From: an uncultured Chitinophagales bacterium
GTDB lineage: Bacteria; Bacteroidota; Bacteroidia; Chitinophagales; JAHDHT01
Assembly (NCBI GenBank): GCA_938023075.1
Contig: CALHDG010000139.1
Span: 1 to 45,979, forward strand
Length of the DNA stretch: 45,979 nt
Direction of reading: 5' to 3'
The position numbers and the translations under genes were made by a program. Positions 1 to 45,979 of the stretch are shown in pieces (position 1 is the stretch's first letter; each line of letters begins with the position of its first letter). The notes beneath the pieces are model-generated. The model saw only the letters and a program-made list of their open reading frames with translations, searched no databases and was not told the origin of the DNA.

Positions 1-314
1 ACAGGATTGAAGTTAGCGTCATTATAAATAATAACCTCTCTGGTTACTTCTCTTGCATTTGCTTCACAGTAAAAAACAAGGTCAGAATCTACGCTTGATG
101 CACCGGTTTCGGGTAAAGCTCCAGTTACTTCAATACCGTAGAAGTCCATAGCATCTTGTAAATTTCTTACCAGAGGCGGGACATCGAAAATATTGTTACA
201 ATCAAAAGGACCTAAATTGGTTTCGGTGGGGCAAACAACGGTTTGCGCATGGATGTTAAACGTAATGAACAGCATAACCAATATGGTTAGTTGCTTGTTA
301 GTAAATAGTTTCAT
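1..314 (-). CDS. Secreted protein, N-terminal fragment (runs off left edge)
   Basis: This frame opens with ATG at 314 and stays open to base 1, giving about 104 residues with the C-terminus outside the window. Residues 1-23 form a clear signal peptide: Lys near the start, a hydrophobic core (ILVMLFITF), and a cleavage site after HAQ. The mature part begins TVVCPTETNLGPFDCNN, a Cys-containing style common in large secreted or adhesin-like Bacteroidota proteins. No family can be named from this fragment. It shares strand with the permease gene upstream of it (142 bp gap), but the inverted repeat at 328-354 suggests it has its own promoter or control site. Export through the Sec system is inferred from the signal peptide; surface location is a guess. 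Confidence 0.7.
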   Translation of the reverse strand, partial: MKLFTNKQLTILVMLFITFNIHAQTVVCPTETNLGPFDCNNIFDVPPLVRNLQDAMDFYGIEVTGALPETGASSVDSDLVFYCEANAREVTREVIIYNDANFNP

Positions 315-327
315 TTTTAATAAGTTT

Positions 328-354
328 AAATACTTGATAAATGTACAAGTATTT
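328..354. promoter_or_regulatory. Inverted repeat upstream of the secreted-protein gene
   Basis: AAATACTTG (328-336) and CAAGTATTT (346-354) are perfect 9-bp arms around a 9-bp spacer, 14 bp before the start codon at 314. It could be a regulator-binding site or a 5' leader hairpin. On the minus strand the spacer gives TACATTTA, one mismatch from the Bacteroidota -7 box TAnnTTTG, so an operator over a promoter is a fair inference. Confidence 0.4.
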
Positions 355-456
355 GTTTGAATTTTAAGCTATTTTACAATAATTTTATTTGTATAAACTA
401 AAGAATTTTCAATATTTATGAACGAAGTAAGCAATAGTAAAAGCTGGGCTAATTAC

Positions 457-1704
457 TTAACTGTTCCGTATAGCAATTACCGGATCCATATAAGCTGCCC
501 GAACTGCCGGTAAAAAACCAGCAATTAAACCAATAAAAATAGATAAACCAACACCAATAATCATGTTCTTTATATTCATGGCAAAAACATAATCTGGATT
601 TACGTAAGCCACTAAAGTAATCATTAAATAAACGGATAGTAAGCCCCACAATCCACCCAAAATACAAAGTACAATGGCTTCAATAATAAACTCTGCTAAT
701 ATGGCACTTCTACGCGCACCCAATGATTTTTTAATCCCAATCATTTTGGTACGTTCTCTAACCGAAACAAACATAATATTAGCAATACCAAAACCACCAA
801 CCAAAATTGAAAACAGCCCAATTATCCAAGCTGCCATATTAACAATTTTAAAAACCTGATCTAACAAACCATCGAGAATGCTTAATTGATTCAAGGCAAA
901 ATTTTCTTCTTGAGCGGGGCGTAGTTGCCGGGCTGCCCGCATGGCTATGGTTATTTCAGCTTTTAACTGATCTAATGAAACTCCTTTTGCCGGCGCAACA
1001 TTTAATAATGGATCGTACAATAGTTTTTTAGTAGAGGTAAACTTTCTTAAATAATTAAGCGGAATGATGATCGATTCATCGAAAGTAATACCAATTAAAC
1101 TTTCTCCTTCTTTAGCTAACTGTCCAATCACGTTCACTGCTCTTCCATCAATTTTAATGCTTTCTCCAATAGGGTTTGCTGTACCAAACAAGTCTTCTGC
1201 AATTTTTGCTCCGATAACTGCCACAGCAGATCCACTATGCGATTCGGATGGGCTGAAATAACGCCCTTTAAAAAAATCGAATTGCCATATGTCATCAAAC
1301 TCGTGGGTTGGTCCAAATACTTCAATATCCATTATTTTTTCAGAAACAGATTTTACTTCTTTTCCCAAAACTTCCATGGCAAAAGAAACCGTTCGGGCAC
1401 TGGGTACATTTTTTTTGATGGCTTCATAATCGTCTAAGCTTGGTTTGGGACGTTTTATAATTTTTTCCCAATCAATATTTTCACCACCGCCCCATGGGAA
1501 ACGACTTACATAAACCACATCACTACCGAGCTTAGAAAAGGAGCTTCTTATTTGATCTTCAAAACTATCAATTACGGTTAATACCGATATAATGCAGAAA
1601 ATTCCGATAGTAATACCGGCAAGTGACAAAAAAGTACGGAGCTTATTGCCGGTTAGCTCTTTAAAAGCCATAGATAAACTTTCGGACAGCAATTGAAATA
1701 TCAT
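457..1704 (-). CDS. ABC transporter permease, MacB/FtsX type
   Basis: A 415-residue inner-membrane protein with MacB-family permease architecture: one N-terminal transmembrane helix (about residues 25-45, within GNKLRTFLSLAGITIGIF), a periplasmic MacB-PCD-like domain (about 46-270), and three C-terminal helices forming the FtsX core (about 285-410). The segment SVRERTKMIGIKKSLGARR is the usual coupling motif that contacts the ATPase. Members work with a MacB-type ATPase and often a membrane-fusion protein, but neither is encoded in this window, so the partner and substrate are unknown. The length is typical and ATG at 1704 is followed by a standard amphipathic N-terminus. Family confidence is high; specificity cannot be inferred. 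Repeat copy A lies 58 bp upstream of the start. Confidence 0.9.
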   Translation of the reverse strand: MIFQLLSESLSMAFKELTGNKLRTFLSLAGITIGIFCIISVLTVIDSFEDQIRSSFSKLGSDVVYVSRFPWGGGENIDWEKIIKRPKPSLDDYEAIKKNVPSARTVSFAMEVLGKEVKSVSEKIMDIEVFGPTHEFDDIWQFDFFKGRYFSPSESHSGSAVAVIGAKIAEDLFGTANPIGESIKIDGRAVNVIGQLAKEGESLIGITFDESIIIPLNYLRKFTSTKKLLYDPLLNVAPAKGVSLDQLKAEITIAMRAARQLRPAQEENFALNQLSILDGLLDQVFKIVNMAAWIIGLFSILVGGFGIANIMFVSVRERTKMIGIKKSLGARRSAILAEFIIEAIVLCILGGLWGLLSVYLMITLVAYVNPDYVFAMNIKNMIIGVGLSIFIGLIAGFLPAVRAAYMDPVIAIRNS

Positions 1705-1762
1705 AGGGTAAAGTTAAAGAAAAATAAGCTATTATGATATAATATATTAAATGATAGATGTT

Positions 1763-1920
1763 AAGGAACGATGAGAAAATAAATTTACCATCTGACTTTG
1801 CCCTTTTCCGATATATTTCCTTGAAAAGCCTCGCCTTGGTTCCCCACTAAGCCTACGTTTTTCAACTCGTCTATCAAAAAATGACTTTATCAGAGTTGAT
1901 TATTTTATTTTCTCATCGTT
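1763..1920 (-). repeat. Family-1 fold-back repeat, copy A
   Basis: An element of about 158 bp between divergent genes. Its ends are inverted repeats: AACGATGAGAAAATAAA at 1767-1783 is matched perfectly by its complement at 1904-1920. The interior is an imperfect palindrome, with CGATATATTTCCTTGAAAAG on one side and TTTTTCAACTCGTCTATCAA on the other. Copy B matches it in reverse orientation almost along its whole length. It has no coding capacity. It could be a MITE-like non-autonomous mobile element or a structured intergenic repeat. The rest of the gap (1921-2217) holds only the palindrome at 2079-2096. Confidence 0.85.
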
Positions 1921-2078
1921 TCTAATTTGAATATTATTAATCAATAAACATATAGATGAAAAACGCTTTTTGAGTTTAATATGCACTCTTTATTTAAATT
2001 TTACCTAAAAAAACTGGTAATTTGACGTTTGTTGCATTTAATTGTTTGTAATTGAGCAATATATAGCCAGTTTCATTA

Positions 2079-2096
2079 AAATTGTTGCAACAATTT
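2079..2096. promoter_or_regulatory. Perfect 18-bp palindrome, possible operator
   Basis: AAATTGTTGCAACAATTT is a perfect palindrome with no spacer, about 120 bp upstream of the ATG at 2218. Its symmetry and place in a promoter-sized gap fit a dimeric regulator site. No regulator is known and chance in AT-rich DNA cannot be excluded. Confidence 0.4.
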
Positions 2097-2217
2097 CACA
2101 ACTCCTGCGTCTAAATATCGTACATTGAAGTTGAAAATAATTTTATTATTAGTTGTAGGATAGTGCTAATAATCAATTTTTATTAAAAGCTAAAAAATAT
2201 TTATTCACCACCATAAC

Positions 2218-5200
2218 ATGTATTATCAAATGATGAGTCTTATTTCCAAAACTAAGATTCTAAAGATGGTAAGCAGTATTGCTTTACTTATTTTTAGTAT
2301 CAAACTAGTATGTTCTCAAACCTCCGCTATAACTATTAACGAAATTAACTACCGCTCGGTAAACGAGGGGGAGAATATTGATTTTGTAGAGCTATACAAT
2401 TCTAGTTCAAGCACTGTAAATTTAAGTGGTTGGACTTTAACTGATGGTATAGGCTTCAAATTTCCAAATGGTTCTTCAATTAGTGCGGGAGGGTATGTGG
2501 TAGTAGCCGCTAATCCTTCTGCTTGCCAATCGGTTTTTAGTATTAGCAATGTATATGGTCCCTTTACGGGTGGTTTGAGTAGTGATGGTGACGATGTTGA
2601 ATTACGCGATGCCAATTTTAATATAGTTGATGAAGTGGATTACCTCTCGTGGCAAGAATGGCCCAGCGTGCGCTTTCTTAATGGTGGACTTTCACCGGCA
2701 TCAATACAAAAAATAAATTACAATATATTAAGTAAGTATGCCGGAGGCTGGGCGGGTGCAGCCCCAACACCTAATGCAGCTAACAGTGCCGTTTTAATTA
2801 ACAATGCCAATGCAATACCGGCGCTACAAAGTGTTAGTAAAAAACCCAATACACCGGTAAGTAATCAACCGGTAATTATCAAAGCAAAGTTAGCTAATGC
2901 TAATCAACTTAACAGCACGCTTACTGTAAATTTGCAATATCAATTGGTAGATGCTGGTAATTACATTAAAAAGACAGAAGCGGCTTATGGTAGTTGGACA
3001 ACTATACCCATGTACGATAATGGTGTTGGTATCGATTCTTTAAGCAACGATGGTATTTATACTTCAGTTATACCATCAAATATACAAATACACCGGCGCT
3101 TGGTAAGGTATAGAGTTGCTATTGCTACTTCAAATGGTTATCAAAAAATTTATCCAGATCAAAACCATCACGAAAGTAACTATGCCTATTTTGTGTATGA
3201 TGGACAAAATTCGTTCAATGGCATACCACTAAATCAGTTATCATATTTACAAGAAGTGCATTTATTAGCTAAAACAACAGATGTTATCGACTATGTAGAC
3301 AGTGCCGGATATGCCGGTAAAGATTACCCCGGTGAAGGGACCTTGGTTTACAGAGGTAAAGTATTTGATCATATTGGCTTTAGAGCAAGAGGAAAAGATT
3401 CAAGGCATTTTAGATTAAAGAAAAACATGAAAATTGATTTGAACAATGAACATCCTATAAAAGTATATAATGATTATGATAAAACTTATGATGTATTAAG
3501 AGGAAAACTAACTTTATCGGGCACATGGGTTGTAGATGGTAATTCACATGGGCTTTCAGAATCGTTAATTTATAAAATTGCCGAATTAACCGGCTCGGTA
3601 AACAAATCTACAGATTATTGCCAGTTTAGAATAATTGACAATAGCATAGAAGATAGTAATGCTGGAGATTTTAGAGGTGTTTATTTAATTTCAAATGATT
3701 TTAATGCAGATTTGATAAAGGAGCATAATTTACCAGATGGCAATATTTATTCGTATAAGCCCTTTACCTTAGCCCATCAGGGAGAATATGGTCCCTTTGG
3801 TGCCAATAATTTGGTGTATACCAGTTGGAATGCTGCTTTAGGAAACTCACAAGACGGATGTATGAATTGCGACATACCGACTCAATCGCAAAGTTTTTAT
3901 GAAGATAATTTGGAATTAGATTTGTTTTATAATGATTGGGTGATGAATGAAATTTGTGGGAACTCAGAAACGAACTATCCGGGGCAACATAGCTTTATAG
4001 AGTACTATAATCCAGTTACGCAAAAGTGGTTAATACGAAATGCAGATTACGATAATATGTTTGGTATGCCCGAAGATGAAAAAGTGGTTTATAGAAAAAA
4101 TCAGTCGGCAGATTATAGAAAGGTGCGGGTGCCTTTAAAAGATCAGTTGTTAACTTACCAAGATTTTAAGATAGAAATAGCGAACCGTTTACGGAGTACC
4201 TTAGATTTATTATTTAATGCAGAACAGTTAGATCATTTAATAACTTCTGAAACAGCAAAAATTTATAATCCAAATAGTGGAACCAATTGGACAGACGCTG
4301 ATAGAAGCCGGTGGATAGGTCAATTAGACGGGCATGGATATCAAATAGATTATAGCAATTATAAAAATGACGTAATTGAGTGGTATAGAAATTGGTTTAA
4401 TAACCGGAAAGATCATTTACTAAATGAAACAAACTCTTATCAAGATTGGGATGTGAATGCCAATCTCTTTGAAAATCCAACAAAAAATATATTTGAAGAT
4501 GAAGATAACCGGATACCGAATAAACCGGCAATAACCTATAATGGGCCAAGTAGCTATCCGTTAGATCGACTGACGTTTTCCGGCTCTTCGTTTATTGATA
4601 TTACCGGAAATTTTGCTGCATTAGAATGGAGAGTAGGGGAATGGTCAGATCCAGATAATCTAGCATACAATCCTTTGGATGAACCTAAATATGAGATAGA
4701 AACCAAATGGGAGAGTGGTGAGATTACTTCATTTTTAAACATAGTGACTATTCCCGCAGATGCGCAACTAAAAGCAGGAAGAACGTACAAAGTTAGAGTA
4801 CGCTATAAAGATACAACCAATAGATGGAGCCATTGGTCAGATGCTATTACGTTTATACCCTCTCCAGCATCTAACACCAATTACGATTTAGTGATTAATG
4901 AAATTATGTATAACCCGTCGGATAATTGTGGGGTTGAATTTATTGAGTTATATAATTTAGGATCGACTTCTATTAGTTTAAACAATTTTAAATTTACAGA
5001 AGGTATTGATTATGATTTTCCAGCAGGATCTTCTATAGCTGCGGGAGACTATTTAGTACTAGCTAAAGATAGTTTAGAGTTTGTTTATCATTATGGATTC
5101 TCTCCCTTTGGTGATTATGGAGGACGGTTAGCTAATTCAATGGATGAATTGATTTTAAGTGGACCTTTTAGAGTGGTGGTAGATTCCCTTACTTATTTAG

Positions 5201-6462
5201 ATGCCTCACCTTGGGTAATTGAGCCCGATGGTAATGGTGCTTCATTAAGTTTAATACAAGCCGGTTTAAATAATGCGCTTGCCTCTAACTGGCATTATTC
5301 TTTTGATAATTGTGGTACACCTGGTGCGGATAATAACTTATGTTTACCCATGAGCAATATGCCCATTTCAGCTGATTTAACTTGTTACCAATCTAATGAT
5401 GGGTTTATTGCAAATATAGTGTCTGGAGGCACTGCACCCTATAGCTATGTTTGGAATTCAGGACAAACATTGTCGGTAATTAGCTATTTAGCCGCTGGTA
5501 ATTATTCAGTTACGATAACCGATGCTTTACTTTGTGAAATTACTGATAATATTACCATTACTCAGCCAAACCAATTGATGCTAACCGTAAATAGTAACGA
5601 TGAAACAGGTTATCAATCAGCAGATGGTACAGTAAGTGCAGTAGTATCTGGTGGAACACCTCCCTATACTTATAATTGGTCTAATGGAGCTTCAACTGCT
5701 TCGCAAAGTGGCTTAAGTGCTGGTAGCTATACTGTTGTGGTTACAGACTCTAACAACTGCACTATATCAGATGTGGTTACAGTTAATGAGTTTATTTGCA
5801 ATACCTTACAAGTGAGTATTACTAAAAAAGATTTGGATTGCTTTGGAGAGACAGACGGAAATTTGTTGATCAATAATATTCAAAATGGTGTGGCGCCATA
5901 TTCAATTTTATGGTCAACAGGAGCTACAGGCACCGCAATAAATAATTTGTCTTCAGGTACCTATACTGTAAATATAACAGATAACTTGGGTTGTCCGCAT
6001 CAAGAGTCTTATACTGTTGCAGCGCCAAGTGCCGCTTTAAGTGCATCAACAGTAATAATTGGATCAAGTGATATTAATGCATATGATGGTGCTATTGATT
6101 TAACCGTTCAAGGTGGTACTCAACCGTATTCCTATTATTGGTCAAATGGCACTTCCAATGAAGACCCTACTAATTTATTAACGGGTAGCTATTGGGTAAG
6201 TATAACGGATGGCAACGGATGTAATACTTTTATTACGGCTATACAAGTAGGGGTAGAATCTTGCCCGGTAGTGCTTAGTTTATTAGATAATTCAATCTTA
6301 CCATCTGGGGTTGAAGAAGTTTCTAACTATATTGAATCGAACTGTATAATTGATAACAATACCAACGTGCACTTTAAAGCTGGAAATTTAATTGATTTGC
6401 GAAATGGTTTTGAAGTAAAACAAGGTGCCGATTTTGAAGCGGTGATTGAAGATTGCAACTAG
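2218..6462 (+). CDS. Secreted CotH / lamin-tail / SprB-repeat protein
   Basis: A 1414-residue exported multidomain protein. After a signal peptide (hydrophobic run SSIALLIFSIKLVCS ending near residue 34) comes a lamin-tail domain (about 36-160, INEINYRS...FVELYN...LSGWTLTDG). A CotH-like kinase-fold domain follows (about 340-760; RARGKDSRHFR, RGVYLIS, NADYDNMFG). A second lamin-tail domain sits at about 890-1000 (INEIMYNPSDN...FIELYN). Four SprB-type repeats follow (about 1050-1345), each carrying a GG-x-PYxYxWSNG...GSYxVxxTD pattern. The last 65 residues (FKAGNLIDLRNGFEVKQGA) resemble the 3-coathanger-stack C-terminal domain of Bacteroidota secreted proteins. Surface display and adhesion are inferred from the repeats; CotH kinase activity is not established. 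ATG 2230 and 2233 are alternative starts just inside. It converges on proB 29 bp away. Confidence 0.9.
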   Translation: MYYQMMSLISKTKILKMVSSIALLIFSIKLVCSQTSAITINEINYRSVNEGENIDFVELYNSSSSTVNLSGWTLTDGIGFKFPNGSSISAGGYVVVAANPSACQSVFSISNVYGPFTGGLSSDGDDVELRDANFNIVDEVDYLSWQEWPSVRFLNGGLSPASIQKINYNILSKYAGGWAGAAPTPNAANSAVLINNANAIPALQSVSKKPNTPVSNQPVIIKAKLANANQLNSTLTVNLQYQLVDAGNYIKKTEAAYGSWTTIPMYDNGVGIDSLSNDGIYTSVIPSNIQIHRRLVRYRVAIATSNGYQKIYPDQNHHESNYAYFVYDGQNSFNGIPLNQLSYLQEVHLLAKTTDVIDYVDSAGYAGKDYPGEGTLVYRGKVFDHIGFRARGKDSRHFRLKKNMKIDLNNEHPIKVYNDYDKTYDVLRGKLTLSGTWVVDGNSHGLSESLIYKIAELTGSVNKSTDYCQFRIIDNSIEDSNAGDFRGVYLISNDFNADLIKEHNLPDGNIYSYKPFTLAHQGEYGPFGANNLVYTSWNAALGNSQDGCMNCDIPTQSQSFYEDNLELDLFYNDWVMNEICGNSETNYPGQHSFIEYYNPVTQKWLIRNADYDNMFGMPEDEKVVYRKNQSADYRKVRVPLKDQLLTYQDFKIEIANRLRSTLDLLFNAEQLDHLITSETAKIYNPNSGTNWTDADRSRWIGQLDGHGYQIDYSNYKNDVIEWYRNWFNNRKDHLLNETNSYQDWDVNANLFENPTKNIFEDEDNRIPNKPAITYNGPSSYPLDRLTFSGSSFIDITGNFAALEWRVGEWSDPDNLAYNPLDEPKYEIETKWESGEITSFLNIVTIPADAQLKAGRTYKVRVRYKDTTNRWSHWSDAITFIPSPASNTNYDLVINEIMYNPSDNCGVEFIELYNLGSTSISLNNFKFTEGIDYDFPAGSSIAAGDYLVLAKDSLEFVYHYGFSPFGDYGGRLANSMDELILSGPFRVVVDSLTYLDASPWVIEPDGNGASLSLIQAGLNNALASNWHYSFDNCGTPGADNNLCLPMSNMPISADLTCYQSNDGFIANIVSGGTAPYSYVWNSGQTLSVISYLAAGNYSVTITDALLCEITDNITITQPNQLMLTVNSNDETGYQSADGTVSAVVSGGTPPYTYNWSNGASTASQSGLSAGSYTVVVTDSNNCTISDVVTVNEFICNTLQVSITKKDLDCFGETDGNLLINNIQNGVAPYSILWSTGATGTAINNLSSGTYTVNITDNLGCPHQESYTVAAPSAALSASTVIIGSSDINAYDGAIDLTVQGGTQPYSYYWSNGTSNEDPTNLLTGSYWVSITDGNGCNTFITAIQVGVESCPVVLSLLDNSILPSGVEEVSNYIESNCIIDNNTNVHFKAGNLIDLRNGFEVKQGADFEAVIEDCN

Positions 6463-6491
6463 TTTAAAATGAATAGACTGATTAATTTGTT

Positions 6492-7271
6492 CTAACAAAC
6501 CTTGGTAAATTCAACGGTATTGGCAATAGCTTTCAACAAAAAATCATCTTCAAAACCATTAACTAGCCAAGTTTCTATACCAGCATTTTGAGCGATAGCC
6601 GCTGCTTGCATTTTTGATTTTATGCCACCACTGCCTTGTAAAGATTTGGTGTCGGGCAAGGTGCTTAAAATGGCTTCAATGTTGGTAATTTCTGAAATGG
6701 TAGTCAGGTCGTGGGAGCTAGAGGGGTCGTTGGGGTCATTATTATATAAACCATAAGTGTTGGTTGCCATCACTAGTAAATCAACTGCTAACAAAACAGC
6801 CGTTAAGGCAGCTAATTTATCATTATCGCCAAACTTAATCTCTTCGGTAGCAACCGTGTCATTTTCATTAATAATGGGTATGTAGTTATTTTCTAATAAA
6901 ACATTTATGGTGTTAACAATGTTTTCTTTTGATTGTTGATGTTCAATATCTGTATAAGAAATTAAACATTGAGCGGTTAGCAGTTTTAATTCTCTGAAGC
7001 TTTCTTGAATAATACGCATTAAATGGGGTTGACCAATAGCTGCTAAAGCTTGTTTTACATTAATATCTTTACCGGTGCCTTCTAAATCAACAAATTGTTT
7101 AGCAACGGCAATCGCACCGGAGCTTACTATAATAAATTCGTATTCGTCCGACAGTTTTACAATCTGCCTGCCAATATCTTCTAACTTTCCGCGCGAAATA
7201 GCACCTGTTCCTTTGGTGAGTGTACCCGTACCAATTTTTAGTACAACTCTTTTTTTACCTTGTTTGCCCAT
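6492..7271 (-). CDS. proB: Glutamate 5-kinase
   Basis: It phosphorylates L-glutamate to gamma-glutamyl phosphate, the first step of proline synthesis, in the cytoplasm. The 259 residues cover only the amino-acid-kinase fold: RVVLKIGTGTL at the ATP-binding N-terminus, IIVSSGAIAV, INENDTVATEEIKFGDND for substrate binding, and GSGGIKSKMQAA near the end. The C-terminal PUA domain of the E. coli-length enzyme (about 367 residues) is absent, a shorter form that also exists. The start at 7271 overlaps the proA stop by 17 bp, so the pair is very likely one transcript with coupled translation, proA first. Feedback control by proline resides in the kinase domain in known enzymes; nothing here shows whether it is kept. 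Confidence 0.95.
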   Translation of the reverse strand: MGKQGKKRVVLKIGTGTLTKGTGAISRGKLEDIGRQIVKLSDEYEFIIVSSGAIAVAKQFVDLEGTGKDINVKQALAAIGQPHLMRIIQESFRELKLLTAQCLISYTDIEHQQSKENIVNTINVLLENNYIPIINENDTVATEEIKFGDNDKLAALTAVLLAVDLLVMATNTYGLYNNDPNDPSSSHDLTTISEITNIEAILSTLPDTKSLQGSGGIKSKMQAAAIAQNAGIETWLVNGFEDDFLLKAIANTVEFTKVC

Positions 7272-8478
7272 TGCCGTAAATATACCATTTGTTACTTACT
7301 AATTGCTCTAAACCTAAGGGTCCTCTATGATGCATTTTTTCAGTACTAATGGCTAATTCAGCACCCATACCAAAAGCACCACCATCGGTAAAGCGGGTAG
7401 AAGCATTGTGATAAACGGCTGCGGCGTCTACATTGGTCATAAAATAATCGGCAACTTCTTTATTAGAAGTAACAATAGTAGCAGAATGTCCACCCGAATA
7501 TTGATTAATTTTTTCAACGGCTTCTTCTTCACTATCCACCAAACCAAAAACGATTTTGTAATCTAAAAACTCTTCGTACCAAATTTGTTCATCTTGTAAC
7601 AATTCAACACTTTCTATTACTGAGGCGATCTGTTCTTCAGCTACAATTTCAACAGTATTTTTCTCTTTTAACAGATGAATCGTTTGTTGAATAAAATCTA
7701 CATAATTCGGTAAATTTTTGTTGACTAAAACTTTATCCAAAGCATTGCAAGCAGATATTTTACTAAGTTTGGCATTGGCAATAATGGCTTTTGCCATGTC
7801 TAAATCTGCGTATTCGTGTACATATAGAAAGTTATTACCTCGCCCGCTTACCAAAACCGGACATTTTGCATAAGCTTTTACAAAGTCAATTAATTTTTCA
7901 CCGCCTCTTGGTACAATTAAATCAATAGCTTGATTGGGGTTTTTAAGAAAGGCTTGGGTTTGCTCCCGCTGCAAATCTAAATATTGAATCCAATCAACAG
8001 ATAAACCGCAACTTGTAAGTGCTTGATGCCAACAATTCACTAATTTTAAGTTAGAGGCTCGTGATTCTTTTCCACCCTTCAATAAAATTTTGTTGCCAGA
8101 CTTAAAAGCAATAGCCGCTGCCTCAATAGTTACGTCCGGTCGCGATTCGTAAATAATTAAAACGGTACCAAAAGGAGCCGTAACATTTTTAACTTCCATG
8201 CCATTTTCATTGGTGAAATGATAACGCTCCTTTCCAATGGGGTCTGATTTTGCGCCAACTTCTTGTACAGCTTTAATCATACCATCTACTTTGGCATCAT
8301 CTACTTTAAGCCGGTCGTACATCGCTTTGTCGTTAGCATCGTACGCCTCCATTTCTTGTTGATTAATGGCTAATAATTCTTCCCTTGCCTGTTCAATACA
8401 TAAAGTCATCTTATGTAAAACATTGTTCTTTTCTTCTACAGTAAGCAGGTTCGATTTTTTGGTACTAATCATTTCCAT
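7255..8478 (-). CDS. proA: Glutamate-5-semialdehyde dehydrogenase
   Basis: This NADPH-dependent enzyme reduces gamma-glutamyl phosphate to glutamate-5-semialdehyde, the second step of proline synthesis. At 407 residues it has normal length for the family. The catalytic Cys lies in KISACNALDK (about residue 242), and the aldehyde-dehydrogenase fold is seen in IYESRPDVTIEAAA, GNKILLKGGKES, LIVPRGGEKLI and AVYHNASTRFTDGGAFGMGAE. It is the first gene of a proA-proB operon with 17 bp of overlap. A promoter-like TTTG-N16-TATATTTG sits immediately upstream (8483-8510), so the transcript may be almost leaderless at 8478. The second ATG at 8472 is an equally good start. Confidence 0.95.
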   Translation of the reverse strand: MEMISTKKSNLLTVEEKNNVLHKMTLCIEQAREELLAINQQEMEAYDANDKAMYDRLKVDDAKVDGMIKAVQEVGAKSDPIGKERYHFTNENGMEVKNVTAPFGTVLIIYESRPDVTIEAAAIAFKSGNKILLKGGKESRASNLKLVNCWHQALTSCGLSVDWIQYLDLQREQTQAFLKNPNQAIDLIVPRGGEKLIDFVKAYAKCPVLVSGRGNNFLYVHEYADLDMAKAIIANAKLSKISACNALDKVLVNKNLPNYVDFIQQTIHLLKEKNTVEIVAEEQIASVIESVELLQDEQIWYEEFLDYKIVFGLVDSEEEAVEKINQYSGGHSATIVTSNKEVADYFMTNVDAAAVYHNASTRFTDGGAFGMGAELAISTEKMHHRGPLGLEQLVSNKWYIYGNGQTR

Positions 8479-8482
8479 ACAA

Positions 8483-8510
8483 CAAATATAGGGTTAAAGT
8501 TTGAAACAAA
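8483..8510 (-). promoter_or_regulatory. Bacteroidota-type promoter for proA-proB
   Basis: On the minus strand TTTG (8510-8507) and TATATTTG (8490-8483) are separated by 16 bp, close to the TTTG/TAnnTTTG promoter of Bacteroidota. The predicted transcription start falls at or next to the proA start codon. Confidence 0.55.
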
Positions 8511-8564
8511 CCTCCTTCTCGAAATACAATTCTTTTTATTGGTTTTCTCTTAATTTTTTGAATA

Positions 8565-8663
8565 CTAAAATATGAAAAAATTTATGGTAGCGAGTACAAA
8601 TGCAGCAATCCAACAGATATAAAAAATGCCAAGTTGTTCCAATCTTTTCTGCTTATTGCTCAT
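8565..8663 (-). CDS. Possible 32-residue single-span membrane peptide
   Basis: A short frame with ATG at 8663 and TAG at 8565. It begins with a charged stretch (MSNKQKRLEQLG) and continues as one hydrophobic helix (IFYICWIAAFVLATINFFIF) up to the stop. This layout, positive end inside followed by a single span, is that of a real small membrane protein, and it is unusual for random AT-rich sequence to give it so cleanly. It lies 86 bp upstream of proA on the same strand, and its ATG is 4 bp from repeat copy B. I recognise no family. No TAnnTTTG box is seen before it. It could be chance; conservation in relatives would decide. Confidence 0.35.
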   Translation of the reverse strand: MSNKQKRLEQLGIFYICWIAAFVLATINFFIF

Positions 8664-8667
8664 GTCT

Positions 8668-8822
8668 AAGGAACGATGAGAAAATAAATTGATCAACTCT
8701 GATAAAGTCATTTTTTGATAGACGAGTTGAAAAACGTAGGCTTAGTGGGTCTAAGACGAGGCTTTTCAAGGAAGTATATCGGAAAATGGCAAAGTCAGAT
8801 GGTAAATTTTTTTATCGTTCTT
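8668..8822 (+). repeat. Family-1 fold-back repeat, copy B
   Basis: This 155-bp element is between divergent genes. It starts AAGGAACGATGAGAAAATAA and ends with the decayed complement TTTTTTTATCGTTCTT. Inside are TTTTTTGATAGACGAG, GAAAAACGTAGGCTTAG and AAGTATATCGGAAAA, shared with copies A and D. The centre holds a small hairpin, CTTAG-TGGGT-CTAAG. It is reversed relative to copy A and is the best copy for a search query. Confidence 0.85.
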
Positions 8823-8942
8823 AATACATGATTATTTTTTATGCGATTGCTTTTGCATATTACTTTAGCCGTGTTAAATTTTAAAATAACAAACTAAATT
8901 TCGCACGCGTTTGTAAATTATGTATCTTGCCCTCTTATAATT

Positions 8943-9683
8943 ATGATAAAAAAACCAATAGAACGATTAGGCAGGTACGTTTTGATGTTGTCGGGCATGT
9001 TTGGCAAGCCCGAAAAGTTTACGATGTATTGGAGAGAGCTTTTTCGCCAAATGAATGACATAGGTGTGGGCTCTTTATTGATAATCGGTATCATCTCTGT
9101 ATTTATTGGCATGGTTACGGCTGTTCAATTTAGTTATCAGTTATCCGATTCCTTTATCCCTCAATATTACGTGGGTTACATTGTACGTGATTCTATTTTA
9201 ATTGAATTTGCGCCAACTATCAGTTGCTTGGTTTTGGCAGGTAAAGTAGGTTCGAAAATTGCCTCAGAATTGGGCTCTATGCGTATTTCTGAACAGATAG
9301 ACGCCTTAGAAATTATGGGGGTGAATACCTTAAATTACTTAGTAGGTCCCAGAGTTTTTGGTGCGGTTATTATCATTCCTTTTTTAGTGATAATTGCTGC
9401 TGCATTAGGTATGTGGGGTGGTCAACTTGCTGCTACCAATGCGGGTATACCTTTCGAAGTATATGAACGGGGTTTGTTAAGTTGGTTTGAAACATTTAAC
9501 GTAAAATTGATGTTGGTTAAGGCAGTTGTATTTGCCTTTATTTTATCTTCTGTAGCCAGTTTTCATGGCTATTATGTACAAGGTGGCGCTTTAGAGTTGG
9601 GTAAAGCCAGTACCCGCGCAGTAGTTCAAGCCTCTATTTTAATTTTAGCATTTGATTATGTAATTGCAGAAGTGTTGTTATAA
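8943..9683 (+). CDS. MlaE-family ABC transporter permease
   Basis: A 246-residue integral membrane protein of the MlaE/YrbE family, the permease of phospholipid and lipid ABC importers/exporters linking inner and outer membranes. Diagnostic is the conserved block APTISCLVLAGKVGSKIAS followed by ELGSMRISEQIDALEIMGVN (about residues 90-130), within five or so hydrophobic segments. The usual partners, an MlaF ATPase and an MCE-domain MlaD, are not next to it here; the following gene encodes a different kind of ABC ATPase (peptide type), 176 bp away. The lipid-transport role is therefore inferred from family alone. A poor -7-like TATCTTGC lies shortly upstream. Confidence 0.92.
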   Translation: MIKKPIERLGRYVLMLSGMFGKPEKFTMYWRELFRQMNDIGVGSLLIIGIISVFIGMVTAVQFSYQLSDSFIPQYYVGYIVRDSILIEFAPTISCLVLAGKVGSKIASELGSMRISEQIDALEIMGVNTLNYLVGPRVFGAVIIIPFLVIIAAALGMWGGQLAATNAGIPFEVYERGLLSWFETFNVKLMLVKAVVFAFILSSVASFHGYYVQGGALELGKASTRAVVQASILILAFDYVIAEVLL

Positions 9684-9720
9684 AGTATATGCCTAAGGTT
9701 GGTTAATGAATAATTGTAAA

Positions 9721-9755
9721 ATTGAAATTGAAATTGAATTTGAATTTGAATTTTG
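9721..9755. repeat. Short 6-bp tandem repeat (ATTGAA/TTTGAA)
   Basis: Three ATTGAA units are followed by two or three TTTGAA units in the 176-bp gap after the MlaE-type gene. Such a run can vary in length by slippage. A role in controlling the next gene is possible but nothing shows it. Confidence 0.6.
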
Positions 9756-9859
9756 GAATTTGTTGTTTTGTTTTGAATTTAAAACTAAACTATTTGCCAC
9801 AAATTTTTATATTTAAGCACCAATTAAATTAATGAAAACCTTGTTAAGGATTTAAACAG

Positions 9860-11665
9860 ATGAGTAGCAATAAAATACTATTAGAAGTCAATAACTTAAA
9901 AACCGAATTTCATACGGAAGAAGGCATTGTTCGCGCAGTAAATGATGTTAGTTTTAAATTAAATCGTAGTGAAACCGTTGGTATAGTGGGTGAATCTGGT
10001 TCGGGTAAATCAGTTACTTCATTGAGTATTATGAAATTGATTCCCATGCCTCCGGGAAAAATAACCGGTGGTGAAATTTTATATCATCATAAAGAAGGAA
10101 AGGTAGAAGATATTGTTAAAATGACTGAGCAGGAAATGCGTGGTTTGCGAGGCAATGAAATTTCGATGATCTTTCAAGAACCGATGACTTCATTGAATCC
10201 GGTTTTTACTTGCGGTAATCAAGTAGTAGAAGCGATAATCTTACATCAAAAAGTATCAAAAACCGAAGCCCGTGAGATTACTTTGGATTTGTTTGACAAG
10301 GTAAAACTACCCAATCCATCAAGAGTATTTGGCGCCTATCCTCATCAACTTTCGGGTGGACAAAAACAACGGGTAATGATTGCAATGGCGATGAGTTGCA
10401 ACCCCGGTATTCTAATTGCCGATGAACCAACTACAGCATTGGACGTAACGGTTCAAAAGACGATTTTAGAATTGATGAACAACCTGAAAGAAGAAATTGA
10501 AACTTCTATTATTTTTATTACGCACGATTTGGGGGTAATTGCAGAAATTGCGGATAGAGTTTTGGTGATGTACAAAGGTAAAATTGTGGAGCAAGGTTCG
10601 GTTTGGGATATCTTTTCTAATCCACAACACCCTTATACCAAAGGATTGTTGGCTTGTCGTCCGCCTTTGGGCAAGCGATTAAGCAAGTTACCTACCGTAG
10701 CCGATTTTATGCGGGAAGATGAAGATGGCACCATTCATCAAGTTGATGCCTCGGTTGAAGAAATGATTGATAAAGTAACTATTTCTTCACAACAAACCAA
10801 AGACCGTTTTGCGGCTTTGGAAGCCCAAGAACCGGTTTTAAAAGTTCGTAATTTGAAAACATGGTTTCCTTCAAAAACCAATTTTTTTGGAAAAGTGATT
10901 GAGTATGTTAAAGCCGTGGATGATGTTTCTTTTGATGTGTACCCGGGGGAAACCATGGGCTTGGTTGGTGAATCGGGCTGTGGGAAAACTACATTAGGCA
11001 GAACGATATTGCAACTTATTAAACCAATGGGCGGGAGTGTAGAATATAAGGGTCAGGAATTGACTACCATGACCAACAACGAGCTGCGTGCTTTGCGAGA
11101 AAATATGCAAATTATTTTTCAAGATCCTTACTCCTCTTTAAATCCACGTTTAACTATTGGCAATGCTATTATGGAGCCCATGCAAGTGCACGGTAAATTA
11201 GCTAATGATAAAGAACGCCGTGAAAAAGTAGAAGGTTTGTTAGAGCGAGTTAATATGCGTGCTTCTCATTTTAGCAGGTATCCGCATGAGTTTTCTGGAG
11301 GGCAGCGGCAACGTATTTGCGTAGCACGTGCTTTGGCATTGGAGCCAGATTTTATTATTCTTGATGAATCGGTTTCTGCCTTAGATGTGTCGGTGCAGGC
11401 ACAAGTATTAAACCTGTTAATTGAACTGCGTGAAGAATACAAGTTTACCTACATTTTTATTTCGCATGATCTATCGGTAGTAAAATTTATGAGTGATCGA
11501 ATGGTAGTAATGAATCAAGGTAAAATTGAAGAAATGGGTATTGCTGATGAAATTTATTCTAAGCCAAAACAAGCCTATACGCAAAAGCTTATTTCAGCCA
11601 TTCCTAAAGGCGATTTAGAAGATATTAAACAACGGTATGTTGTACAGCAAGCTACCAATTCATAA
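9860..11665 (+). CDS. Fused peptide-type ABC transporter ATPase (OppD-OppF-like)
   Basis: A 601-residue protein holding two complete ABC ATPase domains of the oligopeptide/dipeptide transporter class. Domain 1 (about 1-265) has Walker A GESGSGKS near residue 43, signature LSGGQKQR near 163, and Walker B ILIADEPT. Domain 2 (about 320-600) has Walker A GESGCGKT near 370, signature FSGGQRQR near 479, and FIILDESVSALD. Each domain is followed by the short Opp/Dpp tail (HPYTKGLLACRPP; QAYTQKLISAIPKG). It would power a peptide or similar permease from the cytoplasmic side; no DppB/DppC permease or binding protein is encoded nearby, so substrate is unknown. Known relatives of this fused form include YejF and GsiA. 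Confidence 0.93.
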   Translation: MSSNKILLEVNNLKTEFHTEEGIVRAVNDVSFKLNRSETVGIVGESGSGKSVTSLSIMKLIPMPPGKITGGEILYHHKEGKVEDIVKMTEQEMRGLRGNEISMIFQEPMTSLNPVFTCGNQVVEAIILHQKVSKTEAREITLDLFDKVKLPNPSRVFGAYPHQLSGGQKQRVMIAMAMSCNPGILIADEPTTALDVTVQKTILELMNNLKEEIETSIIFITHDLGVIAEIADRVLVMYKGKIVEQGSVWDIFSNPQHPYTKGLLACRPPLGKRLSKLPTVADFMREDEDGTIHQVDASVEEMIDKVTISSQQTKDRFAALEAQEPVLKVRNLKTWFPSKTNFFGKVIEYVKAVDDVSFDVYPGETMGLVGESGCGKTTLGRTILQLIKPMGGSVEYKGQELTTMTNNELRALRENMQIIFQDPYSSLNPRLTIGNAIMEPMQVHGKLANDKERREKVEGLLERVNMRASHFSRYPHEFSGGQRQRICVARALALEPDFIILDESVSALDVSVQAQVLNLLIELREEYKFTYIFISHDLSVVKFMSDRMVVMNQGKIEEMGIADEIYSKPKQAYTQKLISAIPKGDLEDIKQRYVVQQATNS

Positions 11666-11806
11666 AATTATTCTTTATAAAATTATACAGCCAACAGAGT
11701 AGGAGATTTGCAAATAAATTTGACCAAAATGAGATCATCTTATTTCTTATAAAAATCAAAACCTTGTTTAAAGAATTTTAAAATGTTTATTCCAAATAAA
11801 AAAATT

Positions 11807-11838
11807 ACATTTAGTTATTGTTGCCAATAACTAAATGT
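11807..11838 (-). terminator. Rho-independent terminator of the phosphorelay operon
   Basis: A perfect 14-bp stem, ACATTTAGTTATTG (11807-11820) and its complement (11825-11838), closes on a 4-base loop. Read on the minus strand it is followed by AATTTTTTTATTT. It sits 47 bp past the stop of the last operon gene (11885). It may also stop transcripts of the plus-strand ATPase gene that ends at 11665, but lacks a T run on that side. Confidence 0.8.
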
Positions 11839-11884
11839 TTGAAGTGCCAACCTATGCAATATTTTATTGTAGCTAATTTTTATT

Positions 11885-12265
11885 TCATGTATTTTGTTGA
11901 GCTACTTTCATTAGAGCTTTGTTAACTCTAATAATTAATTCATCCATATTAATAGGCTTTTTTACAAAGTCTTCTGCACCAAGTGTAAAGGCTACTTCTA
12001 GAACTTCTCTACGGTCTAAAGCAGAAACAATGATAATTGGAATTTCGGTAGTAATTTCTTGTATTTCTGCTAATAGTTCAATGCCAGATTTATAGGGCAT
12101 CATAATGTCTGAAATTACAAGATCTATCGCTTTATTTCCATCTTGTAAAATTTTTAACCCCTCATCCGCATCTGCTGTGGTTGTAACTTCTAAGCCTTCT
12201 TTTTCTAGAAAGTTTTTCATGGCTTCTAAAATGATTAAATCATCATCTACGATAAGTAAATTCAT
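11885..12265 (-). CDS. Stand-alone response-regulator receiver (CheY-like)
   Basis: A 126-residue receiver domain with nothing attached. It has the acidic pocket LLIVDDDL, the phospho-acceptor Asp in VISDIMMP (about residue 53), the Ser switch in PIIIVSALD, and Lys in DFVKKPIN. It is the last gene of a four-gene operon, 19 bp after the hybrid kinase, so it is a likely acceptor of phosphate from that kinase's HPt domain. Without a DNA-binding or enzymatic output it must act by protein contact or as a phosphate sink. Family call is firm; target unknown. Confidence 0.93.
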   Translation of the reverse strand: MNLLIVDDDLIILEAMKNFLEKEGLEVTTTADADEGLKILQDGNKAIDLVISDIMMPYKSGIELLAEIQEITTEIPIIIVSALDRREVLEVAFTLGAEDFVKKPINMDELIIRVNKALMKVAQQNT

Positions 12266-12284
12266 AATTTTTTATGTTTATTGA

Positions 12285-15119
12285 TTATATTTTAATTTTT
12301 TCTAATTCTTTCAAGCCCAAATTGCAATACTTCACTACCTCTTCTACTTGAAGTGGTATTTCTTCTAACTGAAGTTTACGGGCACTATTGTTTTCAACGG
12401 TTCTAATGGTTTCTTCAATTTGTTTAATACCCATGTAACCAACCGTACCCTTCAGCTTATGCGCTATTTTACTCAATTCCTCCCAATCCTTATTTTGAGT
12501 GTCTTCCTCTAATTTTTTTAATTCGTCTGGCGTGTTTTTTAAAAGTAAACTAATATAAGTTTTAAGAGTAGAGTCATCATTGCCAGATAATTGCCTGAGT
12601 GACTCCAAATCAATTACACTTTCATGTCCATTCTGCATAGTACCATTTTGCATATCATTCATTATTTTTCTCCCATTTGTTTTTGTTGTATTACCATTTA
12701 AGTATTCACCATTAGAGCTAACTACTGATTGCGAAAGTTCAGTTTTTTTAGGCATTACTTGATTAAGTGTTTTAATAATTTTTGATTTTAGATCTTTTAT
12801 TTTAATAGGTTTACTTACAAATTCGTTCATACCTGCATTTTTGCAATTCTGAACCTCAGTAGAAAATGCGTGGGCAGTTAACGCAAAAATTGGAATATTG
12901 TTTTTAGGGCTTGGCAATAATTGTCTAATTGCTCGGGTAGCTTCTAAACCTCCCATTACTGGCATATTAATATCCATTAAAATCAGATGATAAAAATTTT
13001 CTTTCACTTTATCAACTGCAATTTTTCCATTTTCAGCTAAATCAATTTTAATATTTTCAAATTCTCTTTTTAGCAGGTCAGAAACTACTACCTGATTCAT
13101 TTCATGATCTTCTACCAACAATATTTGAATTTCAGTATTGGTATCAAAATTTGGAATTATTTCGGTATTGATTTTTTCTTTAATTGAGCTGTCGTTCTTT
13201 TGCGCGTTGGCTACTTCTTTTGTAAAAATGGCATTAAAAATAAAAGTTGAGCCTTTTCCAAATTCACTTTTAACCGAAATTTCGCCTTCCATTAAATCAA
13301 CCAATCGCTTTGCGATGGCAAGCCCTAAACCCGTACCTCCATAAAGCCGGGTTGTATCATCACTGGCTTGGGTAAAACTTTCAAAAATTTCAGGTTGCTT
13401 TTCTTTAGGTATTCCGATGCCACTATCTTCTACTGCAAACTGAATATTTACGGTTTTATCGGATTCTTCTAACACTTTTACTTTTAAGTTAATTTCACCT
13501 TCATTGGTATATTTTAAGGCATTGCTTACTAAGTTTACTAATATTTGATTTAGCCGGGTCACATCTCCAATTACAATATTGGGTAAGTTAGCATCTAACT
13601 GCTTAAACAAACTGATGTTTTTTTGTTTGGCTTTGTAAATAAACGTTTGAAACAAATCTTCAAACAATTTATGTAAATCAAAAGGGGCTTTTTCTAAAAA
13701 CAATTTGCCTTGTTCAATTTTAGAAAAATCTAATATAGCATTTATAATCACTAATAAGTTCTCTGAAGAAATTTTCATGGATGATAAATAGTCTTTTTGT
13801 TTTTCAGCAAGTTGCGTATTTTCAAGTAGTTCAATCATACCAACCACCACATTCATGGGGGTTCTTATTTCGTGGCTCATATTTGCTAAAAACTCATTCT
13901 TTATTTTTGCAGCTTTTTCTGCTACTTCGGCGGCGTGTTGTAAAGCTTCCATTCGTCTTTGGTCGGTTATATCTCTAATTAACCCTTGGTAGCCTAAAAT
14001 TTGCCCATCTGGCCCTTTCCATAAATTGGCACTTATTTCACAATCGATAATGTCATCTTGTGTTGCTTTTCCATGAGGCGCGTATTTTTTTAACTGAATC
14101 GGATAGTTTTTTACTGCACCACTTTCTTTTATCGTTCGTTTAAATGTTTCTCTATCTTCATTATTTACATAAAAATGATTAACAGCGTTCTCTAAGCTAA
14201 TTAATTCCTCTTCTGTACAACCTACTAATTTTAAAAAAGCGGCATTTCTATCTTTTAATTTACCATCAAAGGTTGATACATATATGGCTTCTTCTGAATC
14301 ATTAAAAATTACTTCATATCGTTTTCTATTTTCTTCTATTTTATTTTCGGCTTCTTTATATTCGGTAATATCTTGCAAGGTGCCAACCATTTTTGTGCTT
14401 TTTGATATTTTATCGAAATAGGTTTTTCCTGCATTTCTTACATAATAGGTTTTATCTTTAATTTTTATTTTATGTTCAATATTAAATTCTCCTATGTTTT
14501 TTAAGGCGGTTTTTATTTGTTGTATAACTCTGCTACGATCTGTATGGATAATAGTTCGTAAATATGATCGATAGGATGCTTTTGAAGTTGTTGACAAACC
14601 GAGCAACTTATATAGTTGATCAGACCAAAATATTTCTCTATTATCAATATCAATTTGATAATTACCTAATTTGGCTAATTGCTGAGCTTCTTTCAATTTT
14701 TGATTGCTGTAGGCTAAATCTGTTTGTAATTTTTTACGCTGATGAGCGTATAATACAGCTTTAGTTAACGTAGCCGTATCCAAATGATTTTTATTTAAAA
14801 AATCTTGAGCACCTTTTTGAATGGCTGTTATTCCAACTCTTTCATCATCATTACCAGTAAGTAGTACTACCGAGGCATTTGGAGAATTTTCAAATAAGTT
14901 TTCCAGCGTATTGATTCCTTTACTGTCGCCTAAGTTTAAATCTAATAAAACAACATCATAACTACCTTTATTAAGCGTTTCTAAACATTCTTTTAAAGAA
15001 AGTACGTGAGTAATATCGACTTCTAATTGCGTAGTTCCAGCCAAAAATACTTCTACTAATTTAGCGTGTGCCCATTCGTCTTCTACTAATAAAATTTTAA
15101 TAACTTCTGAATTATTCAT
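12285..15119 (-). CDS. Hybrid histidine kinase, REC-PAS-PAS-HisKA-HATPase-REC-HPt
   Basis: A 944-residue phosphorelay kinase with no signal peptide and no membrane span, so cytoplasmic. In order: receiver (about 5-125, Asp near 60 in VVLLDLNLGD), two PAS domains (about 140-260 and 265-390), dimerisation domain with phospho-His near 415 (FLANMSHEIRTPMN), ATPase (about 520-635; N box LVNLVSNALKYT, GGTGLGLAIAKR), second receiver (about 665-785, Asp near 715 in LMDINMPVMGG), and HPt domain (about 860-940, His near 887 in IAHKLKGTVGYMG). The frame is open 14 codons further upstream, but I chose ATG 15119 because it overlaps the stop of the preceding receiver gene as TGATG, a hallmark of translational coupling. 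The stimulus is unknown. Confidence 0.93.
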   Translation of the reverse strand: MNNSEVIKILLVEDEWAHAKLVEVFLAGTTQLEVDITHVLSLKECLETLNKGSYDVVLLDLNLGDSKGINTLENLFENSPNASVVLLTGNDDERVGITAIQKGAQDFLNKNHLDTATLTKAVLYAHQRKKLQTDLAYSNQKLKEAQQLAKLGNYQIDIDNREIFWSDQLYKLLGLSTTSKASYRSYLRTIIHTDRSRVIQQIKTALKNIGEFNIEHKIKIKDKTYYVRNAGKTYFDKISKSTKMVGTLQDITEYKEAENKIEENRKRYEVIFNDSEEAIYVSTFDGKLKDRNAAFLKLVGCTEEELISLENAVNHFYVNNEDRETFKRTIKESGAVKNYPIQLKKYAPHGKATQDDIIDCEISANLWKGPDGQILGYQGLIRDITDQRRMEALQHAAEVAEKAAKIKNEFLANMSHEIRTPMNVVVGMIELLENTQLAEKQKDYLSSMKISSENLLVIINAILDFSKIEQGKLFLEKAPFDLHKLFEDLFQTFIYKAKQKNISLFKQLDANLPNIVIGDVTRLNQILVNLVSNALKYTNEGEINLKVKVLEESDKTVNIQFAVEDSGIGIPKEKQPEIFESFTQASDDTTRLYGGTGLGLAIAKRLVDLMEGEISVKSEFGKGSTFIFNAIFTKEVANAQKNDSSIKEKINTEIIPNFDTNTEIQILLVEDHEMNQVVVSDLLKREFENIKIDLAENGKIAVDKVKENFYHLILMDINMPVMGGLEATRAIRQLLPSPKNNIPIFALTAHAFSTEVQNCKNAGMNEFVSKPIKIKDLKSKIIKTLNQVMPKKTELSQSVVSSNGEYLNGNTTKTNGRKIMNDMQNGTMQNGHESVIDLESLRQLSGNDDSTLKTYISLLLKNTPDELKKLEEDTQNKDWEELSKIAHKLKGTVGYMGIKQIEETIRTVENNSARKLQLEEIPLQVEEVVKYCNLGLKELEKIKI

Positions 15120-15568
15120 CAATCTTCTAAGTTTGGAGGTAGTTTTACCACATTTAGCCAAAAATTCTTTACTATTTTAAGGGTTTCAATAAATTCTTCG
15201 AAATTTACTGGTTTAGTTATAAAGCAATTAGCGTGGTTTAAATATGATTTGTTTATATCGTGCGACATTTCTGAGGTAGTTAAAACCACCACGGGAATGC
15301 ATTTTGTGCCTTTGTTTGATTTAACATAGGTTAACACGTCGTAGCCATTAAGTTTTGGCAGGTTTAAATCCAAAATAATTAAGTCGGGTCTTTTCGCTCT
15401 TTCGTATTTTCCTTCTTTTTTCAAATACATCATTGCCTCAGTACCTTCGTTAAAAATATTAATGTCGTAGGTAGGATTTGATTGTAATAATGCATTTTTT
15501 ACTAAAGTTGAATCTAAATCGTTATCTTCTATTAATAATATATTACTACTCTTTTTGTTTTGATACAT
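15119..15568 (-). CDS. Rcp1-like receiver protein
   Basis: A 149-residue single receiver domain of the Rcp1 subgroup (named for the cyanobacterial phytochrome partner): ILLIEDNDLDSTL acid pocket, Asp in IILDLNLPKLNGYDVL, and Lys in CFITKPVNFEEF. The C-terminal tail FWLNVVKLPPN is typical for the subgroup. Its stop overlaps the kinase start (TGATG at 15117-15121), and it follows its paralogue at 15585 by 16 bp. Likely exchanges phosphate with the kinase; in other bacteria such receivers often sit next to PAS or phytochrome kinases. It has no output domain. Confidence 0.92.
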   Translation of the reverse strand: MYQNKKSSNILLIEDNDLDSTLVKNALLQSNPTYDINIFNEGTEAMMYLKKEGKYERAKRPDLIILDLNLPKLNGYDVLTYVKSNKGTKCIPVVVLTTSEMSHDINKSYLNHANCFITKPVNFEEFIETLKIVKNFWLNVVKLPPNLED

Positions 15569-15584
15569 AATTATTATACAAAAT

Positions 15585-16031
15585 TTATACCTGCGAGGGC
15601 AAACTAACTACATTCAACCAAAAATCAGCAATTGATTGAATTACATCAATAAAATAATTAAAATCTGCAGGTTTCGTAATATAGCAATTGGCATGTAAAT
15701 CGTAAGTTTTGTAAATGTCTGACTCTGAATTAGATGTAGTTAATACAACAACCGGAATTTTTTTTAAGGCTTCATTACTTTTTATTAGCTCTAAAACCTC
15801 TTTTCCATTTTTCTTTGGAATATTAAGATCTAAAAGAATTAAATCAGGTATCAAAGCATTTACATAATTATCCTGTTTATTTAAATAAGCTATCGCATCA
15901 GCTCCGTCCATAACGGCATTTAAATTACTTTTTATGTTGCTTTCTTTCAATGCCTCTTCCGTCAATCTAATGTCTCCTGCATTATCTTCAATTAAAAGTA
16001 TTTCAACCGGTCTGTTAAATTTTTGATTCAC
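15585..16031 (-). CDS. Rcp1-like receiver protein, first gene of the phosphorelay operon
   Basis: A 148-residue receiver closely similar to the next gene: ILLIEDNAGDIRL, phospho-Asp in LILLDLNIPKKNGKEVL, PVVVLTTSNSESD, ITKPADFNYF and the tail FWLNVVSLP. The start is GTG at 16031; a nearby ATG (16042) is out of frame and stops after four codons. The two paralogues in tandem suggest a local duplication. No perfect TAnnTTTG box was found upstream, so the operon promoter is unassigned. Repeat copy C lies about 167 bp upstream. Confidence 0.9.
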   Translation of the reverse strand: MNQKFNRPVEILLIEDNAGDIRLTEEALKESNIKSNLNAVMDGADAIAYLNKQDNYVNALIPDLILLDLNIPKKNGKEVLELIKSNEALKKIPVVVLTTSNSESDIYKTYDLHANCYITKPADFNYFIDVIQSIADFWLNVVSLPSQV

Positions 16032-16197
16032 AGTAATAACATTTATAATTGTACAACAGAATTGTTGCTTTTTGTTAATTTTAGGGTTAACCTTACTTAC
16101 GATAAAATTGGTAGACTTGTTTCAAATAAACCTCAATAAGTTAATTTATGCAACGTAGTTTTTAAATCTATTATACAACTAGGCTAGTTGAAGACAT

Positions 16198-16358
16198 TAA
16201 GGAATTGATGAGAAAATAAACTTACTATCTATTTAATTAAGCAATTTTTTAATAGGCGAGGCGAAAAACACGGTTTGATTGTAGTAAAGAAAAGACTTTT
16301 CGTCAAAGATATATCAGAAAATTGCAAATTCAACATGTATTTTTTTTCTCCTACTTAA
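16198..16358 (+). repeat. Family-1 fold-back repeat, copy C (degenerate)
   Basis: A diverged copy between divergent genes. It begins TTAAGGAATTGATGAG just before AAAATAAA, keeps TTTTTTAATAGGCGAG, GCGAAAAACACGG and AAGATATATCAGAAAATTGC, and ends TTTTTTTTCTCCTACTTAA. Order and spacing match copies B and D, but many bases differ, so it is an old copy. It ends about 46 bp before the ATG of the prenyl synthase gene. Confidence 0.7.
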
Positions 16359-16403
16359 ATACAATAAAAACAAAAATATTTGTATACATTTCGCACTTAT
16401 TAT

Positions 16404-17381
16404 ATGAAAGATCAAATAAGCGCAATACTCAAAATTTTTGAAAACTATATAACTAGCAATCATTTTATAAAGGCGAACCAATCACTTTATGAACCTATTT
16501 CATATATGCTACAATTAAAGGCTAAACGATTGAGGCCTCTATTGTGCCTAATGGCATATCAGCTACAATTTAACGAGGTTGAAAGTGCCTTACCAGCTGC
16601 TGCTGCCTTAGAATATTTTCATAATTTTACATTAATGCACGATGATATTATGGACAATGCACATTTAAGAAGAGGTGAACCTACAGTTTTCAAAAAATAT
16701 GGTATGAATTCAGCCATTTTATCAGGAGATTTAATGCTAATCAATACCTATCAGTATTTTGAACAATTACCTGCAGCTTTACAACAGCCCTGCATAAAAA
16801 TTTTTAACCAGGCAGCCGTTGAAGTTTGCGAAGGACAACAATTGGATATGGATTTTGAAACGCAGCCCGAGGTATCGGAAGAAGCCTATTTGGAGATGAT
16901 TGGCAAAAAAACAGCCGCACTGATAGCCGCAAGTTTGCAAATTGGAGCTACAATTGGCGAGTTAGATGCAGAAGACATTCAACATGTATTTCAATTTGGC
17001 AAACATCTTGGTATTAGCTTTCAACTATTAGACGATACTTTAGATGTGTTTGGTACTAGCCAGCAATTTGGTAAAAAGAAAGCCGGTGATATTGTGCAGA
17101 ACAAAAAAACCTATTTGTTAATTAAAGCATTAGAATTAGCGAATCATGATGACAAACAAGTGATGCTCAATTGGATGAACCAAAATACATTTAACGAAGT
17201 CGAAAAAATCAACTATTTCATAAAAACATATGAAAAATTGGAAATTGAGCAATTAGCCAGAACTATGGCAAAAACTTATCATCAAAAGGCATTTAGTTTT
17301 TTAGAAGCTGTAATGGTGCCTCAAGAAAAAAAACAAGTATTAAAACAATACGCCCAATATCTTTTAAATAGAATGGTATAA
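16404..17381 (+). CDS. Polyprenyl diphosphate synthase
   Basis: It condenses isopentenyl diphosphate onto allylic diphosphates to make a long prenyl chain in the cytoplasm, feeding quinone side chains or similar products. Both metal-binding Asp motifs are present: HDDIMDNAHLRRGEPT (first, DDxxD) and QLLDDTLDVFG (second). LKAKRLRPLLCLMAY and GKKTAALIAASLQIGA are family blocks. The protein has 325 residues from ATG 16404. The frame continues upstream to a TTG at 16380, but that segment contains -7-like TACATTTC, so ATG 16404 is preferred. Chain length cannot be told from sequence alone. Confidence 0.92.
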   Translation: MKDQISAILKIFENYITSNHFIKANQSLYEPISYMLQLKAKRLRPLLCLMAYQLQFNEVESALPAAAALEYFHNFTLMHDDIMDNAHLRRGEPTVFKKYGMNSAILSGDLMLINTYQYFEQLPAALQQPCIKIFNQAAVEVCEGQQLDMDFETQPEVSEEAYLEMIGKKTAALIAASLQIGATIGELDAEDIQHVFQFGKHLGISFQLLDDTLDVFGTSQQFGKKKAGDIVQNKKTYLLIKALELANHDDKQVMLNWMNQNTFNEVEKINYFIKTYEKLEIEQLARTMAKTYHQKAFSFLEAVMVPQEKKQVLKQYAQYLLNRMV

Positions 17382-17507
17382 GGCTTAATCATTTAAATCG
17401 AATGTTATAAAGCTTAGTTAAACTTAGTGTTTCAAATCATTACTATTAATATCAACAAAATTAAAGAATTAACCCTGTGCTATCAATTTTTAATTTTTAA
17501 TGAGGAT

Positions 17508-17536
17508 AAAAAGAAGTTAACACCAGCCTTCTTTTT
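17508..17536 (+). terminator. Possible weak terminator after the prenyl synthase gene
   Basis: AAAAAGAAG (17508-17516) pairs perfectly with CTTCTTTTT (17528-17536) across an 11-base loop. The stem is A/T-rich and lies 127 bp past the stop, so termination is only a suggestion. Confidence 0.35.
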
Positions 17537-17614
17537 GAATTTAATTTCAATAAATTGTATCATTGTGTTTCTTGGTAATATTCATTTTTTTATTTAAGTA
17601 TAAATATTTTTTAA

Positions 17615-20074
17615 CTGTATTCAACAAAAGAAATAGCCGCTGTTGTTAATGGCGAATTAGAGGGTGACGAAAAACTGTTGATTGAAAATTTGCTGTTAGA
17701 TAGTCGCAAATTTTCAACGGCAGGGCATACCATATTTATTGCACTTACCGGTCTTAATCACGACGGGCACCTATATATTCATGATTTAATAAATAAAGGT
17801 GTCGAGGTTTTTTTGGTGAATAAAAATGCAGATTTAGTTAAATTTGAAAACATCTGCTACATTAAAGTATCCGATACCTTAAAAGCCTTGCATCAGTTAG
17901 CGGCTCATCATAGGGCGCAGTATACAAACTTAACCGTTATGGGTATTACCGGTAGCAATGGTAAAACTATTGTAAAAGAGTGGTTGTACTATTTGTTGAA
18001 AGATCATTACAAAATTGTACGCAGTCCCCGAAGTTATAATTCTCAAATTGGGGTGCCTTTATCGGTTTGGCAAATACAGCCGCATCATAATCTGGCTATT
18101 TTTGAAGCAGGGATATCTCAAACAGATGAAATGCATGCTTTAGAAAAAATTATACAACCCAACATAGGTGTTTTAACCAATATAGGCACCGCTCACGATG
18201 CAGGATTTGAAAACAGCAAACAAAAGTTAGAAGAAAAAAGTAAACTGTTTACTAATGCAGATTATATAGTTTATGATAAAAGCAACCGCGTATTTAATCA
18301 ACACTTTAAAAATAATTTTGACACTAATTTAATTGGTTGGGGTACTTTAGATAATGCAGATTTAAAAATAGAACAAAGCTTAGTTAAAGAAAACGGAACC
18401 GAACTAAAAGTGGTTTGGCAAGGGGAGCAACACGATTTTTGGATTCCATTTACAGACCAAGCCTCTATTGATAATGCTATTGTTTGCTTAATTTGTGGTT
18501 TAAATTCTAATTTAGCTTTACCTCATTTAAAGGCAAAGTTAGCTGCCTTGCCGGTAATTGCCATGCATATGGAAATGAAAGCCGGACTAAACCAATGTAA
18601 CCTTATTAATGATAGTTACAGTAACGATCTCGAATCTCTAAATATCGCATTAGACTTTCTTTCGCGCCAAAGTATATATCCTTTCAAAACAGTTATCCTA
18701 TCTAATTTTGAAGAGAGTGGCTTAGAAACCGATGCCCTTCAGCTACACTTAATTAAATTATTAGAAAACAAAGGAATCAATCGTTTAATTGGTATTGGTT
18801 CTTTATACCAAAATTGGCCCCGCTCAAAAAGGGATACCATAGATTATATATTTTATAAAGATACTAATGAACTGCTTAAAGATCTAAAACACATCAACTT
18901 CGAAAAAGAAAATATATTAATAAAAGGATCACGTAAATTTGGCTTTGAAACCATCGTTGCCGCACTTTCAGAAAAAACCCATCAAACGTATTTAGAAGTT
19001 AATTTAAATGCCTTACAAAGCAACTTTAATTTATACAAAAGCCTACTAAAATCTACTACCAAAACCATGGTTATGGTAAAAGCATTTGCCTATGGAAGCG
19101 GTTTAATTGAAGTAGCAAAACTGTTAGAGTTTAATAAAATTAACTACTTGGCAGTGGCTTATGCCGATGAGGGGATAAAGCTGCGCGAGGCAGGTATTCA
19201 AACGCCCATAATGGTTATGAATACTTCACCCAACCAATGGGCATCACTGCTTAACTATAAGTTAGAACCTGAAATTTATTCTATACAGCACCTGAAAGCG
19301 TGGTTGAAATTTACTGGCAACTTGGTGAAATTTGAAGTGCCCATTCATTTAAAAATTGATACGGGTATGCATCGCTTAGGTATTTTACCTGATGAGATCG
19401 ATAGCTTGTGTCAACTCATTCAAAATCATAAATCTTTACAAATTGCCTCAGTGTTTTCACATCTTGCCGTAAGCCAAAATGAGGATGAAATTGATTTTAC
19501 CCATTATCAAATTAAACTGTTTGAACATATTGTTGAAAAAATACAACAAGTATACGATAAACCATTTTTACAACATATTTTAAATTCTGCCGGTATCATC
19601 AATTATACCGGTGCCCAATTTGATATGGTGCGTTTGGGTATCGGCTTATATGGAGTAGATACCAGCAAAAAATTAACCTTACAAAATGTGTTAACGCTTA
19701 AAAGCTACATCTCTCAAATAAAAGAAGTAAAAGAAGGCAGCACCATTGGTTATGATAGAAGCCGGGTGGCTTTTACTAATATGAAGTTAGCGGTAATAGG
19801 TATTGGTTATGCCGATGGTTTGGATAGACGCTACAGCAACGGAGTTGGTAGTGTTTTAATTGATAACGAGTTGGCACCAATAGTTGGAAAAGTTTGTATG
19901 GATATGGCAATTATTGACGTAACTAATATTACTAGTGTTTATGTAGGTAAAGAAGTCTTGATTTTTGGAAATGAATTTAACATTACACACGTAGCCGAAC
20001 AAATTAAAACTATACCCTACGAAATTATGAGTAGTATTTCTTCACGGGTAAAAAGAGTTTTTATACAAGAATAG
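17615..20074 (+). CDS. Bifunctional MurF ligase / alanine racemase
   Basis: A fusion found across Bacteroidota. The N-terminal half (about 1-450) is MurF, which adds D-Ala-D-Ala to UDP-MurNAc-tripeptide using ATP (P-loop GITGSNGKT near 114-119). The C-terminal half (about 457-819) is a PLP-dependent alanine racemase that supplies D-alanine: PLP Lys in MVKAFAYGSG (near 489) and the catalytic Tyr region GIGYADGLDRRYSNG (near 733). There is no ATG start. The conserved MurF N-terminus (YSTKEIAAVVNGEL) extends upstream to a CTG at 17615, and an in-frame TAA sits directly before that CTG. The alternative, TTG 17678, would cut 21 residues off the conserved domain. Function is certain; the start is not. 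Confidence 0.9.
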   Translation: MYSTKEIAAVVNGELEGDEKLLIENLLLDSRKFSTAGHTIFIALTGLNHDGHLYIHDLINKGVEVFLVNKNADLVKFENICYIKVSDTLKALHQLAAHHRAQYTNLTVMGITGSNGKTIVKEWLYYLLKDHYKIVRSPRSYNSQIGVPLSVWQIQPHHNLAIFEAGISQTDEMHALEKIIQPNIGVLTNIGTAHDAGFENSKQKLEEKSKLFTNADYIVYDKSNRVFNQHFKNNFDTNLIGWGTLDNADLKIEQSLVKENGTELKVVWQGEQHDFWIPFTDQASIDNAIVCLICGLNSNLALPHLKAKLAALPVIAMHMEMKAGLNQCNLINDSYSNDLESLNIALDFLSRQSIYPFKTVILSNFEESGLETDALQLHLIKLLENKGINRLIGIGSLYQNWPRSKRDTIDYIFYKDTNELLKDLKHINFEKENILIKGSRKFGFETIVAALSEKTHQTYLEVNLNALQSNFNLYKSLLKSTTKTMVMVKAFAYGSGLIEVAKLLEFNKINYLAVAYADEGIKLREAGIQTPIMVMNTSPNQWASLLNYKLEPEIYSIQHLKAWLKFTGNLVKFEVPIHLKIDTGMHRLGILPDEIDSLCQLIQNHKSLQIASVFSHLAVSQNEDEIDFTHYQIKLFEHIVEKIQQVYDKPFLQHILNSAGIINYTGAQFDMVRLGIGLYGVDTSKKLTLQNVLTLKSYISQIKEVKEGSTIGYDRSRVAFTNMKLAVIGIGYADGLDRRYSNGVGSVLIDNELAPIVGKVCMDMAIIDVTNITSVYVGKEVLIFGNEFNITHVAEQIKTIPYEIMSSISSRVKRVFIQE

Positions 20075-20081
20075 CCTTTTG

Positions 20082-20238
20082 GGAATGCGGAGAACATAAA
20101 TCTACTTTTTATGTCGAAGCCATTTTTTGATAGACGAGGCGAAAAACGTAGTCTTAGTGGCGCTAAGACGAGGTTTTTCAACGAAGTATATCGAAAAATA
20201 GCAAATACATAAATGTAAATTTATTTTTGTAGCATTCC
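20082..20238 (+). repeat. Family-1 fold-back repeat, copy D
   Basis: It begins 8 bp after the murF-alr stop. Ends GGAATGC (20082-20088) and GCATTCC (20232-20238) are inverted. The core TTTTTTGATAGACGAGGCGA, GTAGTCTTAGTGG and GAAGTATATCGAAAAATAGC match copy B. The apex is a strong hairpin: GTCTTAG (20151-20157), loop TGGCG, CTAAGAC (20163-20169). It would lie in the 3' UTR of murF-alr. Confidence 0.85.
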
Positions 20239-20423
20239 GTAAATAAATCAACTTATGTAAGTTTTTGTACAAGCACTCTAAAAAAAACAAAAAATAGTTG
20301 CTAATCTTAAAAAGATAATCTATCTTTATTTTATAATTACTTACCATAATTTAAAGGTAAGTTTTGTTCATAAAAATATTGGCTAAGCAAAAAAACTCAA
20401 CATTCATTAAATTGGTGATTGCG

Positions 20424-20563
20424 CAAAGGTAGTAGGGCGGGCCTCAATCTTAGACTTGTCAGATTTTTTGATTTTTTTCAAAAACAAGGGGATTACCAAT
20501 AACCGGCGGCTTCTCCAAGCCTGTAGTTACGGGTTTGACGCTTCCCTCTATTTTTATGAACTC
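20424..20563 (-). other. GC-richer intergenic island, possible remnant or structured RNA
   Basis: This stretch stands out from AT-rich surroundings. GGCTT-CTCC-AAGCC (20508-20521) is a perfect hairpin. On the minus strand a frame of about 34 codons lacking any start codon reads EGSVKPVTTGLEKPPVIG and ends at TGA 20459-20461; then TACCTTTG, a perfect -7 box, lies at 20431-20424 facing left. It may be a repeat copy, a gene remnant or an RNA. No family can be named. Confidence 0.3.
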
Positions 20564-20581
20564 TTTTCTTTACAAGTTTAT

Positions 20582-20763
20582 CTAAACCATAAAGTTACAT
20601 TACATCTTAGCATCGTTTTTTTTGAAGCGAAACCTTGCAACATTATATTAGGTTCGGTCCCGCTTTCCGCTCAAATGCCATTTCCCTGCGCTGCAAAAGC
20701 CTTGCAAAATGGCATAACCGCTGCAATCGGGGCTAGTTTAAAAACGCCGGTTCTTCGTACAAA
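20582..20763 (-). ncRNA. Family-2 structured 3' element, copy 1
   Basis: On the minus strand, 60-90 bp past the stop of the metalloprotease gene. The core (20736-20655) reads CTAGCCCCGATTGCAGCGG, then ATGCCATTT paired with AAATGGCAT, then TTGAGCGGAAAGCGGG; CCCG at the start can pair with CGGG at the end. GGTTTCGCTTCAAAAAAAA follows. It matches copy 2 from GTACGAAGAACCG to CTTTATGGTTTAG. Likely a transcribed 3'-UTR structure. A plus-strand frame across it is not a gene. Confidence 0.7.
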
Positions 20764-20825
20764 GAAAAAAGAAGGCTGTTGAAAACAGCGAAGTATGAAC
20801 CTAATATAATATATTGTGATATGCT

Positions 20826-21518
20826 TTATGGAGCCTGATACAATGGATTTTTGTCAATCAAATCAACAATCTGTTTTGGGGAAAGATACCGGTCACCTCT
20901 CCCATCCTCAATATGTAAATCATGAACTTCTTTGCTCCATGCTAATAATTGATAGCCTAATCCATGATTAATGGTCATTTTATCAGTATTATTTTCTGTA
21001 GTGATGATGTCTTTTTCTCTAATGTAATGCAAACCAAATTTGAGCAGTCCGGTAAAGTTTAAATCTTGATAATCTACAATGTGTGCTAACTCATGACCAA
21101 GTACCCCAATTTGCGCATTGTATGATAAGTTCACTAAACGGGTACTTTCTAAACCTTTTTTGGTTTGGGTAGATATGGTGATTATATACTTCCTGCTGTT
21201 GGGTTTTTTGAAAACGGAGCTAAAAGATGGACTTGAAGAATGCGCGACCTTCCTCTTTTTAAACTGAAACTCAATTTGTTCATTTTTTAGTTCAGGAAAA
21301 TGGGACAATGCAACTAAGGCTTGAAGCTCAAAACCTGCAGGTAAGGTTTTGTAATTTCCAAATTCCTCTAAAAGTTTATCATAACGAAGTAAATCTTTAG
21401 CTTTAATATACTTTTTTGTTGGTGTATTTGGTGTTGTATATAATTGATGAAACGCATTGAAGTTGGAGGTAACAGAAAATAAAGAAGCAATACCGCATAA
21501 GAGAATTGTATTTTTCAT
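20826..21518 (-). CDS. Putative exported zinc metalloprotease (HExxH)
   Basis: I do not recognise a named family. The 230-residue protein starts with a signal-peptide-like segment (ILLCGIASLFSVTS, residues 4-17). A zinc-binding HExxH motif lies at HELAHIVDYQD (about residue 142). About 30 residues later comes TTENNTD and then KMTINHGLGYQLLAW; an acidic residue there could be the third zinc ligand. Together these suggest an active gluzincin-type peptidase acting outside the cytoplasm. Upstream is a perfect TATATTTG box (21561-21568); downstream lies family-2 copy 1. Peptidase activity is inferred from the motif only. Confidence 0.75.
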   Translation of the reverse strand: MKNTILLCGIASLFSVTSNFNAFHQLYTTPNTPTKKYIKAKDLLRYDKLLEEFGNYKTLPAGFELQALVALSHFPELKNEQIEFQFKKRKVAHSSSPSFSSVFKKPNSRKYIITISTQTKKGLESTRLVNLSYNAQIGVLGHELAHIVDYQDLNFTGLLKFGLHYIREKDIITTENNTDKMTINHGLGYQLLAWSKEVHDLHIEDGRGDRYLSPKQIVDLIDKNPLYQAP

Positions 21519-21560
21519 AACTCATTAATCTTTTCAAGATGTACTTTTTGCTTTTCGAAT

Positions 21561-21568
21561 CAAATATA
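21561..21568 (-). promoter_or_regulatory. Bacteroidota -7 box before the metalloprotease gene
   Basis: TATATTTG on the minus strand fits TAnnTTTG exactly, 42 bp before the ATG at 21518. No well-spaced TTG upstream element was found. Confidence 0.45.
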
Positions 21569-21605
21569 AATTGTATTTTCGAAGCTAATATAAATCAACG
21601 TAAAA

Positions 21606-22505
21606 TTGGGGAAAATATTAATAACCGGAGTAACAGGTTTAGTTGGTCAACATCTTGCCAAAACATTAGTTGAAGAAGGAAAAGAAATTGTTGGACTATC
21701 CAGAAAAGAAAACTTAAATGCAGACATACCACTTTATAAATGGAACATTAAAGAAGCTTTTGTAGATGAGCGGGCTTTGCAAGGGGTAGATACCATCGTT
21801 CATTTAGCAGGAGCTTCAATTGCCGAAAAACATTGGACTTACAAACAAAAAGAATTAATTTACAATAGCCGTATCCATTCTACCAATTTATTGGCGAACA
21901 CTATTATTGAGAATGACTTGCCCGTTAAAACCTTTATTAGTGCGAGTGCTATTGGTATTTATGGCAATAGAGGGGAAGAATGGCTATGTGAAGAATCAAG
22001 CCCTGAAAAAAATTGGTTGGCACGGGTTTGTGCCGATTGGGAAGCTGCCCTAGAGCCCTTAACGGAATGGGGTTTAAGAACGGCTTGTGCGCGCATTGGC
22101 ATTGTGTTGGCAAAAAATGGCGGCGCCTTAAGCAAAATGTTACCGCCCATTAAAAAAGGAATTAATCCAGTATTGGGCAGTGGTGAACAAATTTACTCGT
22201 GGATTCACATTGATGATTTAACGGGTATTTTTATGCACCTCGTTAATCAGCCAAATTTACTCGGTACTTTTAATGCAGTAGCTCCTAATCCGGTGCCCTT
22301 CAAAACCTTTGTCAAAAGTATAGAAAATGCTTTGGGTAAAAAAACGATTAAGCCGCCTACTCCAAAATTTGCCTTGCGCTTTGCTATGGGCGAAATGTCG
22401 CAGATAGTTTTAGACAGTGCTAAAGTAAGTGCCGATAAAATTATAGAGAAAGGATATGTTTTTCAATATCCGGAGTTGGATGAGGCGATGCAGGCTGTTT
22501 TGTAA
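21606..22505 (+). CDS. TIGR01777-type SDR (NAD-dependent epimerase-like) protein
   Basis: A 299-residue extended short-chain dehydrogenase-like protein of the YfcH/TIGR01777 group. The nucleotide-binding motif GVTGLVG lies at residues 8-14. Typical blocks follow: VDTIVHLAGASIAEKHWT, SASAIGIYGNRGEEWL (with Tyr of the YxxxK position changed in this group), and YSWIHIDDLTGIF. The biochemical role of the family is not well defined. The start is TTG at 21606, since an in-frame TAA lies 15 bp upstream and no ATG intervenes, while the protein begins exactly as relatives do (GKILITG). It is divergent from the metalloprotease gene, sharing an 87-bp gap. Confidence 0.88.
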   Translation: MGKILITGVTGLVGQHLAKTLVEEGKEIVGLSRKENLNADIPLYKWNIKEAFVDERALQGVDTIVHLAGASIAEKHWTYKQKELIYNSRIHSTNLLANTIIENDLPVKTFISASAIGIYGNRGEEWLCEESSPEKNWLARVCADWEAALEPLTEWGLRTACARIGIVLAKNGGALSKMLPPIKKGINPVLGSGEQIYSWIHIDDLTGIFMHLVNQPNLLGTFNAVAPNPVPFKTFVKSIENALGKKTIKPPTPKFALRFAMGEMSQIVLDSAKVSADKIIEKGYVFQYPELDEAMQAVL

Positions 22506-22635
22506 GTTGTAAGCTATCCGTTTTAAAACTGGACACATATGAAAATCAGATAGTTATGATATTTCATAAATTTAAACACTCATAAATAACATTTGTCATA
22601 TTGAGATTCGCTACCTATCTAAGCTCAGGCACCCA

Positions 22636-22784
22636 CGTCATACTGAGATTTATGGAGCGAAGTGGAATAAATGCTCAGTATCTCTCAACTACTTCAACTA
22701 ATGTTAGCTTAACCAATACTTCTTTCAATCTGACAGATTCTGAGCAAGCTACTTCACTTCGTGTAGCATCTTCTCAGAATGACG
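22636..22784. repeat. Imperfect inverted repeat of the TCATNCTGAG type
   Basis: CGTCATACTGAG (22636-22647) is answered by CTCAGAATGACG (22773-22784), 11 of 12 bases complementary; inside, GAGCGAAGTG and CACTTCGTG also oppose. I recall CTGAG...GCGAAGT repeats as common in Bacteroidota intergenic DNA (from memory, unchecked). The 71-codon frame across it is not a gene. The rest of the 320-bp gap shows nothing. Confidence 0.5.
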
Positions 22785-22825
22785 ATTTTTGTATGGATTT
22801 AAACACATTACTTTAACTGTTTAAC

Positions 22826-24235
22826 CTAAACATGCAAAGCCCGATTCTCCGTAGCAGCTAAACAAGCCTCTTTCATCGCCTCAGTAAAAGTTGGGTGGGC
22901 GTGGCTCATTCTCGAAACATCTTCGGCACTGGCACGAAACTCCATGGCAACCACGGCTTCGGCAATCAAATCGGCAATGCGCGGACCAATCATATGGACA
23001 CCCAAAATTTCATCGGTGGTTTGGTCGGCTAATACTTTTATAAAACCATCGGTATCCATACTGGCGCGTGCCCTGCCACTCGCTTTAAATGGGAAAGCCC
23101 CCGTTTTGTAAGCTACTCCTTTGTCTTTCAATTGTTCTTCGGTATACCCAACTCCGGCAACTTCGGGCCAAGTATACACCACTCCCGGAATTAAGTTATA
23201 GTTGATATGTGGCTTTTGTCCCGCAATGGTTTCTGCTACAAACACGCCTTCTTCTTCGGCTTTATGGGCTAACATGGCTCCTTTTACTACATCTCCAATG
23301 GCATAAATGCCACTTGTTGAAGTTTCTAAATGTTCATCGGTTACAATACGGCGTTTGTCATCTAAAGCAACATCCACATTCTTCAAGCCTAAATTATCTG
23401 TATACGGTCTTCTGCCAATGGAAACCAAACAATAGTCTGCCTTAAAATCAACTGCTTCGCCTTTTTTATTTTCTGCAGTTACCGTTACCGATTTTGCGTT
23501 TGCTTTTACCCCTACTACTTTATGGCTTAAATGGAAGTCAACGCCCAATCCTCTTTTCATTACTTTTAGCAACTCTTTACCCAAGGCTTTATCCATGCCA
23601 GGAATAATATGATCCAAATATTCAACAACCGTAACCTTAGTACCTAAACGAGCATATACCGAACTCATTTCCATACCAATTACGCCACCACCAATCACTA
23701 TCATGGTTTTGGGCACGGCTTCTAACTCCAATGCCTCTGTAGAGGTAATCACTCTTTTTTTATCAATTTCAATAAAAGGTAAAGAAGCCGGTTTGCTGCC
23801 GGTGGCAATTATGGTTTTGTCCGTAGTAATTTCTTTTTGATTTTTTCCATCATCAATAACTATAGTGTTTTTATCTTTAAACGAACCATGCCCGGTATGC
23901 ACGTCAATTTTATTTTTCTTCATTAAAAAATCGATGCCTTTAGTAGTCTGTTCCACTACACCTCTCTTTCGGTTCACCATTTGCTTAAAATCTACCTTTA
24001 AATCACTTACTTGTATACCGTGTTCTGCAAATTGATGAGCGGCTTGGTGATAATGTTCCGACGAATCTAACAAGGCTTTTGATGGAATGCAACCCACATT
24101 TAAGCAAGTGCCTCCGAGGGTAGGATACCGCTCAATAATAGCCGTTTTTAAACCCAATTGCGCACAACGGATTGCTGCCACATAACCACCAGGACCTGAG
24201 CCAATAACCGTTACATCGTATTTATTTTCTGACAT
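22826..24235 (-). CDS. lpdA: Dihydrolipoyl dehydrogenase (E3)
   Basis: An FAD enzyme that reoxidises dihydrolipoamide with NAD+ in the pyruvate and 2-oxoglutarate dehydrogenase complexes and glycine cleavage. At 469 residues it is standard length. FAD-binding GSGPGG is at 12-17, the redox disulphide C44/C49 in GGTCLNVGCIPSKA, NAD-binding GGGVIGMEM near 180, AIGDVVKGAMLAHKAEEEG near 315, and the catalytic His-Glu pair in SHAHPTFTEAMKEA near the end. It stands alone, with no E1 or E2 genes beside it, so which complex it serves is unknown; in many bacteria one E3 serves all. A TATCTTTG promoter box lies 30 bp upstream. Confidence 0.97.
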   Translation of the reverse strand: MSENKYDVTVIGSGPGGYVAAIRCAQLGLKTAIIERYPTLGGTCLNVGCIPSKALLDSSEHYHQAAHQFAEHGIQVSDLKVDFKQMVNRKRGVVEQTTKGIDFLMKKNKIDVHTGHGSFKDKNTIVIDDGKNQKEITTDKTIIATGSKPASLPFIEIDKKRVITSTEALELEAVPKTMIVIGGGVIGMEMSSVYARLGTKVTVVEYLDHIIPGMDKALGKELLKVMKRGLGVDFHLSHKVVGVKANAKSVTVTAENKKGEAVDFKADYCLVSIGRRPYTDNLGLKNVDVALDDKRRIVTDEHLETSTSGIYAIGDVVKGAMLAHKAEEEGVFVAETIAGQKPHINYNLIPGVVYTWPEVAGVGYTEEQLKDKGVAYKTGAFPFKASGRARASMDTDGFIKVLADQTTDEILGVHMIGPRIADLIAEAVVAMEFRASAEDVSRMSHAHPTFTEAMKEACLAATENRALHV

Positions 24236-24264
24236 TTATTTGTATTTCAAATTTTGAATGATGG

Positions 24265-24272
24265 CAAAGATA
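24265..24272 (-). promoter_or_regulatory. Bacteroidota -7 box before lpdA
   Basis: TATCTTTG on the minus strand fits TAnnTTTG exactly, ending 30 bp before the ATG at 24235, which leaves a short leader. Confidence 0.5.
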
Positions 24273-24622
24273 TAAGTTCTGTTGGAATTTGTTATTGTAC
24301 TATCCGAACAAGGTATGAAAATCGCATAAAATTTTTTATGGCAATACTGAACTCTATGTGAGCGAAAATTTGGTATTAGATTTAATCAATACTGAGAAAA
24401 CTCCAAAGGAGTGGTACAATTTCCGTTATTCAGTAGTGAAAATACAGTGATATAATATTGGTTAATCCACGTTCAATGCCAAAAAATGCTACTCACCTTT
24501 CAACACTCTATAAACTTCCCTTTAATTGCTTACTAAATTTTGTAACAATTTCTCAATTGCTTCGGTATATTTTTATAGAGTGAAAAATGTTTTACAAACT
24601 TTATTAAAAAGCGAATTATAAT

Positions 24623-24630
24623 TACCTTTG
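24623..24630 (+). promoter_or_regulatory. Bacteroidota -7 box before the AlkD-like gene
   Basis: TACCTTTG fits TAnnTTTG exactly, 33 bp before the ATG at 24664. The rest of the 428-bp divergent gap (24273-24622) shows no gene, no repeat copy and no further clear signal. Confidence 0.5.
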
Positions 24631-24663
24631 CAGTCAACATAAACCAATTTAAAATTTTATCTA

Positions 24664-25392
24664 ATGGGTAGTATCACCATAAAAATGACCGTTCCCGAAA
24701 TTTTGGCAGAACTGGAAACCTACGCCAATGAGAATACCAAGCGAGTGCATATGAAACACGGTGCTCGCGAACCAATTTTTGGCGTAAAAGTATCTGACTT
24801 AAAACGGATACAACGCAAAGTGAAAAAAGATCATGAGGTAGCTTTAGAGCTGTATGATACAGGTAATTCTGATGCTATGTATTTAGCAGGACTAATTGCC
24901 GATGAAAACCGGATGACCAAAAAGAATTTACGTAAATGGGTAGAAAATGCCTACTGGTATATGGTAAGCGAATATACCGTAGCATGGATTACCGCAGAAA
25001 GTTGTTACGGCTTTGAATTAGGCTTAGAATGGATTGAATCGGACGACGAAATGATTGCGGCAGCCGGTTGGTCAACCTTAGCTAATTTGGTTGCAGTGCG
25101 CTTAGACTCTCAGTTAGATATTAAAGCTTTCGACAAGTTACTCAAAAGAGTAGCCAAAGAAATTCATAAAGCACCCAACAGAGTGCGTTATACGATGAAT
25201 GGTTTTGTAATTGCCGTTGGCACTTGTTTAGCACCTTTAACCGACAAAGCCAAAGTTGTTGCCGAAAAAATTGGTAAAGTGGAAGTAGATATGGCTGGCA
25301 CTGCTTGCCGTGTACCACTAGCTACCGAATATATTGACAAGGTTGCCGATATGGGGCGCATTGGTAAAAAGAAGAAGACGGCTCGTTGTTAA
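24664..25392 (+). CDS. DNA alkylation repair protein, AlkD-like HEAT repeat
   Basis: A 242-residue all-helical protein of the DNA_alkylation family, whose studied members (AlkC/AlkD) remove N3- and N7-alkylated purines as base-excision glycosylases. Family blocks include HGAREPIFGVKVSDLKRI, YLAGLIADENRMTKKNLRKW, MVSEYTVAWITAES and the end MGRIGKKKKTARC, which is characteristic for this Bacteroidota subgroup. No catalytic residues can be assigned with confidence, so activity is inferred from family. It has its own promoter-like box and is followed directly by repeat copy E. It precedes polA on the same strand, but the 545-bp gap and the separate polA promoter argue against an operon. Confidence 0.85.
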   Translation: MGSITIKMTVPEILAELETYANENTKRVHMKHGAREPIFGVKVSDLKRIQRKVKKDHEVALELYDTGNSDAMYLAGLIADENRMTKKNLRKWVENAYWYMVSEYTVAWITAESCYGFELGLEWIESDDEMIAAAGWSTLANLVAVRLDSQLDIKAFDKLLKRVAKEIHKAPNRVRYTMNGFVIAVGTCLAPLTDKAKVVAEKIGKVEVDMAGTACRVPLATEYIDKVADMGRIGKKKKTARC

Positions 25393-25800
25393 GCAATGCT
25401 ACAAAAACAAATTTACCATCTGTTTAGACTCTTTTTCTACTTGAGTTTGTTGAAAAGCCTTAGCTTAAGTGCTATGAACTAAATAAACTGATGTATTTTT
25501 CATTGGCTAAAATTGAATTTGATTTACTGCATTCGAGCACTTTAGGTGTTACATTTAGGTAGTTAATCAATTTATTTTAATTGAACTCCGTAGAATCAAC
25601 ACTTTGATTAACTTTTTGCTGTATCGCTCCTACGGATATGCACTAATTTTTTAACATTTTAGGCTACCAAGCTGTCATCCTTATGGGATTATCTTTTTGC
25701 AAAAGATTTATAATGAATGTTATAGCATCAAACTTAATGTCTACGTTATCGCCTCGCCTATCAAAAATAGTTTTTCATAAAAAAAGATTAATTTCCAATA
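25393..25800 (-). repeat. Family-1 fold-back repeat, copy E, split by inserted DNA
   Basis: The left half (25393-25480) starts at the alkD-like stop codon: GCAATGCTACAAAAACAAAT then TTACCATCTG, GTTGAAAAGCCTTAGCTTAAG. The right half (about 25739-25800) has TCTACGTTATCGCCTCGCCT and ATCAAAAATAG, as in copy A. Between them lie about 258 bp found in no other copy, containing another repeat type. So the copy is either interrupted or a chance pairing of two remnants. Confidence 0.6.
25587..25700. repeat. Second repeat type nested inside copy E
   Basis: TCCGTAG (25587-25593) and CTACGGA (25630-25636) form inverted arms around an AATCAA-CACT-TTGATT hairpin; GCTGTCATCCTTATGGGAT follows. I recall CCGTAGGA/GGGATGACAG repeats from Bacteroidota intergenic DNA, but cannot verify this. 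No coding capacity. Confidence 0.45.
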
Positions 25801-25880
25801 TAACAATTTTACAATCAATCCTTCAAAACTCCAAAGTTTATTGACTGATTTTACTCTTTTGTAATGTTATGGAAACCCAC

Positions 25881-25910
25881 TTGCAAAGCCCCACCATTTT
25901 TCTAACTTTG
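25881..25910 (+). promoter_or_regulatory. Bacteroidota promoter for polA
   Basis: TTG (25881-25883), 19 bp spacer, TAACTTTG (25903-25910): both boxes and the spacing fit the TTG-N19-TAnnTTTG consensus. Transcription would start near 25917, which places it inside the longest possible polA frame and supports ATG 25938 as the start. Confidence 0.7.
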
Positions 25911-25937
25911 AGCAAATCAATTATAGGTTTCAATATT

Positions 25938-28736
25938 ATGGCAAAAGAGGCAAAAAAAATGTTGTTGTTAGATGCAATGGCTTTAATATACAGAGCGTAT
26001 TATGGCTTAGGCGATAACTTTTTGTTCAATTCAAAAGGGATGAACACCACGGCAATCAGTTTGTTTACCGATAGCTTGAACCGGTTTATCACCAAAGAAC
26101 AACCTACGCACATTGCCATTGCTTTTGATACTCATGCCCCAACGGAACGCGATAAATTTGTGGATGATTATAAAGCCAATCGTCAGGAAATTCCGGAGGA
26201 CTTACTAAATTCTATTCCTTATATCAAGCAAATATTGCAGGGTTTTAAAATTCCTATTTTAGAATTAGATGGCTATGAGGCAGATGATATTATTGGTACC
26301 CTCGCTAAAAAAGCAGGTAGCGAAGGGTATACCGTTTATATGATTACGCCTGATAAAGATTATGGGCAATTGGTCAATGATAAGGTGTTTATGTACAAAC
26401 CACCTTACCGAGGCAAACCCGAAGAAATTTATGGCGTTCCCGAAATTCTCGAAAAGTGGGATATAAAACGAGTGGATCAGGTAATTGATATGTTGGGCTT
26501 GATGGGGGATAAAGTAGACAATATTCCAGGAATACCGGGCGTGGGTGAAAAAACGGCTTGTAAACTGTTGAAGGAATTTGATAACATGGAAAATTTGCTG
26601 GAAAATACCGATCAATTAAAAGGAAAACTAAAAGAAAAAGTTGAAGAGCATGCAGAGTTAGCCCGTGTGTCAAAGCAGTTGGCGACTATCATTATTGATG
26701 TGCCTATTGAGTATAATTTTGATGATTTTATATTAGAAGAACCCGATAAAGAAAGCCTCTCAGCCATTTTTGCGGAGTTGGAGTTTAGAACCATGGGTAA
26801 GCGAATTCTCGGTGATTCGTATAATGTGAATTTAAGTGGTGGCAAAAGCGGACAGCGAGATTTATTCAATCAAGGTGATGCGAATGAAGCGGCTGAAGAA
26901 ACCGCCGAACCAGAAAATGTGGGGAAGACTTTGGCAGATGTAGCTCACGAATATATTTGTGTCAATACCGAAGCGGACATCAAAAAGTTGGCAAAGCATT
27001 TGAATAAGCAAAAGCTCCTTTGTTTTGATACAGAAACCACCGGTATTGATGCGAATGAAGCCGAGTTAGTCGGACTTTCATTTTCAGTGGAACCAACTAA
27101 AGCATGGTACATACCCGTTGAGGAAGACATGGAAAAGGCAAAACAAACGGTGGCTCATTTTAAAACCGTTTTTGAAAACGAAAAGATTGTCAAGGTTGCA
27201 CAAAACATAAAATATGATATGTTAATGTTGAAGTGGTATGGTATTGAGATAAAAGGAACTTTAGAAGATACCATGCTGGCACATTATTTATTAGAACCCG
27301 AAATGCGGCACAACATGACTTTTTTAGCAGAGTCGTATTTAAACTATACACCGGTTGCCATTGAAGAACTTATTGGTAAAAAAGGTAAAAAGCAAGGTAG
27401 CATGCGCGATGCCGACTTAGAAAAAATAACGGAGTATGCCGCTGAAGATGCCGACATTACTTTACAGTTATTTCATTATCTAAAACCTAAAGTAAAAGAT
27501 CAAAATTTAGAAAAACTTTATCATGAAGTAGAAGTGCCTTTGGTGCCGGTATTAGCAGAAATGGAATACAACGGAGTTTTAATAGATAAAGACTTCTTAA
27601 ATCAGTATTCTAAAGAATTAACGGAAGACATTTTTAATATAAGAGAAAAAATATATAAAGAAGTTGGAGAGGAATTTAATTTAGATTCGCCCAAGCAATT
27701 GGGTACGATGTTATTTGATAAAATGGAAATTCCTTATAAAGGAAAAAAGACCAAAACCGGGCAATATTCTACCAATGAAGAAACCTTGTTGAAGTTGGCT
27801 GAAGAACATCCGATTGTGAATGAAATATTAGAATACCGGACTTCCAATAAGTTAAAGTCTACTTATGTAGATGCATTACCAACGCTAATTAATCCACGCA
27901 CAGGTCGAATTCATTCATCTTTTAATCAGGCTGTGGCGGCAACCGGCAGGCTAAGTTCCAACAATCCAAATTTACAAAATATACCGATTAGAACAGAGAA
28001 GGGTAGGCGAGTAAGAGAAGCTTTCATTCCCCGAAACAATGATTTTGTAATGTTATCCGCCGACTATTCGCAAGTGGAGTTGCGCATTATTGCCGCTTTA
28101 AGTAAAGATGAAACGATGATACAAGCCTTTAAAGATGGCATTGATATTCACAAAGTAACTGCCTCTAAAGTATATAAAGTAAGTGTTGATGAAGTGGACG
28201 ACACGATGCGCCGCAATGCCAAAACGGTTAACTTTGGGTTGATTTATGGTATTTCGGCTTATGGCTTATCACAACGGTTAAAAATTCCGCGTAAAGAAGC
28301 ACAAACGTTAATTGATGAATATTTTACGGAGTATCCCTTCATTAAAAAATATATGGAAAGCATGAAAGAATTTGCCCGTGAACATGGTTATGTTGAAACC
28401 ATTTTAGGCAGACGGCGAAAACTAAAAGACATCAATTCAAGAAATGCTACCGTTCGCGGTTTCGCCGAACGCAACGCGGTCAACTCACCTATACAAGGTA
28501 CTGCTGCCGATTTGGTGAAAGTTGCTATGATAAAAATACATCAGGTGATGCAAGAACGGAACTTACAATCCAAACTCATTTTACAAGTACACGATGAATT
28601 GGTTTTTGATGCCCACAAAAACGAGCTAGACGAACTTCGGGAGTTAGTAGTGGAAAATATGGGTAATGCCATTCCAATGGCAGTACCTTTAGTAGTTGAC
28701 TCGGGGCTTGGGGCACATTGGTTGGAGGCGCACTAG
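25938..28736 (+). CDS. polA: DNA polymerase I
   Basis: A 932-residue repair and Okazaki-fragment polymerase with all three activities apparently intact. The 5'-3' exonuclease (about 1-290) has LLLDAMALIYRAYYGL and DGYEADDIIGTLA. The 3'-5' proofreading domain (about 350-530) keeps its DxE motif in CFDTETTGID near residue 364. The polymerase domain (about 570-932) has DYSQVELRIIAALS (motif A, near 709), RRNAKTVNFGLIYGISAYG (motif B) and QVHDELVFD (motif C, near 885). The frame is open from an ATG at 25869, but a promoter at 25881-25910 lies inside that extension, and MAKEAKKMLLLDAMAL is where relatives begin, so 25938 is chosen. Confidence 0.97.
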   Translation: MAKEAKKMLLLDAMALIYRAYYGLGDNFLFNSKGMNTTAISLFTDSLNRFITKEQPTHIAIAFDTHAPTERDKFVDDYKANRQEIPEDLLNSIPYIKQILQGFKIPILELDGYEADDIIGTLAKKAGSEGYTVYMITPDKDYGQLVNDKVFMYKPPYRGKPEEIYGVPEILEKWDIKRVDQVIDMLGLMGDKVDNIPGIPGVGEKTACKLLKEFDNMENLLENTDQLKGKLKEKVEEHAELARVSKQLATIIIDVPIEYNFDDFILEEPDKESLSAIFAELEFRTMGKRILGDSYNVNLSGGKSGQRDLFNQGDANEAAEETAEPENVGKTLADVAHEYICVNTEADIKKLAKHLNKQKLLCFDTETTGIDANEAELVGLSFSVEPTKAWYIPVEEDMEKAKQTVAHFKTVFENEKIVKVAQNIKYDMLMLKWYGIEIKGTLEDTMLAHYLLEPEMRHNMTFLAESYLNYTPVAIEELIGKKGKKQGSMRDADLEKITEYAAEDADITLQLFHYLKPKVKDQNLEKLYHEVEVPLVPVLAEMEYNGVLIDKDFLNQYSKELTEDIFNIREKIYKEVGEEFNLDSPKQLGTMLFDKMEIPYKGKKTKTGQYSTNEETLLKLAEEHPIVNEILEYRTSNKLKSTYVDALPTLINPRTGRIHSSFNQAVAATGRLSSNNPNLQNIPIRTEKGRRVREAFIPRNNDFVMLSADYSQVELRIIAALSKDETMIQAFKDGIDIHKVTASKVYKVSVDEVDDTMRRNAKTVNFGLIYGISAYGLSQRLKIPRKEAQTLIDEYFTEYPFIKKYMESMKEFAREHGYVETILGRRRKLKDINSRNATVRGFAERNAVNSPIQGTAADLVKVAMIKIHQVMQERNLQSKLILQVHDELVFDAHKNELDELRELVVENMGNAIPMAVPLVVDSGLGAHWLEAH

Positions 28737-28900
28737 GATTTATCTTTCTTTAAAAGATGGAAAACCTAAACATTCCATTTGGTATAACAATGAACATGAA
28801 ACTTAATTTCTATTGATGATTTGAATTGATTTTTGAAAAAATTGGACTAACTCATCAAAGTGGTTGTTATTTGCTTGTTTTCGAGTGTCTTTGTTTTTTT

Positions 28901-29087
28901 GTTTGTACGAAGAACCGAAGTTTGCAAACTAGCCCCGATTGCAGCGGTTATGCCATTTTAAGTGGCTTTTGCAGCGCAGGCAAATGGCATTTGAGCGGAA
29001 AGCGGGACTATCGTTATTATAATGCTACAAGGTTTCGCTTCAAAAAAAAAAAATTGATGCAAAAGCGTGAACTACTTTATGGTTTAG
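28901..29087 (+). ncRNA. Family-2 structured 3' element, copy 2
   Basis: On the plus strand, 165 bp past the polA stop. The core (28929-29010) runs CTAGCCCCGATTGCAGCGG, ATGCCATTT, a variable loop, AAATGGCAT, TTGAGCGGAAAGCGGGAC. GGTTTCGCTTCAAAAAAAA follows, as in copy 1. It explains the spurious upstream extension of the next gene. The start of the gap (28737-28900) shows nothing else. Confidence 0.75.
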
Positions 29088-29146
29088 TAATGCGTAGAAA
29101 CTACAAAGCAAACATTACTTTTCCGTGGCTATCCGTCTCATTCAAT

Positions 29147-29917
29147 ATGAGAATAATTTGTGTTTTGCTGATGACCCTATTCGCCTATAGCCTGCAAGCG
29201 CAGGTTAATATAGATGGAGCCCAGTTGGTTGATGCGCTCACCAATCCTTCCGATACTGCGTACAATGAAAAATATAATAACAAGCATACGCATTATATAA
29301 ATTTATCGGCGGGCTTTTTTAATCCGGTTAAATTTTCTTTTAGCCTTGCCAACATTAATAGTATTGATGGTAACCCCAGTCCCTCCCTTAACTTAGATTA
29401 TAACTACAGTGTAAACAGCAACCTTAGCCTCGGTGCTTTTGCTAATTACTATCGGGTAAATGCCCAATATACTCCGAGCATAGATGAGTTAGGTACTATA
29501 CTTGGAGAAAGTGCAGAATGTATCAATCAGATTGGTAGTCTCGAAGATATTTTGAATGGCTTAGACTGCATTAGCAATCAAATTAGTGGCGAGAATACAA
29601 CGATAAAACAACGGTTAAATGTAGTCACCTTAGGTGGTAAGTTAAGCCTTCATAAAAGGATACTTCCTAAAATTGATACTTATGCAGCAGGTTATCTTGG
29701 TTACAGTTTTAACCAAAGAGAAACCTTGGTTGAATCCGTTTTAGAAGATTATGCAGCTGAATTACTCAACAAATCTTCGGTAGAAGTTCCTTCTTTTATG
29801 TACTTTGTTAATGCTGGTGCACGTATATATATAAATAAAAATGTAGGCGTTTACGGAGAGTTTGGCTATGGCAATATTCATTTAGCCAGGTTAGGTGTTA
29901 CTTACCGGTTTTTATAA
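29147..29917 (+). CDS. Outer-membrane beta-barrel-like protein
   Basis: A 256-residue protein of unknown function. From ATG 29147 it begins with a clean signal peptide (MRIICVLLMTLFAYSLQAQ). The rest alternates polar and hydrophobic residues in short strands (YINLSAGFFNPVKFSFSLA, NLSLGAFANYYRVNA, VGVYGEFGYGNIHLARLG) and ends YRFL with a C-terminal aromatic residue, as outer-membrane barrels do. A loop holds two Cys (ECINQ, LDCISNQ). The frame is open from 28826, but that extension translates repeat family-2 copy 2 and starts at TTG, so it is rejected. Role unknown. Confidence 0.75.
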   Translation: MRIICVLLMTLFAYSLQAQVNIDGAQLVDALTNPSDTAYNEKYNNKHTHYINLSAGFFNPVKFSFSLANINSIDGNPSPSLNLDYNYSVNSNLSLGAFANYYRVNAQYTPSIDELGTILGESAECINQIGSLEDILNGLDCISNQISGENTTIKQRLNVVTLGGKLSLHKRILPKIDTYAAGYLGYSFNQRETLVESVLEDYAAELLNKSSVEVPSFMYFVNAGARIYINKNVGVYGEFGYGNIHLARLGVTYRFL

Positions 29918-29998
29918 GAAGGAAGTTAATCTCATTCCTTTTTAATATTCATATTAAGATTTTGAAACTGCTGTTCTTCGTAAAATACAAAGCCTATT

Positions 29999-31639
29999 TT
30001 ATTTCCTCAACCATTCCAAAAAAACATCAGGTGATTGTGCATTTAAAGTTTGAGCTGCCTCTAAATATCCTTTTCTTGCCGCACAAACGCCATAATAAAT
30101 ATCTTGTATACCGGCAATGCTATGGGCATCGGGATTAATAGAAATTTTTACTCCTTTTTCTAAAGCATAGGGTATTAAACGCCAATCAATATCTAAACGA
30201 TGTGGGCTAGCATTTAACTCAATAACCACCTTATTAGCCGCGCAAGCATCAATTATTTTTTTATGATTTATAGGATAGCCTACGCGTGCCAAAAGTAATC
30301 GTCCTGTCATATGCCCCAGAATATGCGTATATGGATTTTCGATAGCTTTGATGAGTCTATCCATTGCCTTAGCTTCCTCCATTTTTAGGTTAGAGTGAAT
30401 GGAGGCGATTACCAAATCAAAAGTTTGGAGTATGCTGTCATCATAATCTAAACTGCCGTCGCTTAAAATATCACATTCAATGCTTTTAAAAATTTTGAAG
30501 GGTGCCATTGTTTGGTTTAGTTGGTCTACTTCTTGATGTTGCTGCTCAATTTCTTCTTCTTTTAAACCGCCTGCATAAAATGCTGCTTTAGAGTGGTCGG
30601 AAATGACGAAATATTCGTAGCCCAATTCTTTACACGCCTCCGCCATTTCTTTCAAGGTATTACTGCCGTCGCTGTAGGTGGAGTGGTTGTGCACTACGCC
30701 TTTTATATCAGCCGGTTTAATTAAGTTGGGCATTTTATCTACTAACTGTAATTCTTGTAAGCCTTCTCTCAATTCAGGTTCAAAGTAAGGCAGTTGCAAA
30801 CTTTGGTAAATAGCTTCTTCTGATGGAAAGTTACCTTTTAAATTATTGGCTTTAGTTAATTGAAGATGCGCTGCAGTAGCAGTACTTTTAAACCAAAGGA
30901 GAGGAAAGTGCATCTCTTCAGCAAATATAATTTCGAAAGCAATCCCCTGAATGGTAGACCCTTCTATTTTTTGAGTGGATACATTTAAGGTATCTACCGC
31001 CTTCTTCAAAAAATCAATTAGTGCTTTTTCGTCTTTTTGTAAAGCAATAATTTCTATCTTTTCTATAATATCTAATTTACGTCTTATTGCTCCGGTAAAC
31101 TGACAGCCGGTAAAGCCTTCTTCGTATAAATCTTTTAATAAACTGTCTCCAACTCTTAAAGCGTCGGCATAATGATATTTGTGGCGGTTTTTTAAATAGT
31201 ATTCTAAAGCGGTTTTAATATTGTCTTGTGTTTTTTCACCGAAGCCTTTTAGCAAGGTTAAGTGGTTTTCTTCGCATGCATACAATAATTCACCGGCAGA
31301 TTCAATGCCCAATTGTTTCCATAAAACTCCCAGTTTTTTGGCTCCAATTCCTTTTAAACTAATCAACTCTAATAAGCCATTAGGGGTTTGCTCAATAACA
31401 GCCTCTAATTGTGGTAAAGCACCCGTGGTGAGTATCGTTTCAATTTTGGCAACTACGGCTTTCCCAAAACCTTTAATGGCTGCCATCTCCTCCGTTTCCA
31501 TTTTTTTTAATGGCTTTTCTAAGCGCGTTATTTGAAAAGCCGCATTCGCATAGGTTCGGGTTTTAAACGGATTTTCCCCATGCAGCTCTAATAACTTGCC
31601 CAATAGTTTAAAGTATTGCGCTACTTCTTTGTTACTCAT
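29999..31639 (-). CDS. PolX-family protein with PHP nuclease, polymerase site degenerate
   Basis: A 546-residue PolX protein: helix-hairpin-helix N-terminus (about 1-130), Pol-beta-like palm (about 150-290) and PHP phosphoesterase domain (about 310-546). The PHP metal ligands look intact: VVHNHSTYSDGS, ISDHSKAAF, ECDILSDGSLD, IASIHSNL, HILGHMTGR and NPDAHSI. In the palm, the site that in working PolX reads GSxRR...DxD here reads GAIRRKLDIIEKIEII: the first Asp is Lys and the second Glu. DNA synthesis is therefore doubtful while 3'-5' exonuclease or AP-site nuclease activity is plausible. Repeat copy F ends 15 bp upstream of the start, leaving no room for a separate promoter. Confidence 0.9.
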   Translation of the reverse strand: MSNKEVAQYFKLLGKLLELHGENPFKTRTYANAAFQITRLEKPLKKMETEEMAAIKGFGKAVVAKIETILTTGALPQLEAVIEQTPNGLLELISLKGIGAKKLGVLWKQLGIESAGELLYACEENHLTLLKGFGEKTQDNIKTALEYYLKNRHKYHYADALRVGDSLLKDLYEEGFTGCQFTGAIRRKLDIIEKIEIIALQKDEKALIDFLKKAVDTLNVSTQKIEGSTIQGIAFEIIFAEEMHFPLLWFKSTATAAHLQLTKANNLKGNFPSEEAIYQSLQLPYFEPELREGLQELQLVDKMPNLIKPADIKGVVHNHSTYSDGSNTLKEMAEACKELGYEYFVISDHSKAAFYAGGLKEEEIEQQHQEVDQLNQTMAPFKIFKSIECDILSDGSLDYDDSILQTFDLVIASIHSNLKMEEAKAMDRLIKAIENPYTHILGHMTGRLLLARVGYPINHKKIIDACAANKVVIELNASPHRLDIDWRLIPYALEKGVKISINPDAHSIAGIQDIYYGVCAARKGYLEAAQTLNAQSPDVFLEWLRK

Positions 31640-31654
31640 GGGGTGAAAATACGG

Positions 31655-31820
31655 CTTAGGAATGAGAAAAAATAAATTTGCTATCTGACTTTACCGTTTT
31701 CCGATATACTTCCTCAAAAAGCCTTGCCTTCCCGAAGTTTCAGGAAGCCTTCGTTTTTCAACTATTCTATCAAAAAATAGCTTTCTCAGCATTGGGAAAT
31801 TTTTTCTCCTCATTCCTAAG
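31655..31820 (-). repeat. Family-1 fold-back repeat, copy F
   Basis: A 166-bp copy with perfect 12-bp ends: CTTAGGAATGAG (31655-31666) and CTCATTCCTAAG (31809-31820). Inside are TTTTCCGATATACTTCCTCA and TATTCTATCAAAAAATAGCT as in copy A. The apex pairs CTTCC with GGAAG, where copy D pairs GTCTTAG with CTAAGAC, so pairing is kept while bases change. Confidence 0.85.
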
Positions 31821-31838
31821 TTTTTAAACTATCCCGAC

Positions 31839-31878
31839 CTTTTTCTTTCGAAAAAGCCCACCTACCGAAGTATCGGTA
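31839..31878. other. Two adjacent small hairpins
   Basis: CTTTTTC-TTTC-GAAAAAG (31839-31856) and TACCGA-AGTA-TCGGTA (31863-31878) lie between copy F and the kinase gene. They may form leader or repeat structures. From 31879 to 32181 nothing else was seen; a 68-codon minus frame across this region is not convincing. Confidence 0.4.
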
Positions 31879-32181
31879 CAGGCAAGGCTCTTCAACAATT
31901 GAAGGGGAATTAGTCTGGCTGACTTTGTATAGTAAAATAACTAATGCTTCTATTAAAATGGTAGTAGTACCAATATCATAAAATTCATTTGATAAAATGA
32001 AAGCATTAATAATAAGGAGCATTTCATCTTATAAAAGACGGATATGCAGTTAATTTATTGTATTTTGCATTAGTGTATCAACCATACATTTGTTAAAACA
32101 TATAACCTTATCGGTCGTATAAATAATAAGAGAACGATGCATATTATTGAAAAACCTCATAATAAAAATTAGCTATTTAAA

Positions 32182-35100
32182 ATGATTCAGGAAATAAAAA
32201 AAGAAACAACTCGTATTGTAGGCATAGGCGCTTCGGCTGGTGGTTTGGAGGCAATTAAAGCTTTTTTCTCCTCTACTTTAAATGGCGAGTCTATAGAAGT
32301 TAGTCAAGCAAGTAACCCAGCTTATGTTATTGTTTTGCATCTATCGCCCGATTACAAAAGTTTAATGGTAGATTTATTGGGCAAACAAACGGCATTACCG
32401 GTGCATCAAATTAAGCACAATACCAAAGTAAAGCCAAACAATATTTATATTATCCCACCTAAAAAGCAACTTACTTTAGCCGGCACTACTTTAAAGCTCA
32501 GCCCCAGAATTGGACCCGGTAGTTTCCACCCCATTGATGTTTTTTTTAGTTCGTTGGCACTTGAACAAAAAGAGAATGCGATATGCGTTGTACTTTCTGG
32601 TAGCGGTAATGATGGCACTAAAGGCATTGTAGATGTTAAAAAAGCGGGAGGAATGACCATTGTTTCTGACCCCAGCTTTGCCAAGTTTGACAGTATGCCC
32701 AAAAATGCAATTAATACCGGCTTTGTTGATTTGGTTTTATCGCCAGATGAAATGTTGAAAGAAATTGTACACTATGTTGAATTAACTAAAAATGGTAATG
32801 ATGAAGATTTAGCACACAAAATTTCGTTAGATAAAAATAACCTTGCCCGTATTTTTGAGTTGATAAAAGAAAAAACGGATATTGACTTTAGCACCTACAA
32901 AAAAAATACAATTGTTCGTAGAATACAACGCCGCATGGCGGTAACTCAAAAACAAAACCTGAAAAAGTACTTTGAGTATATGTACTTAAATGAAAACGAA
33001 ATACACTTGTTAAAAAATGAGTTTTTAATTGGTGTAAGTAGTTTTTTTAGAGACCAGGAAGCTTTTTGGTTTATAGAAAATGAAGTAGTACCAAAAATAT
33101 TTGAAAGTATAAATAATACTGATGAGCTGCGTATTTGGTGTCCGGGCTGTTCTACTGGTCAAGAAGCCTATTCGTTAGCTATTTTATTCGACCAATATTC
33201 CCAATCCAATAAAATGTATAATCGAATAAAAATTTTTGCTACCGACATTGATAAAAGTGCTTTAGAAAAAGCCAACATAGGCGAATATCCGATAAGTATT
33301 GACAATGAAGTGCCGCAACACTTATTAGAAAAATATTTTACGGTAACGGCTGAAAACACCTATAAAGTGGTGCAAAATATAAGAGACCGCGTTGTTTTTG
33401 CCTATCACAATTTATTAAAAGACCCGCCTTTTACCAAAATTAATTTTATTAGTTGTAGAAATTTATTGATTTACATTGATGCCGAAATGCAAAAGACCAT
33501 TATGAGCGTTTTTCATTACGCGCTAAAAAGCAAGGGTTTTTTGTTTCTGGGCAGTAGCGAAACCTTAGGTAGTTATGTGCACAAAGACATTGCTGTGTTT
33601 GATAAGAAACAGAAAATATATTATGTAAAAGAAACGGCTAAGTTTCTTTCTGGCAGTTTTTTAGATAAGAATATTACGCTACCAGTTAGCAATAGTTTTT
33701 CATATAAAAAAGATACCGAAACGACCACTCCTTTTGTAAAAAGCATAGAAAAATTCTTCAACAGTCAGTTGATGGATAGTTACATCCCGCCCAGTATTTA
33801 TGTGGATAAAAAAATGGATATACTGCACCTGTATGGCAGCACGGATGCTTACTTAAAACTGCCTCGCAATACGGTTCGGTTAAATTTTGAAGACATGATA
33901 GAAGAATCGTTGCGTATTGTTTTATCTGCCGGTGTTAAACGAGCCTTTAAAAAAAATAAACCTACTTATTATGTAGATGTTGACTGCACGCTTTTGGAAG
34001 TACCCAAAGTAATTGATATTGATATTGTACCACACTTTATTGAACATATTAATCAAACGGTAGTTAGAATTTCTTTTATTAATGTAAAAGAAACTAATAA
34101 AAAGAAAACAAAAACAACAGAGGTTAAAATAGAAGAGTTTACCAAAACACGTATTACCGATTTAGAATACGAATTAAAAGAGTATCAACAAAACTTGCAA
34201 TCGGTTACTCAAGAAATGGAAACTACCAATGAAGAACTACAAGCTACTAATGAAGAATTGCTTTCTTCTAATGAAGAATTACAAAGTACTAATGAAGAGT
34301 TACAATCGGTTAACGAAGAGTTGCTGACAGTTAATGCCGAACATCAAGCAAAAATTGGAGAGCTTACCGAGCTGAATGATGACATGCATAACCTGTTAAA
34401 AAACATAGATGTTGGAACCATATTTTTAGATAAAAATTTAAACATTAGGCGCTTTACCGATGCTGTAAACATTGGCTTAAATTTACGAAATAGAGATATT
34501 GGTAGACCAATTGATGAAATCCGGTTAAAATTTGACTATCCAGATTTGAGGCAAGATGTTGTAAAAGTACTGGCAACTGGTGAAGTTATTGCTCAAGAAT
34601 TATTGACCGAAAATGAACAATGGCTAATGGCACATATTTTACCATACCGAACCACTACCGGTTTAACTAACGGCATTGTTATTACCTTATATAACATTAC
34701 CGAAATAAAAAACTTGAATAAAGTGTTTGAAGATGTTGCCGAAAAATACCGTTTAGAAAATGATAAACTGAATGCCATATTAGAGGGCTTTCCAGACATT
34801 ATGCTACAGCTCGATAAAAAAGGGACTATAGTAGAAGTAATTGTGGGCGACAAATACGAAAATCCTTTAACCTCCTCTAAAAACATACTATCAACTGTTA
34901 AAGCTAAAAACATAGCTAATGTAGATTTTATTTCAACTGATTTAAGAACGGCTATTTTAAAGACTTTTAAAGAATGTTTAAAAACGAGGAAAAGTAAAAT
35001 AGAAACGATTTCGTTTAACCATTTAAATGGTAGCCATCAATTTATTGAAGCCAGATTTAGCCCAATTAAAAACGGCAATGTAACCATTGTAATGAGAGAT

Positions 35101-35862
35101 GCAACTGAATTAGAAAATACCAAGTTTGAACTAAACGAAAAGCTGGAAGAATTAAAAGAAAGTAACCAAAAGCTGCAAAAATATATTAAGGCTAATTTAG
35201 AGTTAGAAAAATTTGCTTACGTTGCCTCTCATGATATGAAAGAACCCCTTAGAAGTATTATTTCTTTCAGTCAGTTAATTCAACGAAAAATTGAAAAAAA
35301 GGACACCTCAAATTTAGATGAGTTATTAGAGTTTATTACCACTTCTGGTCAGCGTATGTTTAAGCTAATTGAAAATATGTTGGAGTACTCGAGAATTGAA
35401 AGTAAAGATTTTAACCCCAAACTAATCAACCTTCACAAAATAGTAGCCACCATAATTAAGGAGCACGTAGTTGGTATAAAAAGTAAAAATATTACTATAA
35501 AGGTAGATGAATTAGGGGAAATAATTGGAGACGAAATGTTGATTCACGAACTTTTCCAAAACCTGATAAGTAATGCTATCAAATTTACCAACAAAGCCAA
35601 ACCTATGATTACCATCAAAAATAAAAGTACCAAAACTGATTATAAATTCTCAATAAAAGATAACGGAATAGGTATTGAAGAAGCATACTTTGATCATATT
35701 TTCACCTTGTTTAAACGCTTAGAAAATAGAAAAGATTATGATGGTACCGGAATAGGTTTATCTATATGCAAAACTGTAATAGAAAAGCACAATGGTAATA
35801 TATCTGTAAAATCTAAATTAAACAAGGGGGCAGAGTTTATTATTTCTATTCCAAAAGGGTAG
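32182..35862 (+). CDS. CheB-CheR-PAS-histidine kinase fusion
   Basis: A 1226-residue signalling protein without signal peptide. CheB methylesterase (about 8-200) has its Ser in [15 protein letters not shown] and the Asp region GSGNDGTKG but no receiver in front. CheR methyltransferase (about 220-490) has the SAM motif [16 protein letters not shown] near 320 and CRNLLIYI. A linker coiled coil (about 660-735) contains six 7-residue units of the TNEELQS type. Two PAS-like regions (about 735-1000) lead to a HisKA domain with His near 1016 ([11 protein letters not shown]) and an ATPase with [11 protein letters not shown] and [11 protein letters not shown]. The family is known; the methylated substrate is not, as no chemoreceptor gene lies nearby. 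It has no receiver, so its phosphate must go to a separate protein. Confidence 0.93.
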
Positions 35863-36316
35863 TTTTTTTAATTGAATTAATTGCTTTTTCTGAATATTCT
35901 TTACTCAATTTTGGTTGATTCGTTTTCTTATAATAATCACTTAATCTAAAATAAATTAAACTTACTGAATTGCTCAAATCTTTATCAATAACAAGATTAA
36001 GACATTCCATATAATTTTTATAGGCTACATCAAACTTACCCCAGGTGGTGTTAATAGTACCAATAGCCATTAAACAATGTGCCTCAGCTTCGTACCATAA
36101 AATATTTGACGCTATACTTTTAGCTAAAATATAGTTATGGTAGGCTTCAATCAATTCATCTGTTTTAAAGAAATGTTTAGCTTTTTTTAGATGTAATTTA
36201 TATTTAGTAAGTTCCTCTCGTTTATAAGAAGTATTTTCCTTAGCAGTTGTATTGGTTAAAGTAGAATTTTCATTAAAATTTGGTAGTTGAGGAACGAATG
36301 TATTATTATAAACCAT
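35846..36316 (-). CDS. TPR-like helical repeat protein
   Basis: A 156-residue protein with no signal peptide. About residues 40-155 fold as three or so tetratricopeptide-like helix pairs: KLHLKKAKHFFKTDELIEAY, YEAEAHCLMAIGTINTTWGK and IYFRLSDYYKKTNQPKLSKE. The N-terminal 35 residues are low in hydrophobics and Asn/Thr-rich. I recognise no specific function; such proteins usually mediate protein contact. Its end overlaps the end of the CheB-CheR-kinase gene by 17 bp (convergent), which would make antisense transcripts at both ends. It is downstream of the GH3 gene on the same strand (71-bp gap), so co-transcription with it is possible. Confidence 0.75.
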   Translation of the reverse strand: MVYNNTFVPQLPNFNENSTLTNTTAKENTSYKREELTKYKLHLKKAKHFFKTDELIEAYHNYILAKSIASNILWYEAEAHCLMAIGTINTTWGKFDVAYKNYMECLNLVIDKDLSNSVSLIYFRLSDYYKKTNQPKLSKEYSEKAINSIKKTTLLE

Positions 36317-36387
36317 TAAACTTTATTTAATTTCCACATTATGATACGGTTTATGTGAAAAAAAAGTTTCAAAAAAAAGCAATACAA

Positions 36388-39378
36388 TTAGCGCATTCCG
36401 GCATTATCTAAAGCATCATACATCACTTGTTGAATGCGTGTTCTAATATCATCTTTAAACAATTTGTTGTTGGTCATATCAGGGTGAACCCTATTAGATA
36501 AAAATACGTAAACGATATTGTGTATGGGGTCAACCCAAGCACCGGTGCCGGTAAAACCAGTATGCCCAAAAGTTTGCGGAGTAGCCGCTTCACAGCAAGG
36601 GCTGTTTTCTAAATCTTCTAAATTCGGTTTGTCAAAACCTAAACCCCGCCGGTTGTTTTCTTTTTGTATGGAGGTAAATTGTTCAATCGTTTCCGGTTTA
36701 AAATAACGTTGCCCACCATAAGTACCTTTGTTCAGCAACATTTGAAAAACCACTGCTAAATCGTTGGCATTGCTAAATAAACCGGCATGACCACTTACGC
36801 CACCAAGCATAGCCGCGCCCATATCATGCACATAACCGTGTAACAGTTGATTTCTAAAATAGCCATCTTTTTCAGTAGGTACTATGTATTCTTTTCTAAA
36901 CTTATCTAAAGGATTAAAGCCCATAGTACTTAAACCGAGCGGACGATAAAAATTGCGGTTAGTATATACCTCAAGCGGTGCTTTGGTTTGTTCTTCAATC
37001 ATTTCGTGAAACATGTAATAGCCGAGATCACTATACTTATATTTACCTTCATTCAACAATTCAGAAGTACGGATGGTGTCCCACATTTCAGTCACGTAGT
37101 TTTTGTCCATAAACAAATTTTCGGCAACCTTAATTTTGTAAGAACCCGTTGGCGATTTTTTATATTGATCTAACAACTTTCCATCTTCATCAATCGTATT
37201 AATGTAAAAGGGAATCCAAGACACTAAACCCGATTCGTGGATCAAAATATCTTTTATTTTTAAATCGGCTTTATTCGAGTTTTTTACTTTGCTTAAATAT
37301 TTACCCAACTTTTGATCAATACTGATCTTGCCTTTCTCTTCTAAACTCATTAAAGATAAATTAGTAGCGCAAACCTTCGTAATAGAAGCCAAATCATAAA
37401 TATCTGCCGGATGCACCAATTCTTTTTTGTCGTAGGTATGATGCCCGTACGATTTGTAAAAGATCACTTTACCATCTTTTGCCATTAACACCACACAGCC
37501 CGGTGTGGCTTTATCACTAATGGCTTCATTTACAATATTGTCAATTTCAATAAAGTCAAAGCGATTTAAACCAACTTCTTCGGGTACCGTATACTTTAAA
37601 CGCAAGCCGCCTTGGGTTTTTACAGATTTCCCAAAATAGTATTCTTGCGATGCCGTAACCGGTAATGCTCCTTCGGCAGCGGTGGCACCAAAAATAAGCT
37701 GAGCAGCCATTTGCTGGTTTAAGGCATTATCTTCATAACTGCAAATTAAGGTTTGCTGTCCTGGAAATCTTTCTAAGCTATAAGGCGAACCATGCACAAC
37801 CAAAATGGTTTCTATTTGCTGGCTAATTTGTTGTATCAAATCAATATTAGCTTGCCGTAAACCAAAATTTTTATGGGCATAACGGCTCATTTCGTGCATA
37901 CTGATAATCACTAAATTGTAACCCCGTAAAGCATTTTGTAAGTTCTGCCGGTCTTGTGAAGTAGCTTTTTTGCGTAAAAAATAATGATCAACCGGTGCAT
38001 AGTAACCTAAGGTTTTCTGGAAAATATTGTTGGCTTTGTCACCTATATTTAAAGTCGCAATTTTTAAATTTTGGAGGTTTTTTAAGGGTACAATATTTTT
38101 ATTGTTTTGCACCAAAGTCATTGCTTTTTCTGCAATTTTTCTGTTCAATAACTCGTAGCCGATTTTATTTAAGTCGGTAGTTAAGTTATTGGTTTCAATA
38201 GGGGTAAAATCTTTTAAACCCAAAAAAAACTTAGCTTTTAAAATACGACGAACACTTTCATCTAACCGAGCTTGCGTAATGCTGCCATTTAACACCGCAG
38301 TTTTCATGGCATCAATGGCTTTGCCTACATCGGTGGGGAATAATAACACATCATTACCTGCCATAAATGCTTTCACTTCGGTTTCGCCGGCACCATAATA
38401 TTTGGCAACGCCTTGCATATTTAAGGCATCGGTAAAAACCAAGCCGTTAAAGCCCATTTCTTGCCTAAGTAAATTAGTAACAATTGGTTTGGATAGGGTA
38501 GAGGCTTGATTAGGCGTAGCATCTAAAGCAGGGATATTTAAATGTGCCACCATCATACTTTGTAAACCATTTTTAATCATTTCCTGAAAAGGAAAAAATT
38601 CTACACTTCTTAAACGGTCAATATCATGTCCAATTACGGGTAAATCTTTATGCGAATCAACATTAGTATCGCCATGACCAGGAAAGTGTTTAGCGCAAGC
38701 CATAATACCGTTTTCTTGCATCCCGCGCATATACGAAATCCCTTTGGAAGAAACATTGTATTTTTCTTCACCAAAAGAACGATCGTTAATTACCGGATTA
38801 TTGGGGTTATTATTTACATCAACCACCGGCGCAAAATTAATGTGAATGCCCATGCGTTTGCATTGTTGCGCCACTTGTTTACCCATTTCGTAAATGAGCG
38901 AATTATCTTGTAAAGCACCCAGCATTAATTGCCGTGGATACTGTACCGTACTATCTAAACGCATACTCAAACCCCACTCTCCGTCAATAGCAATCAGCAT
39001 CGGTATTTTTGAAACTGATTGATATAAATTGGTTTGTTCAACTTGTTTAGTCGGCTCCCCTTTAAAAAATATTAAGCCACCCAATTGATAACGTTGCACC
39101 AAACTCTTAATATCTTTTATGTGCGATTCGCCTTTAGTGCTGTAAGCCGCCACCATCATCAACTGCCCTATCTTTTCTTCTAACGACATTTGAGATAAGG
39201 TTTGTTCCACCCAATCAATAGTGGTATGCTTGTTATACATCTCCGAGAGGCTCATTAAAGGCTCATCTGGTTCTGATAAAACAAAATTTTCGTTCAATCC
39301 TGCTTCATTAGATGAACACCAAAATACTAAGCAAATTACGACTGGCAATACCTTTAAAACAACATGCGGTTTCATCAT
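36388..39378 (-). CDS. GH3 beta-N-acetylglucosaminidase fused to beta-lactamase-like serine hydrolase
   Basis: A 996-residue exported fusion typical of Bacteroidota. After an N-terminal hydrophobic signal (VLKVLPVVICLVFWCSS; Cys present but not a good lipobox) comes a GH3 domain of the NagZ type (about 50-390): KHFPGHGDTNVDSHKDLP with the catalytic His near 235-245, and the nucleophile Asp in FTDALNMQGVAKYYG near 320. A GH3 C-terminal-type domain follows (about 400-600). Residues about 615-990 are a class-C beta-lactamase/DD-peptidase fold with SxxK as SITK near 664, a Tyr motif YSDLG and HTGFTGTG. Cell-wall recycling or turnover in the periplasm is the likely role. Confidence 0.93.
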   Translation of the reverse strand: MMKPHVVLKVLPVVICLVFWCSSNEAGLNENFVLSEPDEPLMSLSEMYNKHTTIDWVEQTLSQMSLEEKIGQLMMVAAYSTKGESHIKDIKSLVQRYQLGGLIFFKGEPTKQVEQTNLYQSVSKIPMLIAIDGEWGLSMRLDSTVQYPRQLMLGALQDNSLIYEMGKQVAQQCKRMGIHINFAPVVDVNNNPNNPVINDRSFGEEKYNVSSKGISYMRGMQENGIMACAKHFPGHGDTNVDSHKDLPVIGHDIDRLRSVEFFPFQEMIKNGLQSMMVAHLNIPALDATPNQASTLSKPIVTNLLRQEMGFNGLVFTDALNMQGVAKYYGAGETEVKAFMAGNDVLLFPTDVGKAIDAMKTAVLNGSITQARLDESVRRILKAKFFLGLKDFTPIETNNLTTDLNKIGYELLNRKIAEKAMTLVQNNKNIVPLKNLQNLKIATLNIGDKANNIFQKTLGYYAPVDHYFLRKKATSQDRQNLQNALRGYNLVIISMHEMSRYAHKNFGLRQANIDLIQQISQQIETILVVHGSPYSLERFPGQQTLICSYEDNALNQQMAAQLIFGATAAEGALPVTASQEYYFGKSVKTQGGLRLKYTVPEEVGLNRFDFIEIDNIVNEAISDKATPGCVVLMAKDGKVIFYKSYGHHTYDKKELVHPADIYDLASITKVCATNLSLMSLEEKGKISIDQKLGKYLSKVKNSNKADLKIKDILIHESGLVSWIPFYINTIDEDGKLLDQYKKSPTGSYKIKVAENLFMDKNYVTEMWDTIRTSELLNEGKYKYSDLGYYMFHEMIEEQTKAPLEVYTNRNFYRPLGLSTMGFNPLDKFRKEYIVPTEKDGYFRNQLLHGYVHDMGAAMLGGVSGHAGLFSNANDLAVVFQMLLNKGTYGGQRYFKPETIEQFTSIQKENNRRGLGFDKPNLEDLENSPCCEAATPQTFGHTGFTGTGAWVDPIHNIVYVFLSNRVHPDMTNNKLFKDDIRTRIQQVMYDALDNAGMR

Positions 39379-39540
39379 AGACGCGCTAAATTAATAGATA
39401 TTTATATTTAGTGAAAAAGTACATCATATTTTGCAAACACTTTAATAATAATCAATAGGGGTAAACATCTTAAAACACCCAAGCAATAGACTCCAAAAAC
39501 GAAAAAAGGTTCAACAAATTGAAATCTTACCTTCTTTTTT

Positions 39541-39664
39541 AAAAATATTTTTTTGAAGCGAAGCGATGAACACCAAAGAAAGGCGCAGCCCGCTTTCCAC
39601 TCAAATGTTGCGCTTGGCTTCAAGGCTTTGCTGCATGCAACATAACCGTTGCAATCGGGGCTAG
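39541..39664 (-). ncRNA. Family-2 structured 3' element, copy 3
   Basis: On the minus strand, past the stop and terminator of the choice-of-anchor-B gene. CTAGCCCCGATTGCAACGG, ATGTTGC, loop, GCAACAT, TTGAGTGGAAAGCGGG, then TTCGCTTCAAAAAAA. The hairpin pairs where copies 1 and 2 pair, but with four exchanged base pairs. A 71-codon frame here is not a gene. The stretch 39379-39540 shows nothing else clear. Confidence 0.75.
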
Positions 39665-39710
39665 AAGGCTAGCGGCAGTTTTTCAAAATAACGGTTGGCA
39701 TATAAAATAA

Positions 39711-39740
39711 AAATGGACGTCCTATGTAAAACGTCCATTT
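39711..39740 (-). terminator. Rho-independent terminator of the choice-of-anchor-B gene
   Basis: AAATGGACGT (39711-39720) and ACGTCCATTT (39731-39740) form a perfect 10-bp stem with a 10-base loop. On the minus strand it is followed by TTATTTTATA, and it lies 26 bp past the stop at 39767. Confidence 0.8.
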
Positions 39741-39766
39741 AAAATACGATTTGCGTTTTTAGTTTT

Positions 39767-42406
39767 TTACTCTACTATAAACTTAGCGTTACCAATAATT
39801 ATATCGTTGTCTATTACAGAAAGCATATACAAGCCATTCGATAAATCATCAATTGCCATTGAATAATCAGGCTGTAAAGCATTATTTAATACTTGCTGTC
39901 CGGTTGCATTGTAAACTTTCACTTGCAAGTTACTTAGGTTATACGTTTGTAAGCCACTAATTTCAATCCGGTTAGTTGCGGGATTAGGCACAATACCAAA
40001 AATTATAATATTTGAATTCGCATTAAAAATTCCAACTTCATCATCAATTGTTACTTTAACGGAAGCGGTTTCCTGATCTAAACCACCACAAGTTGCGCCA
40101 TAAGTAATTTCGTATTCGCCCAATGCTGCAAAATTGTTGACATCAAAACTTAACACCCCATTTTCATCTATCGCAATATTACTAAAATATTGACGATCAT
40201 AGCTCAAGACATAATAACTTGCATTTTCACAAGTTACCTCATCATTTAAACGAACATCATAACTATTGTTTTGGGTGTTCAATAAAACATTTGGCATAAC
40301 ATCATCTACTAAACTAATGGTACTGCCATCGGTAGCTACTGTTGCAGAATCGACTACTTGAAAAACATCTAAACCGCTTTCCAATAATTCTTGTCCATCA
40401 GGTCCATTGGCTACTACAAAAAATTGCATACTTTCCGTTAATTCAAAGTTTGGTGGAATTGCCACATTATGAAATTTCCATTCCAGATCAGCATTATCAC
40501 TATCATCAAAATCTAATAAGGTTGTATCATTTCCATTGGTTAACATAAAGTCAACCGTTTCGTTGCCCGGTCCAAAATATCCAAAATTAGTGAAATACGA
40601 GTAAAAGCTGATGTGCGGCTTTTCCATGGTTGTGCAATCAAACAGGGGAGAAATCAAAGTATTGTTTCCACCACCAACAAAATCAAAAGATTCACTATCA
40701 CCTGTAACAAAACAGGTATTGCCGAAATCGTTCGATACATCAACAGATGGTAAAGTGGCAAAACCGAATAAATTATGTCCCTGAGGGTCTACTATTTCCC
40801 AAGCACCTCCAACATCGCTTAAATTTTCAGAAGTCCATCCATAGTCTAAAACAAAGTCGTCATATATTCCTTCATTTAAAAATATATCTATATTTTGGTT
40901 AGATTGTTGAACATTCAACTTTAACTGAACCGGATAATAACCCCAAGCACCGGCAATAAGGCTATACTCGCCAACATATAAACTATCAATTGAAAACTTA
41001 CCATCAATGGTTTCAATGGCAATATCCTCGCCTGTTAAAATAAAATTAACGGTTCCATTTTCTATTATTTCATTACTGTTAATGTTTAATATATTGCCGT
41101 TTACATTATACACACGCGGTTGTTGGTTCAAAGCGATCTCTATTGTTGTGGTTTCGCCCGGCACTAATTGCACCTCTGTAACCGTATTAACATCGTAACC
41201 TAATTTTGAAGTAGTAATTTCATATTGTATAGAATCAACATTACCTAACTTGAAAACACCATTTTCATCGGTTAATATAGTTTCTCCATCAACCAATACT
41301 TTGGCATTAAAAATAGGTAGTTCAGTTTTGGCATCTATAACTTTACCGTGTAAAAAACCAGGTTGAACATAATCGGGTTCTAACACAAACAAACCATTAT
41401 CTACATCAGTAACTAATAAATTGCCGCTGGGCAAATAGGGGTAAACTCCCCATGCACCATTAAATCCTCCTGATGCTGTTGAGGTATCGTAATTACCTAC
41501 TTGAATCATATTTGATGGATCGCTTACATTGGTTATCGTTACACCATCGGTATAATAAGCAGTAATTACAAAATCTCCCAATACAAATGCATTATGCGGT
41601 GCCGAGCCTGAGCCCGGGTTACTTTGCCATCTATCCAATAAGGTAATATCTGTAGGGTCCGATACATCCCAGGAAACTACCCAAGCGCCTAAGGTTTCAT
41701 CGGTCGTGTATAAAGTTTTGCCATCATCAGAAAGCCAACCGTTATGGGTATAACCAAACGAAGTGGCGTTACCTAAAATAGTGGGGTTGGCTATATCAGT
41801 GATATCTACAATTACCAAGTCGCCACCTTCAAAAGTGTATAATAGATTATCTCTGGCATAGGCATCATGCACATAGGCTGCATCATATAATCCAACAAAT
41901 CTTGGCTCGGTCGGGTTTTCGTTTAAATCATAAATTAAACAACCACCATTGCGATAATTAGAACCTATAATATAGAGATAGCCATTATTGTCAATATATA
42001 CATTATGGGCGCTTTGAAAATTTCTACCATCATCTCCGGTAAACTCAAACGTTTCAATTTTGTCGGGTAACTCACTCATATCTACAATTAAACAACCTCC
42101 ACCGGTTTCGTTGACTACATAAGCGAAACTGTTCCATGTTTTAATGTCTCGCCATGTAGATGCAGCACCGGGCACCCTGTGTAATTCCATGGGGCGGGCT
42201 GGGTTGGTGACATCAACTATAGAAAAAGCATTGAATAAACCTACTAAGGCATATTCATTCGTTTCTGTAGCGTAGCCCCAAATATCACTCAAATTAGCGT
42301 CGTAATCTAATTGACCTAAATTTTCAACATTTTGGCTGTCATCTTGTGCATAGGAAAGCACAAAAAATGTGAGTAATAGTGTTGTGATAAAGCAATTTCT
42401 AATCAT
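39767..42406 (-). CDS. Choice-of-anchor B surface protein with type IX sorting tail
   Basis: An 879-residue secreted protein. Residues 1-20 are a signal peptide (CFITTLLLTFFVLSYAQ). Residues about 30-345 hold repeated LVIVD-type units, each a short strand set ending VDVTNPARP, VDITDIANP, WDVSDPTD and NVSDPSN, a beta-propeller-like layout known from choice-of-anchor B proteins. A carboxypeptidase-regulatory-like domain follows (about 350-430, HGKVIDAKTELPIFNAKVLV). The last 80 residues form a T9SS type A sorting domain (FGIVPNPATNRIEISG, VKVYNATGQQVL, LSNGLYMLSV), so export by the type IX system and surface anchoring are expected. Function unknown. Divergent from the TonB-dependent receptor. 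Confidence 0.9.
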   Translation of the reverse strand: MIRNCFITTLLLTFFVLSYAQDDSQNVENLGQLDYDANLSDIWGYATETNEYALVGLFNAFSIVDVTNPARPMELHRVPGAASTWRDIKTWNSFAYVVNETGGGCLIVDMSELPDKIETFEFTGDDGRNFQSAHNVYIDNNGYLYIIGSNYRNGGCLIYDLNENPTEPRFVGLYDAAYVHDAYARDNLLYTFEGGDLVIVDITDIANPTILGNATSFGYTHNGWLSDDGKTLYTTDETLGAWVVSWDVSDPTDITLLDRWQSNPGSGSAPHNAFVLGDFVITAYYTDGVTITNVSDPSNMIQVGNYDTSTASGGFNGAWGVYPYLPSGNLLVTDVDNGLFVLEPDYVQPGFLHGKVIDAKTELPIFNAKVLVDGETILTDENGVFKLGNVDSIQYEITTSKLGYDVNTVTEVQLVPGETTTIEIALNQQPRVYNVNGNILNINSNEIIENGTVNFILTGEDIAIETIDGKFSIDSLYVGEYSLIAGAWGYYPVQLKLNVQQSNQNIDIFLNEGIYDDFVLDYGWTSENLSDVGGAWEIVDPQGHNLFGFATLPSVDVSNDFGNTCFVTGDSESFDFVGGGNNTLISPLFDCTTMEKPHISFYSYFTNFGYFGPGNETVDFMLTNGNDTTLLDFDDSDNADLEWKFHNVAIPPNFELTESMQFFVVANGPDGQELLESGLDVFQVVDSATVATDGSTISLVDDVMPNVLLNTQNNSYDVRLNDEVTCENASYYVLSYDRQYFSNIAIDENGVLSFDVNNFAALGEYEITYGATCGGLDQETASVKVTIDDEVGIFNANSNIIIFGIVPNPATNRIEISGLQTYNLSNLQVKVYNATGQQVLNNALQPDYSMAIDDLSNGLYMLSVIDNDIIIGNAKFIVE

Positions 42407-42490
42407 ACCTATTTTTTTTATAATCCTATAATATTGCCTAAAAATAATATTTTATTAGAATAGTTAATACTGAAAATCATTAAATAACAT

Positions 42491-42507
42491 TTGTTACCAA
42501 GTAACAA
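42491..42507. promoter_or_regulatory. Palindrome in the divergent promoter region
   Basis: TTGTTAC-CAA-GTAACAA has perfect 7-bp arms and lies in the middle of the 208-bp gap between two divergent surface-protein genes. A shared operator is plausible. Confidence 0.45.
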
Positions 42508-42579
42508 TCAATAAAAAGTTTATTTATTTATCCTGGTAAAAGTTTATTACTTAAAAATCAACAAACTGATTAATCGAAC

Positions 42580-42587
42580 TATCTTTG
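42580..42587 (+). promoter_or_regulatory. Bacteroidota -7 box before the TonB-dependent receptor
   Basis: TATCTTTG fits TAnnTTTG exactly, 27 bp before the ATG at 42615. The -33 TTG box is not clear. Confidence 0.5.
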
Positions 42588-42614
42588 TACTTGTTAACTA
42601 TCTTTAGATTTTAA

Positions 42615-45206
42615 ATGAAAGTATTTTTTTCACTACTTATTACCTGTTTATTTGTTATGGTTAGTTTGGCACAACCAAACAATAAGCCATCAGGCAATCG
42701 CAATTTTAAAATGCCTGAGCTAACCCTAAAGGGTACTATTGTAGATGAAAATACCGGCGCTCCTTTAGAATTTGCGACAATTGCCTTCTACAGCAAAAAA
42801 GATTCGAGTTTAAGAGGTGGTGGAATAAGTGACGCCAACGGAAATTTTGCGGTAAAAAGCAAACCAGGGAGATTGTATGCGATAGTAGAATTTTTAGGTT
42901 ATGATAAAAAACAGATAGATGAACTGCCTATTGATTTTCAACAAGTAAAAAGTGGGGTGACCAGTTTTGATTTGGGCACCATAACCTTAGGCAACGAAGG
43001 CATTAATTTAGAAGAAGTGGAAGTTGTAGCGGAGAAAAGTGAAACGACCTTTTCGTTAGATAAAAAAGTATTTTCCGTAGGAAAAGATCTTGCTAACCAA
43101 GGCGGAAGTGCTGAAGAAATTTTGGATAATGTACCCGGGGTTACGGTTGATATTGAAGGTGCCGTAACACTTAGAGGCAGCGAAGGAGTTCGTATTTTAG
43201 TTGATGGACTGCCTTCTAATTTGGGCAATAATTTAAAAGCAATTCCAGCTAATACTATTGAGTCGGTTGAGGTGATTACCAACCCATCATCGCGCTACGA
43301 AGCCCAAGGGCAAGCAGGTATTTTAAACATTATTCTAAAAAAAGATAAAGCGAGTGGCTTTAACGGCTCTTTTGATCTGACTGTTGGATTGCCTTACACG
43401 GCAGGTTTAGGGGCAAACTTAAATTACCGAAAAGGTAAACTCAATTGGTTTTTAAACTATGGTATTCGTTACCGCGAAAATATTGGAGGAGGTTTTAACA
43501 ATAGTCAGTTTTTTCCCTATAAAGAATCATTCTTTTTAGATGATATGGATACTTTTATATTGGCAGTAGATACCTTTTTTACCAATAATGTAAGCAAACG
43601 AAACCGGACCGCTTTTACCAATACGCTTCGAGGAGGGGCAGAATACTTTTTTGATGATAAAACCAGTTTAACGCTAGCACTCCGTTACAAAATTTCTGAC
43701 GATAATAACAACAATTCAGTCAAATATGAAGATTATACGAATAATAATAATACCACAGTAAACCTGTTTAGAAGTTTTGAACGAACCGAAGATGAACAGG
43801 AAGATGAATCGGGCAGTGGAGTAAACCTCAATTTTAGAAAACAATTTGGCGATAATCGAAAACATACTTTAACTGCCGCTTTTTTGTACGAAGATGATTT
43901 AGAGGAAGAATATTCTGACTTTAATGAACCCATTATTTTTAATAAAGAGAATGATTTTATAAAGGATGTAAATATCAATAGCTCATCCATTGCTCAACGC
44001 GGTACTATTGATGAAGGCACCAAAACTTATCAATTTCAAACCGATTATATAAAGCCTATTGCCAAAGACCATCAATATGAAATAGGCGCAAGAGCATCTT
44101 ACCGAAATGTGGCTAACGATTTTTTGATAGAAACGCAAGATGACGATGGTATTTGGCAACCTTCATTAGATTTTGATAATAGCTTTAACTACGATGAAAT
44201 TATATTAGCTGCATACGGACAATATGGTAATAAATTTGGTGCATTTAGTTATCAAGCAGGCTTGCGTGTTGAACATAGCAATATTGATACAGAACTCTTG
44301 AAAACTGATTTTGAAACCCTAGATACGGCTTATACCAACTTTTTTCCCAGCTTGTTTTTAAACTATGAAATTGGTGCCTCTAATGCCATTCAATTAAGTT
44401 ATAGCAGAAGAATTTCCCGGCCAAGGTTTTTCTCTTTAAACCCCTTTATCACCTTTGCGGATAGAAGAAGTTTATTTAGAGGCAATCCCAACTTAACTCC
44501 GGAATATACTGATTCTTACGAGTTGAATTACTTGCGTTTTTGGGAAAAAGCCACTCTTTCAACCGGCATATTTTACCGGCATTCTGTTGATGCCATTAGA
44601 CCATTGCGCTACGTGGTGGAAGAGCCATTTACGGTTTTGCAATTCTTTAATTTTTCTACCCGCGATGATATTGGCGTTGAAGTCAACCTCTCGTACTCCG
44701 GTTTAAAATGGTTACGCATAGATGCGAATACAACCGTGTTTAATTTAAGAAATCCGGAAGATTTTGTGAATGTGGTGTATTTAATTGATGGAGAACCCAT
44801 TACCGAACGATTTAAACTAAACGAAGTAAACGATTTTGCATGGACCGCTCGTACCACTGCCCGTTTCACTTTTTGGCAAGGTTCTAATTTACAATTTCGG
44901 TATAACTTTAGAGGAGGAAGCGAAACACCGCAAGGCAATAATAATGCGGTGCAAAGTTTAGATATTGGTTGGAGTAAAGATTTCTTACAATCGAAAAACC
45001 TAACTGCTACATTAAGCATTCGAGATGTATTTAACTCCCGAAGAAGAGGAGGCGAAACCATCGCCGAAGGATTTTATGCAGAATCCGAATTTCAATGGCG
45101 TGCCCGTACCGGCACCTTAACGCTCAGCTATCGCATTAACCAGAAAAAACGCTTTAACCGCAACAGAGGCGGTTTTGATGGTGGTGATTTTGATGGCGGT
45201 TTTTGA
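42615..45206 (+). CDS. TonB-dependent receptor, outer-membrane beta-barrel family
   Basis: An 863-residue outer-membrane transporter. Signal peptide residues 1-19 (MKVFFSLLITCLFVMVSLA); a carboxypeptidase-regulatory-like domain at about 35-120 (LKGTIVDENTGAPLEFATIA); a plug domain at about 150-240 (GGSAEEILDNVPGV, TLRGSEGVRILVDGLPSN, VEVITNPSSRYEAQGQAG); and a barrel of the Bacteroidota OMP_b-brl_3 type to about 840. The tail is Gly/Asn/Arg-rich and ends FDGGDFDGGF, beyond the last barrel strand. No SusD-like partner gene is next to it, so this is not a SusCD pair; the substrate is unknown. Divergent from the choice-of-anchor-B gene across a palindrome. Confidence 0.93.
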   Translation: MKVFFSLLITCLFVMVSLAQPNNKPSGNRNFKMPELTLKGTIVDENTGAPLEFATIAFYSKKDSSLRGGGISDANGNFAVKSKPGRLYAIVEFLGYDKKQIDELPIDFQQVKSGVTSFDLGTITLGNEGINLEEVEVVAEKSETTFSLDKKVFSVGKDLANQGGSAEEILDNVPGVTVDIEGAVTLRGSEGVRILVDGLPSNLGNNLKAIPANTIESVEVITNPSSRYEAQGQAGILNIILKKDKASGFNGSFDLTVGLPYTAGLGANLNYRKGKLNWFLNYGIRYRENIGGGFNNSQFFPYKESFFLDDMDTFILAVDTFFTNNVSKRNRTAFTNTLRGGAEYFFDDKTSLTLALRYKISDDNNNNSVKYEDYTNNNNTTVNLFRSFERTEDEQEDESGSGVNLNFRKQFGDNRKHTLTAAFLYEDDLEEEYSDFNEPIIFNKENDFIKDVNINSSSIAQRGTIDEGTKTYQFQTDYIKPIAKDHQYEIGARASYRNVANDFLIETQDDDGIWQPSLDFDNSFNYDEIILAAYGQYGNKFGAFSYQAGLRVEHSNIDTELLKTDFETLDTAYTNFFPSLFLNYEIGASNAIQLSYSRRISRPRFFSLNPFITFADRRSLFRGNPNLTPEYTDSYELNYLRFWEKATLSTGIFYRHSVDAIRPLRYVVEEPFTVLQFFNFSTRDDIGVEVNLSYSGLKWLRIDANTTVFNLRNPEDFVNVVYLIDGEPITERFKLNEVNDFAWTARTTARFTFWQGSNLQFRYNFRGGSETPQGNNNAVQSLDIGWSKDFLQSKNLTATLSIRDVFNSRRRGGETIAEGFYAESEFQWRARTGTLTLSYRINQKKRFNRNRGGFDGGDFDGGF

Positions 45207-45281
45207 TTGATTTGTTGTTGATGTTTATCTGTTCAGTTTGGTGTTTAAATACCAGATTATGATATTAGAGAATGGATTTTT

Positions 45282-45848
45282 CTAAGCAGAAAACTTATCC
45301 AATTCTTTGGCATAGTTCGCAGATTTGTCTTTATATTTTCTTTGTAAAGCCATTCTAAAATTAGCCAATACATCTTTCCTTATTTTTTGTAAAGGGGCAA
45401 TGTTTAGATTGAGCATTTTATCAGAATCAATTTCTTGCTGATGATTGGCATTTGATGACTTTAAAATACCAGTAGACTTAGTGTAGGATAACTGTTTAAT
45501 GTGCGCCATTTCTAAAGGACTTAAGTTAATAGTTGTATCCCCTTTACTAGTATCGCAATGAAAATGTTCCCCACTATTGTAGCAACCTAAACAAACAGCT
45601 AACATGTTTTTGTAATCTAATTCTTTTGTAGGAAAGTGCTTTTGAGGATGCCAATGTTCTATTTTCATTTTATTAAAACTAATGGAGCCGGTGCAATAAG
45701 CACATAAATTATATTGCTCTTTCAATAGCTGATCTTTTACCTCCCGCTTTCCTTTTTCTAATGAAAAGTCTTCGAATGTACCGCCCGAATATCTATATAA
45801 AATCAGGGCTTTGGGTTTAATTCCAATAGTTAACTTATAGTGCCCCAC
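45282..45848 (-). CDS. TIGR02646/PtuB-like HNH nuclease, start uncertain
   Basis: The HNH nuclease fold is seen in order: LLKEQYNLCAYCTGS (first Cys pair), MKIEHWHPQKHF (His of the active site), LDYKNMLAVCLGCYNS, and HCDTSKGDTTINLSP. This is the TIGR02646 pattern, whose members include PtuB of the Septu defence system and the nuclease of some retrons. The domain begins near GIKPKALILYRYS. No in-frame ATG lies before it: I use GTG 45848, but GTG 45965 is possible and the frame stays open to the right edge. A -7 box overlaps the GTG at 45848. The partner ATPase (PtuA) is not in the window, so a defence role is a guess. Confidence 0.65.
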   Translation of the reverse strand: MGHYKLTIGIKPKALILYRYSGGTFEDFSLEKGKREVKDQLLKEQYNLCAYCTGSISFNKMKIEHWHPQKHFPTKELDYKNMLAVCLGCYNSGEHFHCDTSKGDTTINLSPLEMAHIKQLSYTKSTGILKSSNANHQQEIDSDKMLNLNIAPLQKIRKDVLANFRMALQRKYKDKSANYAKELDKFSA

Positions 45849-45855
45849 AAAAGTA
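45848..45855 (-). promoter_or_regulatory. Bacteroidota -7 box at the HNH gene
   Basis: TACTTTTG on the minus strand fits TAnnTTTG exactly. If used, transcription starts inside the open frame, so the protein must begin at a non-standard codon such as the ATT a few codons before GIKPKAL. Confidence 0.4.
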
Positions 45856-45940
45856 CAAAAAGGAAAATTAGAAAATAGTGTACTATAGTGAAATTGATTA
45901 TTAATTGAACTTGGGGAATTTGTCGTACACCTAAATAATT

Positions 45941-45979
45941 GAACCACATAGACATATAAGAACACATAGGCTATGTGCA
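45941..45979. repeat. Partial intergenic repeat at the right edge
   Basis: GAACCACATAGACATATAAG then AACACATAG-G-CTATGTG, with a perfect CACATAG/CTATGTG palindrome at 45963-45977. I recall ACATAG-rich repeats of this kind in Bacteroidota genomes (unchecked). It runs off the window. Its presence suggests that no gene sits tightly upstream of the HNH gene. Confidence 0.4.

What the first reader, a model, noticed from the sequence alone, without database searches (positions are those of the whole stretch)
28901..29087. Family-2 element: conserved structured 3' sequence, always sense to the upstream gene
Three copies (20582-20763 minus, 28901-29087 plus, 39541-39664 minus) each lie 60-190 bp past a stop codon, on that gene's strand. 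All share CCCCGATTGC...CGG, a hairpin, TTGAG(C/T)GGAAAGCGGG and TTCGCTTCAAAAAAA. I recall similar CCCCGAT...GCGGAAAGCGGG sequences in Flavobacteriia, but not a function. Constant strand bias argues for RNA, not mobile DNA.
Basis: partly seen in the sequence, partly recalled or inferred. Interest (0 to 1): 0.72.

Follow-up and report, generated by a model that had tools for sequence, protein, structure and literature searches.

The report
Flavo-1 hairpin spread by mini-transposon
The three matching sequences are copies of a known but unexplained bacterial hairpin called Flavo-1, which in this genome sits mostly inside a small copy-and-spread DNA element that lands beside genes in either direction, so it behaves as mobile DNA and not as an RNA tail of the gene before it.

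Summary
In detail: all three copies match Rfam Flavo-1 (RF01705; 42.7, 40.8 and 34.1 bits against a gathering score of 42), each on the strand of the gene upstream. The inference drawn from that strand bias fails. The genome holds at least 147 matches. Across 93 copies of this subtype the upstream gene runs the same way in 45 and the opposite way in 48. Two of the three window copies are eroded members of a ~245-bp MITE. Intact genomic copies have ~12-bp terminal inverted repeats, (G)ACAAGTTTATC, and 8-bp target duplications (20 of 30 match at 6 or more of 8 positions; about 1 expected). MITEs with the same ends but no Flavo-1 also exist, so Flavo-1 is captured cargo. The hairpin itself is genuine: 9 of 11 consensus pairs show double compensatory changes, and G·T mismatches far outnumber A·C, so one strand folds (RNA or single-stranded DNA). 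In Flavobacterium-like genomes it lies in random orientation, lacks a conserved promoter, varies between species at fixed sites, and is repeatedly invaded by other sequences at GATT^G. Best reading: a REP-like DNA hairpin repeat, here amplified by a MITE. An RNA role for the core is not excluded.

The parts
28927..29013 (+). Flavo-1 core hairpin, copy 2 (long-core subtype)
   Evidence: cmscan RF01705 40.8 bits, E 2e-5
28846..29097 (+). Extent of the MITE unit around copy 2, with eroded terminal repeats; lies between polA (stop 28736) and the start region of the next ORF
   Evidence: 5'-end match with 5 mismatches and eroded 3' end against the MITE consensus; both flanks MITE-like
29033..29053 (+). 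Conserved 3' tail TTTCGCTTC plus A-run
   Evidence: consensus
20652..20738 (-). Flavo-1 core hairpin, copy 1
   Evidence: cmscan RF01705 42.7 bits, over the gathering score
20572..20770 (-). MITE remnant around copy 1; 3' terminal repeat (ATAAACTTGT) present, 5' end eroded
   Evidence: 3'-end pattern hit at C139:20572-20597 minus; 88% identity to copy 2 over 155 nt
20616..20632 (-). Conserved 3' tail TTTCGCTTC plus A-run of copy 1
39582..39666 (-). Flavo-1 core hairpin, copy 3; no MITE flanks (free copy)
   Evidence: cmscan 34.1 bits, below the gathering score, E 0.0014; flank test negative on both sides
39548..39562 (-). Conserved 3' tail TTCGCTTC plus A-run of copy 3
28937..28941 (+). GATT^G site in the 5' arm. 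Intact in this copy; the equivalent site is where inserts X, Y and an IS110 element sit in other copies

Best explanation
The three sequences are Flavo-1 (RF01705) elements. Shown: copies 1 and 2 belong to a ~245-bp non-autonomous DNA transposon (MITE) with ~12-bp terminal inverted repeats and 8-bp target-site duplications; it has spread the Flavo-1 hairpin as cargo to 100 or more places in this genome, without regard to the direction of neighbouring genes. Copy 3 is a free Flavo-1 without MITE ends. Inferred: a DDE-type transposase acting in trans on the terminal repeats moved the MITE. Inferred with less confidence: the Flavo-1 core is itself a REP-like repeat that acts as a folded DNA strand. 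One strand folds into stacked short helices separated by GNA/GNA internal loops, and each arm carries a GATT^G site at which other elements insert. It is vertically inherited at some sites, lost or gained at others, and under strong pressure to keep its fold.
For: MITE: terminal repeats and duplications, 20 of 30 intact copies matching at 6 or more of 8 flanking positions, about 1.3 expected; 136 5'-end and 100 3'-end matches in G000 against 0 for the reversed control pattern; MITEs with the same ends and duplications but without Flavo-1. Orientation random in G000 (45 to 48) and in other genomes (27 to 33, p = 0.52), and both strands all round a closed chromosome. No conserved promoter upstream. 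Fold: 96 doubly changed cells against 27 in shuffles, covariation score 0.51 against 0.18. G-T to A-C mismatches are 9:0 in basal helices and 19:2 in the upper stem once a conserved C-A mismatch is set aside, so one strand is selected to fold. Orthologous sites: udk-ftsB and argE-argH carry it in some species and not in others, even at 97% protein identity of the neighbour. GATT^ invasion: insert X at 18 of 19 left ends; module Y in 17 of 18 places, one degenerate. Published RNA-seq of F. [quoted passage not shown]
Against: The core's compensatory evolution and strand-specific folding are equally expected of a functional RNA. At the two orthologous sites the element is kept in the same position and orientation across many species, which suggests some selection at those sites. 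Free Flavo-1 copies show no target duplication, and no enzyme that moves the core was found; RAYT genes are not generally linked to it. No autonomous transposon with the MITE ends was identified.
Confidence: 0.7

Rival explanations
1. Flavo-1 is a functional structured RNA (small RNA, or UTR domain), as Rfam files it. The MITE merely picked up a copy.
For: Strong compensatory evolution of every variable basal pair; G-T tolerated, A-C not; persistence at orthologous sites in one orientation.
Against: Random orientation to genes, including antisense to both neighbours in 22 of 60 classified copies; no promoter of its own; patchy presence, 77 of 396 genomes in the class at E <= 1e-9; published RNA-seq gives no consistent transcript.
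Confidence: 0.25
2. 3'-UTR element: the hairpin protects, processes or terminates the transcript of the upstream gene.
For: The three window copies all follow a same-strand gene; MITE copies are somewhat enriched between convergent genes (32 of 93).
Against: 45 same-strand against 48 opposite, 27 against 33 elsewhere; found between divergent genes too; no T-run after the hairpin.
Confidence: 0.04
3. Classical REP mobilised by a RAYT (Y1 transposase).
For: Many intergenic copies, single-strand fold, conserved NTAG directly at the 5' foot of the stem; subclass 2.6 RAYTs of Bacteroidetes are flanked by atypical hairpins (PMC6006769); one locus (L321) has two Flavo-1 copies beside duplicated RAYT genes.
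Against: No Flavo-1 near any of 12 Y1 loci in G000 at Rfam sensitivity and in only 1 of 30 in the Flavobacterium-like genus, about the chance rate.
Confidence: 0.12

Closest known systems
Flavo-1 RNA motif (Rfam RF01705; Weinberg et al. 2010, PMC2864571)
   Same: Consensus sequence, stem with 3x3 internal loops, intergenic, Bacteroidota
   Different: Catalogued as an sRNA. Here the copies are in random orientation, without promoters, and many are inside a MITE with terminal repeats and target duplications
MITEs (enterobacterial RU-1/RU-2/ERIC type, PMC2759123)
   Same: Short, non-coding, terminal inverted repeats, target duplication, intergenic, high copy number
   Different: Carries a hairpin that also exists independently across the phylum; sibling MITEs with the same ends lack it
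REP sequences / BIMEs with RAYT (PMC2817692, PMC6006769)
   Same: Short imperfect hairpin, TAG at the foot of the stem, high copy number, random orientation; an IS110-family element found in one, as IS621 targets REP (PMC11208160)
   Different: No general linkage to a RAYT gene; foot is NTAG and not GTAG; longer, with GNA/GNA internal loops

Membership tests
Flavo-1 (RF01705) | Covariance-model score at or above 42 bits | tested here: met
   Copy 1 42.7 bits; copies 2 and 3 below (40.8, 34.1) but E <= 0.0014 and same repeat family
Flavo-1 (RF01705) | Conserved base-paired structure | tested here: met
   9 of 11 pairs with double changes, 0 of 500 shuffles reach the covariation score
Flavo-1 as an sRNA gene | Transcribed as a discrete RNA | not testable with these tools
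   No expression data here; no conserved promoter; the literature reports no consistent transcript
MITE | Terminal inverted repeats | tested here: met
   (G)ACAAGTTTATC at both ends; eroded in the window copies
MITE | Target-site duplication | tested here: met
   8 bp; 9 perfect and 20 of 30 at 6 or more of 8; not visible in the eroded window copies
MITE | Mobilised by a related autonomous element | tested here: inconclusive
REP / RAYT system | Element flanks its cognate RAYT gene | tested here: not met
   0 of 12 loci in G000 at Rfam sensitivity, 1 of 30 in the Flavobacterium-like genus
REP / RAYT system | Guide tetranucleotide GT[AG]G at the foot of the hairpin | tested here: inconclusive
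   NTAG directly 5' of the stem in most copies, not GTAG; absent in some lineages
3'-UTR regulatory element | Sense orientation downstream of a gene | tested here: not met
   45 same, 48 opposite; 27 and 33 elsewhere

The most novel reading that the evidence does not exclude
Flavo-1, filed as an RNA, is a single-stranded-DNA hairpin that serves as a dedicated docking site: site-specific micro-elements (a 46-bp module Y in Flavobacterium-like genomes, a ~225-bp insert X here, an IS110-family IS) integrate exactly at GATT^G in one or both of its arms, an unrecognised kind of hairpin-targeted mobile module.
Probability: 0.25. Interest if true: 0.7.

Novelty: new variant of a known kind. Interest (0 to 1): 0.45.

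Why it matters
Flavo-1 is among the most abundant 'small RNA' families catalogued in bacteria (PMC9029176), yet its function is not known. Evidence that many copies are mobile DNA cargo in random orientation, with one strand selected to fold, turns an open annotation into testable questions: which strand acts, whether it is RNA or single-stranded DNA, and what enzyme recognises the GATT^G site. It also warns against counting Flavo-1 hits as expressed small RNAs.

Tried and rejected
RAYT linkage in G000 and in a Flavobacterium-like genus: no general association. A double-foot GTAG hairpin scan near RAYTs found none either, so that scan gave no positive control. Target duplications of free Flavo-1 copies at any offset: none. 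An outer stem pairing the 5' flank with the TTTCGCTTC tail: own tails pair no better than other copies' tails. Own promoter: none. Phage carriage: no exact consensus match in viral contigs. Taxonomy by a genome-contig scan: only two unrelated clostridial-type PolA matches. Single-sequence folding energies are not unusual for the sense strand; the structure rests on covariation. 5'-truncated copies as a sign of retrotransposition: the few 3'-only pieces examined looked more like insert-X damage or decay.

Full report
Observation. The three sequences exist as described. Against Rfam they are Flavo-1, RF01705: 20652-20738 minus (42.7 bits, over the gathering score of 42), 28927-29013 plus (40.8) and 39582-39666 minus (34.1). 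Copies 1 and 2 are 88% identical over 155 nt. Each follows a same-strand ORF; the ORF before copy 2 is DNA polymerase I.

Copy number and orientation. The genome (6.12 Mb, 288 contigs) has at least 147 matches, about 70 over the gathering score; only the best 150 of 1826 first-look candidates were scored, so this is a floor. I read 158 distinct copies. They fall into a short-core class (52) and a long-core class (106) to which all three window copies belong. For long-core copies with both neighbours called by a simple ORF caller, the upstream gene is on the same strand in 45 and the opposite in 48. Between tandem genes, 33 are antisense and 13 sense (p = 0.005), and 32 of 93 lie between convergent genes. 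The 'always sense' pattern is an accident of the window.

A MITE carries the hairpin. Long-core copies align far beyond the Rfam model. The consensus begins GACAAGTTTATCAAAGTGGTTGATA and ends TTAACTACTTTATTGTTTAGATAAACTTGTC, giving an inverted repeat of about 12 bp around a unit of 244-252 bp. In 30 intact copies the 8 bp outside each end match at 6 or more positions in 20 cases and perfectly in 9, where random pairing gives about 1.3 and 0.1. Whole-genome pattern searches find 136 5' ends and 100 3' ends at up to 3 mismatches and none for the reversed pattern. Elements of ~274 and ~285 bp share the ends and the duplications but carry other interiors and no Flavo-1, so Flavo-1 is cargo of one MITE subfamily. 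In the window, copy 2 keeps both flanks in eroded form, copy 1 keeps the 3' end, and copy 3 has no MITE flank. By a loose flank test 48 of 106 long-core copies show both flanks; the 5' half of that test has a 22% background rate, so single-flank counts are weak.

The hairpin is real and single-strand specific. On 45 sequences from several genomes, 9 of 11 consensus pairs have doubly compensated changes; one pair occurs as AU 15, UA 15, GC 12, CG 3, with no G-U intermediate. The basal stem switches CCCG/CGGG to GGG/CCC in other lineages. In parsed copies G-T outnumbers A-C 9 to 0 in the basal helices and 19 to 2 in the upper stem; the latter sets aside, post hoc, a conserved C-A mismatch next to the upper stem. 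A cruciform would give equal numbers, so the drawn strand is what folds, as RNA or as single-stranded DNA. These counts include related copies and are not independent events.

Behaviour in other genomes. Presence is patchy: 77 of 396 genomes of the class at E <= 1e-9, 41 of 199 genera. A closed genome of g99 holds 38 copies on both strands all round the chromosome. Following two orthologous gene pairs through 30 species each, Flavo-1 lies between udk and ftsB in at least 12 and between argE and argH in about 17, always in the same position and orientation. It is missing in the others, including one whose ArgE is 97% identical to that of an occupied species. Upper stems are wholly replaced between orthologues while pairing is kept. 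So the core is partly inherited at fixed sites and partly gained or lost. No conserved promoter precedes it. The F. psychrophilum transcriptome paper reports Flavo-1 hits in sense and antisense alike and many outside transcribed regions (PMC9723704).

A shared insertion point. In G000 a ~225-bp insert X begins right after CCCCGATT in 18 of 19 places, in MITE-borne and free copies, and an IS110-family element (PF02371, PF01548) begins after CCCCGATT in another. In two other genomes a 46-bp module Y occurs in 18 places; 17 are inside Flavo-1 at GATT^G in the 5' arm, the 3' arm or both, and one is too degenerate to call (read by eye). IS110-family elements are known to target REP sequences (PMC11208160). 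Whether X and Y move by such a mechanism is untested; X-bearing MITEs also moved as units, so the X counts are not all independent insertions.

Conclusion. Shown: Flavo-1 identity, MITE structure with target duplications, random orientation, conserved strand-specific fold. Inferred: trans-mobilisation by a DDE transposase, and a DNA-level, REP-like nature of the core. An RNA function of the core remains possible (about one in four).

Noticed in passing
window 1759-1923, 8664-8818, 16207-16308, 20117-20242, 25387-25435, 31652-31808: A second dispersed repeat of ~160 bp with ~30-bp imperfect terminal inverted repeats (AGGAACGATGAGAAAATAAATTTACCATCT), probably another MITE; in L103 it interrupts a Flavo-1 copy.
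   Followed up: partly
L373-L390, L293, L345, L362: 46-bp module Y (ACTTCACT...GGAGTTCAGTGAACTTCGTTT) found essentially only inside Flavo-1 at GATT^G; L381, L383 and L384 have it in both arms.
   Followed up: partly
L374, L376 and L240: A mini-hairpin TCCCGA(A/G)NNTTCGGGA replaces the AAGCG segment of the Flavo-1 5' arm in two different genomes.
   Followed up: no
L113, L116, L121, L129, L130, L131 (G000): MITE siblings with the same terminal repeats and 8-bp duplications but interiors without Flavo-1 (GGTCGCAATTTTTGCGACC or ACGTCATGC types).
   Followed up: partly
L321: A Y1-transposase (RAYT-like) gene beside two Flavo-1 copies with similar upstream flanks, a second such gene 1.5 kb away; the only RAYT locus of 30 with Flavo-1 nearby.
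   Followed up: partly
window 29090-29150: The MITE around copy 2 runs up to the likely start codon of the next ORF, so the element forms its 5' leader.
   Followed up: no
window 34206-34310: In-frame 21-bp repeats (TNEEL-type coiled coil) inside a large ORF; probably an ordinary sensor-kinase linker.
   Followed up: no
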